A stretch of DNA of 54,290 bases. It comes from an uncultured bacterium (GTDB lineage Bacteria > Bacillota > Clostridia > Lachnospirales > Lachnospiraceae). Position 1 is the stretch's first letter. Each line of letters begins with the position of its first letter. This document shows positions 1 through 54,290 of the stretch, one piece after another. The stretch spans positions 1-54,290 of the forward strand of contig CANCXX010000029.1 in the NCBI GenBank assembly GCA_947381965.1, in the 5' to 3' direction. Under the pieces are notes generated by a model. The model was not told the DNA's origin. It saw only the letters and a list, made by a program, of their open reading frames with translations, and did no database searches. A program made the position numbers and the translations under genes.

Positions 1-69
1 ATAAAATCAAGGCCTCTGAGACTTTTTTGTTGTTTTTAGTGTCAAACTCAGGATTTTTAATTCTACTGT

Positions 70-98
70 ATTGTAGCACTCCAGCACCAGAATTGCAA
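70..98 (-). promoter_or_regulatory. Promoter reading out of the left edge
   Basis: On the minus strand TTGCAA (93-98) and TACAAT (70-75) are separated by 17 bp, a good SigA-type promoter. It lies just after the CPBP protease stop codon and would start a transcript near position 63 heading to a gene beyond the window. No reading frame is visible between it and the window edge. Confidence 0.45.
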
Positions 99-124
99 TA
101 GTTTTGGGAAAATTTTCACGCAAA

Positions 125-1093
125 TCAGTTTTTTTTCATCTGTTCTTCTTTGTAGAGCTGATAAAGAAGAAATGCTGCTGTAAAAATAAAACCGATGCCG
201 CCGATAAGCCCTGTCGCAGCTGGTCCCAAAAAAACATTATAGGGATTTTCCAGTGAAGTAAAATAAATACCTACCGATGCAAAGCCATTCATCATACCAT
301 GTCCCAAAATAGCCGGAATACAGCTTTTGGTTTTAATTGTCACATAGGAAAGAATAGTTCCCAGCGTTATACAAAAAATACACATTGCAAATATCCCAAG
401 AACCGGGTATCCCCTGTATCCCACTCCATAATTATGTCCCATTACCGTCAGGGGCGCATGCCACAGCCCCCAGATAATGCCGCTTATCAATATGGCAGGC
501 ACCACCTTAAACTGCTTTAACATTTTGGGAAGAAGAAATCCTCTCCATCCCCACTCTTCCCCAAGACAATTCATAATATTCAGAAAGGGGGATAAAAATA
601 TACCCATAATAATCTGCTGCATCATTACCTGTTTCATCTGTTCAGGCGTAATAACCTGTCCTGTATTCTGTGCCTGGGCTTCCAGCAGGACATTCACATA
701 TCCCATATTCCCATCATAATGTTCCGGGAAAATCAGAAAATACAAAGCAGCGCCCAAAATAATCAAAAACGCAAAGCCAAACCATACAAGCCCATAATAC
801 TTCATATTCCCCTTTAAGTTTAACCCCAGCATCAGGTTGCTTCCTATCAGCCTGTCTTTTGTAATAAACCGGGTGATAAGGGCAGAAATGGCCGGAATAA
901 ACATGATACTTGCTATCAGTGACTGAGCCGCGTAAGCTTCATTCACATCTGTGCTTCCCACCATAGGCATTATCAGAAAAATTTCCGTGCCATAAGTTAA
1001 AACAAATGTTATCAGCAGATAAATTACTATTTGCCGGATATTTTGATTTTTTTCTTCCTTCTTTTCCACCACTTCTGTGTTATTTTCTGCCAT
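125..1093 (-). CDS. CPBP family intramembrane metalloprotease (CAAX/Abi family)
   Basis: A 322-residue polytopic membrane protein with the three CPBP motifs: EEWGWRGFLLP near residue 180, WGLWHAP near 212 and GHGMMNG near 265. These supply the Glu and His residues of the family's intramembrane metal site. Family members process prenylated proteins or peptides, or mature and confer immunity to bacteriocins; the substrate here is unknown. The N-terminus is charged and cytoplasmic, followed by about eight hydrophobic segments. I chose the ATG at 1093 because GGGAG lies 8 nt upstream; an in-frame TTG 18 codons earlier lacks a comparable site. It follows the mannose-1-phosphate guanylyltransferase gene by 73 bp and may be cotranscribed. 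Confidence 0.88.
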   Translation of the reverse strand: MAENNTEVVEKKEEKNQNIRQIVIYLLITFVLTYGTEIFLIMPMVGSTDVNEAYAAQSLIASIMFIPAISALITRFITKDRLIGSNLMLGLNLKGNMKYYGLVWFGFAFLIILGAALYFLIFPEHYDGNMGYVNVLLEAQAQNTGQVITPEQMKQVMMQQIIMGIFLSPFLNIMNCLGEEWGWRGFLLPKMLKQFKVVPAILISGIIWGLWHAPLTVMGHNYGVGYRGYPVLGIFAMCIFCITLGTILSYVTIKTKSCIPAILGHGMMNGFASVGIYFTSLENPYNVFLGPAATGLIGGIGFIFTAAFLLYQLYKEEQMKKN

Positions 1094-1166
1094 AAATTTT
1101 CTCCCATTTTGTCCGTTTTTATCTATCCGGATATTATTATATTCCAATTTAATATTTCTTACAAGC

Positions 1167-2504
1167 CTAGAATCCGTTTAGATTATCCGGACAGGGAAAC
1201 GCATATTTTTTCTTATCCTGTACGCTTATATCCCTGCCAGATTGTATTTCAATAATTTTAAGTTCACTGTCCGCTATCACTGTATGCCGGCTCCCGGCCT
1301 TCATTTGTACAATATCCCCGGCCTTTATTCTTTGCATCATACCATCAATAATGCTCCTTCCCTCGCCGGAAATCACATTCCACACCTCGTCCCTTCTCTC
1401 ATGGCTGTGATAGTTCATTTTATTTCCCGGCCGCAGAGTAACTTTAATTGTAAGACTTTCATCTGTGGCATCCAGAACCCGAAAGCTTCCCCAGGACTTT
1501 TCCGCGAACATAATCTGCTGGTCTATTTTATCCACAAAGGGTTTAATATAACTGGACTGTTCTTTATCTGATACCAGAATTCCCTCCGGGCTTGCAGAAA
1601 CAACTATATCCCTAAGGCCCATACAAAGCACAGGCACATCCAGTTCGTTTACTACATGGACGTTCTCACACTTTTCATTTAATATCGCTTCCCCAATGCA
1701 GTTTTCTTCCATGGCTTCCGTCAGAGTATTCCATGTGCCCAAGTCCTTCCACTGCCCCTTAAAGCGCATAACTTTTATGTTTTTTTCCTTTTCCGCCACT
1801 GCATAGTCAAAGCTGATTTTGTTTAAGGTATCATACCGGGCGGACAAATCCTGATAGCCTGTAAAGTCAATTAAGTCATGGGCTTTTTCAAGCACATACT
1901 CCAGCCTGCAGGCAAACACACCGCCATTCCACAAGGCCCCCTGCCGGATATATTCTTCTGCCTGCTCTACGTCCGGCTTTTCCCTAAAGTGCATCACCTG
2001 GCTGACCATCTTTGTATTTTCAGGAATCACATAACCATATTTTTCGCTGGGATAGGTTGGCTCAATTCCCATCAGCACCAGTCTGGCATCTCCTTCCTTC
2101 GCAAGCTTCCCCATTTCTTTTAAGGCTTCAAAGTAGTCCTTTTCAACAAAAGGATCTACCGGACATACAACCACCGCCTCTTTTTCCGGAATCTTCATAA
2201 CATCATGCAGATATGAAGCAGCTAAAGCTATTGCCGGAAAAGTGTCTCTCCTGCAGGGCTCCACGCAGATGGAGACGCCATCGCCCAGCTGATTATGTAT
2301 GGAAGATACCTGTGCTTTAGAAGTTGCAATCGTAATAGTTGCTTCTTTATCCACCGCCTGAATCTGGTGATACATGCGCTGTACCATAGACTCGTATTCC
2401 CCATCTGCTGTTTTGAAAATCTTAATGAACTGCTTTGAGCGGATATCATTGGAAAGCGGCCATAAACGTTTTCCTGAACCGCCGGACAATAAAATAATAT
2501 TCAT
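1167..2504 (-). CDS. manC: Mannose-1-phosphate guanylyltransferase with C-terminal cupin
   Basis: Predicted to make GDP-mannose from mannose-1-phosphate and GTP, a precursor for mannosylated or fucosylated glycans. The nucleotidyltransferase signature LSGGSGKRLWPLSN sits at residues 6-19 and the EKPD sugar-binding motif lies in the middle. The C-terminal cupin (NYHSHERRDEVWNV, near 361-374) matches type II phosphomannose isomerase domains, so the protein may be bifunctional like AlgA/ManC. At 445 residues it is slightly short for that family (about 470). The start has AGGAG 11 nt upstream, and a TATAAT-like -10 at 2560-2565 suggests its own promoter, though the -35 is poor. No other GDP-sugar genes are adjacent. 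Confidence 0.87.
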   Translation of the reverse strand: MNIILLSGGSGKRLWPLSNDIRSKQFIKIFKTADGEYESMVQRMYHQIQAVDKEATITIATSKAQVSSIHNQLGDGVSICVEPCRRDTFPAIALAASYLHDVMKIPEKEAVVVCPVDPFVEKDYFEALKEMGKLAKEGDARLVLMGIEPTYPSEKYGYVIPENTKMVSQVMHFREKPDVEQAEEYIRQGALWNGGVFACRLEYVLEKAHDLIDFTGYQDLSARYDTLNKISFDYAVAEKEKNIKVMRFKGQWKDLGTWNTLTEAMEENCIGEAILNEKCENVHVVNELDVPVLCMGLRDIVVSASPEGILVSDKEQSSYIKPFVDKIDQQIMFAEKSWGSFRVLDATDESLTIKVTLRPGNKMNYHSHERRDEVWNVISGEGRSIIDGMMQRIKAGDIVQMKAGSRHTVIADSELKIIEIQSGRDISVQDKKKYAFPCPDNLNGF

Positions 2505-2665
2505 TGAATTAATTTCTCCTTTTTAATCTGTCTGCTGAATCATTCGTTTTTCAGTGCTAATTATAAGTGTTTCTATTTTTAAGAGAAAAATTCGCTTTCC
2601 CAAACTTCTTTTCTTCTGACTTCATTGTACTTGATGCCTCCTGCAAAGTCAATGCAGCCCATGCC

Positions 2666-2693
2666 CATTCCTGACTTGTGAATAGTTACAATC
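2666..2693. repeat. Degenerate half copy of MITE-like repeat
   Basis: This stretch matches 11299-11326, the right end of the inverted-repeat element at 11168-11331, at 25 of 28 positions (shared core GTGAATAG then TACAATC). No second inverted end is present nearby, so it looks like a decayed or solo end. Confidence 0.5.
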
Positions 2694-2716
2694 TTCCTTC
2701 CCAATTACCTGAATAT

Positions 2717-2765
2717 AAAAGGACCTTCAAAACAGCAACTTTCATCACTGCATGAAGATCCTTTT
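2717..2765 (-). terminator. Stem-loop downstream of the small acidic gene
   Basis: AAAAGGACCTTCA (2717-2729) pairs with TGAAGATCCTTTT (2753-2765) with one mismatch around a 23-nt loop. It lies 120 bp after the small acidic gene. On the minus strand the stem ends in CCTTTT followed by ATATTC, so the U tract is short and termination may be weak. Confidence 0.4.
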
Positions 2766-2885
2766 AAAGACTACCCTTGTCATTTTTATACCTCCGCATT
2801 CCACAGAACATATTCTACAAAATATTCCGCATTACTGCCCAAATCCGCAGCCTGAATGCTTCGTTTAAATGGGAAAACCTTCAGA

Positions 2886-3152
2886 CTACCCTTCTACAAT
2901 CAGATATCTTCCGTCCCCAATGTCAAAAACTTCATCTGCTTCGAGAATTTCTTCTCCTCTTGCCCCATCAACATCAATCCCCTCTTCCTCAAAAAAGTCC
3001 CAGATTTCTTCAATGGAGTTTACCACCACTGCAAGGCATTCCTCAAGAAAAGCCTCGGCTTCTTCCAAATTAGATGCAACATCTTCCTCCGGAAACAGTT
3101 TCCCCTGATTGTCTAAAAAACACTGTAATACCGCATCATCAAATTCATGCAT
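2886..3152 (-). CDS. Small acidic conserved protein of unknown function
   Basis: An 88-residue, strongly acidic protein (many Glu/Asp runs such as FLEECLAVVVNSIEE and WDFFEEEG) with no membrane segment, Cys-rich motif or known catalytic signature. It begins with GGGAGG 7 nt before the ATG, so translation is well supported. It ends in DGRYLIVEG, a tail I associate with a small family seen in Lachnospiraceae genomes, but I cannot name a function. It follows the HAD phosphatase gene by 147 bp in the same orientation and is followed by a stem-loop, so it may be the last gene of the polyphosphate cluster. Confidence 0.75.
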   Translation of the reverse strand: MHEFDDAVLQCFLDNQGKLFPEEDVASNLEEAEAFLEECLAVVVNSIEEIWDFFEEEGIDVDGARGEEILEADEVFDIGDGRYLIVEG

Positions 3153-3299
3153 ATTCTATACCTCCCGTTTAAAATTCTGCTGCCGCCCTTCCAGCACCAA
3201 CAGCGGAAATGGATACTGTACGGTGCAGCCGCTTTTTAATTTGCTATGGATATTTGACAATTTCTTACTGGTAATATTATTATGCTTTAATGCACCTTT

Positions 3300-4109
3300 T
3301 CAGTCAATACCTCTGCATAAAATTTTTGCATCAATTATCTGGAAAACACCTTTTTCAGCCCACCCCGGACATACGTTTCCTGCGGCTTCCTTTACCTTAT
3401 CCACTGCCGTATCAACAGCATAGCTGGTTCCGGCTTCCAGCATCATTCCTATATCATTGTCATTATCGCCAAATGCCATAGTTTCTTCCCTGGAAATGCC
3501 AAGGTGGTTTTCCAGAATCCTGAGGCCCTTACCCTTATCCACCGATCTGTCCATAAAATCCACCCATTCTTCCCCTGCCATACATACCTTCACCTTATCT
3601 TCCCATGCGGGAATAAAAATTCCTTCTCCAAGCGTACGAATGCTTTCTTTCCTGTAGATGGCAATTTTAATTATTTCCTCTCCCTGTGCAAGCACATCAT
3701 CTACCTGCCGGAAAGAATTGTGATAACCATAAGTAATCAGGTCAATAAATTCCTGGTTTTTGCTTTCCACCAGACTGCCATTTGCCGTTGAAACAACAGT
3801 CTCGCATTCCCCATAATAAGGACGCAGCATAGCCATAATGCCTTCCACATACTCCCGTTTCATAGGAGTAACAGAAATATTTTTATGCTGGTAACGGATA
3901 TGTGCACCGTTTTCCGCAATGTAAGCAATGTCCCCTGCAACCTCCCTGAAAACATTTTTAAGACTCTCATATTGTCTGCCGCTTGCGGCACAAAAAATGA
4001 TCCCCATTTTATTTAACTGCCTGATTGCTTCCGCCATTTCCGGATATAAATCCGGCGTCGAGTCTTTAATTAATGTTCCATCCACATCAGATGCGACTAA
4101 TCGTATCAT
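3300..4109 (-). CDS. Cof-type HAD-superfamily phosphatase
   Basis: A 269-residue cytoplasmic HAD hydrolase of the Cof (IIB cap) subfamily. Motif I is ASDVDGTLIKD (residues 7-17), with the nucleophile Asp and general acid Asp. A Ser follows in CAASGRQYESL (motif II), and motifs III/IV are a conserved Lys plus GDNDNDIGMM near residue 216. Such enzymes dephosphorylate sugar phosphates, flavin or pyridoxal intermediates, and the substrate cannot be read from sequence. The start has AGGAG 10 nt upstream. It lies 26 bp behind maf in the same direction and is probably cotranscribed with it. Confidence 0.9.
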   Translation of the reverse strand: MIRLVASDVDGTLIKDSTPDLYPEMAEAIRQLNKMGIIFCAASGRQYESLKNVFREVAGDIAYIAENGAHIRYQHKNISVTPMKREYVEGIMAMLRPYYGECETVVSTANGSLVESKNQEFIDLITYGYHNSFRQVDDVLAQGEEIIKIAIYRKESIRTLGEGIFIPAWEDKVKVCMAGEEWVDFMDRSVDKGKGLRILENHLGISREETMAFGDNDNDIGMMLEAGTSYAVDTAVDKVKEAAGNVCPGWAEKGVFQIIDAKILCRGID

Positions 4110-4135
4110 TTTATTTATTCTCCTGTTTTTTGTTA

Positions 4136-4768
4136 TTAAACCTGCATAATAAACTTTTCATGTTCTGCCTGGAGCAGCTTCTTCATCTCCTGGTACACCC
4201 TTCCAACGGGAAGTCCTACCACATTATTATAGTCTCCATGGATTTCTTTAATAAAAGCGGCACATTTTCCCTGAATGCCATAGGCCCCTGCTTTATCCAT
4301 AGGCTCTCCTGTATTCACATATTCCCTGATTTCCTCTCCGCTCATTGGAAACATAGTCACATCCGTTTTTTCATAAAAAGATACTTCTACAGGAGCTTCT
4401 ATCTGCTTTTGGCAAATCAGGGTAACGCCTGTATAAACCTGATGGGTTCCCCCTTGCAGTAAAGAGAGCATTTCCGCTGCTTTCTTTTCATTTTCCGGTT
4501 TTCCCATCACAAGTCCATTACAGACCACCAGTGTATCAGCGCCTATTACCAGATAGTCTTCCATTCCCAGGGTTCTTTCTTTTGACAGTGTGCCAAAAAT
4601 CTCTGCTGCCTTTCCTCTGGATAGTTCCATCACCAGCCGGGATGGTTCCCTGCCTGCCGCCGCCTCATCTCCAGAAGCAGGCATAACCTCAAATGCAAGG
4701 CCAATCTGTGCAAGCAGTTCTCTCCGTCTGGGAGAAGCGGAGGCAAGTATTATTCTGATTCTATTCAT
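4136..4768 (-). CDS. maf: Maf-family nucleotide pyrophosphatase
   Basis: A 210-residue Maf/YhdE protein that hydrolyses nucleoside triphosphates (including modified or non-canonical ones) to monophosphates and is linked to septum control. The N-terminal motif ILASASPRRRELLAQIG (residues 7-23) forms the nucleotide-binding pocket, and GADTLVV supplies the catalytic Asp. A conserved TGEPMDKAGAYGIQGK block follows near residue 150. The start codon overlaps the end of ppk1 by 8 bp, so it is translationally coupled to it, and no independent ribosome binding site is obvious. Confidence 0.92.
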   Translation of the reverse strand: MNRIRIILASASPRRRELLAQIGLAFEVMPASGDEAAAGREPSRLVMELSRGKAAEIFGTLSKERTLGMEDYLVIGADTLVVCNGLVMGKPENEKKAAEMLSLLQGGTHQVYTGVTLICQKQIEAPVEVSFYEKTDVTMFPMSGEEIREYVNTGEPMDKAGAYGIQGKCAAFIKEIHGDYNNVVGLPVGRVYQEMKKLLQAEHEKFIMQV

Positions 4769-6890
4769 GATGTATTTCCGGGATAAACACTCTGTTATTT
4801 ACAAGCTGTTCCTGTTTTCTTGCAGCTTCCGCCGCCATATGGCAAAATTCCAGCTGGGAATTCACAGTGTCTTCCTCCCTCCTGTCCGCTTTTTCATAGA
4901 CCCCCTCTGCCGTCAGGACATGAGCCTTTACATTATCCTTAAGCTGCATATCAAGAATTGTCATCAGTTTTTTCTGCAAATCAGGGCGGTCCACAGGAAA
5001 CATAATTTCCACCCGTCGTTCCAGATTTCTCGGCATCCAATCCGCACTGGCACAATAGTATTCCGGCTTTCCATTGTTTTCGAAGTAAAAGATACGGCTA
5101 TGTTCCAGAAAATTTCCCACAATAGAACGGACCGTAATATTTTCGCCAATCCCCAAAAGTCCTGTTTTCAGGCAGCAGATTCCTCTTATAATCAATTCAA
5201 TTTTCACTCCCGCCGCTCCTGCTTCATACAAGGCTTTAATTATATCCTTATCACACAGACTGTTTACCTTTGCAATCAGATGGCCTCCTCTGCCTGCCTG
5301 GGCGTTTTCCCTTTCCCGGTTGATAAGAAAAAGGAATCTGTCTTTAAGCCATAAAGGAGCCAGGGAAAGCTTATTCCAGCTTAAAGGCTCTGAATAACCG
5401 GAAAGCATATTAAACACAGCAGTGGCATCCTCTCCAACAGAGGGGGAACAGGTCAGCAGCCCCACATCGGTGTAAAGCTTGGCAGTAGCGTCATTATAGT
5501 TGCCGGTTCCCAGATGCACATACCTTCTGATGCCCTCTTCCTCTTTTCTCACTACCAAAGTTATCTTGCTGTGGGTTTTTAGCCCTACCAGTCCATAAAT
5601 CACATGGCATCCTGCTTTTTCAAGCATTTTTGCCCACACAATATTGTTCTCTTCATCAAACCTTGCCTTTAATTCCACCAACACAGATACCTGTTTGCCA
5701 TTTTCCGCAGCCTGGGCAAGAGCGGCGATAATGGGAGAATTACCGCTGACACGGTAAAGAGTTTGCTTTATAGCCAGCACATCCTTATCTTTTGCTGCCT
5801 GTCTGATAAACTCCACCACAGGAGTAAAAGTTTCATAAGGATGAAAAAGCAAAATATCCTTTTTTCTTATCTTTTCAAAAATATCACATTCCGGAGGAAA
5901 TTCGGGTACCGCCTGAGGCCCTGCGTAATTTTTCTCCTTTAGCTGGTCAAATCCGGGAAGACCATACATTTTCATTAGAAAAGTCAGATCCAAAGGACCA
6001 TTGATTCTATATATTTCCTCTTCGGATACATGTAGTTCGTCCTCAATAATTGCAAGAAGCCTCTGGTCAATCCCCTCTTCCACCTCAAGGCGGATGGCCT
6101 GCCCCCACTGCCTTCTTTTTAACTGCTTTTCAATTTCCTTAAGCAAATCCTCCGCTTCATCCTCTTCAATTGTAAGGTCTGCATTTCTCATAATGCGGAA
6201 GGGAAACGAACATACAATGTCATAATTTAAAAACAGCTTGTGAATATTTCTCTCTATCACTTCCTCTAAAAGGATAATCACTTTTTCTTCTTTGCTGTCG
6301 GAAGGTATCTGTACAATTCTGGTAAGCACGCTGGGCACCTGCACTGTGGCAAATTCCAGCTCTTCATCTCCCTCCTTTTTTCTCACAAGGGCCCCCAGAT
6401 TAAGGGATTTATTTCTAATTAGCGGAAAAGGGCGGGAAGAATCCACTGCCATAGGAGTCAGCACAGGATATACATTTTCCTCAAAATATTTATCCACATA
6501 TGCTCCCTCTTTTTCTGTCAGTTTTTCATGTCGTCCCACCACACGCAGTCCATTTGCCTGCAATTGGGGAAGAATGGAACTATTATAAACCAGATACTGC
6601 TGGTCTACCAGTGCGTGCGTTTCCCTTCCCAGCGCCGCTAACTGCTCTTTGGGCGTCATTCCTGCAATATCCGGTTTGGTATACCCTGCATTTACCATAT
6701 CCATCAGGGATGCTACCCTTACCATAAAAAATTCGTCAAGATTGGATGCTGAAATACTTAAAAATTTCAACCGTTCAAACAGCGGATTATTTTCATCTTC
6801 CGCCTCGCTTAATACCCTTTTATCAAACAAAATCCAGCTTAGCTCTCTGTTGCTGTAACAGCCTGGATCATCAAATTGGGAAATATTCAT
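4761..6890 (-). CDS. ppk1: Polyphosphate kinase 1
   Basis: A 709-residue enzyme of full family length that reversibly polymerises the gamma-phosphate of ATP into inorganic polyphosphate. The N-terminal domain opens with YSNRELSWILFDKRVL, followed by the head domain and two phospholipase-D-like catalytic domains. RRYVHLGTGNYND (near residue 455) contains the phosphorylated His, and LEHSRIFYF near 597 carries the second conserved His. RBS GGAGG is 10 nt upstream. It lies 46 bp after the Ppx/GppA-like gene and overlaps maf, an arrangement that pairs polyphosphate synthesis with a putative degrading phosphatase. Confidence 0.97.
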   Translation of the reverse strand: MNISQFDDPGCYSNRELSWILFDKRVLSEAEDENNPLFERLKFLSISASNLDEFFMVRVASLMDMVNAGYTKPDIAGMTPKEQLAALGRETHALVDQQYLVYNSSILPQLQANGLRVVGRHEKLTEKEGAYVDKYFEENVYPVLTPMAVDSSRPFPLIRNKSLNLGALVRKKEGDEELEFATVQVPSVLTRIVQIPSDSKEEKVIILLEEVIERNIHKLFLNYDIVCSFPFRIMRNADLTIEEDEAEDLLKEIEKQLKRRQWGQAIRLEVEEGIDQRLLAIIEDELHVSEEEIYRINGPLDLTFLMKMYGLPGFDQLKEKNYAGPQAVPEFPPECDIFEKIRKKDILLFHPYETFTPVVEFIRQAAKDKDVLAIKQTLYRVSGNSPIIAALAQAAENGKQVSVLVELKARFDEENNIVWAKMLEKAGCHVIYGLVGLKTHSKITLVVRKEEEGIRRYVHLGTGNYNDATAKLYTDVGLLTCSPSVGEDATAVFNMLSGYSEPLSWNKLSLAPLWLKDRFLFLINRERENAQAGRGGHLIAKVNSLCDKDIIKALYEAGAAGVKIELIIRGICCLKTGLLGIGENITVRSIVGNFLEHSRIFYFENNGKPEYYCASADWMPRNLERRVEIMFPVDRPDLQKKLMTILDMQLKDNVKAHVLTAEGVYEKADRREEDTVNSQLEFCHMAAEAARKQEQLVNNRVFIPEIHHE

Positions 6891-6936
6891 AACACTTATT
6901 CCTCCGCCTATGTTTAAAACGATACGTCATCGTCCT

Positions 6937-8478
6937 TTAAATATGTTTTCTTTTTATTTCCGGTTTAATGTTAAATACCTCTTCAAAGAAGTCTGCCCTG
7001 GCCCCAAAAAGCCCCTTTTCCAGAGTAATATCTTCCTCTGTGCTTACCGTAATGACCATTTTTTCCTCCTTCAGGGATACTTTTACGTTTTTAAATTTCT
7101 GCTTATGGCTTCTGTCAAGCCCATTTGCCACCCGGAGAATTGCTGTAAGCTTTGCAATCTTTAAGTAAGACTCCTTATCCATGGCGCTTAAACTGCCTCT
7201 GGTTTCATAATAATCAAAATCCAGATGATTATATTTCACCACATTTGCCACAATTTCTCTTTCTAATTGGGACAATCCGATAATCTCCGTCGCCATTATA
7301 ATGCTATAAGAGCATTCCCCTAAATTGACCATACTGATATATTTTCCGCAATCATGCAAAATCGTGGAAAGTTGCAAAAGAAGCCGCTCTCTTTTTCCCA
7401 ATCCATGCACCTGCTCCATGCTGTCAAAAATAGTGAGCGCAATCCGCTCTAAGGTTTCCCCTCTCTTTTTGCTTCCCCGGTAACGTTTGCTGACATTTTT
7501 GGCACATGCGATAATATCCTTTTCAAAGTCATGGGTGGAGGTTATAATCTTATTTTTTTCTGCATATTCATAGGCAATTCCATCACTCAAAGTAACCCCT
7601 GGCGCCCAAATCTGTTCCGCCCCCATATTCTCCATAATGGTGCGGAGCAATATCATAGAAATCAAAAGAAGCAGAATATTCTCTTCCGGCATATCCAGTA
7701 TTTTTGAAAGCTCCGACTGGCGTTTTGTCCGGACAAGCTCTACAAAATGTTCCATGGTCTTCCGGTCCGCAAAACCTCCTGTGCCCTTTCGCTCCGCCTT
7801 GCGCGTTACCAGCGCCGAAATATAGTCATCCACCACAATAATACTCTTAATTTCCCTGTCTTTCAGATAAAGCTTTTTGTAAATATTCATCTGGGATTCT
7901 ACAATTTCTCTTATCAAAGTCTCATACTGGCTGAAACCAATATCCATATGATACAGCCTTTCCCGAAGCCGTAAAACTCCCAGACGCATATTTTGGGTGG
8001 AAACTAGTGTGTCATTGTCAAAAAGGGAAATCTGTATGCTTCCCCCTCCAATATCCACAATTGCTGTGCCATTTTCTATAATCTTCTGAAATCCTTCCCC
8101 CTGAAAAGCAATGGATTTATAATCCATAAAACGCTGTTCCGAATTATTAAGCACGTCAATATGGATACCTGTACGCTGTTCAATCTGGTCAACCAGAATA
8201 GATCTGTTTCTGGACTCCCTGATGGCGCTGGTTCCGTATGCCTTATAATCTTCCACCTGATAAGACTTCATAATATCTGAAAACTCGCAAAGCACTCGGC
8301 AAAGTTCATCCACCCTTTCGTGGGAAAGCTTGCCGGTGCCATAGGTCTCCGTACCCATATCAATGCTATGCCGGATATGATCAATCTCCCGCATTCCCTT
8401 TGCATCCGATACCTCAAAAATTTTCATTGCAAGCTCATAAGAGCCTACATCAATTGCGGCAAATGTTTTTACTGCCAT
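6937..8478 (-). CDS. Ppx/GppA exopolyphosphatase family protein with HD domain
   Basis: Predicted to remove terminal phosphate from polyphosphate and/or pppGpp. Residues 1-300 form an actin-like Ppx/GppA phosphatase: the first phosphate loop is AAIDVGSYELAMKIFEV and the second is AIVDIGGGSIQISLF near 135-150. The C-terminal 200 residues are an HD phosphohydrolase-like domain with LHDCGKYI, a known two-domain layout of about 510 residues. AGGAGG sits 5 nt before the ATG. It lies directly upstream of ppk1, so synthesis and breakdown of polyphosphate are encoded together. I leave the symbol blank because Ppx and GppA activities cannot be separated by sequence. Confidence 0.9.
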   Translation of the reverse strand: MAVKTFAAIDVGSYELAMKIFEVSDAKGMREIDHIRHSIDMGTETYGTGKLSHERVDELCRVLCEFSDIMKSYQVEDYKAYGTSAIRESRNRSILVDQIEQRTGIHIDVLNNSEQRFMDYKSIAFQGEGFQKIIENGTAIVDIGGGSIQISLFDNDTLVSTQNMRLGVLRLRERLYHMDIGFSQYETLIREIVESQMNIYKKLYLKDREIKSIIVVDDYISALVTRKAERKGTGGFADRKTMEHFVELVRTKRQSELSKILDMPEENILLLLISMILLRTIMENMGAEQIWAPGVTLSDGIAYEYAEKNKIITSTHDFEKDIIACAKNVSKRYRGSKKRGETLERIALTIFDSMEQVHGLGKRERLLLQLSTILHDCGKYISMVNLGECSYSIIMATEIIGLSQLEREIVANVVKYNHLDFDYYETRGSLSAMDKESYLKIAKLTAILRVANGLDRSHKQKFKNVKVSLKEEKMVITVSTEEDITLEKGLFGARADFFEEVFNIKPEIKRKHI

Positions 8479-8491
8479 ACATTCCTCCTAA

Positions 8492-8613
8492 TTCCAGTTC
8501 CGTTCCCGCCCCTCCAGCGCCACTTTCCTCAGAGCAATTTCTTCCCACAGCACTGGTCAGCAATTACTCTGGGCGCTCTTCTGGGCGTCCACTGTTTCCG
8601 GTTCCGTTCCCGC
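8492..8613. repeat. 18-bp direct repeat pair in the gap before the Ppx-like gene
   Basis: Copies at 8492-8509 and 8596-8613 (core TTCCGTTCCCGC) match at 17 of 18 positions and lie 104 bp apart. They bracket the 137-bp gap between the DUF815 stop and the Ppx-like start. The gap holds no reading frame and is more GC-rich than the other gaps. Confidence 0.5.
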
Positions 8614-8615
8614 TG

Positions 8616-9914
8616 TCACTTTTTTATGCTTCCCAGATAGTCAATGAACTGCTGGGCACACCTGCCGGAAAGCCCTCCGTGGGCCAGTTCCCATTTATTT
8701 GCTTCAAAAATGAGTTCCTCCTCCGGCATAAAAATATGATGACGCTTTGCCAATACTTTCACAATATTCTGAAATTCCTTTTTGTCTGGCGCGGAAAAAA
8801 AGATTGTAACGCCAAACCGTGCCACCAGAGAAAGCTTTTCCTGTACCGTATCTGATGCGTGGAGGTCGTCTCTTCGCTCCTCCTTATCTGAAAACTTTTC
8901 CCGTACCAGATGCCGACGGTTGGATGTGGCATAAATCAGCACATTGTCAGGCTTCCTCTCCAGTCCTCCTTCTATCACAGCTTTCAAGTATTTATATTCA
9001 ATTTCAAAATCTTCAAAACTTAAATCATCCATATAGATAATAAATTTATAGTTTCTGTTTTTTATCTGGGTAATCACCTCGTTTAAATCCTGAAACTGGT
9101 GTTTATATATCTCTATAATGCGAAGCCCCTTATCATAATAAGCATTCGCAATTCCTTTAATACTGGAAGATTTACCCGTGCCCGCATCCCCAAAAAGAAG
9201 GCAGTTGTTTGCCCTTCTTCCCTCCACAAAAGCTTCCGTGTTTTCAATTAACTTTCGCTTGGGAATTTCATATCCCACCAAATCCTCCAAATAAACATGG
9301 GCGATATTTCTTATAGGAATAATTTTTACCTGATTTTCCTCATGCACCACCCGGAAAGCTTTGTTAAGGCCAAATTTTCCTACACCGTAATCCTTATAAA
9401 ATCCGGTAAGCGTTGCTTTCATTTCTTCCGGCGTATGATTTTTAGTAAATTTAACTGCAAGGGCGCAAATCCGTTCTCTAATACGGCTGTTATAAACCTT
9501 GCTTTCCTCATCGCTACCCACAAAATGGGTAATCAGATCAAATCCTTCCACAGAAAGAGTCCTTACCATATCCCCAAAATCATAATCGAAAAACTCTTTA
9601 AAAATAACAATGTCATGAAGAACTGCCCGGTTAATCGTTCCCTGTACCCTTCCCCTTATCTCACAGGCTTTGCTGTAGCTATTTTCATTATTTACCAGAA
9701 GATTTGACAGGTAACAATGCCAGAGATTTCCATAAAACCCATGATTGCCTGCCATCTCAAGGAGACGATGGATACAGTCATACATAAGACATGCCATCTC
9801 TTCCTTATTGCCATCCCCGTCTTTGTAATGCTCCATCAGCCATGCCATATCCTGCAGAAGGCTTCCCTCTTCCTTTCCAAAGTCCTTATATACAATCAGT
9901 TCCCGCTCTCTCAT
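8616..9914 (-). CDS. DUF815 family AAA-like ATPase
   Basis: A 432-residue predicted cytoplasmic P-loop ATPase. Walker A is LLFGDAGTGKSS near residue 248, Walker B is FIIYMDDLSF near 300, and there is a sensor-like YATSNRRHLV stretch, so it resembles AAA+ proteins distantly related to DnaA/DnaC. The DUF815 domain occupies the C-terminal half; the N-terminal 200 residues are helical and not recognised. The biological role of DUF815 is not established. I chose the ATG at 9914 because AGGAG lies 7 nt upstream, rather than a TTG 8 codons earlier that would overlap pheA. It starts 10 bp after the pheA stop, suggesting one transcript. Confidence 0.88.
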   Translation of the reverse strand: MRERELIVYKDFGKEEGSLLQDMAWLMEHYKDGDGNKEEMACLMYDCIHRLLEMAGNHGFYGNLWHCYLSNLLVNNENSYSKACEIRGRVQGTINRAVLHDIVIFKEFFDYDFGDMVRTLSVEGFDLITHFVGSDEESKVYNSRIRERICALAVKFTKNHTPEEMKATLTGFYKDYGVGKFGLNKAFRVVHEENQVKIIPIRNIAHVYLEDLVGYEIPKRKLIENTEAFVEGRRANNCLLFGDAGTGKSSSIKGIANAYYDKGLRIIEIYKHQFQDLNEVITQIKNRNYKFIIYMDDLSFEDFEIEYKYLKAVIEGGLERKPDNVLIYATSNRRHLVREKFSDKEERRDDLHASDTVQEKLSLVARFGVTIFFSAPDKKEFQNIVKVLAKRHHIFMPEEELIFEANKWELAHGGLSGRCAQQFIDYLGSIKK

Positions 9915-9924
9915 TACCCATCTC

Positions 9925-11049
9925 CTAGTAGTTTCCAAGAATTCTCATATTCCTTGCCTCTTCCCGCAGTCCCCGCAGAGCATTTTTTACCGCACTGTCA
10001 GAAAGATTTCCATCAAAATCAATAAAAAAACGGTATTCCCAATCCCGTCCTTCCACAGGACGGCTTTCAATCCGGTTCATATTCAGATTATTATAAATAA
10101 AATGGGAAAGCATATGATAAAGAGAACCGCTTTCATGGGCAACCTCAAAACAAATGCTGACTTTTCCTGCTTCCTTTAAAAATATTTTCTGGTTGGTGAC
10201 AATGATAAAGCGTGTGGAATTGGTGCTGGACTGGTTGACCCCCTTAAGCAGCACCTCAAGGTCATACCGCTTTGCCGCATATTCACTTGCAATTGCCGCC
10301 TGGGTCTTATCCTTATCCTCCGCCACCTTCAAAGCCGCAAACGCGTTGTTCTGCATACTAATCTGCCGCCAGCTGTGTTCGTTTAAAAACCGGGCTGACT
10401 GCATCAGAGACTGTGGGTGGGAATAAACGGTTTTTATATCTTCCATCCGGGTCCCAGGTGTCGCCATCAGACAATGTTCTATTTTAATAATCTGTTCTCC
10501 CACAATATAATTCTCAAATTCCACCAGAAGGTCATAAATTTCACTGACAATCCCTGCGGTGGAATTCTCTATGGGAAGCACCGCAAAGTCAGCGCTGCCC
10601 TCATCAATAGCGGCCATGGCATCCCGGAACGTATCTACATGAAAGCTATTTACCTTATCTCCAAAATACTGCATCATTGCCGCCTGGGAATAGGCGCCCT
10701 CCGCTCCCTGGAAAACCACTCTTGCCTTTTCTTTTTCCAGGGCATCCACCCCAATAAAAGGCAGCCTGCCGCTGCTTCCATGCTCCGTTAAAAGGCGGTA
10801 CTGAAGCTTCCGGCTCATAGACATAATCTGCTCAAAGAGCTCTTCAATCCCCTGACTGTTAAATTCATTACAGGTAAGAGATTTTACTTTCCGTATTTTT
10901 TCTTCCTCCCTTGCCTTGTCAAAAACCTTTTTTCCTGTTTCTATCTTATACTCTGCCACCTGACGGGAAATATCCATCCGTTTTTCATATAATTCCACAA
11001 TTTGGGCATCAATCTCATCAATCTGCTTCCGTAAATCCATCAAATCCAT
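9925..11049 (-). CDS. pheA: Bifunctional chorismate mutase / prephenate dehydratase
   Basis: A 374-residue P-protein for phenylalanine synthesis: chorismate to prephenate to phenylpyruvate. Residues 1-90 are an AroQ chorismate mutase (LRKQIDEIDAQIVELYEKR and a helical bundle). Residues 105-285 are prephenate dehydratase with FQGAEGAYSQAA and the catalytic TRF in NSTRFIIV. The rest is a regulatory ACT domain with the ESRP motif (MNRIESRPVEGRDWEY), so feedback inhibition by phenylalanine is expected. I chose the ATG at 11049, with GGGGG 6 nt upstream, over a start 15 codons earlier. A promoter lies at 11116-11144. No leader peptide or T-box was seen. Confidence 0.96.
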   Translation of the reverse strand: MDLMDLRKQIDEIDAQIVELYEKRMDISRQVAEYKIETGKKVFDKAREEEKIRKVKSLTCNEFNSQGIEELFEQIMSMSRKLQYRLLTEHGSSGRLPFIGVDALEKEKARVVFQGAEGAYSQAAMMQYFGDKVNSFHVDTFRDAMAAIDEGSADFAVLPIENSTAGIVSEIYDLLVEFENYIVGEQIIKIEHCLMATPGTRMEDIKTVYSHPQSLMQSARFLNEHSWRQISMQNNAFAALKVAEDKDKTQAAIASEYAAKRYDLEVLLKGVNQSSTNSTRFIIVTNQKIFLKEAGKVSICFEVAHESGSLYHMLSHFIYNNLNMNRIESRPVEGRDWEYRFFIDFDGNLSDSAVKNALRGLREEARNMRILGNY

Positions 11050-11115
11050 TTTTATCCCCCATTTTATAAAATGCTTTTGCAGCTTTCCGCTCACACTTAT
11101 GCTCTTAACGATACT

Positions 11116-11144
11116 ATTTTATAATAAAAAAATATTGTATTCAA
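11116..11144 (-). promoter_or_regulatory. Promoter of the pheA cluster
   Basis: Minus-strand TTGAAT (11139-11144) and TAAAAT (11116-11121) are 17 bp apart, about 70 bp ahead of the pheA ATG. It is the only good promoter seen upstream of the pheA to ppk1 gene series. Confidence 0.6.
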
Positions 11145-11167
11145 GCCATTTTTCCTGATACCTTCCG

Positions 11168-11331
11168 AAATCGATTGTTACTATTCACGGCCTAGGAGCC
11201 GCTCATAGCAACAATTCGGAGCGATATTCCAAGTTTTGCTTCGCAAAAATCGCCCCTCACTCCTGCATCATGTTCTCACGGAATGCGCCACAAGTGCGCA
11301 TTCCTGACCCGTGAATAGTAACAATCGATTT
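11168..11331. repeat. MITE-like element with perfect 23-bp terminal inverted repeats
   Basis: Positions 11168-11190 and 11309-11331 are perfect 23-bp inverted repeats (core GTTACTATTCACGG and its complement) bounding a 164-bp non-coding element. Inside are two more perfect stems: GGAATGCGC with GCGCATTCC (11280-11288 and 11296-11304), and TTTTGC with GCAAAA (11234-11239 and 11243-11248) nested in GCGAT/ATCGC. No transposase or clear target duplication was found. It lies between the divergent pheA and DUF5050 promoters. A partial copy occurs at 2666-2693. Confidence 0.75.
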
Positions 11332-11361
11332 TCAGCAAATCAATTTTCATATAAGATACTA

Positions 11362-11390
11362 TTGCGGAACCTATTTTCTCTTATTATAAT
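11362..11390 (+). promoter_or_regulatory. Promoter of the DUF5050-FecCD-FecE operon
   Basis: TTGCGG (11362-11367) and a consensus TATAAT (11385-11390) are 17 bp apart, about 50 bp ahead of the DUF5050 start. No Fur-like operator was convincing. Confidence 0.6.
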
Positions 11391-11440
11391 AAAAGTAACG
11401 TATTTCAATCACCAAAAGTAAGATGAAGGGAGTTTCTCTC

Positions 11441-12457
11441 ATGAAGAAAAATTGGAAAGCATTTTTATTTACAGGCATTGTCCTTTTGGCATTAGTCGGG
11501 GCCGGAGCCGTTTCTTATTTATCCGGGCGCATTCCATCCAATGATATTTCCGTTACGGGAAATACGGCGGGAAACTTAAATAACGGCGGACTCTTTGCGG
11601 AATCCAACGGAAAGGTATATTTTTCAAATGCCTATGACGGCGGATGTCTTTATTCCATGAACGCAGATGAAACTGACTATAAAAAATTATCCACCACTTC
11701 CTCAAGCTCCATCAATGTAGGCGGCAATTATCTATATTACTACATGGACAGCACGGAAAGTGGTACTGGCATGGGGTATGTTGTCAGAACCTTTGGAATT
11801 TACCGCTGTAAATTAGATGGAAAAGACAGCGCCTGTCTGGATCGCAGCGCTTCTGTTACCATGCAGCTTTGCGGTGATTACCTATACTATCAGCACTATA
11901 ACAACAAAGAATTTACCAAACTTTATAAAATCAAAACCGACAAATCCGGCCAGCAGGTAGTATCTGACAGCATTATCAATCCAGCTGCCTGCCATAACGG
12001 TATCATTTATTTTAACGGTACGGAAAAGGATCACTATCTCTACGCCCTTGATACAAGAACAGATACCATTTCCACTGTTTTTGAGGGAAATCTCTGGTAT
12101 CCGGTTTACAAGGACAATTATATTTACTACATGGATGTTTCTTCAAATTACCGGCTGTGCCGTTATTCTCTCTATAACAATACAGTGGAAATCCTTACAA
12201 ATGACAGAGTGGATACCTTTAATGTAGGCGACTATTATATCTACTACCAGAAAAATTCCTCCACAGACCCTGCTCTCATGCGGATGGGACTGGACGGAAG
12301 TTCCCCGGAAGTGGTAATGCCAGGCAATTTTCAAAATATTAATCTTACTTCCAACTATGTTTACTTTAACGCTTTTGGAGCCAGCACTCCCGTATACCAT
12401 ACTCCTGTAAACGGCTCAGTGAATATAAGCACATTTACTCCGGAAGTACTAAAATAG
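11441..12457 (+). CDS. DUF5050-type membrane-anchored beta-propeller protein
   Basis: A 338-residue protein with an uncleaved-looking N-terminal hydrophobic segment (residues 6-28) and then repeating blades of the form YLYYYM, DYLYYQ, IIYFNG, YIYYMD, YYIYYQ and YVYFNA. These Tyr-rich strand repeats define DUF5050/propeller proteins found outside the membrane in Firmicutes; their ligands are unknown. GGGAG 8 nt upstream supports the ATG at 11441 over the one at 11423. It ends 13 bp before the FecCD permease gene in the same orientation, so a role on the outer face near the importer is possible, but that is inference only. Confidence 0.78.
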   Translation: MKKNWKAFLFTGIVLLALVGAGAVSYLSGRIPSNDISVTGNTAGNLNNGGLFAESNGKVYFSNAYDGGCLYSMNADETDYKKLSTTSSSSINVGGNYLYYYMDSTESGTGMGYVVRTFGIYRCKLDGKDSACLDRSASVTMQLCGDYLYYQHYNNKEFTKLYKIKTDKSGQQVVSDSIINPAACHNGIIYFNGTEKDHYLYALDTRTDTISTVFEGNLWYPVYKDNYIYYMDVSSNYRLCRYSLYNNTVEILTNDRVDTFNVGDYYIYYQKNSSTDPALMRMGLDGSSPEVVMPGNFQNINLTSNYVYFNAFGASTPVYHTPVNGSVNISTFTPEVLK

Positions 12458-12470
12458 GCGGCATCTTCAA

Positions 12471-13469
12471 ATGAAAAAAAACAAACCACTGATAATCCTG
12501 TTATTATCACTTTTGCTTGTATTATGTTCCTGCATGGGGCTTTTGTTCGGAAGCGTTTCCCTGGATCCTGCACAAATAATAAAAGCCCTGTTTTCCCAAG
12601 ATAAAAACTCCACCGTTTACACGTTAGTACAAACCGTACGCATTCCCAGAGTCCTTGGCGGAATGCTGGCTGGAATTGGGCTTGCCTGTGCGGGTGTAAT
12701 CTTACAGAGCGTTATGAATAATTCCCTGGCAAGTCCCAATACCATTGGCGTCAATTCCGGGGCCGGTTTTGCGGTAATGCTATCCATGCTCTTTTTTCCT
12801 GCTAACACAGATCTTATACCGTTTTTTGCCTTCTGCGGCGCTTTGCTCACCACTCTTTTTGTTTTTTTCTTAGCTTGTTTTGCAGACAGTTCAAGAACAA
12901 CCATTGTACTGGCAGGCATTACCATATCCAGTTTTTTTAACGCTGGTATCAATACCATTAAAATCCTTGATACAGAGCTTTCCATCAACCTGACTTCCTT
13001 TATGGTAGGCTCTCTGTCAGGACTCACCATAAAAAAGCTGGTTTTGCCCGGAATTTGTATTTTGGCCGCCTTTGCCCTGTCGCTGATTTTGGCAAAAGCG
13101 CTAAACATTTTAGCTTTGGGGGATGACATTGCCCACTCTCTGGGGATGCGGGTATTTTTTACAAGATTTCTACTCCTTACACTTGCCAGCATTCTGGCAG
13201 GATGTGTAGTCAGTTATGGAGGACTGTTAAGCTTTATTGGTCTGATTGTTCCCCATATCTGCAGACAGATTTTCGGAGGAGACGCCCGTTTTCTTCTTCC
13301 CTGCTCAGCGCTTTTAGGGGGTAGTTTTGTTCTTTTATGCGACCTCGCCGGGCGCGTTTTGTTCGCGCCTTTCGAACTGCCTGCAGGAATCCTGATGTCC
13401 TTTATTGGAGGGCCTTTTTTCCTGTACCTTTTGCTGAAAAAGAAAGGAGGCCGCAGAATCAATGCTTAA
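12471..13469 (+). CDS. FecCD/BtuC-type ABC importer permease
   Basis: A 332-residue, about ten-helix permease of the siderophore/cobalamin/heme importer class. Family landmarks are RIPRVLGGMLAGIGLACAG near residues 48-66, the FIGLIVPHICR coupling-helix motif near 255-265, and the C-terminal IGGPFFLYLLLKKK. It forms the channel with the ATPase whose gene overlaps its last 8 bp. The permease gene itself has only a weak ribosome binding site (AGGCGG). The matching binding protein is encoded on the other strand at 15663-16622. The transported ligand (ferric siderophore, heme or corrinoid) cannot be decided from sequence. Confidence 0.93.
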   Translation: MKKNKPLIILLLSLLLVLCSCMGLLFGSVSLDPAQIIKALFSQDKNSTVYTLVQTVRIPRVLGGMLAGIGLACAGVILQSVMNNSLASPNTIGVNSGAGFAVMLSMLFFPANTDLIPFFAFCGALLTTLFVFFLACFADSSRTTIVLAGITISSFFNAGINTIKILDTELSINLTSFMVGSLSGLTIKKLVLPGICILAAFALSLILAKALNILALGDDIAHSLGMRVFFTRFLLLTLASILAGCVVSYGGLLSFIGLIVPHICRQIFGGDARFLLPCSALLGGSFVLLCDLAGRVLFAPFELPAGILMSFIGGPFFLYLLLKKKGGRRINA

Positions 13470-14247
13470 ATATAGCCATGTTTTTATTTCCTGTCAGCGC
13501 GTGCCAATTCTTGCCGATATATCGCTGTCTTTTCCCAAGGGAAAAATTACAACACTTATTGGACCCAACGGCTGCGGCAAAACTACCCTGCTGCAGTGTC
13601 TAAACGGCGTATCCCATGTAACTGAAGGAAATATCTGCTTAGACGGACAAGATTATTTAAAACTTCCTCCCAGGGAAAGAGCCCGAAAGCTTTCCTTTCT
13701 CCCGCAGATACGCACCATCATTCCCACACTTCCTGTTAAGACACTTGTGGAACACGGGCGCTTTCCTTATCTGGGTTTTTCCAGAAAAAAAACAGCAGAA
13801 GATATTTCCATTGTACAAAAGGCCATGGAATTCACACATATCAGCCAGTATGCCGACCAGTATGTTGACACCCTCTCAGGCGGCATTCGTCAGCGTGTAT
13901 TTTTCGCAATGACTTTGGCCCAGGACTGTGACACAATTGTGTTAGATGAACCAGTCACTTATCTTGACCTACAGGGTCAAAAAGATTTCTTTGACATGCT
14001 TTTTCTCCTGCGCAGACAGAAAAAAACCATTATTTTAACTCTGCATGATTTAAGTCATGCGATACGCATTTCAGATCAACTTATTGTTATGGAAAAATCG
14101 GGAAAAGAAAATTCGGACATGCCTTATGCCGGAAAAATAGCCGCTTGGGGCACCCCTGTGGAATGCCTTCCGGCTATTGAAAAAATATTTTGTACAAAAC
14201 ATAAGAAATTTGAGGACAAAGAGGGAACTTATTACTTTTTTGGATAA
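13462..14247 (+). CDS. FecE/BtuD-type ABC importer ATPase
   Basis: A 261-residue ATP-binding subunit for the adjacent permease. Walker A is GPNGCGKTTLL near residues 35-45, the signature is LSGGIRQRVFFAM (Gln-rich variant of LSGGQ), Walker B is DTIVLDEPVTYLD, and the switch His is in LTLHDLSHAI. Its start lies inside the permease gene (8-bp overlap) with AAAGGAGG 11 nt upstream, so the two are coupled. The gene converges with cysG, leaving only 30 bp between stop codons and no obvious terminator. Confidence 0.95.
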   Translation: MLKYSHVFISCQRVPILADISLSFPKGKITTLIGPNGCGKTTLLQCLNGVSHVTEGNICLDGQDYLKLPPRERARKLSFLPQIRTIIPTLPVKTLVEHGRFPYLGFSRKKTAEDISIVQKAMEFTHISQYADQYVDTLSGGIRQRVFFAMTLAQDCDTIVLDEPVTYLDLQGQKDFFDMLFLLRRQKKTIILTLHDLSHAIRISDQLIVMEKSGKENSDMPYAGKIAAWGTPVECLPAIEKIFCTKHKKFEDKEGTYYFFG

Positions 14248-14277
14248 TCAGAAATTCTCTCAAAATGATACGGTTTC

Positions 14278-15624
14278 CTATAAATCCATTTCCGCTGTTT
14301 TACCTACAACAATTACTGCCGGAGGTTTCATCCCTGATACCTCCACCTTTTGGGCTATCTCTGAAAGACAGCCCCTGATGGCGGATATGCTGCCATCAAA
14401 ATTTCCCCTTACCACCGCAGCCGGTGTATCCGGTTCTTTTCCGTATGCCATCAGCTTTCCGGCTATCTCTTTTAAATGACCAAGCCCCATCAAAAACACA
14501 AGTGTTCCCTGTAACCTGGCGAGAAATTCAAACTGTTCCGGCATCCCATCTTCTGTATCAGCCGTATGGCCTGTAATCACATGAAAGCTTCTGCTCATCC
14601 CCCTGTGTGTAACCGGAATGCCTGCTGCTGCCAAAACCCCAAGAACAGAAGTGATTCCCGGTATCTGCCCGGTCTCAATCCCCTCTCTTTTTAAAGCCAG
14701 AATTTCCTCACCGCCTCTTCCAAATACAAAGGGGTCGCCCCCCTTAAGCCTTACCACCCGTTTCCCCTGTTTTGCCTTTTCAATTAAAAGACTGTTAATT
14801 GCTTCCTGGGTCATACTATGTTTTCCGCTTCTTTTTCCCACATAAATTTTTTCACAGCTTTCCGGTATGTGGGCAAGAAGCCTCTCATCCAGCAGATCAT
14901 CATACACCAGCGCCTGAGCCTTTCGCAGGGCGTTTAATCCTCTTACGGTAATCAGATCAAAAGGACCACATCCGGCTCCTGTCAGCACAACACTGCCCGC
15001 CTTCCCCATCTCTTTCAGGAAACAGCTGCATAAAGTATTTATCTCTTCCTTTGACAAAGCCCTGTTTTTTTCCATACAAAGTAATGCTGCCTCTTTTAAA
15101 AAACCGGAACGTGCATCAGGATCTATAATATTTTCTCCTGCATACTGCCTTAGCTCCATCAGACAATCCAGAATTTCTTCCATCTGCACTGGCAGAGCTG
15201 CCGCTATCTGGCTTCGCAGAAATGCCGCTGTCTGGGGGCTTGCCCCTTCTGTGGAAATTCCCACTGTCAGTTTTCCTTCCTTCACCAGCGCCGGAAATAA
15301 GAACTGACATGCCATTTTGTCATCTATCACATTCACCAAAATGTTCCTCTGCCTGCATAGATTTGCCACATGCTGGTTTACTTCCCGGTTGTCAGAGGCA
15401 GCAATGACAAACATCTTTCCATCTACATCTGTGTCCATAAATTCCCGTTCCTGGCATATCAGCTGTTTATTTTCCAAAAGCGCTCCCTGAATATCAGGAG
15501 CAACTACCATAAGCACAGGTTCAAAAGGCAGCAATTTTTCCACCTTGTGAGCGGCAAGCCTTCCTCCTCCCACAATTAACCCCATTTTTCCCTTTATATC
15601 CATAAAAAACGGAAAATATCCCAT
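14278..15624 (-). CDS. cysG: Siroheme synthase, fused precorrin-2 dehydrogenase and SUMT
   Basis: A 448-residue fusion in the CysG order. Residues 1-200 are the NAD-dependent precorrin-2 dehydrogenase/ferrochelatase part (GLIVGGGRLAAHKVEKLL, then VNVIDDKMACQFLFPALV). Residues 205-448 are uroporphyrinogen-III C-methyltransferase (VVLTGAGCGPFDLITVRG, VVRLKGGDPFVFGRGGEE, GIPVTHRGMS). It makes precorrin-2 and siroheme from uroporphyrinogen III. The usual GPGDPDL loop reads GCGPFDL, a variation worth noting. AGGAGG is 8 nt before the ATG. It follows the importer binding-protein gene by 38 bp, so uptake and tetrapyrrole synthesis are probably cotranscribed. Confidence 0.93.
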   Translation of the reverse strand: MGYFPFFMDIKGKMGLIVGGGRLAAHKVEKLLPFEPVLMVVAPDIQGALLENKQLICQEREFMDTDVDGKMFVIAASDNREVNQHVANLCRQRNILVNVIDDKMACQFLFPALVKEGKLTVGISTEGASPQTAAFLRSQIAAALPVQMEEILDCLMELRQYAGENIIDPDARSGFLKEAALLCMEKNRALSKEEINTLCSCFLKEMGKAGSVVLTGAGCGPFDLITVRGLNALRKAQALVYDDLLDERLLAHIPESCEKIYVGKRSGKHSMTQEAINSLLIEKAKQGKRVVRLKGGDPFVFGRGGEEILALKREGIETGQIPGITSVLGVLAAAGIPVTHRGMSRSFHVITGHTADTEDGMPEQFEFLARLQGTLVFLMGLGHLKEIAGKLMAYGKEPDTPAAVVRGNFDGSISAIRGCLSEIAQKVEVSGMKPPAVIVVGKTAEMDL

Positions 15625-15662
15625 TCCTCAGGCCTCCTATTCCTGTTTAGCTGCAATTGAAT

Positions 15663-16622
15663 TTATTCCGGATACAAAATATCGGCAAGCTGCTTGTAAG
15701 CTTCTCCCCACTTTGCGTTTGGCTTTAAATTAAACAGACGTTTATCCAACACATAATAATTTCCCTTTTGCACTGCAGACAATGAAGCCCAGGCGGGATG
15801 GGAAGTAAGCAGCTCTTCTATCTGTTTCATAGCCGCCTCCTTGCTGTTTCCCTGTGTGGTAATAAAAATATATTCCGGGTCAGCGGTAATGATTGCTTCC
15901 ATACTAAGCTCTTCCAAAAGACTCTCGTCCTGATCTGCTATGTTAATACAGCCCAGCGCATCCAGCATTTCTCCACAGACATTTCCGTTGCTTCCCTTTG
16001 CCCTGACACTTGTGGAAGAAGCACGCAGAAATAATACCACTGGCTTGCTGCCATCCGCCCTTTTTAAAGTTTCCGTTATCTGTTCCTGCACCTTCAGACC
16101 ATTTTGTTCATACAAATCTCTCCGTCCTGTAATCTGTGTACAGATATCAAGCATATGGAGATAATCTTCAAAACTGGAAACTCCAAAATAAGCAACCGGT
16201 ATCTCCGCCTGCTCCAGCAAATCCTTAAGTCCAACATCTGCGTCCGTATTTACACTTGCAAGCACAAAATCCGGCTGGGCAGCTATCAGCTGTTCCACAT
16301 CCGGTTCCTGGATACTGCCAAGATTAACCACTGATTCCCCCAAATCAAGAGACAGACTGTCCCAGGAATCATTGGCCGCCGCCACAAGCTCTCCTCCGGA
16401 AAGCAGCCAGATATCCGCAAAACTGCCAATTAACGCAGCTGTCCTCTTAGGATTATTTACTGTCACTTTCCTCCCCAAATCGTCCGTAAACGTAAACTGT
16501 TCCTGCTCCTCTTTTTGCTGTATTCCATCTGCCGCATGTTTAGGTTCATCTGACTGCTTCCCACAGGCGCTAATCCCCAAAATAAGGCCACATATCACTG
16601 CCGTCAATGCTTTTCTCTTCAT
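15663..16622 (-). CDS. ABC importer substrate-binding lipoprotein (BtuF/FecB type)
   Basis: A 319-residue lipoprotein: a basic N-terminus, hydrophobic core and lipobox ISAC give an expected lipidated Cys at residue 20. The mature part is a two-lobe class III binding protein (FTFTDDLGRKVTV, GSIQEPDVEQLIAAQPDFVLA, ADPEYIFITTQG) as used for ferric siderophores, heme or cobalamin. The start overlaps the thiN stop by 4 bp (ATGA), indicating translational coupling. It is the natural partner of the FecCD/FecE pair at 12471-14247, although it is encoded on the opposite strand with cysG in between. Confidence 0.92.
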   Translation of the reverse strand: MKRKALTAVICGLILGISACGKQSDEPKHAADGIQQKEEQEQFTFTDDLGRKVTVNNPKRTAALIGSFADIWLLSGGELVAAANDSWDSLSLDLGESVVNLGSIQEPDVEQLIAAQPDFVLASVNTDADVGLKDLLEQAEIPVAYFGVSSFEDYLHMLDICTQITGRRDLYEQNGLKVQEQITETLKRADGSKPVVLFLRASSTSVRAKGSNGNVCGEMLDALGCINIADQDESLLEELSMEAIITADPEYIFITTQGNSKEAAMKQIEELLTSHPAWASLSAVQKGNYYVLDKRLFNLKPNAKWGEAYKQLADILYPE

Positions 16623-17257
16623 AATTTATCCGTTTCCTCTCCTGCCATTGCTTCCCGTATCAGCAAAAGACTTCCTTTTCTGACAGATACCCTGCTTTCC
16701 AGGCCAATAAACTCATTGCTTACCCCTACTGGATTTTCCTTTGTAAGCACCGCATTATCCAGTCCATATTTCAGTCCCTGTTCACAGACCCCTACCGCCT
16801 GATCCCCAAGACAAAACACGGAAAGGTACCCTGTTTCTTCCTTTCCCAAATAAATCTCCTCATTATGAATCACACGGTACCAGGTTTCATTTCCCACCAA
16901 AATCCCATGACCGCCTTTAACAGCAATATCTGCAAGCAGGGAGATATTGGCAATGGTGTGGGAAACTCTTCCTCCCGTTCCTCCGTAAAATACAAATTCC
17001 CGGTACCCTCTTTTCCACCCTTCCATCGCGGCCCATCCCATGTCCGTTTCGTCCTTTTCCGGATTAAGCTTTATTACTGCAGGATGTATAGGCTGATACC
17101 CCAAAGAATCAAAATCGCCCACTACCAAATCCACTTTGACCCCTCTTTTCCTGCAATGTTCATAACCTCCGTCACTGGCAATCACCAAATCCCTATCTAA
17201 GGGTGTCAGCCTCCCATCGCCAAAATTTCCGGCGCCAATAATATAACAGGTTTTCAC
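16619..17257 (-). CDS. thiN: Thiamine pyrophosphokinase
   Basis: Transfers pyrophosphate from ATP to thiamine to give thiamine diphosphate. The 212-residue protein shows DLVIASDGGYEH, the substrate-binding LVVGDFDSLG, KDETDMGWAAMEG and GGTGGRVSHTIANISLL, all in family order. I chose the GTG at 17257, with AGGGAGA 8 nt upstream; a TTG 12 codons further up lacks a site. It leads a run with the importer lipoprotein and cysG, an unusual setting since thiN usually follows rpe/rsgA in Firmicutes. A promoter lies at 17345-17373. I saw no TPP riboswitch in the leader. Confidence 0.93.
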   Translation of the reverse strand: MKTCYIIGAGNFGDGRLTPLDRDLVIASDGGYEHCRKRGVKVDLVVGDFDSLGYQPIHPAVIKLNPEKDETDMGWAAMEGWKRGYREFVFYGGTGGRVSHTIANISLLADIAVKGGHGILVGNETWYRVIHNEEIYLGKEETGYLSVFCLGDQAVGVCEQGLKYGLDNAVLTKENPVGVSNEFIGLESRVSVRKGSLLLIREAMAGEETDKL

Positions 17258-17344
17258 TTCCGCTCTCCCTTGTATGCACTTATCTTTCCACAATCAATTT
17301 TATTACTTTTTATATTCAATTTCTTCTGTCACAGTTTCTTAAGT

Positions 17345-17373
17345 ATCATACCCCATTATCCAAATGACAGCAA
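17345..17373 (-). promoter_or_regulatory. Promoter of the thiN operon
   Basis: Minus-strand TTGCTG (17368-17373) and TATGAT (17345-17350) are separated by 17 bp, about 90 bp ahead of the thiN GTG. The -35 is moderate. Confidence 0.5.
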
Positions 17374-17458
17374 TACTATATAAATATTATTTCATAAAAC
17401 TTCCATTTATTAGTACTTCACTTTTCAGACATGGCGTTAATCTTATACAATCAAAGTA

Positions 17459-17487
17459 TTGCCTTTTTCGGATTTTCTGTGTATAAT
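17459..17487 (+). promoter_or_regulatory. SigA-type promoter of the first MCP gene
   Basis: TTGCCT (17459-17464) and consensus TATAAT (17482-17487) are 17 bp apart. The predicted transcript starts near 17494 and has a leader of about 150 nt. Confidence 0.65.
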
Positions 17488-17561
17488 AAACATATTCGGA
17501 CGAAGATCAATCTGTTCCCGTTTATCAGCAAAATCTGTCATTTACTCGGTGTGAACATTTT

Positions 17562-17590
17562 ATCCTCACCATTTGCGGTGAGGATTTTTT
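17562..17590 (+). promoter_or_regulatory. Attenuator-like hairpin in the MCP leader
   Basis: ATCCTCACC (17562-17570) and GGTGAGGAT (17577-17585) form a perfect 9-bp stem with a 6-nt loop, followed by a run of six T. It lies between the promoter and the MCP gene on the same strand, where a terminator would block the gene unless it is controlled. An upstream GGTG at about 17549-17552 could pair with the CACC arm as an anti-terminator. Confidence 0.6.
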
Positions 17591-17647
17591 AGAAAAATAC
17601 TAATATTTTTTGAAAGGCCGAAGGCTTTTTCACAGGAGGGTGGATTT

Positions 17648-19348
17648 ATGAGTAATGAAAAAATGCAGCAAAGGGCATCAGGAAAAAAAGGACAAGCCGC
17701 GTTGCTCCGGCAATTGGTATATCAGGCATTAGCTGCGGTAGGAATAGGCGCCATCTTATTAATTGGCTTTATTGCGTTTAATATTGGATTGACAAATGTA
17801 CATACCGCCCAGCTTAACACCACAGTTGCGCTTAACCAGTACCGCACCGGTTCAAAAACACTGACCCATGAAGTACAGTCTTATGCCGTTACAGGCCTAG
17901 AAAAGTATCAGGAAGCATATATGAAGGAGCTTAACGAAGACCAAAACAGAGAACATGCCATTGAAACTTTGAAAACCTGCGGCATTACTGACGAAGAATG
18001 GAACAGTTTAAATCATATCGCTTCTTTATCAGAAAACCTTGTTCCCCTGGAAGTATCAGCCATTGAATTTGTGGAAAATGGCGATCTTGTTTCCGCCCAA
18101 GCCTGCGTGTTCAGTAATGAATATGAAGAAACAGTTGAACAGATCAGCAAATTAACCGATGAAACCATAAATGATATCCTTGCCCGTAAAGACGAAAATC
18201 AAAAATTTTTAAAAATGCTACAAATTATCTTTGAAATACTGTTTGCACTTTCTTTTATCTATGTAGTTATGCAGTTTGTAAAAACCATTAAATTTGCTGA
18301 CAAAGAATTGCTTAAACCAATAGAAAAAGTTTCTGGACAAATGTCTGTACTGGCAAAAGGAGATTTTCATACCAGTCTTGATCTTCAAATGGACGACAGT
18401 GAAGTAGGTACAATGGTTTCCGCCATTGCGTTTATGAAGCAGAATATCCTTTCCATGGTAAAAGAAATAACAGAAGTCCTTGAACAAATGGGAAATGGAA
18501 ATTACAATATAAAAATTACGCAGGAATATGTAGGCGAGTTCGTGGCTATTAAGGAATCTTTCCTGAAAATAGGCGAAAAAATGCGTGAAACCCTGCTTAC
18601 CATCCGTAATGTTTCCAGCCAGATTGACAGTGGTTCCGAGCAGCTGGCATGTGCGGCCCAGGACCTGGCAGAAGGATGTACTTCTCAGGCCACACAGGTA
18701 ACAGAATTGATGAACCTGTTTGAAGGAACGATTAAAAGCATGGAACAAAATACACAGGAAGCAGAAGAATCCGCTAAAATTGCTTCCAAAGCAGGCATGA
18801 CACTGGAAAAGGGAAACCGGAAAATGCAGGAGTTAAAAGCATCCATTGAAGAAATTGGTAAATGCTCCGAACAAATTGGTACAATTATTGAAACCATTGA
18901 AGACATTGCTTCCCAGACCAATCTTTTGTCTTTAAATGCTGCTATTGAAGCGGCAAGAGCCGGAGAAGCCGGTAAAGGGTTTGCAGTTGTTGCCGATCAG
19001 GTTAAAAGCCTGGCTGATGAATCTGCGAAGGCTGCCGGAAAAACCACAGAGCTTATTGAAACTACCGTTACAGTAATGGATAAAAGTATTACAATTGCAG
19101 ATGAAACTGCAGAAAATATGAAAGAAGTAATGGAAGATGCCAAAATAGCTACTGAAAAAATTGACTTGATCGCCCAGATGCTTGAGCAAAATGTTTCACA
19201 TATGCGCAATGTAAACGATGGCATTATGCAGGTTTCCGCAGTGGTTGACAATAACTCTGCAACCTCCCAGGAGACAGCTGCTGTCAGTGAAGAGCAAAAA
19301 GCTCAAGTGGAAACCATGGTACAGCTTATGGATCAATTTGAAATATAA
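17648..19348 (+). CDS. Methyl-accepting chemotaxis protein with extracellular helical sensor
   Basis: A 566-residue chemoreceptor. TM1 (about 28-53) and TM2 (about 193-213) bound a 140-residue helical, 4HB-like sensor domain. A HAMP domain and a long coiled-coil signalling domain follow. The hairpin tip that contacts CheA and CheW reads [21 protein letters not shown], near residues 420-445. Methylation-type Glu/Gln helices flank it. AGGAGG is 9 nt upstream of the ATG. No ligand can be assigned. It is expressed from its own promoter through an attenuator-like leader and ends at a strong terminator. No che or flagellar genes lie nearby. Confidence 0.94.
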
Positions 19349-19381
19349 GTCCTTTGAACATACTTTATCCAGTCAGAACTT

Positions 19382-19424
19382 AAGGTGTAAAGTCCTTGAT
19401 TTATTAAGGGCTTTACACCTTTTT
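19382..19424 (+). terminator. Intrinsic terminator of the first MCP gene
   Basis: A 16-bp stem with a single G-T wobble (19382-19397 with 19406-19421), an 8-nt loop and a run of five T (19420-19424), starting 33 bp after the MCP stop. It also sits just past the end of the convergent gene, but the minus side lacks a long T run. Confidence 0.85.
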
Positions 19425-19441
19425 AAAGGAATTTTTTATTT

Positions 19442-20311
19442 TTATCGCTGCAAAGATACCAGTTCTTTCACCCATTGTACCAGTTCCTCTGTGTTGTCAA
19501 ACAAATTTTCGCAAGGCTTCATCTGCCTGCCATTTCTATTTTGGATATAAGTAATCCCCTGCTCACTTAAGGTTTCTATCAATGTAGCCCCCACAAGGTT
19601 CTCTTCTCCTTCCCGGTTTGAATAGGTAAAAAGAAAAAGGGGAATGTCAAGTAATTCTTTTAATTTTATAAGCGGAAGCCAGGTATAGTAATCTCCTCCC
19701 CCGCTTGTAAAGTAGTCTGCGGGATCATATTGCCGGATAGATTTTTTGTTAGTAAAACGATTTTCAATAACAGAAAAAATATTCACCTCTTCTGCTAAAT
19801 CTCCTTCTGCAGATACCATAAATCCATCCACATTTCCGCCCCATTTCAATCCTCTTGACTCCAGAAGATCGTCAAAATAACTTAATTGAATACGATCTTT
19901 AAGCTCTACCCGGTATTCCTTTTTTTGAACAGTGCGTTTATGACTGCCCCACCAATCTATAAACTCCTCCTCACTTAATACTTCTTCTGCAACAGACTGA
20001 ACTGATTTCAGTTTATGGTCCGGTTTGATTTCATAGAGATAAATTCTTTTTCTCCCTTCTCTGTGTATAAACAGGAAAAAAGGAACATTCACTCTTTCAG
20101 CAAAACAACTCTTAATATAAAATTCTCTTTCGCTAAAAGTGTTTCCCATTACCCTGTCAATCTTCTCATCTGCTTTCATTTCAAAGGCCTCTACTGCAGC
20201 CGTAAATTTACCCTTTTCATTCATAAGCAGTCCCTGCATGTCATTAATATTACATGCCCTTCCAACCTGCAGACAAAAGTTATGTTGTCCTTCTGTATTT
20301 CTCCTAATCAT
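19442..20311 (-). CDS. Protein of unknown function with duplicated domain, possible nuclease
   Basis: A 289-residue soluble protein I cannot assign. It appears internally duplicated: a block ending VPFFLFIHREGRKRIYLYEI (about 75-94) resembles a later block ending IPLFLFTYSNREGEENLVG (about 227-245). Each is preceded by a Lys/Arg- and acid-containing stretch (AFEMKADEKIDRV, VIENRFTNKKSIRQYD). The D...E-x-K/N-x-R layout is reminiscent of PD-(D/E)XK nucleases, but the fit is weak. The ATG at 20311 has GGGGG 6 nt upstream and is preferred over the one at 20317. It starts 12 bp after the half-methyltransferase gene, which makes a restriction partner plausible but unproven. Confidence 0.55.
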   Translation of the reverse strand: MIRRNTEGQHNFCLQVGRACNINDMQGLLMNEKGKFTAAVEAFEMKADEKIDRVMGNTFSEREFYIKSCFAERVNVPFFLFIHREGRKRIYLYEIKPDHKLKSVQSVAEEVLSEEEFIDWWGSHKRTVQKKEYRVELKDRIQLSYFDDLLESRGLKWGGNVDGFMVSAEGDLAEEVNIFSVIENRFTNKKSIRQYDPADYFTSGGGDYYTWLPLIKLKELLDIPLFLFTYSNREGEENLVGATLIETLSEQGITYIQNRNGRQMKPCENLFDNTEELVQWVKELVSLQR

Positions 20312-20323
20312 AGTCATCCCCCT

Positions 20324-21343
20324 CTACTCCATAACAGGAATTGTATTTTCTATTGCCATTATCTCCTTTTCGGTAAGTTTATATTTCTCATACAGCCTCT
20401 TATCTGTCCAGCATTCTCCAAAATCCTGCATGGGAACAAACTCGTATGCCTTTGGGGGCATATCTTGTGTAGAAGTTTTGATAGCAACCAAATATCTTAC
20501 AAAACGTGTTTTCAAATAAACCAACACATTCTCTGCTTCCTTTTGCGACAGCCCTTCACCTACAGGAAATACTACAACATATGTGTTTGAGCTGCAGGAA
20601 CCCGGCTCACTGATTTTAGGCTTTCCAAGAATACTGCCTCCCGGATTGCCTGATCTTGGTATTATAACTTTATACTTTTCTGCTGCCCCCCTATTCCTTG
20701 GAATATCCATAAAAGAAACCCAACATTCCCCTCCATGAATATATATTTTTATATTTTTTTCTTCTGTTTTTTGAAAAGCCACCGGAACTGTAGATTTGCC
20801 GTCTGCTGTCTGAATACTTCCTTCCATACTGTTATATCGTTCAACCTTTGTATGAAATCCATAAAACCTTCCTGCATGAAGCATCTGGGAAAAGCTTTTT
20901 TCATTTTCCAAATTAATCTTGCGCAAAACTGCAATCTGGGACTCATTTCTAATAAATGCGTCCATTCCCGCTTCAAGCAATGGCCTTTGGGATATCTCCG
21001 TTATGCCGTTACTATGAGCATGAACCGCGCATAGACCTCTTTCTTCCCTCTTCCATAGGAAGTAGCATACGCCTCCTTTTATTTCAACTCCCGGAAAGCA
21101 TTCCGAGGCGTTTGGGAAATCATGTATTATTCTGATACGATCGTCGCTAAGCATATGATTTCTAAAGCTGTTCAGCCCTCTGCCTCCCATAAACCATCTG
21201 GCAGGTGTAATCATGGACAATAAGTCTGGTGCAAGTTTTTGTGCCTGCTCCACAAATTTCTGATAAACCGGCAATGCGCTTGCCCCATTTCCGCCATCCG
21301 ATACATGATAGGGCGGATTACCCACAACAGCCTCAAATTTCAT
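20324..21343 (-). CDS. Adenine-specific DNA methyltransferase lacking the SAM-binding half (Eco57I type)
   Basis: A 339-residue protein that starts at catalytic motif IV: VVGNPPYHVSDGG places NPPY at residues 9-12. The downstream part matches Eco57I-like N6-adenine methyltransferases (SMITPARWFMGGRGL, FPGVEIKGGVCYFLW, then a target-recognition region and a tail containing QDFGECWTDKRLYEKY). No motif I (FxGxG) occurs before NPPY or in the tail, so the SAM-binding module is absent. The ATG at 21343 has a perfect GGAGG 8 nt upstream, so it may be translated. It lies 29 bp after the subtilase gene. It could be a remnant, a split enzyme or a DNA-recognition protein. Confidence 0.8.
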   Translation of the reverse strand: MKFEAVVGNPPYHVSDGGNGASALPVYQKFVEQAQKLAPDLLSMITPARWFMGGRGLNSFRNHMLSDDRIRIIHDFPNASECFPGVEIKGGVCYFLWKREERGLCAVHAHSNGITEISQRPLLEAGMDAFIRNESQIAVLRKINLENEKSFSQMLHAGRFYGFHTKVERYNSMEGSIQTADGKSTVPVAFQKTEEKNIKIYIHGGECWVSFMDIPRNRGAAEKYKVIIPRSGNPGGSILGKPKISEPGSCSSNTYVVVFPVGEGLSQKEAENVLVYLKTRFVRYLVAIKTSTQDMPPKAYEFVPMQDFGECWTDKRLYEKYKLTEKEIMAIENTIPVME

Positions 21344-21372
21344 CTCTTTATCCTCCAATTACAGTATATCGT

Positions 21373-22284
21373 CTATTTTAACAGTCTGTCAATTTGAATC
21401 ATTCCCCATCCCTGCTTATTCCATGGTTCATTTAAGTCCCTGGAGGTATAAAGCAGTTTCTGCTTTGCCTGGCTATTGGTGTAAAAGGGATATTTTTGAA
21501 GCAAAAGCGCAAGCCCCCCTGAAACAATAGGAGTTGCCATAGAGGTGCCGCTTTTGGCAATGTAAGGATTTTTGTAATAACGTCCTCTTCTCGCTATTCC
21601 CGCATTGCAGGAAAAAATATCGGTTCCCGGCGCTACAACATCAGGCTTTTTCATATCATACGGAGTAGGTCCACGGCTGGAGTAATTCTCACAAAGATTA
21701 TCCACATTTCCAAAATATCCGCCTTCATGACATCCTACCGTAATCACCTGTTTTCTCGCGCCAAGAGGTGAAATTGACATAGGTTTAGGCCCCATATTCC
21801 CGGCGGCACACACTACAATCATTCCCCTCTCCCAAGCCTCGTCCACCAATCCTACCAATCGCTTCAAGCGTTCTTTATCCGTATTTTCATCCATACCAAT
21901 AGATATATTTAAGATACGGATATTATATTCCCGCTGTTTGTCTAACACCCATTCCATCCCTTCCGCCATACTTTCCACATGACCGTCTCCCCGGTAATCT
22001 AAAACCTTTCCCACTACTAATGTACTATATGGCGCAATTCCTTTATATTTTCCTCCTGATACTTTTCCACTTCCACATAAACAGCCCGCTACATGGGTTC
22101 CATGCCCACTGTCATCATACAATCCTCTTTTTTCATTTACAAAATCCTTAAATGCAATAATCCTATTATCAAAATCAGGGTGGAAAGCCACCCCTGTATC
22201 AAGCATTGCTATGGTTACACCCTTTTTCCCGCAGGAATTAATCAGCTCGTCGCTGCATCCAACCTGTTGTCTTACCCGAAGCAT
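21373..22284 (-). CDS. S8 family serine protease (subtilase), no signal peptide
   Basis: A 303-residue subtilase with a complete triad: Asp29 in AMLDTGV, His61 in SGHGTHVAG and Ser248 in SGTSMATP. The oxyanion Asn is in CAAGNMG. There is no signal peptide or propeptide, so it is probably cytoplasmic, like intracellular serine proteases. The start is unusual: the ATG follows directly on the poly-T run of the terminator at 22290-22325, and the only ribosome binding site (GGGAG, 7 nt upstream) is in that terminator's 3' arm. It follows the leucine-rich surface proteins and precedes the half-methyltransferase by 29 bp. Confidence 0.92.
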   Translation of the reverse strand: MLRVRQQVGCSDELINSCGKKGVTIAMLDTGVAFHPDFDNRIIAFKDFVNEKRGLYDDSGHGTHVAGCLCGSGKVSGGKYKGIAPYSTLVVGKVLDYRGDGHVESMAEGMEWVLDKQREYNIRILNISIGMDENTDKERLKRLVGLVDEAWERGMIVVCAAGNMGPKPMSISPLGARKQVITVGCHEGGYFGNVDNLCENYSSRGPTPYDMKKPDVVAPGTDIFSCNAGIARRGRYYKNPYIAKSGTSMATPIVSGGLALLLQKYPFYTNSQAKQKLLYTSRDLNEPWNKQGWGMIQIDRLLK

Positions 22285-22289
22285 AAAAA

Positions 22290-22325
22290 AACTCCCGGCT
22301 TTTTTACTATCATATGCCGGAAGTT
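22290..22325 (-). terminator. Terminator of the surface-protein operon overlapping the subtilase RBS
   Basis: On the minus strand AACTTCCGGC (complement of 22316-22325) pairs with GCCGGGAGTT (complement of 22290-22299) with one G-T pair, a 16-nt loop and then a T run. The 3' arm contains GGGAG, spaced 7 nt from the subtilase ATG at 22284. The same hairpin could therefore end transcription of the upstream genes and hide the subtilase ribosome binding site. Confidence 0.8.
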
Positions 22326-22341
22326 TTTGAACAGTTCTAAT

Positions 22342-25083
22342 TTAAATTCTTTTCTTTGATTTTCCTTTATATAGGAACAGGGCAACTGCTCCTGCAAACA
22401 GTCCCAGAGCCATAAACCACTTAGGATGAATAAAGTCATCTCCGGTATCCGGCGTGTTATCCTTATTGCCAGATAAACTGGTAAATACCGCCTGACCATC
22501 CGTCACTACTGCCTGGACATTCATACCAGAATAACTATAAATGCCAAAAGGTGAAAAATGACTTGTAGTAAACTGAACATATTCACCATCTTCCAGCTGA
22601 AGTATCCTGTGTTCTACAGCTTCCAGCTGCCCATCCTGGTCTAAAGTAACCACATGCAGATTATCTGCCATAGTAATACCTTCTGGTATCTTAAATTGCA
22701 CATCCAGATATTGTCTGCCTAGCCTGGTGATTGGTACTGTGCCTGACGCGTCAAACAGGGTAATGTCGTAAGCAGTAAGACCTACAGGTGTTCTTCCTCC
22801 ATACAGTTCTCCATATGCAGATGCAATAAGGCTTTTTGCTTCTTCCGAATCTGTCACCTTCAAAATATAGGTACCTTCATTTCCAGGAATAGACGCCATC
22901 CCATTACTGCCCTCCGGAATTGCCTGACTGTTGATGCTTAACATCACACCGCCAGCCTGTGAAACAGATACACCAGACCGGTTATCTGCCATCTGTATCC
23001 CGGATTCACCGGAAATAACACCGTCAAAACCATAAGTGCCTGCTTCTAAGACAGTTCCGCCAAAACCATTTATGTTGTCAGGAACAATTGCATTTCTGAT
23101 ATTGCTAAAAGCATACGTCCGATATTCCTGATTGGCTATCCGTTTTGCACTTTGACCAGTAGTTAAAACAGGCAGCTCGGTTCCCATAAATACCACTGTA
23201 TCCGTTCCATTTCCCAACGCATATGCGCCAAGCCCCACTTCCTTCATAGACGCAGGTATTGTAACCGTAGATAAAGGACAATTCATAAAAGCACGGTCCT
23301 TTACCTTTACCAGATATTTTCCGCCATTAACTGTTTTCAAATTTCGGCAGTTCATAAAGGCTTCTTCCCCAATTATTTCAACTGAATCAGGAATATTAAC
23401 CGCCGTAATTCCCATATGATCTTTAAATACATTGGGCCCAATCTGTTTCACATTTCCCGGAATATTTACAACACTATCACTTCCTGCATAAGCAATCAGT
23501 ATCCCATCACCAACTATCGTAAAGGGATAATCCGTTGTCTGTTTTTGTATCCAGGGCGTTTTTTCAAAAGCATAAGGTTCGATTTCTGTAACAGTAACAG
23601 GAATAATCACATCATTTAAGCTGTCACAATGATAAAAGGCGCCATAGCCAATCTTTGTTACCCCTTCCGGAATCGTAACAGAGGTAAGTCCGGATCTTGC
23701 AAAGGCAAATTCACCTATTTCAGTAATACTGTTATCAATTTCATATGCTGACAGCTCTGCATCCTGATAAAATGCCTGAGATGCAATTTTTACGCCATCT
23801 ATAACTGTATATTTAGGGAAATCCTTCCCCTTCTGCGCATTATCTGCAAGAAGGTTTTGTATGCCTTCTCCTTCACCAGTTCCTCCTTCAGTTCCATATT
23901 CCATATTGGACAAATCAATTCCCGAAGGTACACTGCCGTCAATCACTCTGGGCTGGCTGTTATCAATAAAAATTACCGCCCGACCTGACACAATGCTGGA
24001 TTCTCCCAACAATGTCTTATTATTTATGGTATCCGAAAGGGAAATTCTGTCTGATGCAGGAGACTGTGTCTGTCCTCCAATGTTTTCATGTGCATCCGGC
24101 GGTACAGTGGGCGTTTCCCCCTCTTCCTCTCCCGATTCGGTATCACTTATATCTTCCGGATCTATAACCTGTCCGTCCTTCACATCCTCATATTCCACTT
24201 TTTCAACTTCTGATTTTTTGAAGGACTGGGCAAAATCCCCGCTGTAGGTTCCCGGTGTTGCAGTAAACTCCACATTGGGGCAGCCGTCGAAAGCAGAAGA
24301 ACTTATCTGAGCCATAGAATCCGGCAATGAAACCTTTGTCAGGTTTACACAATCCTCAAATGCTTTCGCGCCAATTCCCCTTACTGCCAAAGGGATCTCC
24401 ACTTCCTTTAAATTCATACAATTGGAGAAAGCATAAGCAGGAACCTCTCTTAAACCGCTTCCCAGAGAAATTTTTTCCAGATATGGATTTCCCCAAAAAG
24501 CGTATCCTGTTATTTCTGTAACCGTACTTGGAAGAGTATAAGCTCCTTTTTCATAGGCAGGCATCAGCGCATACACTTTTGTCTCTTCACTGTCATACAA
24601 AATACCGTTTGAGAAATGAAGATACTGGTTTTCCTCAGAAATTGTAAGGTCCTCCAGTTGCCCGCTGCCCGCAAAAACACCAGTACCCAGCTTTTTAACC
24701 CCAGCGCCTAAGGTTACATTTTTTAATTCCTTATTATTGCTGAAAGCTGCTGTTTCAATCTCTTCCACCCCATCTCCCACATATATGGTCCGCAGATTAT
24801 CGCAGCCTGCAAAAGCACGGTAACCGATAGACTCCACCTCACCGCTAACAGTGACTTTAACCAGATTATCATTTCCGGCAAAAGCTTCCTCACCAACAGT
24901 TTTAACACCTTCGGGTATAGTCACTACCTGTTCCCTGCCTGAATATTTTAATAATTTTGTTCCATCCATTTCAAAATCAGATGCGACGGCAACTGCCTCC
25001 ACATCTGACACAGGAACCTGAGTGACTACTATTGCCGTAAGCAATAGCAGCACACCCAGCGTCTTTGCAATTCTTCTATCCAT
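22342..25083 (-). CDS. BspA-type leucine-rich repeat surface protein, sortase substrate
   Basis: A 913-residue secreted protein. A signal peptide (about 1-30) is followed by LRR_5 repeats (about 45-285; units such as IPEGVKTVGEEAFAGNDNL), an acidic Asp/Glu/Ser/Pro linker (about 295-345), and a second LRR_5 block (about 428-665). A domain ending TSHFSPFGIYSYSG precedes the C-terminal anchor: TPDTGD at 877-882, IHPKWFMALG, a hydrophobic helix and a KGKSKKRI basic tail. This fits a (S/P/T)PxTG class B sortase signal. AGGAG is 5 nt before the ATG. It lies 43 bp behind its larger paralogue and is the last gene before the terminator. Such proteins often mediate adhesion; the ligand is unknown. Confidence 0.9.
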   Translation of the reverse strand: MDRRIAKTLGVLLLLTAIVVTQVPVSDVEAVAVASDFEMDGTKLLKYSGREQVVTIPEGVKTVGEEAFAGNDNLVKVTVSGEVESIGYRAFAGCDNLRTIYVGDGVEEIETAAFSNNKELKNVTLGAGVKKLGTGVFAGSGQLEDLTISEENQYLHFSNGILYDSEETKVYALMPAYEKGAYTLPSTVTEITGYAFWGNPYLEKISLGSGLREVPAYAFSNCMNLKEVEIPLAVRGIGAKAFEDCVNLTKVSLPDSMAQISSSAFDGCPNVEFTATPGTYSGDFAQSFKKSEVEKVEYEDVKDGQVIDPEDISDTESGEEEGETPTVPPDAHENIGGQTQSPASDRISLSDTINNKTLLGESSIVSGRAVIFIDNSQPRVIDGSVPSGIDLSNMEYGTEGGTGEGEGIQNLLADNAQKGKDFPKYTVIDGVKIASQAFYQDAELSAYEIDNSITEIGEFAFARSGLTSVTIPEGVTKIGYGAFYHCDSLNDVIIPVTVTEIEPYAFEKTPWIQKQTTDYPFTIVGDGILIAYAGSDSVVNIPGNVKQIGPNVFKDHMGITAVNIPDSVEIIGEEAFMNCRNLKTVNGGKYLVKVKDRAFMNCPLSTVTIPASMKEVGLGAYALGNGTDTVVFMGTELPVLTTGQSAKRIANQEYRTYAFSNIRNAIVPDNINGFGGTVLEAGTYGFDGVISGESGIQMADNRSGVSVSQAGGVMLSINSQAIPEGSNGMASIPGNEGTYILKVTDSEEAKSLIASAYGELYGGRTPVGLTAYDITLFDASGTVPITRLGRQYLDVQFKIPEGITMADNLHVVTLDQDGQLEAVEHRILQLEDGEYVQFTTSHFSPFGIYSYSGMNVQAVVTDGQAVFTSLSGNKDNTPDTGDDFIHPKWFMALGLFAGAVALFLYKGKSKKRI

Positions 25084-25126
25084 AGAAGCTCCTATGCCAT
25101 CCCTGGCAGCAAAGTCATATTGTCAA

Positions 25127-28100
25127 CTAAGCTGCTTTGGACTTAACTACTACTTTGTCGCGTTTAAAGAACAGCACCAGTGACAAACATGCCATTCCAA
25201 GAGCCAAAAACCACTTAGGATGAATGGGATCACCTGTCTTAGGTGTCACATCTATTGTACCTTCTGTCAGATTTGCCGTATCTACATATATCACATAAGG
25301 TGAGAAGTGAGTTGCTGTAAAGTTAATACAAGGCACACCACCTACTGTCGTAAACCTGACATTTAAATCTTCCAAAGCGCCATTTGATACGGCTGCCGCT
25401 TTGTTGTTACCTGCATACTGCACTAAATCATCTGGCAGCGGCAGAGTTATGCTGACACTGATTCCTGATGTGTCTGCTATCTTCGTCCGTCCGGTAGAGT
25501 CATATAAACTAATATCCATAGGCAAATATCTGATTCTGCTGATATCACCATATCTTGCCTGTAATGCGGCAACCACTGCATCCGTAGCAGCCTGGTCTTC
25601 TGTAACCTTAACTACAAAGTTGTCGGTTGCACCGCTTACAGTAGCGCCTGCAACATTGGTGTTGGAAATACCCGGTTTGGTAACTTCCACAGTTGTTCCA
25701 TTATTAGAAGCCGTTCCGGTAGATCCACCGCCGCCTCCTCCGCCTGTGCCAGTGTTAACAGCTGATGAACCATTTCCGGTCTTGTAAGTTGCCGTAATTG
25801 ATACATTTGCTGCCGGCATAGTAAAGGTTGTAGATGAAGCTTCCGGGTTTGCAAACCCTACACCTGCTGTGGAAGAGGTCCATCTGTCAAATACCTGACC
25901 TTCTCCCATAAAATAAGCATTGACTGCAACAATCTCACCTGCTGCATAGCTGCCGCTTCCGCTTCCTCCTGAAACAGACACGGTATATTTTACAACATTA
26001 CCGTTAGGATCCGGTGTTGCTGTCGGTGTTGCAGACGGATCAGGCGACGTGGACGGATTGCTTCCGTTATTACCATTATTGCCATTTCCTCCATTATTTC
26101 CACCGTTATTCCCATTTCCACCGGAAGGTCCGGGCGTACCAGTGCCTCCCCATCCTTCTGGCAGATAAGTTGCAACTACTGCCATATCCTGCTCAATGTT
26201 TGTCAGGTCAGAAGGCATCCAGCCTGCAAATACATATCCTGCCTTTGTAGGCGCTTTCGGCTCTATTACAGAACCGCCCTTTTCACAATACTGGACATAC
26301 AGGACTGTTGTTCTGTCATCATCATAAAATGTTACTTTTACTCTGTTAAGATCACCTGTGCCATCTCTGTATATGGCTGTAATAATCGTATCTTCTGTTA
26401 TGTTATAATATTCTTTGTTCCATCCTGAAAATACATATCCCTCATGTTTGGGCAGATCTTCTTCTGCAGGAGGCGTAGCGCTCCGTCCATGTTTGACAGT
26501 TTCTGTCTTAAGAGTCTCACCGTCAAAGCCATCCACAAACCGTACTTCATACTCTGGCGAATCATAAATGGGAACTACATCTGTATCTTTCTGTATATTC
26601 TTATATTCTGTCCACCTGATAAAAGAAAGGTCAGGATTATTACATTTCGGATTTTCTGCCGGAGGCACAGCTGCTTCCCCAGCCCGTACTGTCTGTTTAT
26701 CCAACATAACCCACGTATTGGGGTCTGTGTTAGGATATTCAGGCTGATTATAAAAGATTACTGTAAACTCCTGGAATACTTCTTTATCGCTTGATGTAAT
26801 ATAAGGGTATTTTTTATCCATCGCATAATAATCTGCATTGGAACCTTTCTGGCACTGGAAGATTACCTCCTGGGTCGCCGGATCTTTGGGTTCAAAGGCA
26901 TCCTCTACGATGGCCATTGGATCCCCTTTATAATATACTACAAACCTTTTAACATCATTATCAACAAATGCTTCCGCTTCAATTCGTTTCAAGGTGCTTG
27001 GCAGTATAATACTGTTTAATTCCATCTCCTTGAAAGCGCCTTCCGGTATGATGGATATTGTCGTTTTTGACAAATCAATCTGAGCAACATCCTCACAGTT
27101 TGCAAAAGCTTCTGGTTTAATAGATGAAACTCCGGATAATTCATCCGGTCCTACATTATAAGAGCCAACCCCATTGGTTTTTCCTCTGTTTTCCAGACAT
27201 TCAACAATCTCTTTTCCACTATCTGTACTGCGATATAAAATTCCTCCATCATCATCACAGCTGAATTTAGATCCTTCAAGACACTCTATGTCATTTAAGT
27301 CCGTACATCCTTTGAACGGCCGCTTTCCTGTGTCTTCAAGATTGGTTCCCAGGGTTACTTTTCTTAATTTTATACAGTCTTCAAAAGCATAATCATCAAT
27401 AAATTCACTGCCAATAACATCTATTGCCTCTAATGCTACACAATCCTTAAATGCAAAAGCGTCAATCTGCTTCACACCATTAAACAGCACAGACTTAATG
27501 TCTTCATCTGCATGAGTTGCCTTACCGGTTGTGGTATCAACTCCATGTACAACTTTGTTCCCGTTTGAATCCAGCACAAAATTTCCGTCTGAATCCTTTT
27601 CATAGTATACACCGGAAAACAATCCTGGCTTAATGCTGACAACACTGGCGGGAATCGCAATATTTAGTGCCGCATTTTTAAATGCCTGCCCGTCTGGTGT
27701 AACTGGTGCAGCAGTAAGCGCATCCTGTACTATCGCGGTATACTTTGCCTCTTCCTCCGGAGTTGTCACATAAGGAAGCTTACTTACCCATGCACTTGTA
27801 TTCTTTAATTCAGAAAGTCTTGGATAACTTACAAGCTGTGCTTCTCCTGTCTGTGTTTTAGGATCATAATTATATTCCACTTCCAAGTTAGTAGGATCTC
27901 CACTGTGACAGCTAATCCAGATATTCTCCGTACTGTTATTATTTATTTTGCTGGTGCCGTTCATGGCATATTTAAATGTCTCTGTATCCTTCCCTTCGTC
28001 ATTCAGCATCCTTCCCACAAAACGAAGTTTTGGTTTCGAATTTACTGTGTCACCAGGCCCTGACCAGATATCACCTTTATGGTCAAAATTACTTCCATCA

Positions 28101-30235
28101 CCTATATCGCAGGTTACTTCCTGTGTTCTAAAAGCGTCAGTCCCAATCGACTGTATTGTTGTTGCATCAGTAAAAATGATAGTTTCAAGCTTATGACACC
28201 CTTTAAAGGCATTATCACCAATTTGGGTAACAGAAGCCGGAATTGTCACTCTCTTCAAATCATTACACAATTTAGGATTATCATTAAAACTTCCCTGTGC
28301 AATCTTTGTAATGCCAAAAGCGCCAATTTTTTCAGGAATAGTAATAACATCCGGTCTTGCATTGCTTAAGACATCAAACTTTACCAAATCGCCGGTATTG
28401 TTCACCTGATAGATTACTTTTGCGCTCTTTTGGCCTGCTCCATCACCATCGCTGTGCTCATACACTACTTTTTCATATAATTCCTTGCCCGGATACTTAT
28501 AAGTAATGGAATTATCATGTGATGTATCATGAATTTCTGATTTTTCAGGACCTTCAAAATAGAAAGACTCCGGTACTGTCTCTCTGAATTCCTCCCAAGC
28601 GTCCCCCTCATTATCGGAACAATTGGGATAATCCGTTTTGTTACCAAAATGGCTGTCTACAAAATTAACAACCTCTCCCGACGGGGTATTAGGAAGTTTT
28701 ACAAATTGTAAGGATGTACATCCCTTAAATATATCTATATCCAGATTATCTTCTGAATAACCATCAGGAAATTCCAGGCTGGCCAATGCTGTACAGCCTC
28801 TGAATAAATGGTTCCCAAGTCTTTTTAATGAAACCGGTCTTTCGCTTCCAAGCAGATTCACGCTCTGCAGTGCGGTACAGCCTTCAAATGCACAGTCTCC
28901 AAACGCCTCAAGCGTATCTGGAGCCACAAAGTCTTTTAATGCCCGGCAATTGTAAAAAGCATCCTTTCCAATTGCCTGAAGAGACGCATTTCGAGGAATA
29001 GTAACGCTTTGCAGCTGTATACATTCTGCAAATGCACCATTACCTATTGTTTCAATGCTCTGTGTAAAATCAACGCTGCTTAGAGTTGTACAGCCATAAA
29101 AAGCATAATCGCTTACTCCACGCATTCCGCCTTCAAATACAATGTTGGTAATTTCCCGGTGCCCTGCAAAAACTCCGTCATTCGGGCCTCTTCTGAGGCC
29201 TTTAACGATTCCCTGTGCAGGATCATCCTTATCCGAAACCTTCCATCCTGTATTGTTTTCCTCAATATACTCTGCTCCAATATAGGCAATCTCTGCATTT
29301 ACTTTCCAATGCTTGCTTTCACTTCCTGCAAGCTGCCAGTTTCCATAATCATCCCCTATTACTTTATTATTCGCATCCAGCTCCTTCTCTGTATAATACA
29401 ACTGTTCATTTGGAATGTCCTTCCACTCTTCTATGGTAGTATAATAACAGGGATATTTCTTCTCCTTCATCACAGGTTCTACCTGGCAGCGCACGGTTCT
29501 GGTAAGCTCATGCAATACACCGCTTGAATCTCTTTCTTCATATTTCTGGCTGTAGTCATGATATCCCTTTCCGTCTATCCAGAGTACCTCGCTTTGGGTA
29601 AGTTCTATATTAACTACGTTTGTTGTTGCTGTAGAAGTCATATCAGGCACTCGGTTTATTGTTTTGTACAGAAGTTCTTTGGTTACCTCGTCCCTGTCCT
29701 GTTCATACTTCGAATATCCCAGAAGTTCATCATTCAGACTTACCAGACAATACCCATCATTTGAATTGTTAGGCGCATATTTTCTGTATGCCAGGGTAGA
29801 ATGTGGAATTGTAATAGCACTTTCATTACGCACATTATTAAAATTAAGGATTACCGCGCCTCTCCGGGTGGTATCTATGTAATCAAACGCAAACTGAAAC
29901 ATACCATCCCCTGACGTATATACAACCTGATCCCCTACCCGCTTGTCACGTGTATATGGTATTGTACTTTTATACCCATATTGTGGGTTTATCGCCGACA
30001 GGCCAGAAACATTTTGCTGCTCCTTCGTCTGAATCTCACCATAATTGCTGGTAACGGCAACCTTAATCTTTTCCGGTTTAGGATCTGTACTGCCTGGTGA
30101 GAACGGATACGCACTGACATCCTGCACCGGAATCGCCGCAACCGCAATTGCGGAAACCATTAATAATGCGCCAACTGTCTTTCTGATCTGCCGCATTAAC
30201 TTCCTGTTTTTTTTCTTTTTTACACCCTTAACCAT
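25127..30235 (-). CDS. Giant BspA-type leucine-rich repeat adhesin with InlB-type repeats
   Basis: A 1702-residue secreted surface protein. After a signal peptide (about 1-42, after the basic VKKKKNRK) come several blocks of LRR_5 repeats (about 370-545, 640-720, 860-1140). Three Listeria-Bacteroides (Flg_new/InlB B) repeats follow at about 1153-1355 (for example EGYVFSGWNKEYYNI). A Gly/Asn and Pro/Thr-rich spacer, a divergent B-repeat (SITATYK) and a poly-Gly stretch come next. The end has a THFSPY domain and the anchor TPKTGDPIHPKWFLALG from residue 1664, a helix and a basic tail. AAGGAG lies 7 nt before the ATG. It starts 18 bp after the sortase gene. Confidence 0.92.
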   Translation of the reverse strand: MVKGVKKKKNRKLMRQIRKTVGALLMVSAIAVAAIPVQDVSAYPFSPGSTDPKPEKIKVAVTSNYGEIQTKEQQNVSGLSAINPQYGYKSTIPYTRDKRVGDQVVYTSGDGMFQFAFDYIDTTRRGAVILNFNNVRNESAITIPHSTLAYRKYAPNNSNDGYCLVSLNDELLGYSKYEQDRDEVTKELLYKTINRVPDMTSTATTNVVNIELTQSEVLWIDGKGYHDYSQKYEERDSSGVLHELTRTVRCQVEPVMKEKKYPCYYTTIEEWKDIPNEQLYYTEKELDANNKVIGDDYGNWQLAGSESKHWKVNAEIAYIGAEYIEENNTGWKVSDKDDPAQGIVKGLRRGPNDGVFAGHREITNIVFEGGMRGVSDYAFYGCTTLSSVDFTQSIETIGNGAFAECIQLQSVTIPRNASLQAIGKDAFYNCRALKDFVAPDTLEAFGDCAFEGCTALQSVNLLGSERPVSLKRLGNHLFRGCTALASLEFPDGYSEDNLDIDIFKGCTSLQFVKLPNTPSGEVVNFVDSHFGNKTDYPNCSDNEGDAWEEFRETVPESFYFEGPEKSEIHDTSHDNSITYKYPGKELYEKVVYEHSDGDGAGQKSAKVIYQVNNTGDLVKFDVLSNARPDVITIPEKIGAFGITKIAQGSFNDNPKLCNDLKRVTIPASVTQIGDNAFKGCHKLETIIFTDATTIQSIGTDAFRTQEVTCDIGDGSNFDHKGDIWSGPGDTVNSKPKLRFVGRMLNDEGKDTETFKYAMNGTSKINNNSTENIWISCHSGDPTNLEVEYNYDPKTQTGEAQLVSYPRLSELKNTSAWVSKLPYVTTPEEEAKYTAIVQDALTAAPVTPDGQAFKNAALNIAIPASVVSIKPGLFSGVYYEKDSDGNFVLDSNGNKVVHGVDTTTGKATHADEDIKSVLFNGVKQIDAFAFKDCVALEAIDVIGSEFIDDYAFEDCIKLRKVTLGTNLEDTGKRPFKGCTDLNDIECLEGSKFSCDDDGGILYRSTDSGKEIVECLENRGKTNGVGSYNVGPDELSGVSSIKPEAFANCEDVAQIDLSKTTISIIPEGAFKEMELNSIILPSTLKRIEAEAFVDNDVKRFVVYYKGDPMAIVEDAFEPKDPATQEVIFQCQKGSNADYYAMDKKYPYITSSDKEVFQEFTVIFYNQPEYPNTDPNTWVMLDKQTVRAGEAAVPPAENPKCNNPDLSFIRWTEYKNIQKDTDVVPIYDSPEYEVRFVDGFDGETLKTETVKHGRSATPPAEEDLPKHEGYVFSGWNKEYYNITEDTIITAIYRDGTGDLNRVKVTFYDDDRTTVLYVQYCEKGGSVIEPKAPTKAGYVFAGWMPSDLTNIEQDMAVVATYLPEGWGGTGTPGPSGGNGNNGGNNGGNGNNGNNGSNPSTSPDPSATPTATPDPNGNVVKYTVSVSGGSGSGSYAAGEIVAVNAYFMGEGQVFDRWTSSTAGVGFANPEASSTTFTMPAANVSITATYKTGNGSSAVNTGTGGGGGGGSTGTASNNGTTVEVTKPGISNTNVAGATVSGATDNFVVKVTEDQAATDAVVAALQARYGDISRIRYLPMDISLYDSTGRTKIADTSGISVSITLPLPDDLVQYAGNNKAAAVSNGALEDLNVRFTTVGGVPCINFTATHFSPYVIYVDTANLTEGTIDVTPKTGDPIHPKWFLALGMACLSLVLFFKRDKVVVKSKAA

Positions 30236-30253
30236 TATAACACTCCTTCTTGG

Positions 30254-31468
30254 CTACTTAATTCTTTTGGCTACCACTACAAATCTCCCGTCTGTCTGGG
30301 AATTGTCACAAGTTGAAAGTGTTAGAAGCGTATCTCCGTAACTTGCTGTTACTCCCGTATCATAAAGGCTCATAGCTGCCATTTCATTCATGTAAGAATT
30401 AAACTCCTCTTCTGAATTTGCATCAATAAACTGGTAATATTTGAATACAAAATCATCTTCGTTATATACCTGCGAACGGAACACATACATTACCTGATAG
30501 GTCGCCTTCTCATATATACTATCAAACTGGATAATGGAATGTTCCTTTCCATAAGACTCTTTCGCATATCGCTGGAGCTGTCCGAACATCTTGCCTGACT
30601 TCATATGATGTCCATACACAATCAGATTAGTGGAACGGGGATATGCCGTACATTCAGCGTCCAGAAAAATGCTTCCGTTCTTGTCATACTCCTGATTAAA
30701 ATTATGGTCCAGATAATATTCGTTGTTCGTAGTCTGCATCACAGGGTAATCTATTATTGTATCGTCAATTTTCAGCCATCCAATTAGCTTTTTATTTTTT
30801 TCATATAAAGTTTTATATTCATCAAGCACATCCGGAAGCCTTACCGCCTGTTTATGTAGAGAAAATTCATTCTTTGTTTTGCTCTCGGCAAGGACCTCGC
30901 TGCCCTTTAACTCCGCTAATCCTTCATAGCTCATGCTTGTTCTTGCACTGAAATAATAATAAATCCCAAAATAGGCAAAGCAGACAACCGCTGTCAGGGA
31001 AGCAGCCGTCATTATCAGTTTCCGCCTCTTTTCCTGCTTTTTCAGTTCTTCCAGAATCTGTTTCTGCATTTCCTTGTCATAATCTTCCAACCGGGTCTTT
31101 TGGGATAGTTTTTTGCCATCTTTATTGTGTTTCGGTGCTTTAGCTGCTTTTATGTCAGTCTTCGCCGCTTTCTTTTCCTTTCCCTTTTTCCCTTTTAGAA
31201 TCTTACCTGCATTTTCCGCCGTAATTCCCTGTTTTTTTAACGCCTCCACTCTTTCATATATTTCATCATCAAAATCGGTGCCCAGCGCTGTCTCAAATTG
31301 ATATGTACCGCTTTGCAGCTGTTCAAGCAGCTCATACACCTGCTTTGGACTGTCAAAATTGACCTTTGCTTTAATTTGTTTTATCTTCTTCTGGTCCCTT
31401 AAAGCAGCCTCATAATCTGACCGATTTCTAAATCTTCTCCCCTCAACCGTCAAATCACCTGCTGTCAT
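30254..31468 (-). CDS. Class B sortase with long cytoplasmic N-terminal extension
   Basis: A 404-residue transpeptidase predicted to anchor the two downstream leucine-rich proteins to the cell wall. The catalytic set is complete: His287 in YGHHMKSG, Cys387 in TLSTCDNS and Arg395 in TDGRFVVVAKR. A transmembrane helix spans about 151-173. Before it lies a 150-residue, Lys-rich cytoplasmic region with predicted helices (SPKQVYELLEQLQSG, EIYERVEALKKQG), whereas typical class B sortases have only a short N-terminus of about 20-30 residues. The sortase core is of normal size. AGGAG precedes the ATG at 31468. It is the first gene of the surface-protein operon. Confidence 0.92.
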   Translation of the reverse strand: MTAGDLTVEGRRFRNRSDYEAALRDQKKIKQIKAKVNFDSPKQVYELLEQLQSGTYQFETALGTDFDDEIYERVEALKKQGITAENAGKILKGKKGKEKKAAKTDIKAAKAPKHNKDGKKLSQKTRLEDYDKEMQKQILEELKKQEKRRKLIMTAASLTAVVCFAYFGIYYYFSARTSMSYEGLAELKGSEVLAESKTKNEFSLHKQAVRLPDVLDEYKTLYEKNKKLIGWLKIDDTIIDYPVMQTTNNEYYLDHNFNQEYDKNGSIFLDAECTAYPRSTNLIVYGHHMKSGKMFGQLQRYAKESYGKEHSIIQFDSIYEKATYQVMYVFRSQVYNEDDFVFKYYQFIDANSEEEFNSYMNEMAAMSLYDTGVTASYGDTLLTLSTCDNSQTDGRFVVVAKRIK

Positions 31469-31499
31469 AGCATTTTTCTCCTTTTGACATATATAATTT

Positions 31500-31527
31500 A
31501 TTTTACTACATATTGAGATTAATTCAA
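31500..31527 (-). promoter_or_regulatory. Promoter of the sortase-adhesin operon
   Basis: Minus-strand TTGAAT (31522-31527) and TAAAAT (31500-31505) with a 16-bp spacer lie about 30 bp before the sortase ATG. It is the only promoter-like match upstream of the sortase. Confidence 0.55.
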
Positions 31528-31627
31528 GTATTTTGCACCATATATCGAAGAAAATTTATATCTTTTTACTCTAAGTCATCGATTTCCCAATGAATCCTAC
31601 ATTATTTTCAAACAAAAATGCCTTTAA

Positions 31628-31657
31628 AAGGCTTTTGGAATAACCTCCAAAAGCCTT
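31628..31657 (-). terminator. Terminator of the GH13 gene
   Basis: A perfect 12-bp stem (31628-31639 with 31646-31657, AAGGCTTTTGGA and its complement) with a 6-nt loop, 53 bp after the GH13 stop. On the minus strand the stem ends in CCTTTT, with a further T-rich tract shortly after. Confidence 0.7.
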
Positions 31658-31710
31658 ATTAAAATTCTGATTTTCGTATTCTGATTTCACCTGACCGGCA
31701 AATTTACAGG

Positions 31711-33255
31711 CTATCCGCAAATCTCAATAAATCCAGCCGAACCTCCCGGCACTGTTATTTTGTCTTCTGAAATTTTTATTCCGTCGCCCTGTGTGTAAAT
31801 AATCGTTCCAGCCTTTCCGCTCCATTCGAAGCTTTCCTCCCGTTCTGACGGATTAAGCACTACCAGTATTTTTTCTTCCTCAAAGTCTCTCATATATGCC
31901 ATCGGATAGGCATTTTCTTTTGCATAGACAAAGGCAATTCCGCCATTGCTCTGCAGAGCCTTATGGGTCTGCCGCAGAGCTGTCAGTTTTTGGACTTCGT
32001 GGTAAAGAGAATCTTTTTCTTCCATCTGTTTCTGAACTGTAGGACGGTCAGCGCTTTCATCCTGTCTGATGTACAGCTTGTGTTTCGGCGCTGCACTAAA
32101 TCCGGCATTGACTCCTCCATCCCACTGCATAGGGGAACGGGAACCGGTTCTGTTAAAACCTCCTTCCACAGATACCAGATTTTCCACATATCGCATTCCT
32201 ATTTCATCCCCGTAGTAGATAAAAGGCGCGCCTGGCATGGAAAGCAAAAAAGCAAATGCCATCTTCATTTCTTCCTGTGACAATGTTCTGGCCATTCTGT
32301 CTGTATCATGATTGCCTGAGGGAATACAAATCAGCCCTTTTCCTCCGGTTTTTTCATAACTTTTCATATAATTTTCCGCAAACTGCGAAATGTCTCCCTG
32401 TCCCTTTCTGGAAAAATAAGGATTTTTCCCCCGGAACAGTTCTGCATAATGTATAGGGCCAAAGGGCAGAAGGAAATCCATATGAAAACCTCCAAGTAAT
32501 GATTTATCCGGTTCTCCCCACTCGGATACCATTGCCGCTTCCGGAAATTCTTCATCAAGGAAACGGCGTACCTTTTTCCAAAGCTCAATGGTTCCTTTTC
32601 CATCCTCATCATTTTTTACCATATATCCTGCCATATCCACCCGAAAACCATCACATCCCATTGTAAGCCAGAAGCGCATAACATTTTTCATTTCTTCAAG
32701 TGTTGCCACTGGTCCCGGCGCATCTACCGGCTGCTGCCATGGTTTGTCAATTTTGTAGAAACCATAATTCAAGGAAGGCTGCATGGAAAAGAAGTTTACC
32801 GCACAGGAACCGTCTCTTTCCGCTATTCCTCTTAAATATGCCATATTCTCCGGTGTATCCCACACATTATTTGTCCAGATATATCTGTCCGTAAATTCAT
32901 TTTTTTCCGCTTTCATGGATTCCTTAAACCACTTATGCTCCACTGATGTATGCCCCGGAACCAAATCCAGGAGAACGTGCATTCCCCGTTTGTGCGCTTC
33001 CTTAAACAGCCGTTCCGCATCCGCATTGGTTCCATATCTGGGCGCTATGGTATAATAATCTGCCACATCATATCCTGCATCCCCAAAAGGCGAAACAAAA
33101 CAGGGATTAATCCACAAGGCATTACATCCCAGCTCTTTGATATAATCCAGACGAGATATTATTCCCTGCAGGTCCCCGATTCCATCCCCATTTGTATCCT
33201 GGAAAGACTGGGGATAGATTTCATAAAATATTGCATTGTCAAGCCACTTTGCCAT
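31711..33255 (-). CDS. GH13 alpha-amylase family glycosidase
   Basis: A 514-residue cytoplasmic (no signal peptide) alpha-glucan-active enzyme. The GH13 regions are in order: YEIYPQSFQDTNGDGIGDL at the start, LDLVPGHTS (region I), GFRVDMAGY with the nucleophile Asp near residue 202, VSEWGEPD with the acid/base Glu near 242, and PSGNHDTDR with the third acid near 314. This pattern resembles oligo-1,6-glucosidase or trehalose-active subfamilies, but the exact specificity is not readable. AAGGAGG is 9 nt before the ATG. It stands alone, with no sugar transporter or LacI regulator next to it. Confidence 0.92.
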   Translation of the reverse strand: MAKWLDNAIFYEIYPQSFQDTNGDGIGDLQGIISRLDYIKELGCNALWINPCFVSPFGDAGYDVADYYTIAPRYGTNADAERLFKEAHKRGMHVLLDLVPGHTSVEHKWFKESMKAEKNEFTDRYIWTNNVWDTPENMAYLRGIAERDGSCAVNFFSMQPSLNYGFYKIDKPWQQPVDAPGPVATLEEMKNVMRFWLTMGCDGFRVDMAGYMVKNDEDGKGTIELWKKVRRFLDEEFPEAAMVSEWGEPDKSLLGGFHMDFLLPFGPIHYAELFRGKNPYFSRKGQGDISQFAENYMKSYEKTGGKGLICIPSGNHDTDRMARTLSQEEMKMAFAFLLSMPGAPFIYYGDEIGMRYVENLVSVEGGFNRTGSRSPMQWDGGVNAGFSAAPKHKLYIRQDESADRPTVQKQMEEKDSLYHEVQKLTALRQTHKALQSNGGIAFVYAKENAYPMAYMRDFEEEKILVVLNPSEREESFEWSGKAGTIIYTQGDGIKISEDKITVPGGSAGFIEICG

Positions 33256-33376
33256 CGTTTGCTGCCTCCTTGCCTCTTTTGGTTATTATGTTTCATTTTA
33301 TCAAATAATCCCTGCTTTATCAATCAGGTGGGGCACAATTTTTTGCTTACAAAATTTCCTGCTATGCACATATATT

Positions 33377-33967
33377 TTACCGTTTGGCCAAAATTTTATC
33401 TATAATTCCAAACTCCATTGCTTCATGTGCTGATAAATAATTATCTCTCTCAGTTGCGGCCTCAATCTCTTCTATTGACCGCCCGGTATTTTCAGCCAGT
33501 ATTTGATTCAGTCTCTTTTTGCTCTGCTGGATATGGTCGGATATAATTTGAATATCTGTTGCCTGCCCGGAAATTCCATTGCCATGTATGGCCGGCTGAT
33601 GTATCATAATCTCAGCATTTGGAAGCGCCATGCGCTTTCCTTTTGTTCCACCTGCCAAAAGAAAAGCCCCAAAGCTGGCTGCCATTCCAAGACATATTGT
33701 AGAAACGTCACATTTAATATACTGCATAGTATCGTAGAGGGCAAACCCTGCTGATATGGAACCTCCCGGACTGTTTATATAAAGCTGAATATCCTTTTCC
33801 GGGTCCTGTGCCTCCAGAAACAGCATTTGTGCAATGGCCACGCCTGCGGAGTTATCATTCACTTCTTCTCCCAGGAAAATAATTCTGTCTGAAAGAAGTC
33901 TGGAATAAATATCATAGCTTCTTTCTCCTGTGCTTGTCTGTTCAACTACATAAGGCAATAAACTCAT
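33377..33967 (-). CDS. clpP: ATP-dependent Clp protease proteolytic subunit (orphan copy)
   Basis: A 196-residue ClpP serine protease, the chambered peptidase that works with ClpX, ClpC or ClpA unfoldases. The catalytic Ser98 is in [11 protein letters not shown] (usually SMGA, here SFGA) and His123 in MIHQP, in the standard spacing. The ATG at 33967 overlaps the stop of the AraC-type gene as ATGA, and GGGAGG lies 12 nt upstream, so translation is coupled to that regulator. No clpX, tig or lon is adjacent, unlike the usual main clpP locus, so this is likely a secondary ClpP. Confidence 0.94.
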
Positions 33968-34374
33968 GCCGCCATGCCGCCTCCCATCCATCTGCAAAAG
34001 CTGTCCCTTTCAGGCCATATATGCTTCGTCTGCTTTTTCGCCAAACAAAGCTTTCCCCTTTCCCTGTATTCCTGGGGAGTACACAGATACCTCCGTCGGA
34101 AGGCTGTTGTAAATGCCTGCTGGGACCCATATCCCGCTTCCAAAGCAATTTCAACAATAGGCTGTCCGGTTCCGGCAAGCTTCCCGGCCGCCTCACTAAG
34201 CCGCCTGCCCTGAATGTACTTATATATTGTAGTTTCTGTATTCTCTTTAAATATTCTCGCCATATAAAATCTTGAATAATTCAAATCCTTTGCTATTTTC
34301 TCAAGGGTAAGCTCCTTATCTAAATTGTCTTCAATATAAGAGAGCAGTCTTTTGGTTATTTCCGTATCACTCAT
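33964..34374 (-). CDS. AraC-family DNA-binding protein, HTH domain only
   Basis: A 136-residue protein consisting almost wholly of the AraC/XylS double helix-turn-helix: [23 protein letters not shown] for the first unit and [22 protein letters not shown] for the second. No ligand-binding domain is present. The C-terminal extension is Arg/Lys-rich and ends in GGGMAA. I chose the ATG at 34374, with AAAGGAG 9 nt upstream, over an in-frame start 28 codons earlier. The stop overlaps the clpP start (ATGA), so it is a two-gene unit with clpP, which suggests coregulation. SoxS/MarA-like stress regulators have this size. Confidence 0.9.
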
Positions 34375-34495
34375 GCCAGATGGCTCCTTTCTTTTTTCAG
34401 CATTATAGCACACTGCATTCTGACCCGTCTTAATAAAAATTGCCCTCTTTTCCTTCAAATGCCTGTTCTCTCTGTTTTCTTACATGTTTTTCAAA

Positions 34496-35875
34496 TTACT
34501 CTTTCATGGAAAATCCCTCATAGGCCTGCTTCAACACCTCCTCCACTTCTTTATCACTCATTCCTGCAAGGCTTTTTACATCCATCCATTTGAAAAACGC
34601 TGTCTTTTTCGTCATACCCATATTCTCGTAATAAGTATCCGCAAAGGCATTATACTCTTCTTCCGTCAGCACATTTCCATTACAGTCTTCACTGGTAATC
34701 CGGGCAGAATAATTCTCCCCCTCATATACCACCCTCTGAATAGCCAATGGCGTTTCCAATACAAAATCATCCGAAATATTTAAAGAACTGATGCGATATA
34801 CATACACATCCGGCGATTCCTTCAGTTCATCTCCCACAATAAAATGATTTTTAATTCCCTCTTTTGAAAAGCTGCTGTACACTGCCATACTCTCTTCAAT
34901 TATGTCTGGCTGGGAATCCCCTTCCTTAAAAGATGTCTCCAGTCTTTGCAGTTCTCCGTTCTTATCAATTTTATAAAATTCATTGTAAGTATACATCCCT
35001 GTACCGCCCTGATTGGATACGATTAAAACAGGCCGCCCGTCATTGGTAAGTCCAGCCAGCGTAAAACAATATCTGTTATCTGCATATTCTATATCTTTTG
35101 CCCATATCTGCCTGTTTTGGGCAAACAATTTTATCTGCTGCCCCACACTCAAAATCCCCAAGGTGCCATCTGCATACTCCATATAATCCTTCCAGCTCTC
35201 CAAAAGATCGGCTACGCTGTTGGTCAGCTTTTGTGTCTTTAGATATTCTTCCAGAAAAGTATCCCTGTAAAAGGACGGCCCGCCCTCTGCCTTTTCTTCT
35301 ATCTGATAACGTTCCAGGTCAGGATGGTCAATGTAAAACATGTTATCGGAATTTTCCTGCAAAAAAATACTTGCTTCGTTCCACTCCTGCTTTCCGTCAC
35401 TGTAAGTTACAAGTGCAATCGCATCCTGTTTTCCGTCCTGATTGTAGTCCCTGAATGCCACCGCGCTTACTTCGGCAAATTCTATGTCTGTACTCTTTTC
35501 CATCTTTGGGAAGGTATAAACGATATCTTCGTTTTTTACCAGCGCAAACATTGGCTCCCCTTTGTTATCTGCAGGTGCGATGGAGGCAAAAAACACCTGG
35601 CCCCAGTCATCCAGCTTCGTCTCAAAGCTTTGTTCTTTGATGATTCCTTTTATAGATGGTATTTCCATTTCTGTTGCGTTTACGTCGGTTCCTTCTGCAT
35701 CTCCAAGGTCTGCCGCATTCTCTTTATCTGTACTCTCAGACTTGGATTCAACCCCTGTCTCCACATGAAGCGGTTCCTTATATGGTTCCTGTATAATACC
35801 TTTCTCATTCTTTCCGCATCCGTCAATACAAAAGACTAAAAAAGCAGTTAATAAAATGATTTTTCTATTTTTCAT
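34496..35875 (-). CDS. Lipoprotein of unknown function
   Basis: A 459-residue secreted protein with a lipoprotein-type signal (hydrophobic AFLVFCIDGC, expected lipidated Cys near residue 20; the Asp at -2 is atypical). An acidic Ser/Glu/Thr-rich linker follows (about 22-75). The rest shows repeated integrin- or FG-GAP-like calcium-loop elements (DYNQDGKQDAIALV, ITSEDCNGNV, FYKIDKNGELQRL), which suggests a beta-rich ligand-binding protein, but I cannot name a family. GGGAG is 6 nt before the ATG. It sits between the tRNA-Gly unit and the AraC-clpP pair in the same orientation, with its own terminator-free ends. Confidence 0.75.
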   Translation of the reverse strand: MKNRKIILLTAFLVFCIDGCGKNEKGIIQEPYKEPLHVETGVESKSESTDKENAADLGDAEGTDVNATEMEIPSIKGIIKEQSFETKLDDWGQVFFASIAPADNKGEPMFALVKNEDIVYTFPKMEKSTDIEFAEVSAVAFRDYNQDGKQDAIALVTYSDGKQEWNEASIFLQENSDNMFYIDHPDLERYQIEEKAEGGPSFYRDTFLEEYLKTQKLTNSVADLLESWKDYMEYADGTLGILSVGQQIKLFAQNRQIWAKDIEYADNRYCFTLAGLTNDGRPVLIVSNQGGTGMYTYNEFYKIDKNGELQRLETSFKEGDSQPDIIEESMAVYSSFSKEGIKNHFIVGDELKESPDVYVYRISSLNISDDFVLETPLAIQRVVYEGENYSARITSEDCNGNVLTEEEYNAFADTYYENMGMTKKTAFFKWMDVKSLAGMSDKEVEEVLKQAYEGFSMKE

Positions 35876-35949
35876 ATTGTTCTCCCATTGACGCTAATCT
35901 CTTTTACCAAAGATTTCACAGACTGTCTTAAAATTTGCAGACACAAAAA

Positions 35950-35982
35950 AGTGAAAACGCGATATTTACCTGCGTTTCCACT
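35950..35982 (-). terminator. Terminator of the tRNA-Gly gene
   Basis: An 11-bp stem (35950-35960 with 35972-35982) with one G-T pair, an 11-nt loop and a T run on the minus strand, 10 bp after the tRNA 3' end. Confidence 0.85.
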
Positions 35983-35991
35983 TTTTACAAG

Positions 35992-36064
35992 AGCGCGAGA
36001 CGGGACTCGAACCCGCGGCCTCGACCTTGGCAAGGTCGCGCTCCACCAACTGAGCCACTCGCGC
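35992..36064 (-). tRNA. tRNA-Gly, anticodon GCC
   Basis: A 73-nt cloverleaf on the minus strand. The acceptor stem is GCGCGAG with CTCGCGC, the D-arm contains GGCTCAGTTGG, the anticodon stem-loop is CGACC-TTGCCAA-GGTCG (anticodon GCC), and the T-arm is GCGGGTTCGAGTCCCGT. The discriminator is U and the CCA tail is not encoded. It has its own promoter (36097-36125), a leader hairpin and a terminator, so it is a single-gene unit. Confidence 0.97.
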
Positions 36065-36068
36065 ATTT

Positions 36069-36093
36069 ACTTGTCCATGTCCTTTGGACAAGT
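36069..36093 (-). other. Perfect 9-bp hairpin at the 5' end of the tRNA precursor
   Basis: ACTTGTCCA (36069-36077) and TGGACAAGT (36085-36093) form a perfect stem with a 7-nt loop. It begins about where transcription should start and ends 4 nt before the mature tRNA 5' end. Confidence 0.7.
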
Positions 36094-36096
36094 ATT

Positions 36097-36125
36097 ACTA
36101 TACTATACCCCTTCATATTTGTCAA
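36097..36125 (-). promoter_or_regulatory. Promoter of the tRNA-Gly gene
   Basis: Minus-strand TTGACA (36120-36125) and TATAGT (36097-36102) are 17 bp apart, an almost perfect SigA promoter. A second TATAGT at 36102-36107 overlaps it, but with shorter spacing. Confidence 0.85.
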
Positions 36126-36167
36126 CAACTATTTTAAAATTTTTTGGAAATTTTTTGAAGTTCCTAT

Positions 36168-37490
36168 TTACTCCACCTTATCCTTACATTTTACCCTGAA
36201 TATTCTGCGCAGGGATTCGTCAATCCGTTCTTCAGACAGTGTTCCATTATTCACTGCATCCAGCACGCCATTATAAGCCGCCTCAAAATCTTCCGGCATC
36301 AGAATCATATCCACACCTGCCTGAAGCGCTTTTACTGCTGCCTCCTGCGATGTATAATATTCTGTAATGGCACCCATATTCATAGCATCGGTAATAATAA
36401 TTCCCTGAAATCCAAGCTGCCCTCTTAGAATTTCCGTAATCATTTTTTCTGAAAGAGATGCAGGCGTGTTATCTCCCGTAACGTTCTCAAGGGAAATATG
36501 TCCGACCATTATAAAATCGGTTCCTGCCCCAATGCCCGCCTGATAAACCGGAAAGTCTGTTGCAGATAAGTCATCAAGGGTCTTTGCTGAATTTGCCATA
36601 CCTGAATGGGTATCATCAGAAGTATCCCCCAGCCCCGGAAAATGTTTCATGCAGGCGCTGACGCCGTTGCTCTGCAGACCTTCTACCACCGCCGATGCCA
36701 TAGATGCCACCATCCCTGGGTCTGTGCCAAAGGAACGGCTTCCTATTACTGTATTTCCTTCCACTATTACATCCGCAACCGGAGCAAAGTCCATGTTAAA
36801 TCCAAAACCTGAAAGATAGCTTCCAATCGCCGCCCCTGCCTCTCTTGCTGCCGCCGAATCCCCAGAAGACGCAATATCAGCCATATTTCCCACATTATCC
36901 GCAAGACCGTTCTCTGCAACTCTGCTTACTGTCCCGCCTTCTTCGTCCACGCCAAGAAAAATAGGAAACTTGCTCCAGTCCCTGGTATTTTGAAGCATCT
37001 CTGTCAGCTGTTCGGCACTCTGGATATTCTTGGAAAAGTAAATCAGCCCGCCTACCGGGTGCTCTCCCAACTTTTCTTTGGTAGTATCCCCTGCTTTAAT
37101 AACCGTATCCGTACCAGTTAGGGCTTCCGGCGTAATCATAAAAAGTCCGGCCACCTTTTCCTCCCGTGTCATTCCCGAAATCCAGGAGTTAACCACTTCC
37201 TCCGTATAGTCAGTTTCCTCTACAGGTTCTGTCATTTCCTCCGGTGCCTCCACCGTTGGCGTTTCTTCTTCCATTTCTGAAAGCTCTTCAAGTTGTTTCT
37301 GAAGCTCTTCCGCATGTTTTTTGTCATTTACCATTGACAAAAGTTTTTTCACTCCCATCACCACTCCCAAAACCAGTCCGGCAAGAAAAATAACAAGAAC
37401 CAGATAGGATATAATCTGATTTCTTAATCTGCGCTTCCTTCTGAATTCTCTTCTGTCCATCTCTTCAACAATTGATTCATCATTTGCCAT
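36168..37490 (-). CDS. Membrane-anchored GH3 beta-N-acetylhexosaminidase (NagZ-like)
   Basis: A 440-residue glycosidase predicted to trim N-acetylhexosamine (for example GlcNAc-MurNAc) from peptidoglycan fragments. A basic cytoplasmic stub is followed by a TM helix (about 24-46) and an acidic, Glu/Gln-rich coiled linker (about 50-95). The GH3 barrel then shows SACMKHFPGLGDTSDDTHSG (about 277-297), the NagZ loop with the catalytic His/Asp pair, and IIITDAMNMGAI with the nucleophile Asp near residue 367. The anchor would place it on the outer face. GGAGG is 10 nt before the ATG at 37490, and a promoter lies at 37550-37579. Confidence 0.92.
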   Translation of the reverse strand: MANDESIVEEMDRREFRRKRRLRNQIISYLVLVIFLAGLVLGVVMGVKKLLSMVNDKKHAEELQKQLEELSEMEEETPTVEAPEEMTEPVEETDYTEEVVNSWISGMTREEKVAGLFMITPEALTGTDTVIKAGDTTKEKLGEHPVGGLIYFSKNIQSAEQLTEMLQNTRDWSKFPIFLGVDEEGGTVSRVAENGLADNVGNMADIASSGDSAAAREAGAAIGSYLSGFGFNMDFAPVADVIVEGNTVIGSRSFGTDPGMVASMASAVVEGLQSNGVSACMKHFPGLGDTSDDTHSGMANSAKTLDDLSATDFPVYQAGIGAGTDFIMVGHISLENVTGDNTPASLSEKMITEILRGQLGFQGIIITDAMNMGAITEYYTSQEAAVKALQAGVDMILMPEDFEAAYNGVLDAVNNGTLSEERIDESLRRIFRVKCKDKVE

Positions 37491-37549
37491 ATTACTCTTA
37501 CCTCCGTACACTCTATAATAACTTATTTGCCATCTGATTTCCACAAGAA

Positions 37550-37579
37550 ATTATACAGAATGACATCACAGATTAACAA
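37550..37579 (-). promoter_or_regulatory. Promoter of the GH3 gene
   Basis: Minus-strand TTGTTA (37574-37579) and TATAAT (37550-37555) with an 18-bp spacer lie about 60 bp before the GH3 ATG. This gives GH3 a promoter separate from the RNA unit upstream. Confidence 0.6.
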
Positions 37580-37615
37580 AACATTTTTATACCACAGATA
37601 TCAGGTACCAGCAGT

Positions 37616-37633
37616 CCTGTCATCTCTGACAGG
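37616..37633 (-). other. Perfect 7-bp hairpin with tetraloop
   Basis: CCTGTCA (37616-37622) and TGACAGG (37627-37633) enclose a 4-nt loop (GAGA on the minus strand). It lies right behind the RNA terminator and ahead of the GH3 promoter. Its role is unknown. Confidence 0.5.
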
Positions 37634-37639
37634 AAATAA

Positions 37640-38003
37640 TAAAAGCGGGTACCAATCACTCTCGACTAATACCCGCTTCTAAACTATGCTATCCAATGGT
37701 TTTTACCTCTCTTTCCTTTTTATTGATAACACCCTATTCAGTTTTTCTTTTTCTCTTTCGTATCTCTCTCCTTTTTCTTTTGTACTGGTGTACTGTAACG
37801 TTTCTGTTTTTCCTTTGTAAATCGTTACCTTTTCTTTTGTACCTGATACGAATTTGAAATTCGCTCTCTTTAGTACTTTGCTCTTTTGTACCTTAAAAGC
37901 TTAACTTTTTCACATTTTACTATTTTTTAATAGCTTATCTTATGTTTTTGGTGGTCCGTACCTTCCTTTCTTTAAGATTTTATCTATGTGAATTTGTTTT
38001 TGT
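37640..38003 (-). ncRNA. Candidate structured non-coding RNA, about 360 nt
   Basis: A transcription unit without a credible protein. The minus strand has a perfect consensus SigA promoter at 38010-38038 and an intrinsic terminator at 37643-37678. Between them the transcript is purine-rich and self-complementary: an 8-bp helix (37757-37764 with 37845-37852), a 6-bp helix nested inside it (37795-37800 with 37823-37828), and short hairpins at 37849-37863 and 37920-37933. The motif GTACAAAAGA (or GTACTAAAGA) occurs four times. No 6S, tmRNA, RNase P, SRP or T-box signature was seen. A 66-codon open stretch exists but has no start codon. Confidence 0.6.
37643..37678 (-). terminator. Terminator of the candidate RNA
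   Basis: AAGCGGGTA (37643-37651) and TACCCGCTT (37670-37678) form a perfect 9-bp stem with an 18-nt loop. On the minus strand it is followed by TTATTATTT. Confidence 0.8.
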
Positions 38004-38009
38004 AAGTTT

Positions 38010-38038
38010 ATTATAACCGCCACTTTTTAATTTGTCAA
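38010..38038 (-). promoter_or_regulatory. Perfect consensus SigA promoter of the candidate RNA
   Basis: Minus-strand TTGACA (38033-38038) and TATAAT (38010-38015) with exactly 17 bp between. This is the only promoter in the window matching both hexamers perfectly, which argues for constitutive high transcription leftward from about 38003. Confidence 0.85.
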
Positions 38039-38258
38039 CACAATTTTTCATTTTTTTCTTTATTTTTTCATTATTTGATATTATCCGCATCTGCCAGTTG
38101 GATATTTAACAAATAAATACCTATAAATATTTGATATTCTTTGAAATTCCTGGTTGGGAACCAGACAATAATTTCCCATTTATTATACAAAACTTACAAA
38201 TCACTGACTGTAATTTTCATAATTTCCAGAAAAATAACAGTCAAAAAGTCAAATTTTT

Positions 38259-38288
38259 ATTGTATTCGCTAAAAAATAGCGATACAAT
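38259..38288 (+). promoter_or_regulatory. Promoter of the second MCP embedded in an inverted repeat
   Basis: ATTGTATTCGCTA (38259-38271) and TAGCGATACAAT (38277-38288) are inverted copies with one extra T. The arms coincide with a -35 (TTGTAT, 38260-38265) and a -10 (TACAAT, 38283-38288) at 17-bp spacing. The start would be near 38295, with a leader of about 30 nt. A dimeric regulator covering both hexamers is plausible. Confidence 0.6.
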
Positions 38289-38323
38289 AAAAAGAAAAAC
38301 CTAAAAGCACAGGGGGGATACGC

Positions 38324-40357
38324 ATGGGAGCGCCTGAACGAAAAACAAATGCAAGAAAAAAAATAGCTGATGAAATTCTCTACCAGATTGGAGGAAGCGC
38401 CATTTTGGTTCTTCTGCTTATAGCAGCTGCCGCTATTTGTATGGTTGGTTGGCTGATTATTACATCAAAAGAAACAGAACTAACGCAGGAGTCCAATGCT
38501 GCTGCAAGCCAGATCACAGGATTTCTGGAACAATATACCAAAAGTGTGGAACAGCTGGCTGTCAATCCCGAAATAAAGCATGTTCTGAAGGAAACTAAAC
38601 CTGGAGATGATTTCAGCAGCGCAGAAAAAATGGACACGGTAATGGACAATCTCATTGGGATTGCAAATACTGATACCGATAATGTTATGGCTGTGTGGGT
38701 TTCTGATCTGGATACAAGCTCGTTAAAACAGTCTGACGGCTTTACAAGCGAAGACGGCTGGGATATTACAGGACGTGGATGGTATGGATGTATTGAAACA
38801 AAGGAGCTTATACTTACAGAACCATACATTGATTCATCCACCGGCAAAATGATTTTAAGCGCCGCAGCCCCTGTAATAGACGACTCCACAGGAACTGTTC
38901 TCGGTGCAGTGGGTATGGACATCGCACTGGATCACATGACAGAAATTATGAGCAGATACAAAATCGGCCAAAACGGATATATCCTGCTTTTATCTGAAAG
39001 CGGCACTTTCCTCTATCATCCGCAGAATGAAATCATCCAAAAGAATATTAAGGATGTGAACATATCCCAAAATGTTATAGATGCAGTCAACTCAAAAAGA
39101 GATGAATTTTTAAAATACAAAACTGATGGTCACACAAAATACGGCTCCTTGCAGCAGGCCGGAAATACCGGATATATTGTGCTTAGCAGTATGCCTGCCT
39201 CAGAATATTATGCAATGATGACTGCGATGATTATTGCACTGGTTATTCTCTTTGCCGCCGGCATTTTCCTAATCGCAGTAAGTATCCAAAAAAGCGCAAA
39301 AAAACTTACAAAGCCAATTCTGGAACTGAATCATACAGCCCAACAGCTTGCTGACGGAAATCTGGATGTAAACCTTCATATAACAAGCGAAGATGAAATC
39401 GGTGAGCTGGGTGAATCATTCCAAAAGACAGTTAACCGGCTGAAAGAATATATTACATACATAGATGAAACGTCAGATGTACTTGCCCGGATTGCTGATG
39501 GAAAGCTCAGCGTCCAGCTGAAAAATGAATATGTGGGAGAATTCCAAAAGATAAAGACTGCCCTGCTGAATATTTCAGATTCCATGAACCAGGTTATGAT
39601 TGGAATTAATGAAAGTGCAGAACGTGTATCTGTTGGAGCATCAGAGCTTGCCACTGCATCCCAGGCTTTGGCGGAAGGCGCCCAAACCCAGGCCGCATCT
39701 ATTGAAGAGCTTGCAGCAACAACAAACACTCTTGCAGACCAGGTGGAAAGCAGCCGCAAGGAAGCTGAGGCTTCTGCCAAAGCAACTGCACAGGCTGCAA
39801 CAATGATTGACCAGAATCAGGAAAAAATGAAACTGATGATGGATGCCATGAACGAAATTCACCAAACCTCCCAGAAGGTGGTAGGGATCATTCAGACCAT
39901 CGAGGATATTGCATCAGAAACAAATCTTCTGTCCTTAAACGCTTCTATAGAAGCCGCCCGTGCCGGTGAAGCCGGAAGAGGCTTTGCTGTAGTCGCCGAT
40001 GAAATCGGAAAACTGGCATTAGAAAGTTCCAAGGCAGCAAGCACCACAAGAGAACTGATTGAAATCTCAATGGAAGAAATCAACAAGGGAAACACTATTG
40101 CTTCCGGCGCCATGGATTCGCTGAAAGAATCCGTAAGCGTTGTCAACCATGTAAACGAAATGATTCAGGGAACAGCCGAGACCGCCGCTGTACAAGCTGA
40201 AAATATGAGACAGCTCCGCCTGGGAATTGAAGAAATTACTCATGGAATACATGATAACTCTGCCGCTTCCCAAGAAACCTCCGCAACCTCTGAAGAATTG
40301 GCATCTCAGGCTGAATTACTAAATAAAATGGTGCAAAAATTTGAAATCTGCCAGTAA
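38324..40357 (+). CDS. Methyl-accepting chemotaxis protein with dCache-type sensor
   Basis: A 677-residue chemoreceptor. TM1 lies at about 27-50 and TM2 at about 300-322, enclosing a 250-residue extracellular double-Cache sensor ([19 protein letters not shown] and [18 protein letters not shown] are typical Cache blocks), a class that binds amino acids, organic acids or purines. HAMP ([20 protein letters not shown]) and a signalling coiled coil follow. The tip, [21 protein letters not shown] near residues 530-550, differs slightly from the other MCP (NAS for NAA). GGGGGG lies 6 nt before the ATG. It is not a close paralogue of the MCP at 17648 in the sensor region. Confidence 0.95.
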
Positions 40358-40408
40358 GTCAATGCCGCTGCAGACACAGCGCCTGACTCATTACTTGCGA
40401 AAATAAAT

Positions 40409-40462
40409 AAAAGCACATTGCTCTCTTCATTTAAAACATGCTATAAGGAGCAATGTGCTTTT
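40409..40462. terminator. Bidirectional terminator between the second MCP and the DHHW gene
   Basis: A perfect 15-bp stem (40409-40423 with 40448-40462) with a 24-nt loop. T-rich tracts follow on both strands, so it serves both the MCP (plus) and the O-acetylation operon (minus, stop at 40465). Confidence 0.85.
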
Positions 40463-40464
40463 TA

Positions 40465-41562
40465 CTATTTTATTGTATCACTGTGATTTAACACAAGGGT
40501 GCTGTATAAAAACAACACATCACAAGATTCAAAATCTATAAACTGATCCAGGTAGTCCGGGTGAATATAACGGATATCAACCAAAGTAATCTTTGAATAT
40601 CCGCTTATTAGCAATGGGGCAATACTTGAGCCAAAAGAATCCCTGAACATTATAAGTTTTTTATCCGTCCGGGCGCCTGGGTTCTCTATTGTAAGAAGCG
40701 AAAGGGAGCCTGACAGAAACATTTCGTACGGGTCCGGCCCTGCTGCTTTTTCCATTTCATATACCGGCATTTCCTTTTTCTCCTGCCAGTTATATGTTTT
40801 ACAGTTATTTATATCCTGTCCGGTTACATACAACAGTTTATCCGGCGGAAGAGGCAATGCCGCCTGTCCGTGGTACACACCGTAAAAATCCTGTTCCAAT
40901 GTATGAATTTCATAATCCTGGGAAATCCCTGTTCCCATTGCCTGCGCCAGCCGCTGCGCCACATCCGTAATTTTTTCCTGCCGCCAGTGGGTATCTGTTT
41001 TATAATAATCATCTCTTTCCAACAAATCAGATATTTGAATATATTCTGCAAAATTCGCTTTATCCGCCATTTGTTTTTCAAAATCCGCGTAATCCATAGA
41101 CGGACGTCCACTTTGTCTGGCTAAAAAGCAATTTTTATCCGGGATTACAGAGAGATAAACTTTGTTTTCATCTGTCAGATATTTTTCACATATATAACGA
41201 AACCGTTCTTCCGCTCTTGCAAGCGAAGCTTCGTTCAGGGGGTATTCCAAAGAGGCCAAAAATCCTTCTGTCAGATAAACCCCATTATTATCCTGCCTTC
41301 GGAAAACTTTTAACGCAGTCAACGCTTTTATACTCCGGAATGACTCACGAAAAGGGAAGGCGTCCACTGTATGAGCTTCAAAATCTGTCATAAAACGCCC
41401 GCTCCACACACCTTCTGCCGACAGTTCCGGCATAGGGTTAAGCATACGCCGCTCACTAAACAAATACTGCTCTTTGGGCACAAACAGACATAACAGGAAG
41501 CCTCCGGCTAACAACACTGCAAACATAGTGCACAAAATAAAATCTTTCTTTTTTGTGTTCAT
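40465..41562 (-). CDS. DHHW/AlgX-like O-acetylation protein
   Basis: A 365-residue protein with an N-terminal membrane anchor (about 10-28) and an extracytoplasmic SGNH-hydrolase-like domain of the DHHW family. The motif YYKTDTHWRQEKI near residue 188 carries the catalytic Asp-His pair, and LIMFRDSFGSSIAPLL near 318 carries the Ser block. It is predicted to accept an acetyl group from the MBOAT partner and pass it to a surface polysaccharide, as AlgJ/AlgX do in alginate O-acetylation. AGGAGG overlaps the end of the MBOAT gene. The operon ends at the terminator 3 bp downstream. Confidence 0.88.
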   Translation of the reverse strand: MNTKKKDFILCTMFAVLLAGGFLLCLFVPKEQYLFSERRMLNPMPELSAEGVWSGRFMTDFEAHTVDAFPFRESFRSIKALTALKVFRRQDNNGVYLTEGFLASLEYPLNEASLARAEERFRYICEKYLTDENKVYLSVIPDKNCFLARQSGRPSMDYADFEKQMADKANFAEYIQISDLLERDDYYKTDTHWRQEKITDVAQRLAQAMGTGISQDYEIHTLEQDFYGVYHGQAALPLPPDKLLYVTGQDINNCKTYNWQEKKEMPVYEMEKAAGPDPYEMFLSGSLSLLTIENPGARTDKKLIMFRDSFGSSIAPLLISGYSKITLVDIRYIHPDYLDQFIDFESCDVLFLYSTLVLNHSDTIK

Positions 41563-41573
41563 AAGCCATCCTC

Positions 41574-42971
41574 CTAAAATCGGAAATAGAGAAAAGGATT
41601 AAAAGAGCCGTCCACCAGATAAGCTGTCATGACCAGCATAAGCAGTGCAAGTCCAATCGGTTCCACCAGATTTAAAATTTTGCCGCCAACAGTATTTTCC
41701 GAAAGCCTTTTTATAAAGTCATGAACTGCCGGTGTTGCCCCAACTCCTCCTGCAAGCAGAACTATCCCAAAGCTTTTGAGGCAATATACTGCCTCCGCTG
41801 AGATAAACGGAATTCCACCGCCTCCAAAAAGACCTGTTATATCAGAAAATGCCTGCCCCATATTTTCCGCATTAAAAACCACAAAACTTAACAGCACAAA
41901 AAACAAGGTATAGACATGGGCCAGTAGCCGATTCCTTTTCAGTATATTTAGCAGCCACAGTTTTTCTAATGTCAAAAGTACAGCAAAAAACAGGCCCCAT
42001 AAAATAAAATTCCATGCCGCTCCATGCCAGAAGCCGGTGAGCATCCATACCACTAAAATATTTAAAAGCTGCCGCCTTTTCCCTTTCCGGTTTCCTCCCA
42101 ATGGTATATATACATAATCCCTAAACCAGGTACCCAGGGAAATATGCCATCTGCGCCAAAATTCAGTTATGCTGGAGGAAATATATGGATAATTGAAGTT
42201 TTCCAGAAAACGGAATCCAAACACTTTCCCAAGTCCAATGGCCATATCGCTATATCCTGAAAAGTCAAAATAAATATGCAGCGCAAAAGCTACGGCATAC
42301 AGCCAATAGAATAATACTGACTTTTCTTCTGACGCACGGAATACACTGCACAGCTCTCCCAACTGGTTGGCAAGCAGAATTTTCTTTGCCAGTCCAATTA
42401 CAAAACGGCGTATTCCTAAAGCCACCTTATGCCAGGAATGTTCCCTGCAGGCCAGCTGCCCCGCAATGTCACAGTACCGTACAATAGGTCCGGCAATCAA
42501 TTGCGGAAACATGGCTATATAGGCAGCCAGATGGATAATATTCTTTTGTGCAGTCTCGCCCCGGTACACATCTAACGTATAGCTTATAATCTGAAAGGTG
42601 TAAAAGCTAATGCCAATTGGCAGTGCAAGACGCAAAAGCGAAAGATTCATCCCTGTCACAGCATTAAAATTTCCGATAAAAAAATCTGCATACTTAAAGC
42701 ATATCAAAAACAACAGGCTTACACAGACGGAAAGAATACAAAATATTTTTCCGGCTGTTTTCCCCCTGTATTTTTCCACCATCAGTCCAAAACCATATCC
42801 TGCTAAAATAGAAAAAACCATCAATATAACATATTTGGGTTCTCCCCATCCATAAAACAAAAGGCTGGAAAGGAGAAGAACTATATTTTTACATTTCTTT
42901 GGCACCGCAAAATATATAGCTGTCGTCAGCGGCAAAAAATAATATAAAAAAGAAATACTTGAAAACAGCAT
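41574..42971 (-). CDS. MBOAT family O-acyltransferase (AlgI/DltB type)
   Basis: A 465-residue polytopic membrane O-acyltransferase that moves acetyl groups across the membrane for modification of an exported polysaccharide. About ten hydrophobic segments are visible. The conserved MBOAT blocks include FPQLIAGPIVRY, ITEFWRRWHISLGTWFRDYVY and LTGFWHGAAWNF, which contains the catalytic His. I chose the ATG at 42971 (GGAG 11 nt upstream, MLFSSISFLYYF, the standard family N-terminus) over a start 23 codons earlier. It is sandwiched between a DUF4358 lipoprotein and the DHHW protein, the usual three-gene layout. The polymer it acts on is not encoded here. Confidence 0.94.
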   Translation of the reverse strand: MLFSSISFLYYFLPLTTAIYFAVPKKCKNIVLLLSSLLFYGWGEPKYVILMVFSILAGYGFGLMVEKYRGKTAGKIFCILSVCVSLLFLICFKYADFFIGNFNAVTGMNLSLLRLALPIGISFYTFQIISYTLDVYRGETAQKNIIHLAAYIAMFPQLIAGPIVRYCDIAGQLACREHSWHKVALGIRRFVIGLAKKILLANQLGELCSVFRASEEKSVLFYWLYAVAFALHIYFDFSGYSDMAIGLGKVFGFRFLENFNYPYISSSITEFWRRWHISLGTWFRDYVYIPLGGNRKGKRRQLLNILVVWMLTGFWHGAAWNFILWGLFFAVLLTLEKLWLLNILKRNRLLAHVYTLFFVLLSFVVFNAENMGQAFSDITGLFGGGGIPFISAEAVYCLKSFGIVLLAGGVGATPAVHDFIKRLSENTVGGKILNLVEPIGLALLMLVMTAYLVDGSFNPFLYFRF

Positions 42972-43110
42972 AGTGATATTTTCTCCACTAGTTGGCTTTA
43001 AGAAGCCGCTTGATTTGTTGCCGACGGAAATAAACGGCATGAGACCGGTTGCTTATAAAGCCCGCTTCACGCCGTTTTAATTCCTGATTTCATACAGTTT
43101 AGAGTCTGTT

Positions 43111-43692
43111 TCATGCAATAGGCGCTTCTGTGATCACTTGTGCCCCCTCAACCGCAGACAACGTGTTATTTTTGAAAACTTCTATAATTTCCGCAGCGCC
43201 GTAAGCAGTTATTACATATCTGCCATCCACATTTATAATAATCAGCGTGTCCGGCTGCCCACATATCCATTGTTTAGCAAGAATACAGGATTTTACTGAA
43301 TCTGCAAAGTCATTCATATCCACGCCTTCCTTCAGACGATATGCGGCGCCGGTAAATGTATTTGCATTCATCATATGCACCATAGATGCCGCATCTTCAA
43401 TATTGGAAAATTGCTCTTCGGGCAGTCCCAGCGTATAATCCAGCTCTTCTGTTTTACTAATGTCAAATTTACCCGGTGCATCCATCACCGCATTCTCCTG
43501 ATTGCCGCCGTACATTGCAAACAACTCATCCTCTTTATAGACCTTAACTATGTCGCTTAACACTTCAAGAGATTCCGTATATTTGGATTCCCCGCTAACC
43601 TGATCCGTACTGGTATCATTCTGTTTCCCGCCGCAGCCGGACAAGGTAAAAATCATCATTGCCGCCAATAGTATCGTTGCCGCCTTTTTCAT
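43111..43692 (-). CDS. DUF4358 lipoprotein
   Basis: A 193-residue lipoprotein (lipobox LSGC, lipidated Cys near residue 20) with a DUF4358 domain (SDIVKVYKEDELFAMYGG, FTGAAYRLKEGVDMNDFADSV). DUF4358 genes regularly accompany MBOAT and DHHW genes in Firmicutes, which suggests an accessory role at the membrane in polysaccharide O-acetylation, but a biochemical function has not been shown to my knowledge. AGGAG is 8 nt before the ATG. It is the first gene of the operon, 139 bp ahead of the MBOAT start. Confidence 0.87.
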   Translation of the reverse strand: MKKAATILLAAMMIFTLSGCGGKQNDTSTDQVSGESKYTESLEVLSDIVKVYKEDELFAMYGGNQENAVMDAPGKFDISKTEELDYTLGLPEEQFSNIEDAASMVHMMNANTFTGAAYRLKEGVDMNDFADSVKSCILAKQWICGQPDTLIIINVDGRYVITAYGAAEIIEVFKNNTLSAVEGAQVITEAPIA

Positions 43693-43797
43693 AATTTACT
43701 CTCCTTTTAGCTTAAAATGTTTTTCAAGGATATCCCATATCCAATTACTGGATATATTATACACGAAATTCCTAAATTTATCAATTTATCATTTGAT

Positions 43798-44253
43798 TCA
43801 GTCAAACATAAGCTCGTCAACCGTTACAAATTCATACCCTCTGCTTTCAAGCTCATCCACTATTTTTAGAGCCGCAGTTATTGTGGATTTATACTGATCG
43901 TGCATCAGTATAATATCATTTTCCTCCACTTTGGCGCAAACATTTTTTACAATACAGGCAGCATCACTGCTGCACCAGTCAAGAGGATCAACAGTCCAAA
44001 GCACCGGAAACATGTTTAATTCTTTCTCAAATTCTTTATTCCAGCTGCCGTAAGGCGGGCGAACATAAATAGTATCTTCTCCCGTCACCTCTTTAATTAT
44101 TTCATTCGTCCGGATAATTTCCTGTTTAAAATTCTCCTGGTTTCTGCTTGTAAGCTGGGTATGATTGTAAGTATGGTTTCCTATCAGATGGCCTGCTTGT
44201 GTTCCAGTAATGACCATACGATCCAAAAAACTTTTATAGTCTTTCCGCTGCAA
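43798..44253 (-). pseudogene. Truncated polysaccharide deacetylase (NodB domain), likely pseudogene
   Basis: The C-terminal two thirds of a NodB-type carbohydrate esterase. Motif 2 NHTYNHTQL (zinc His residues), motif 3 RPPYGSWN, motif 4 WTVDPLDW and motif 5 ILMHDQYKST are intact. The N-terminal TFDDGP motif with the catalytic and metal Asp residues is absent, as is any signal or membrane segment. The frame opens with TTG inside the neighbouring DUF6870 gene (20-bp overlap) and has no ribosome binding site; the first ATG is 12 codons in. The sequence breaks just before the metal-binding motif, which indicates loss of the 5' half by a deletion or recombination junction. Confidence 0.75.
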
Positions 44254-44473
44254 TATGCTCTATGTATTCTTTCAGACAGTCCGTCAGGGTCAGATCCGTA
44301 TCCGCAAAGCTGAGTTTGACAACGTAATCCCCCTGTTTATAAACATAGGGATTTTTAATCTGCCGGATAAATTCCCGTTTTTTTTCCTCCGCACTTAAAT
44401 TACTGTCTATTGATACTTCCCGGATATCCATAAGCTCTTCCCTGCTTACGCTGCGGATATCCATATCTTTCAT
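44234..44473 (-). CDS. DUF6870 family protein
   Basis: A 79-residue protein (94 codons if a TTG at 44515 is used). Its core MDIRSVSREELMDIREVSID and FIRQIKNPYVYKQGDYVVKL matches what I know as DUF6870, small proteins of Clostridia often found near integrative elements, with no assigned function. The ATG at 44473 is favoured because the family starts at MKDMDI, but the ribosome binding site is weak. Its 3' end overlaps the broken deacetylase gene by 20 bp. This is consistent with an insertion or recombination joint placing a mobile-element cargo gene against a chromosomal gene. Confidence 0.65.
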   Translation of the reverse strand: MKDMDIRSVSREELMDIREVSIDSNLSAEEKKREFIRQIKNPYVYKQGDYVVKLSFADTDLTLTDCLKEYIEHIAAERL

Positions 44474-44576
44474 TTTTTCCCGCTCTTTTGGGGTTATATG
44501 GGTATTCTGTTCCAAAACTTGTACTCCAGTTTTTTTAATAATATATTCCGAAAGTACAATCTTTATACGTAACAGA

Positions 44577-44607
44577 CCAGGCAGGGAAGTACGCCTCCCC
44601 TGTCTGG
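44577..44607 (-). other. GC-rich stem-loop after carB
   Basis: CCAGGCAGGG (44577-44586) and CCCTGTCTGG (44598-44607) pair except at one position, with an 11-nt loop. It lies about 110 bp past the carB stop on the transcribed strand. No long T run follows, so it could stabilise the mRNA 3' end rather than terminate. Confidence 0.4.
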
Positions 44608-44720
44608 CGCATATTATTTTCAGCGGGCGCTGCCGCCATATTATCTTCTTCCTCCGACTGCATTATGGCTGCCATCCTGCATCAATGTATCAGCTATTAA
44701 AATCGGATGTGTGAAAACCA

Positions 44721-47700
44721 TCAATCCTTATCATGAATTTCTCCGTGCAGTTCCTGCAAAGATTTTACTTCGCTGCTTTCATGGGTCTTTAGATAATGTA
44801 TTCCCTCCGCCGCCACTCTCGCCGCCGCAACAGTGGTTATATATGGCGCCTTTGCCTTAATTGCCGCTTTTCTAAGGTAGCTGTCATCATAAATGCTGTC
44901 TTTGCCCACCGGAGAATTAATCACAAGATCAAAGTCCCCATTTGTAATCATGTCTCCTACATTGGGACGGCCTTCAAACAGCTTTTTGGCCTTTACTGCC
45001 GGAATTCCCGCAGAGTTAATTAAATCACAGGTTCCGCTGGTTGCTACAATTTTAAAACCGTCGCCTGCCAGACTTCTGGCAACCTCCACCACTTCATCCT
45101 TATCTTTTTTGTTAACAGAAATCAATACCGTTCCCTCCACAGGAAGCTTTGACTGTACCGCCTCCTGAGCCTTGAAATACGCTTCCCCATAAGAACGGGA
45201 CAGTCCGAGCACCTCACCTGTAGAGCGCATTTCCGGTCCAAGGATCGGGTCAACTTCCGGGAACATATTAAAGGGGAAAACCGCCTCCTTAACTCCATAA
45301 TTGGGAATCTCCTGCTCCTTTAAGCATGAAATGGGAGAAGGACGTCCTGTAATTTCTGAGGTAATTATATCCGTGGCAAGAGGCACCATACGGATGTTGC
45401 AGACTTTCGACACAAGCGGCACAGTACGTGAGGCTCTTGGGTTGGCTTCCAGCACAAAAACCTTTCCATTCTCAATAGCGTACTGCATGTTCATCAGTCC
45501 CTTCACGTGCATTTCCTCTGCAATTTTTCTTGTATATTCTTTAATGGTTTCCAAATTTTCTGCCGGAATATGCACAGATGGAATAATACATGCCGAGTCA
45601 CCAGAATGAATGCCTGCCAGTTCAATATGCTCCATTACTGCCGGGACAAAGGCATGTTCCCCGTCACTGATGGCGTCTGCTTCGCACTCCATAGCATGAT
45701 TTAAAAACCGGTCAATTAGAATGGGACGATCCGGCGTAACTCCTACCGCTGCATTCATATATTCCGTCATGCTTTCATCATCATAAACCACTTCCATTCC
45801 TCTTCCGCCAAGCACATAGGAAGGGCGCACCATCACCGGATAGCCAATCTTTTTTGCAATGGCAAGAGCTTCCTCCACTGTCGTTGCCATTCCTGACTCC
45901 GGCATGGGAATATCCAGTTTTTCCATCATTTCACGGAACTGGTCACGATCTTCCGCCAGGTCGATAACGGAGGGAGAGGTGCCCAGAATCCTGACTCCGT
46001 TTTCTTCCAGCTCAGAGGCTAAATTCAAAGGAGTCTGTCCGCCAAACTGGGCAATCACTCCAAGGGGTTTTTCCTTTTTGTAAATACTTAAAACATCCTC
46101 CAGCGTAAGTGGCTCAAAATACAGTTTGTCAGAAGTGTCGTAATCTGTTGACACTGTTTCCGGATTACAGTTTACTATAATTGTTTCAAATCCCAGCTTC
46201 TTAAGGGCCATAGCCGCATGTACGCAGCAGTAATCAAACTCTATTCCCTGGCCAATCCGGTTAGGACCTCCACCCAAAATCATAATCTTTGGTTTGTCTG
46301 TGTTCACCAGGTTTTTATCCGGCGCGTTGTAAGTGGAATAATAATAGGCACTGTTTTCAGTTCCGCTTACATGCACTCCTTCCCATGCCTCCTCCACGCC
46401 AAGAGATAAACGGCGGCTGCGGACTTCCTCCTCTTTAATTTCCAAAAGCTGACTTATATATTTATCAGAAAAGCCATCTTTTTTGGCAGCAATAAGCATT
46501 TCATCTGTTGGAAGACCTCCTTTGTATTTTAGAAGCGCCTCTTCTTCTTCCACCAGCTCTTTCATCTGTTCAATAAAATATGTCTTTACTTTGGTAATCT
46601 CTGTAATTTCCTCTACAGAAGCGCCTTTGCGGAGCGCTTCATACATCAGAAAATGACGTTCGCTTGAAGGTGTTATCAGGCGGTGAAGCAGTTCTTCCTT
46701 TGAAAGCGTATCAAAATCCCTGGCATGTCCCAGGCCGTAGCGCCCGGTTTCCAGAGAACGGATGGCTTTCTGGAAAGCTTCTTTATAAGTCTTTCCAATG
46801 CTCATGACCTCTCCCACTGCACGCATCTGAGTTCCCAGCTTATCTTCCACCCCTTTGAATTTTTCAAAGGCCCACCGTGCAAACTTAATCACTACGTAAT
46901 CTCCGTCCGGCACATATTTGTCCAAAGTGCCATACTTCCCACAGGGTATATCCTTTAAGGTAAGGCCTGCTGCCAGCATAGCAGAAACCAACGCAATAGG
47001 AAATCCTGTGGCCTTGGATGCAAGCGCGGAGGAGCGGGATGTACGGGGATTAATTTCAATAACAATAATACGGTCTGTCACAGGATCATGAGCAAACTGC
47101 ACATTGGTTCCTCCGATTACCTGTACGGACTCCACAATTTTATATGCCTGTTCCTGCAGCCTTGCCTGACATTCCTTGGAAATCGTAAGCATGGGCGCCG
47201 AACAGAAGGAGTCTCCTGTATGCACGCCCAAAGGATCAATATTCTCAATAAAACATACGGTGATGATATTGTTTTCGGCGTCTCTTACTACTTCCAGCTC
47301 CAGTTCTTCCCATCCCAAAATCGATTCTTCTACCAGAACCTGTCCCACCAGACTTGCCTGCAGCCCCCTTGCGCAGACCGTTTTTAACTCTTCTTTATTA
47401 TATACCAGACCGCCTCCTGCACCACCCATGGTATAGGCTGGCCGGAGCACTACCGGATAGCCAAGCTTTTCCGCAATGGCAAGAGCTTCCTCCACAGAAT
47501 AAGCCACCTCACTGCGGGCCATTTCAATGCCCAGGCTGTTCATGGTCTTTTTAAATTCAATGCGGTCTTCCCCACGTTCTATGGCGTCCACCTGCACACC
47601 GATAACCTTTACATTATACTTTTCCAAAACTCCCGCCTTGTGTAATTCCGCACACAAATTAAGCCCTGACTGACCTCCCAGATTAGGGAGCAGGGCATCC

Positions 47701-47948
47701 GGACGCTCCTTTGCAATAATCTGCGTCAGCCGGTCCACATTCAAAGGCTCAATATAGGTCACATCGGCTGTCTCCGGGTCTGTCATGATAGTTGCCGGAT
47801 TGGAATTTACCAGTACAATCTGATATCCCAGCTTCCGCAACGCTTTACAGGCCTGTGTTCCCGAATAATCAAACTCACAGGCCTGACCAATGATAATAGG
47901 TCCCGAACCAATAATCAACACTTTATTTATATCTGTCCTTTTAGGCAT
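44721..47948 (-). CDS. carB: Carbamoyl-phosphate synthase large subunit
   Basis: A full-length 1075-residue enzyme that makes carbamoyl phosphate from bicarbonate, ammonia (delivered by the small subunit) and two ATP, feeding pyrimidine and arginine synthesis. Two homologous ATP-grasp halves are clear: KVLIIGSGPIIIGQACEFDY at the start and KIMILGGGPNRIGQGIEFDY near residue 560. Each has its own YPVVLRPAYTMGG/YPVMVRPSYVLGG nucleotide loop. A C-terminal allosteric MGS-like domain (VATSGTCDLI) follows. AGGAGG is 7 nt before the ATG. The small subunit carA is not adjacent on either side, so it must lie elsewhere. Confidence 0.98.
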   Translation of the reverse strand: MPKRTDINKVLIIGSGPIIIGQACEFDYSGTQACKALRKLGYQIVLVNSNPATIMTDPETADVTYIEPLNVDRLTQIIAKERPDALLPNLGGQSGLNLCAELHKAGVLEKYNVKVIGVQVDAIERGEDRIEFKKTMNSLGIEMARSEVAYSVEEALAIAEKLGYPVVLRPAYTMGGAGGGLVYNKEELKTVCARGLQASLVGQVLVEESILGWEELELEVVRDAENNIITVCFIENIDPLGVHTGDSFCSAPMLTISKECQARLQEQAYKIVESVQVIGGTNVQFAHDPVTDRIIVIEINPRTSRSSALASKATGFPIALVSAMLAAGLTLKDIPCGKYGTLDKYVPDGDYVVIKFARWAFEKFKGVEDKLGTQMRAVGEVMSIGKTYKEAFQKAIRSLETGRYGLGHARDFDTLSKEELLHRLITPSSERHFLMYEALRKGASVEEITEITKVKTYFIEQMKELVEEEEALLKYKGGLPTDEMLIAAKKDGFSDKYISQLLEIKEEEVRSRRLSLGVEEAWEGVHVSGTENSAYYYSTYNAPDKNLVNTDKPKIMILGGGPNRIGQGIEFDYCCVHAAMALKKLGFETIIVNCNPETVSTDYDTSDKLYFEPLTLEDVLSIYKKEKPLGVIAQFGGQTPLNLASELEENGVRILGTSPSVIDLAEDRDQFREMMEKLDIPMPESGMATTVEEALAIAKKIGYPVMVRPSYVLGGRGMEVVYDDESMTEYMNAAVGVTPDRPILIDRFLNHAMECEADAISDGEHAFVPAVMEHIELAGIHSGDSACIIPSVHIPAENLETIKEYTRKIAEEMHVKGLMNMQYAIENGKVFVLEANPRASRTVPLVSKVCNIRMVPLATDIITSEITGRPSPISCLKEQEIPNYGVKEAVFPFNMFPEVDPILGPEMRSTGEVLGLSRSYGEAYFKAQEAVQSKLPVEGTVLISVNKKDKDEVVEVARSLAGDGFKIVATSGTCDLINSAGIPAVKAKKLFEGRPNVGDMITNGDFDLVINSPVGKDSIYDDSYLRKAAIKAKAPYITTVAAARVAAEGIHYLKTHESSEVKSLQELHGEIHDKD

Positions 47949-47992
47949 AAAAAGTCCTCCTGACTTCTACAAAATTTATCTTTCTTTGCATC

Positions 47993-48022
47993 ATTCTATC
48001 ATTACATTAGGAAAAGTGTCAA
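47993..48022 (-). promoter_or_regulatory. Promoter of carB
   Basis: Minus-strand TTGACA (48017-48022) and TAGAAT (47993-47998) with an 18-bp spacer, about 45 bp before the carB ATG. No PyrR-type attenuator was seen in the short leader. Confidence 0.7.
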
Positions 48023-48061
48023 TTCGGTTCCTGTGATTTCCGCATATGTTTCCATAAACGG

Positions 48062-48625
48062 TTATTGTTCCTGCAGCTTTCTTTTTCCCGCGCTTACCGC
48101 CCGAATATATTTTATGGTAAGGTTCCATAACCCTTTTCCTGCCAGAAACAGCAGGATTCCAGTTATAACAGACATTAAAAACGCTGGCAGCGGATGAAGT
48201 ACATAATTTCCAAGCTGGAAGCTGACCCAGGGGACTTCTATCCCTGTAAGAAAACCAGCCAGTTTAATCATTCCTGCTACAGGCGCCACCACCCCACTGA
48301 ACATAAGCGCCACTCCAAGAACACTGATAAAGGGCAGCACAAATAAACTTCCCACGCCAGCCAAACTATAAAATGCAATAACCGCCATCAGTTTCTTCAT
48401 ACTAAAAGCGCTGCTTTGGGCAATTGCCTCACCAAGGTAAGCGCCTGCCAACTCTTTAGGGTCCCCCAGCCTTTTTATTACCTCAGCTGGTGAAACACCG
48501 CCTAGTTCTACCAGCTCTGTCATCTCGCTTTTAATCTCATTAATAATATCCACCCGGTCAGTTACCGGCACTTTTTTTAAATACTTGTCAATTTTCTCAA
48601 GATATTCATTTAAAATTCTATCCAT
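48062..48625 (-). CDS. DUF1700 membrane protein
   Basis: A 187-residue protein with a soluble N-terminal helical part (residues 1-70, MDRILNEYLEKIDKYLKKVP, GVSPAEVIKRLGDPKELAGAYLGE) and three or four membrane helices after about residue 75. The N-terminal motif is typical of DUF1700/HAAS proteins, which are partnered with PadR regulators and thought to couple membrane state to gene control. It follows the PadR gene by 54 bp with an AAGGA ribosome binding site. It is probably the partner or target of that regulator. Confidence 0.88.
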   Translation of the reverse strand: MDRILNEYLEKIDKYLKKVPVTDRVDIINEIKSEMTELVELGGVSPAEVIKRLGDPKELAGAYLGEAIAQSSAFSMKKLMAVIAFYSLAGVGSLFVLPFISVLGVALMFSGVVAPVAGMIKLAGFLTGIEVPWVSFQLGNYVLHPLPAFLMSVITGILLFLAGKGLWNLTIKYIRAVSAGKRKLQEQ

Positions 48626-48679
48626 ACTGTTTCATCCTTCCTTTTCCTTAAAGCCCCTTTGCGGTAATATAGAAATTTT

Positions 48680-49018
48680 TTAAAACGTTTTACTGCTAAC
48701 TGCTTCAATTGCTTCCAGCAGGTTTCCCCATTCCAAAGTCATCTCTTTCAGATATTCCCTGCCCTTATCCGTAATCATATAATATTTCCTTGGCGGAAGG
48801 CCTTCTGCTGATTCCTGCCAGAAGGAGGTTAAAAATTCCTCCTTTAAAAGCCTGCGGAGCAAAGGATAAATCGTACTTTCCTTTGCCGATAGGATTGGCC
48901 ATTTTTCCAGCTTGCTGATAATCTCATAGCCATAGTATTGTTTTTGGTTTATCATCAACAGAATACCAAATTCCAATGTTCCCCGTTTGATTTGGGACTT
49001 CCACTCGTCAATGTTCAT
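48680..49018 (-). CDS. PadR-family transcriptional regulator
   Basis: A 112-residue winged-helix repressor. The family core is visible: GTLEFGILLMINQKQYYGYEI, STIYPLLRRLLKEEFL and RKYYMITDKGREYL, followed by a short dimerisation helix. PadR proteins bind dyads and usually control membrane stress or multidrug genes. AAGGAGG is 8 nt before the ATG. A palindrome inside its promoter (49044-49055) suggests autorepression, and the DUF1700 gene behind it is the likely target. Confidence 0.93.
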   Translation of the reverse strand: MNIDEWKSQIKRGTLEFGILLMINQKQYYGYEIISKLEKWPILSAKESTIYPLLRRLLKEEFLTSFWQESAEGLPPRKYYMITDKGREYLKEMTLEWGNLLEAIEAVSSKTF

Positions 49019-49039
49019 ATACTGTTCCTCCTTATATAC

Positions 49040-49068
49040 ATCGTACTACATAGTATATCAAATGTCAA
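49040..49068 (-). promoter_or_regulatory. Promoter of the PadR-DUF1700 operon
   Basis: Minus-strand TTGACA (49063-49068) and TACGAT (49040-49045) are 17 bp apart, just before the PadR start. Confidence 0.75.
49044..49055. promoter_or_regulatory. Putative PadR operator
   Basis: The 12-bp palindrome TACTACATAGTA lies inside the promoter spacer and -10. A wider dyad ATAC...GTAT surrounds it, as expected for a PadR dimer site. It is an inference from position and symmetry. Confidence 0.5.
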
Positions 49069-49337
49069 TAATATATCAGCAAAACTGTTTCACTATTTAT
49101 ATGCGGGACATTCACGTCATTGTAATATCAATCTGGTGTATATTTCTGTAAAGCGACCTTTCATTTATACCATGCTCGACTTTTCCAATGCTTCATGGTA
49201 GAATAGGACCGTACATTTTTAACAGCACCTGCCCTGACGCTGTCCAAGCAATTTACCGACATACGCTGTCTGTGCTTTAACGCCTTTACTGACAGGAAAA
49301 AGGGCAGATGCAGGATTTTATTTAGGAGGAAAGCTTT

Positions 49338-50255
49338 ATGAGGCTTGAATTGAAAAACATACACAAAAGCTTCGGAGAAAAACAAGTGTTAACCGGCATT
49401 TCTTTTTCTGCCCAAAGCGGCAGGGCCTTTGGTCTGCTTGGCAGAAACGGAGCTGGCAAAACTACCACAATTCGCATTTTAATGAATGTATTTCCGGCAG
49501 ATCAGGGGGAAATTTTAATAGATGGCCACCCTGTAGATTATACCCAGACAGGTGTTGGATATCTGCCTGAAGAAAGAGGTCTTTATCCCAAAAAGAAAAT
49601 TACGGACCAGCTGATCTACTTTGCCCAGCTAAAAGGAATGAAATATTCCGATGCAACGGCAGCCATTAACTACTATCTGGAGCGGCTGAACATGACAGAG
49701 TACCGTAATAAACGTCTTGATACCCTCTCAAAAGGAAATCAGCAAAAAATCCAGTTAATCACTGCTCTTGCCCACAATCCCGATATTGTAATTCTTGACG
49801 AACCCTTTTCCGGCCTTGACCCTGTCAATGCAATACTTTTAAAAGATGTGGTAAAGGAAGAAATTGCAAAAGGCAAAATTGTTCTCTTTTCCAGCCATCA
49901 GATGAATTATATTGAAGAATTCTGCGATAGTGTTGCAATTTTAAACCAGGGAAAAATCGTTCTTAATGGCGACTTGCACGATATCAAGAGAAATTATACA
50001 AGAGATAAACTTCTTGTCCGCTCCGGAGATATGGACGCTATTTTAAAAGCATCTATACCAGGCACAATGGAAAAAACGCCCAACGGGGATGCACTTCTTA
50101 TCCGTCTTCCTTCCCCGGATATGAAACAGCAAACAATGAATCTGTTGACCGGGCAGTTTGATATTGATGAAATCAGGGTTTTTGAGCCCTCACTGAATGA
50201 TATCTTTGTTGAGTATGCAGGCGAATCAAATGGAACTTTTACTATGAGGAGTTGA
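49338..50255 (+). CDS. ABC exporter ATPase (NatA/DrrA type)
   Basis: A 305-residue ATP-binding subunit. Walker A is GLLGRNGAGKTTTIR (residues 33-47), the signature is LSKGNQQKIQLITAL, Walker B is PDIVILDEPFSGLDP, and the switch is SSHQMNYIEEF. A C-terminal DUF4162-like domain of about 80 residues follows, as in sodium or drug exporter ATPases. AGGAGG is 8 nt before the ATG. Its stop is 2 bp from the permease start. It heads an operon with the permease and the response regulator. Confidence 0.94.
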   Translation: MRLELKNIHKSFGEKQVLTGISFSAQSGRAFGLLGRNGAGKTTTIRILMNVFPADQGEILIDGHPVDYTQTGVGYLPEERGLYPKKKITDQLIYFAQLKGMKYSDATAAINYYLERLNMTEYRNKRLDTLSKGNQQKIQLITALAHNPDIVILDEPFSGLDPVNAILLKDVVKEEIAKGKIVLFSSHQMNYIEEFCDSVAILNQGKIVLNGDLHDIKRNYTRDKLLVRSGDMDAILKASIPGTMEKTPNGDALLIRLPSPDMKQQTMNLLTGQFDIDEIRVFEPSLNDIFVEYAGESNGTFTMRS

Positions 50256-50257
50256 AA

Positions 50258-51526
50258 ATGAAACAATTTAAAACAATATTAAAATTTGAATTACTAGGGT
50301 ATTTTAAAAATAAAATTTTTGTAGGCGTTACCATCTTTCTTGTAGCGCTTATTGCCTTAATTATGTTTTTTCCCAGAATCACCCCACTTTTTTCCAACGG
50401 AAAAAATAACACATCCGATCGCGCTGTTATGTTGATTTCTCTAGACACGGGACTTATTACAGACAGCGCCGGAGCACATACGGTAGAATCGGCCCAAAAT
50501 ATGACGGATGTTTTTGCACCAGCCTTTTCTGACTACGATGTCCGTATGACAAAAGGCGGACTTGAAGACATTAAAAACGAAATTTCCTCCGGGAAAGCCA
50601 AATGCGCTTTCGTCCTCCACAGTCTTACCTCTTATACCTACTATGTGGAAAATCTTTCTATGTCTGATAACAACACTTCCATTGCTGACAATGTTCTGCA
50701 AAGCGTTTATCAGATAAATGCAATGACACAAAGCGGTTTATCTCTTGCAGAGGCAGAAAAAATTCTTCAAATACCAATTGAACATACCACAGAAAGCCTT
50801 GGTAAAGACCAGATACAAAATTTCTTCTACACTTATATTATGATATTTGCCCTGTATATGGTAATTCTTCTCTATGGACAGATGGTGGCAACCAATGTTG
50901 CCTCTGAAAAAAGCTCAAGGGCAATGGAACTTTTAATTACCAGCGCAAAGCCTGCCTCCATGATGTTTGGCAAGGTAATTGCCTCCTGTATAGCCGGCCT
51001 GCTACAGCTTGTGTGCGTTTTCGGATCAGCATTTTTGTTTTTTAATTTAAACAAGGGGGAATGGGGAGACAATCAAATAATCAACTCCATCTTTAATATG
51101 CCTTTTGACCTTTTAATTTATATGCTTTTGTTTTTTGTGCTTGGCTTTTTTATGTATGCGTTTATGTTTGGCGCCATTGGATCCACGGCTTCCAAGCTGG
51201 AAGATATCAATACTTCGGTTATGCCCGTTACTCTTCTTTTCATTGCCGGCTTTATGGTTGTAATTATGTCCATGGCTGAAGGCAATGTGGACAGCGCCCT
51301 GATGAAGATATGCTCCTACCTTCCTTTCACCTCCCCCATGGCTATGTTTACCCGTATTGCAATGAGCACAGTACCTTTTTATCAGATTGCAATATCCGTA
51401 GCCATTCTGTTGGGATCTGTGATCGGCGTAGGCATTCTTTCAGCTAAAATTTACCGGGTAGGCGTTCTTCTCTATGGTACCACTCCCAAAATAGGCGCAA
51501 TACTAAAATCGGTCTGGAAAGCGTAA
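50258..51526 (+). CDS. ABC-2 type exporter permease (NatB-like)
   Basis: A 422-residue membrane protein: one N-terminal TM helix (about 20-42), a 130-residue extracytoplasmic domain, and a cluster of about five helices in the C-terminal half (about 190-400). The layout matches ABC-2 permeases of the NatB/DUF3526 kind that export ions, drugs or peptides with the adjacent ATPase. AGGAG precedes the ATG at 50258 by 6 nt. A TTG 2 codons earlier would overlap the ATPase stop and was not chosen. Confidence 0.9.
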   Translation: MKQFKTILKFELLGYFKNKIFVGVTIFLVALIALIMFFPRITPLFSNGKNNTSDRAVMLISLDTGLITDSAGAHTVESAQNMTDVFAPAFSDYDVRMTKGGLEDIKNEISSGKAKCAFVLHSLTSYTYYVENLSMSDNNTSIADNVLQSVYQINAMTQSGLSLAEAEKILQIPIEHTTESLGKDQIQNFFYTYIMIFALYMVILLYGQMVATNVASEKSSRAMELLITSAKPASMMFGKVIASCIAGLLQLVCVFGSAFLFFNLNKGEWGDNQIINSIFNMPFDLLIYMLLFFVLGFFMYAFMFGAIGSTASKLEDINTSVMPVTLLFIAGFMVVIMSMAEGNVDSALMKICSYLPFTSPMAMFTRIAMSTVPFYQIAISVAILLGSVIGVGILSAKIYRVGVLLYGTTPKIGAILKSVWKA

Positions 51527-51540
51527 AAACAGGGCATTTT

Positions 51541-52206
51541 ATGAAAAATATATTAATTGTTGATGATGATGTCAGTATAGGAAATATGCTGGAAGAAATT
51601 CTTACCAAAGAGGGCTATCTGGTTTCCCGTGCTTATTCGGGAACGGAAGCCCTGCTTTTTCTGTCAACTCAAAGCCCTGACCTGATTTTACTGGATCTGA
51701 TGCTGCCAGGGCTTGACGGTAAAGCGCTGCTTCCCAAAACCCAGGGGATTCCTGTGATTGTTGTCAGCGCAAAGACGGATGTAAAGGACAAAACGGATCT
51801 GCTTTTGGAAGGCGCACAGGATTATATCACCAAGCCTTTTGATGTAAGGGAGCTATTGGCAAGAATCACTGTACAGCTCCGCAGCATCTCCCGTCCTGAA
51901 ACCGCTTCTCTGCTGACTTTTGAGGATATTGCCATGAATACCCTTACCCATACTGTCACCGCTGCAGGCAGTATGGTCCGGCTCACCCGGACAGAATATG
52001 CTATCTTAAAGCTTTTGATACAGAACCCTTCCCAGGTAATAACCAAAACCCTTTTACTTGAGAGAATCATGGAGGACTCACCTGATTGTGTGGAAAGTTC
52101 TCTGCGGGTTCATATCAGCAATCTTAGAAAAAAGCTACGGGAGGCTGGCAACAGAGACTATATTGAGTCTGTTTGGGGCATCGGCTTTAAAATGCGTGAA
52201 AACTGA
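51541..52206 (+). CDS. OmpR/PhoB-family response regulator, no adjacent kinase
   Basis: A 221-residue two-component regulator. The receiver domain has the acid pocket Asp8-Asp9-Asp10, phospho-acceptor Asp52 in LLDLMLPGLDG, and Lys98 in ITKPFDV. The winged-helix output domain (about 125-221) contains TRTEYAILKLLIQNP and VHISNLRKKLREAG. Unusually, no histidine kinase gene follows; the next genes are a second ABC exporter pair. The repeats at 52245-52274 are a likely binding site for it. It starts 14 bp after the permease stop, so it is cotranscribed with the first exporter pair. Confidence 0.95.
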   Translation: MKNILIVDDDVSIGNMLEEILTKEGYLVSRAYSGTEALLFLSTQSPDLILLDLMLPGLDGKALLPKTQGIPVIVVSAKTDVKDKTDLLLEGAQDYITKPFDVRELLARITVQLRSISRPETASLLTFEDIAMNTLTHTVTAAGSMVRLTRTEYAILKLLIQNPSQVITKTLLLERIMEDSPDCVESSLRVHISNLRKKLREAGNRDYIESVWGIGFKMREN

Positions 52207-52244
52207 TGCTATACAAAATATAAATACAAAAATATTTACAGTTT

Positions 52245-52274
52245 CTTAACTTTTTCCTTAACAGCTTTCTTAAC
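52245..52274 (+). promoter_or_regulatory. Three 12-bp-spaced direct repeats, likely response-regulator box
   Basis: CTTAAC occurs at 52245-52250, 52257-52262 and 52269-52274, at an exact 12-bp period, each preceded by TTT or TTC. The array sits where a -35 would be for the TAAGAT (-10) at 52285-52290, whose -35 is otherwise poor. This is what an activator box for an OmpR-type regulator should look like. Confidence 0.6.
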
Positions 52275-52284
52275 AGATATCAGG

Positions 52285-52290
52285 TAAGAT
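52285..52290 (+). promoter_or_regulatory. Putative -10 element of the second exporter pair
   Basis: TAAGAT lies 10 bp after the last direct repeat and 62 bp before the ATPase start. With the repeats replacing a good -35, it looks like an activated promoter. Confidence 0.45.
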
Positions 52291-52352
52291 AACTGAAAAG
52301 TGCAGAAAGATATGTAAGTATGAATGCACTGGCAAAAAAGGAGGCTTTATTT

Positions 52353-53261
52353 ATGGATTACGTATTAACTACCAATGCCCTAAGCAAAAATTACCGGCAT
52401 TTCAAGGCGTTGAACAGCCTTTCCATGCACATTCCCAAAGGAGCAATTTATGGATTTGTAGGAAAAAACGGAGCAGGAAAAACCACCCTGATACGGTTAA
52501 TCTGCGGCTTACAGCCACCTACCTGCGGAGAGTATGTTTTGTATGGAATCAAAAACACTGACAGGGAAATTATAAAAGCGCAAAGACGAATCGGGGCTGT
52601 TGTGGAAACCCCTTCTATTTACCTTCAAATGAACGCGGAAGATAATTTAAAAATTCAATACCATATTTTAGGACTCCCCTCTTTTGAAGGCATTCCGGAG
52701 CTTTTAAAGCTGGTGGGGCTTGGGGATACAGGAAAAAAGAAGGCGAAAAACTTTTCTCTTGGAATGCGCCAGCGGCTTGGAATTGCCATTGCCCTATGCG
52801 GCGATCCTGATTTTCTGGTACTGGATGAACCTGTCAATGGCCTTGACCCTCAGGGCATTGTGGAAGTGCGGGAGCTGATTTTAAAGTTAAACAGAGAACG
52901 AAACATTACTGTACTTATTTCCAGCCATATTTTGGATGAGCTTTCTCGTCTTGCCACCTGTTATGGTTTTATTGATAATGGGCGTATGGTAAAGGAAATC
53001 AGCGCCCAGGAACTGGAAGCTGCCTGCCGGAAGTGCATTTGTATGGAAGTATCCGACATAAAGGTTTTTGTACAGGTAATGGAAAAGCTGGACCTGGAAT
53101 ACCATATCACCTCTGACACCAAAGCAGAAGTTTACGCAAAAATAACTGCCACAAAGCTCGTCCTGTCTCTTGCCAAAGAAGGATGCGAAGTGATTTCTTT
53201 TAGCGAACGCGAAGAAGGGCTGGAAAGCTATTATATCAATCTGGTAGGAGGTGGCATATAA
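52353..53261 (+). CDS. ABC exporter ATPase (BcrA/lantibiotic-immunity type)
   Basis: A 302-residue ATP-binding subunit of the bacitracin or lantibiotic resistance class. Walker A is GFVGKNGAGKTTLIRL, the signature is FSLGMRQRLGIAIAL, Walker B is DFLVLDEPVNGLDP, and the switch is SSHILDELSRL. I chose the ATG at 52353 with AAGGAGG 8 nt upstream; the in-frame ATG at 52320 is weaker. The permease start overlaps its last base (TAATG). It is not a close copy of the ATPase at 49338, so the two exporter pairs are distinct. Confidence 0.95.
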   Translation: MDYVLTTNALSKNYRHFKALNSLSMHIPKGAIYGFVGKNGAGKTTLIRLICGLQPPTCGEYVLYGIKNTDREIIKAQRRIGAVVETPSIYLQMNAEDNLKIQYHILGLPSFEGIPELLKLVGLGDTGKKKAKNFSLGMRQRLGIAIALCGDPDFLVLDEPVNGLDPQGIVEVRELILKLNRERNITVLISSHILDELSRLATCYGFIDNGRMVKEISAQELEAACRKCICMEVSDIKVFVQVMEKLDLEYHITSDTKAEVYAKITATKLVLSLAKEGCEVISFSEREEGLESYYINLVGGGI

Positions 53262-54100
53262 TGAATAAACTTTTATCCGCTAATTTTGCACGTCTGAAAA
53301 AAGACATCCCTTTCCGCATTGGCATGGCTTTTATGTTGGTTGTGGGAATTGCACGCCCCATCAGCACTTATTATGATAGAATCCGGTGGAATTATATGTT
53401 TACCTTTGAAAGCAGTTTTTTTGTCTATGTAATTTTTATGGCCACCCTCTCTTCTGTTTTCTGCAGCCTTTTTATCGGAACAGAATACAGCAATGGAACC
53501 ATCCGCAATAAGCTTATTGTAGGGCATAAAAGATGTGACGTTTATTTATCCAACTTAATTCTATGCCTTGCAGCCAGTTTTTTTATGTGCGCCGCATACC
53601 TGATACCTAACTTCTGCATAGGTTTTCCGCTGCTGGGTACATTTACCATCCCCTTCCATTTAGCGCTTGGTAAAATGGGATGTATCTTTATACTTTCAAT
53701 TGCCCTTGCCTCTATATTTACTGTGGTTTCCATGCTTAGCCAAAGTAAATCCACCTCCGCCGTCATCTGTATTTTAGGTGTGTTTTTGCTTATGTTTACA
53801 GGAATCATCCTAAGCAGCAGACTATCGGAGCCGGAATTTTACAGCAATGCCTTTTTTATGACAGATGAAGGCATTATTCTAAATGACACGGCGTCACAAA
53901 ATCCCGCTTATGTGGAGGGTTTTAAACGTGATGTCTATGAATTTCTTTTAGACTTTCTTCCGGGAGGCCAGATTATACAGCTGTCATCAGATACAGACAA
54001 AAATTTACCACTGGGAAAAATGTCCCTGTATTCTATCCTCATTGCTATAACCGCCGGGGGATTGGGGATACGTTTTTTCCATAAAAAAGATATAAAATAA
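53261..54100 (+). CDS. ABC-2 type exporter permease (BcrB-like)
   Basis: A 279-residue integral membrane protein with about six helices (for example around 18-38, 50-75, 95-125, 140-165, 170-190 and 248-268). It has an ABC-2 permease layout like the immunity permeases that expel antimicrobial peptides, and a short extracytoplasmic loop before the last helix. Its start overlaps the ATPase stop by one base, so the two are translated together. The GGAGGTGG just upstream is the ribosome binding site. Confidence 0.88.
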   Translation: MNKLLSANFARLKKDIPFRIGMAFMLVVGIARPISTYYDRIRWNYMFTFESSFFVYVIFMATLSSVFCSLFIGTEYSNGTIRNKLIVGHKRCDVYLSNLILCLAASFFMCAAYLIPNFCIGFPLLGTFTIPFHLALGKMGCIFILSIALASIFTVVSMLSQSKSTSAVICILGVFLLMFTGIILSSRLSEPEFYSNAFFMTDEGIILNDTASQNPAYVEGFKRDVYEFLLDFLPGGQIIQLSSDTDKNLPLGKMSLYSILIAITAGGLGIRFFHKKDIK

Positions 54101-54119
54101 AAGGACTGATTTGTGGGAG

Positions 54120-54175
54120 ATTTGTGCCAAATGAAGGGCGCATAGCGGGCTATGCAACCTGAATTTGGCGCAAAT
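54120..54175. repeat. Long hairpin repeat element after the last permease gene
   Basis: ATTTGTGCCAAAT (54120-54132) and ATTTGGCGCAAAT (54163-54175) are inverted with one mismatch. Between them is a second perfect hairpin, GCATAGC (54140-54146) with GCTATGC (54149-54155). It starts 20 bp after the permease stop and continues into GC-rich, non-coding sequence. No T run follows, so it is not a classic terminator and looks like an intergenic palindromic element. Confidence 0.6.
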
Positions 54176-54290
54176 ATCGCGCAAAGTGGGGCGTGCAGAT
54201 GTTGGAAATGATTTTCAAACACGCTCTAGAACATAATTTAGGTAATTGCGAAACTCGTAAACTTGCTGAATATTCTGACAATCTATTCTG

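Follow-up and report, generated by a model that had tools for sequence, protein, structure and literature searches.

The minus strand of the window carries a compact predicted transcription unit between two protein genes. The window is the whole stretch of DNA that was analysed, 54,290 nt from an uncultured bacterium, and the genes, named from their sequences, are GH3-like downstream of the RNA and chemotaxis-receptor-like upstream of it, the latter in divergent orientation. The RNA is expected from the promoter position to start near 38003 and spans about 365 nt from promoter to terminator. Its features, in the order of transcription, are as follows.

38010..38038, minus strand: sigma-70-type promoter, TTGACA-17-TATAAT, 12/12 consensus match
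37982..37992, minus strand: recurrent element TTCACATAGAT, seen by eye in many relatives
37940..37973, minus strand: module A, with SD-like AAAGAAAGGAAGG, spacer TACGGACCA and then CCA AAA ACA TAA, CCA taking the place of the start codon; predicted 16S duplex -13.9 kcal/mol
37776..37892, minus strand: repeats of GTACAAAAGA type (37892-37882, 37877-37867, 37843-37833, 37786-37776), similar repeats occurring in relatives
37845..37852, minus strand: outer helix, 5' strand TTCGTATC, retained by the 8 closest sequences but weakly supported across the broad alignment
37823..37828, minus strand: inner helix, 5' strand GTAACG, covariation in relatives
37795..37800, minus strand: inner helix, 3' strand CGTTAC, covariation in relatives
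37782..37793, minus strand: small hairpin GTAC-ACCA-GTAC, 97.6% of cells paired, C-G changed to U-A in 6 sequences
37757..37764, minus strand: outer helix, 3' strand GATACGAA, conserved as its 5' strand
37698..37714, minus strand: Shine-Dalgarno (SD) region AAAGAGAGGTAAAAACC of mini-ORF D, predicted 16S-tail duplex -13.9 kcal/mol
37679..37696, minus strand: mini-ORF D, TTG GAT AGC ATA GTT TAG (start, Asp-Ser-Ile-Val, stop), kept by relatives
37640..37681, minus strand: intrinsic terminator, 19 pairs and a T-rich tail, its stem beginning at the stop codon of mini-ORF D

The initial annotation had described this region as purine-rich, preceded by a perfect TTGACA-17-TATAAT promoter and closed by a clean intrinsic terminator, and these descriptions hold. 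A scan of 37000-38800 found 12 promoter-like sites, compared with 4.3 (sd 2.1) in shuffled sequence, and the site at 38038-38010 is the sole perfect one. In 68 of the 99 related loci with enough upstream sequence, the 450 nt preceding the core motif include a promoter matching 11-12 of the 12 consensus positions, as against 4 of 495 shuffles. Terminators were found in 62 of 101 loci scanned, and the terminator stem covaries among relatives.

Neighbouring genes of related loci indicate that the RNA is an independent unit. Neighbours were counted at 102 loci, those among 120 whose sequence extends to a downstream gene. This gene is GH3-like in 22 loci, belongs to one of many other families elsewhere, and lies on the same strand as the RNA in 66 loci and on the opposite strand in 36; upstream neighbours likewise vary among loci. 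Since the neighbours vary in family and strand, the RNA is not simply the leader of one gene, and a cis leader of the GH3-like gene was rejected on this ground. The lack of conserved neighbours also speaks for action in trans. The stand-alone unit of about 360 nt proposed initially is thus borne out by its own promoter and terminator and by the varied neighbours in relatives. A separate promoter for the GH3-like gene had also been invoked, and a site matching 10 of 12 positions is indeed present at 37579-37550, but it is weak evidence because shuffles of the stretch give 4.3 sites matching at least 9 of 12. The apparent independence from GH3 is therefore better shown by the relatives' neighbours than by the GH3 promoter.

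The RNA ends in a short reading frame that is conserved directly before the terminator. The region had been said to contain no credible ORF; this is contradicted by the SD-led five-codon frame TTG-GAT-AGC-ATA-GTT-TAG at 37696-37679, which relatives keep. Among the 62 loci with a terminator, to which this count was restricted, an SD-led ORF of no more than 8 codons stops within 9 nt of the stem in 47, and the scan found no such ORF at the remaining 15. Permuting the upstream 70 nt gave a mean of 3.4 and a maximum of 8 (200 shuffles), and places 400 nt downstream gave 4 of 61. In a set of 109 units picked for ATG, TTG or GTG at the start place, the starts are ATG in 68, TTG in 36 and GTG in 5; CTG occurs there in one of 23 further sites. 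Codon 2 is GAT in 37 of the 109 units, GAC in 35, GAA in 5 and GAG in 1, in counts that avoid the set where one of three search patterns required GA after the start codon. The large excess of GAT and GAC over GAA and GAG is easier to explain by an Asp codon than by a fixed RNA motif. Stop codons alternate between TAG, TAA and TGA across aligned relatives. Taken at the level of sequence, these start, codon-2 and stop patterns are signs of translation of the terminal mini-ORF. In the window (37731-37679), the start codon of mini-ORF D can pair with a TATCCAA-like stretch just 5' of its SD. A start-hiding hairpin of this TATCCAA/TTGGATA type was rejected as a general feature: the shuffle fraction is at most 0.04 in 6 of 8 RNAs of the window clade, but 47 RNAs drawn more broadly from the loci with a terminator show no excess. 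A pairing of the CCR of module A with the UGG of the terminal start, suggested by RNAalifold, comprises three pairs, two of them invariant, and is not relied on.

Most conserved near the 5' end is a second type of unit that resembles a mini-ORF whose start codon has been replaced. The consensus of these start-less units in the 5' block is AAAGRNAGGTACRGACC-A-CCR-AAA-ACR-TAA, and their first codons are CCR, ACA, AAG or ATC; the strong SD is kept and the in-frame stop mostly so. Of 167 start-less units, 106 have Thr as their third codon (20 of them ACT), and those that stop at codon 4 do so mostly with TAA (112 units), seldom with TAG (6) or TGA (3). The idea that module A lies inside a longer ORF begun further upstream was rejected, as 115 of the 167 units have no start codon before an upstream stop. 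For counts of in-frame stops, locus L041 and sites lacking a purine-rich upstream stretch were omitted to remove gene background (the start-codon and codon-2 counts retain them). On this basis, 146 of 170 CCN units have an in-frame stop within 6 codons, whereas shuffles average 73.7 and reach at most 95, and the other two frames give 48 and 88; for start-codon units the figure is 117 of 136, with a shuffled mean of 54.3, a maximum of 70, and 58 and 51 in the other frames. Units with any other first codon stay within chance, with a near in-frame stop in 16 of 27 compared to a mean of 11.0 and a maximum of 18, and about half of these 27 resemble gene background. In 99 of 157 start-less units the stop falls at one place; among the other 58 units, 33 have a near in-frame stop, compared with 24.6 expected and a maximum of 37 in 500 shuffles. 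Selection for a stop as such is consequently only weakly shown in start-less units, and their stop could possibly be a fixed UAA motif.

Tandem arrays in some relatives bridge, by eye, the start-codon and start-less classes. The array at locus L273 contains, as read by eye, 11 tandem units, mostly spaced 53-59 nt apart, with ATG as codon 1 seven times, followed by ACA, AAG, CCA and CCA, and with an in-frame stop in each. Likewise by eye, L272 has ATC as codon 1 four times, with a stop, and L275 has ATG, AAG and ACA. The arrays of L273 and L275 end in start-less units. In L271, from another family of the class, ATG-TTC-CGG-stop is seen by eye three times, followed by a ten-codon ORF and then a terminator.

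Start-less units have the strongest predicted pairing with the 3' end of 16S rRNA. The sequence of this end, GGATCACCTCCTTTCTAAGGA, was read from four relatives, two of six genomes giving no match; the window genome's own 16S copy was searched for and not found. Predicted duplexes with the 16S tail have their lowest median, -13.7 kcal/mol, in start-less units (n=98); start-codon units follow with -11.2 kcal/mol (n=54), ahead of the first ATGs of ORFs of at least 120 aa in the same loci (-6.4 kcal/mol, n=209) and random 22-mers (-4.1 kcal/mol, n=202). Part of this difference stems from how the sites were chosen: start-less units had been seeded with AGGTAC, start-codon units had been filtered for 70% purines upstream, and some ORFs truly start elsewhere than at their first ATG. 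With medians below all others, the sites unable to start normally thus have the strongest predicted SD. The proportion of start-less units with at least 7 consecutive matched bases falls from 68% to 9% when the upstream 14 nt are shuffled and the core is kept. The core GGTACRGACC can also form a small hairpin (GGU/ACC, 96.8% of cells), which would compete with SD pairing. Module A also contains GGAAGGTACGG, similar to GGAAGGTGCGG, which lies in 16S immediately 5' of the anti-SD (L259-L264); this likeness may be coincidence.

Between these two units lies a folded core. The nested helices proposed initially are both perfect in sequence and part of the minimum-energy fold, which has a z-score of -7.75; without the terminator, the preceding 323 nt give -5.2, and in each case none of 100 shuffles folded as well. 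For covariation, RNAs were bounded at 27 of 30 loci (L104, L048 and L019 were dropped), all chosen for a terminal mini-ORF, and 22 of the 27 were aligned (21 distinct sequences, window included). The inner helix stood up to the check for compensatory changes that had been suggested: 96.8% of cells are paired and 5 of 6 pairs have a change on both sides, four of the five in one sequence each. Conservation of the outer helix is less general, with 55.6% of cells paired in the broad alignment, in part because of misalignment, as judged by eye. Jointly, the four helices beat 500 of 500 shuffles in cells paired, in double-change pairs and cells and in covariation score; for further pair types, 484 of 500 shuffles reach the observed value. 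Loci L021, L025, L039, L043, L063 and L279 have, by eye, a hairpin-like element around ATGACGAGAAAG with co-changing flanks (TGATA/TATCA, TTATA/TATAA, TCATAA/TTATGA). The region is a conserved, previously unrecognised RNA with a folded core, as first suspected, and since its most conserved blocks are SD-led mini-reading-frames, the label of structured non-coding RNA describes only part of it.

RNAs of this kind are widespread in one bacterial family. A DNA search with the window RNA gave matches in 54 of 200 same-family genomes, its own included, clustering on two blocks, one near the 5' end and one at the 3' end. When 200 genomes of the family were searched with a 47-nt signature model, built from 60 of 70 motif stretches after 10 odd ones were excluded by eye, E<=0.01 was reached in 91 and E<=1e-5 in 73; the matched genomes include some that supplied the model's sequences, and the search filters lose weak matches. 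Of 397 genomes of the family, 100 contain the 14-nt core AGGTACRGACCACC, compared with 12 for a reversed-pattern control (controls were counted by hand from match tables). Identification of the RNA-bearing family as Lachnospiraceae rests on titled records: 64 of 80 titled records with the motif among the matches listed, which hold at least 119 stretches, are Lachnospiraceae or genera assigned there. Blautia, Mediterraneibacter, Roseburia, Dorea, Enterocloster and others are those we take to belong to this family. The remaining titles among the matches listed are mostly 'Clostridiales', 'Eubacteriales' or Ruminococcus, and one Lewinella match was set aside as chance. In the window's genome, the locus is the only long match to the RNA, all others being shorter than 50 nt with E-values of 0.14 or worse; the genome holds one exact AGGTACRGWCCACC, at this locus, and one site with a mismatch on contig C1.

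The anatomy of the RNA, comprising promoter, terminator, terminal mini-ORF, SD units and covarying core, is well supported by the sequence comparisons and suggests a function at the ribosome. Strong SD sites combined with frames of few codons make ribosome catching, rather than protein coding, probable. We tentatively favour, at nearly an even chance, a stand-alone regulatory RNA that would engage ribosomes and capture initiating 30S subunits. Such an RNA would be built of SD-led mini-reading-frames of 2-6 codons, the one on the terminator side usually keeping a usable start codon. Its strong SD sites would bind 30S subunits. At start-less units, a 30S subunit would be unable to form a proper initiation complex and would be held there, and mini-ORFs would occupy ribosomes for a few codons only. 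The in-frame stop may serve to release ribosomes that start at the altered codon. The RNA could thereby take up free initiating ribosomes, or sense and report on them, and the folded core (GTAACG/CGTTAC and GTAC hairpin) might bind a protein or stabilise the RNA. Counting against ribosome capture, the window RNA contains two units only, few for a titrator.

Other functions would explain parts of this anatomy. CsrB/RsmZ-type sponge RNAs have a strong promoter, a length of about 360 nt, repeated GGA-containing sites and their own terminator, and the window RNA is like them in promoter strength, size, sites and terminator. It could therefore be a protein-binding sponge whose purine-rich GTACAAAAGA repeats, present in the window and in relatives, bind CsrA, Hfq or another protein, with the SD-like GGA sites as targets. 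We consider this unlikely: csrA is no commoner in genomes with the exact module A motif (23 of 49) than in those lacking it (85 of 151; Fisher p = 0.32), so the RNA does not require CsrA, and a sponge leaves the alternation of ATG, TTG and GTG, the Asp codons and the in-frame stops unexplained. The family thus differs from CsrB/RsmZ both in lacking a csrA link and in its reading-frame constraints. The window genome (G000) itself has three csrA-like matches above the family cut-off, on contigs C17, C32 and C25. Alternatively, translation of the terminal mini-ORF might block the terminator and let polymerase enter the downstream gene. In favour of such transcription attenuation, 47 of 62 terminators have the stop no more than 9 nt from their stem, a GH3-like gene follows the RNA both in the window and at 22 of 102 loci, and 66 of 102 downstream genes share its strand; trpL-type leader-peptide attenuators, in the part of PMC8708949 compared here, share the short ORF beside an intrinsic terminator. 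Unlike these, the window family has no conserved downstream gene or strand, with 36 of 102 downstream genes in opposite orientation and many families among them, which makes attenuation improbable.

Two further explanations place the function in the translated product or in the act of translation. Short peptides of the MDSIV, MDEIV or MIEESK type could themselves be the product, for example as a signal; codon 2 is mostly Asp with both codons in use, and related peptides recur (MIEESK by eye), but the peptides differ widely between genera, many units encode 2-3 residues, and start-less units encode none by ordinary initiation. We regard a peptide product as very improbable. No greater weight is given to a toxic-minigene effector, in which translation of the mini-ORFs would cause peptidyl-tRNA drop-off and slow translation. 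Toxic-minigene features described in the part of PMC8708949 compared include ACT as last codon and a UAA stop, and the units here have 2-6 codons, with codon 3 a Thr codon (106 of 167; ACT in 20) and a TAA stop (112) in start-less units. The units with these features, however, lack a start codon, and the terminal unit often ends in TAG. The axe-txe mg2, LEE1 and LEE4 minigenes, again from the part of PMC8708949 compared, are short SD-led ORFs (2-6 codons) in leaders, where they hold ribosomes or guide them. The terminal unit is likewise an SD-led ORF of this length with a usable start, which start-less units lack. As far as that source describes them, these minigenes act in cis upstream of a gene, whereas the window RNA is free, ended by a terminator, sometimes arrayed and often start-less; its neighbours are not conserved, so the position in cis upstream of a regulated gene that goes with the minigene type does not apply.

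Comparison with known RNAs indicates that the family is apparently new in anatomy, a judgement on its make-up and not proof of absence from print. Searching the whole window against Rfam 15 at gathering thresholds gave one match, a tRNA elsewhere, and none in the RNA region; a permissive search of 37500-38330 gave no score near a cut-off. The initial statement that no known RNA class was recognisable, which had called for such a search, is thus upheld, no family having reached threshold in either. No RNA of such make-up stood out in the titles and abstract openings of the open-licence papers listed. The terms Lachnospiraceae, Blautia, Roseburia and Shine are all absent from the main text of PMC8040213; the 3161 candidates of that study may include the window RNA. 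More tentative than ribosome capture by this RNA, and somewhat less than evenly probable, is the wider proposal of an undescribed RNA class: free, strongly promoted RNAs with minimal or start-less frames that would capture 30S subunits and set or sense the pool of free ribosomes, found through the Lachnospiraceae and with likely cousins in other Clostridia families. If so, translation would be controlled globally via a free RNA of ribosome-binding sites, unlike base-pairing sRNAs, protein sponges and riboswitches. The family would also offer a natural experiment on start-less initiation sites, as in the L273 array, where ATG gives way to CCA with SD and stop kept. Five-codon genes on small RNAs elude gene finders and RNA-family searches alike. 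Lachnospiraceae are among the commonest mammalian gut bacteria.

Outside the family, matches to the 14-nt core are at the level of controls. The 47-nt model found 10 of 190 Clostridia genomes from other families at E<=0.01 and 0 of 190 at E<=1e-5. For the 14-nt core, the counts are 1 of 247 genomes from the order's other families, where the reversed-pattern control gives 2, and 3 of 281 from the class beyond the family, where it gives 5. The exact-pattern hits at L255-L258, likewise from outside the family, were rejected because by eye they resemble ordinary coding stretches. The kind of RNA, as judged by its units, may nevertheless be wider than Lachnospiraceae. At three loci from other Clostridia families, L271 (G831), L282 (G695) and L283 (G681), a promoter-like stretch is followed directly by a unit of the type AAGGAGGTAC.GTCC.ATG or AAGGAAGGTAC.GTCCAATG, with two codons and a stop. 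Near position 10968 of L157, on the viral-collection contig IMGVR_UViG_2802429519, there is an apparent copy of this RNA, equipped with a promoter, units, a terminal mini-ORF and a terminator; it may represent the host flank of a prophage.
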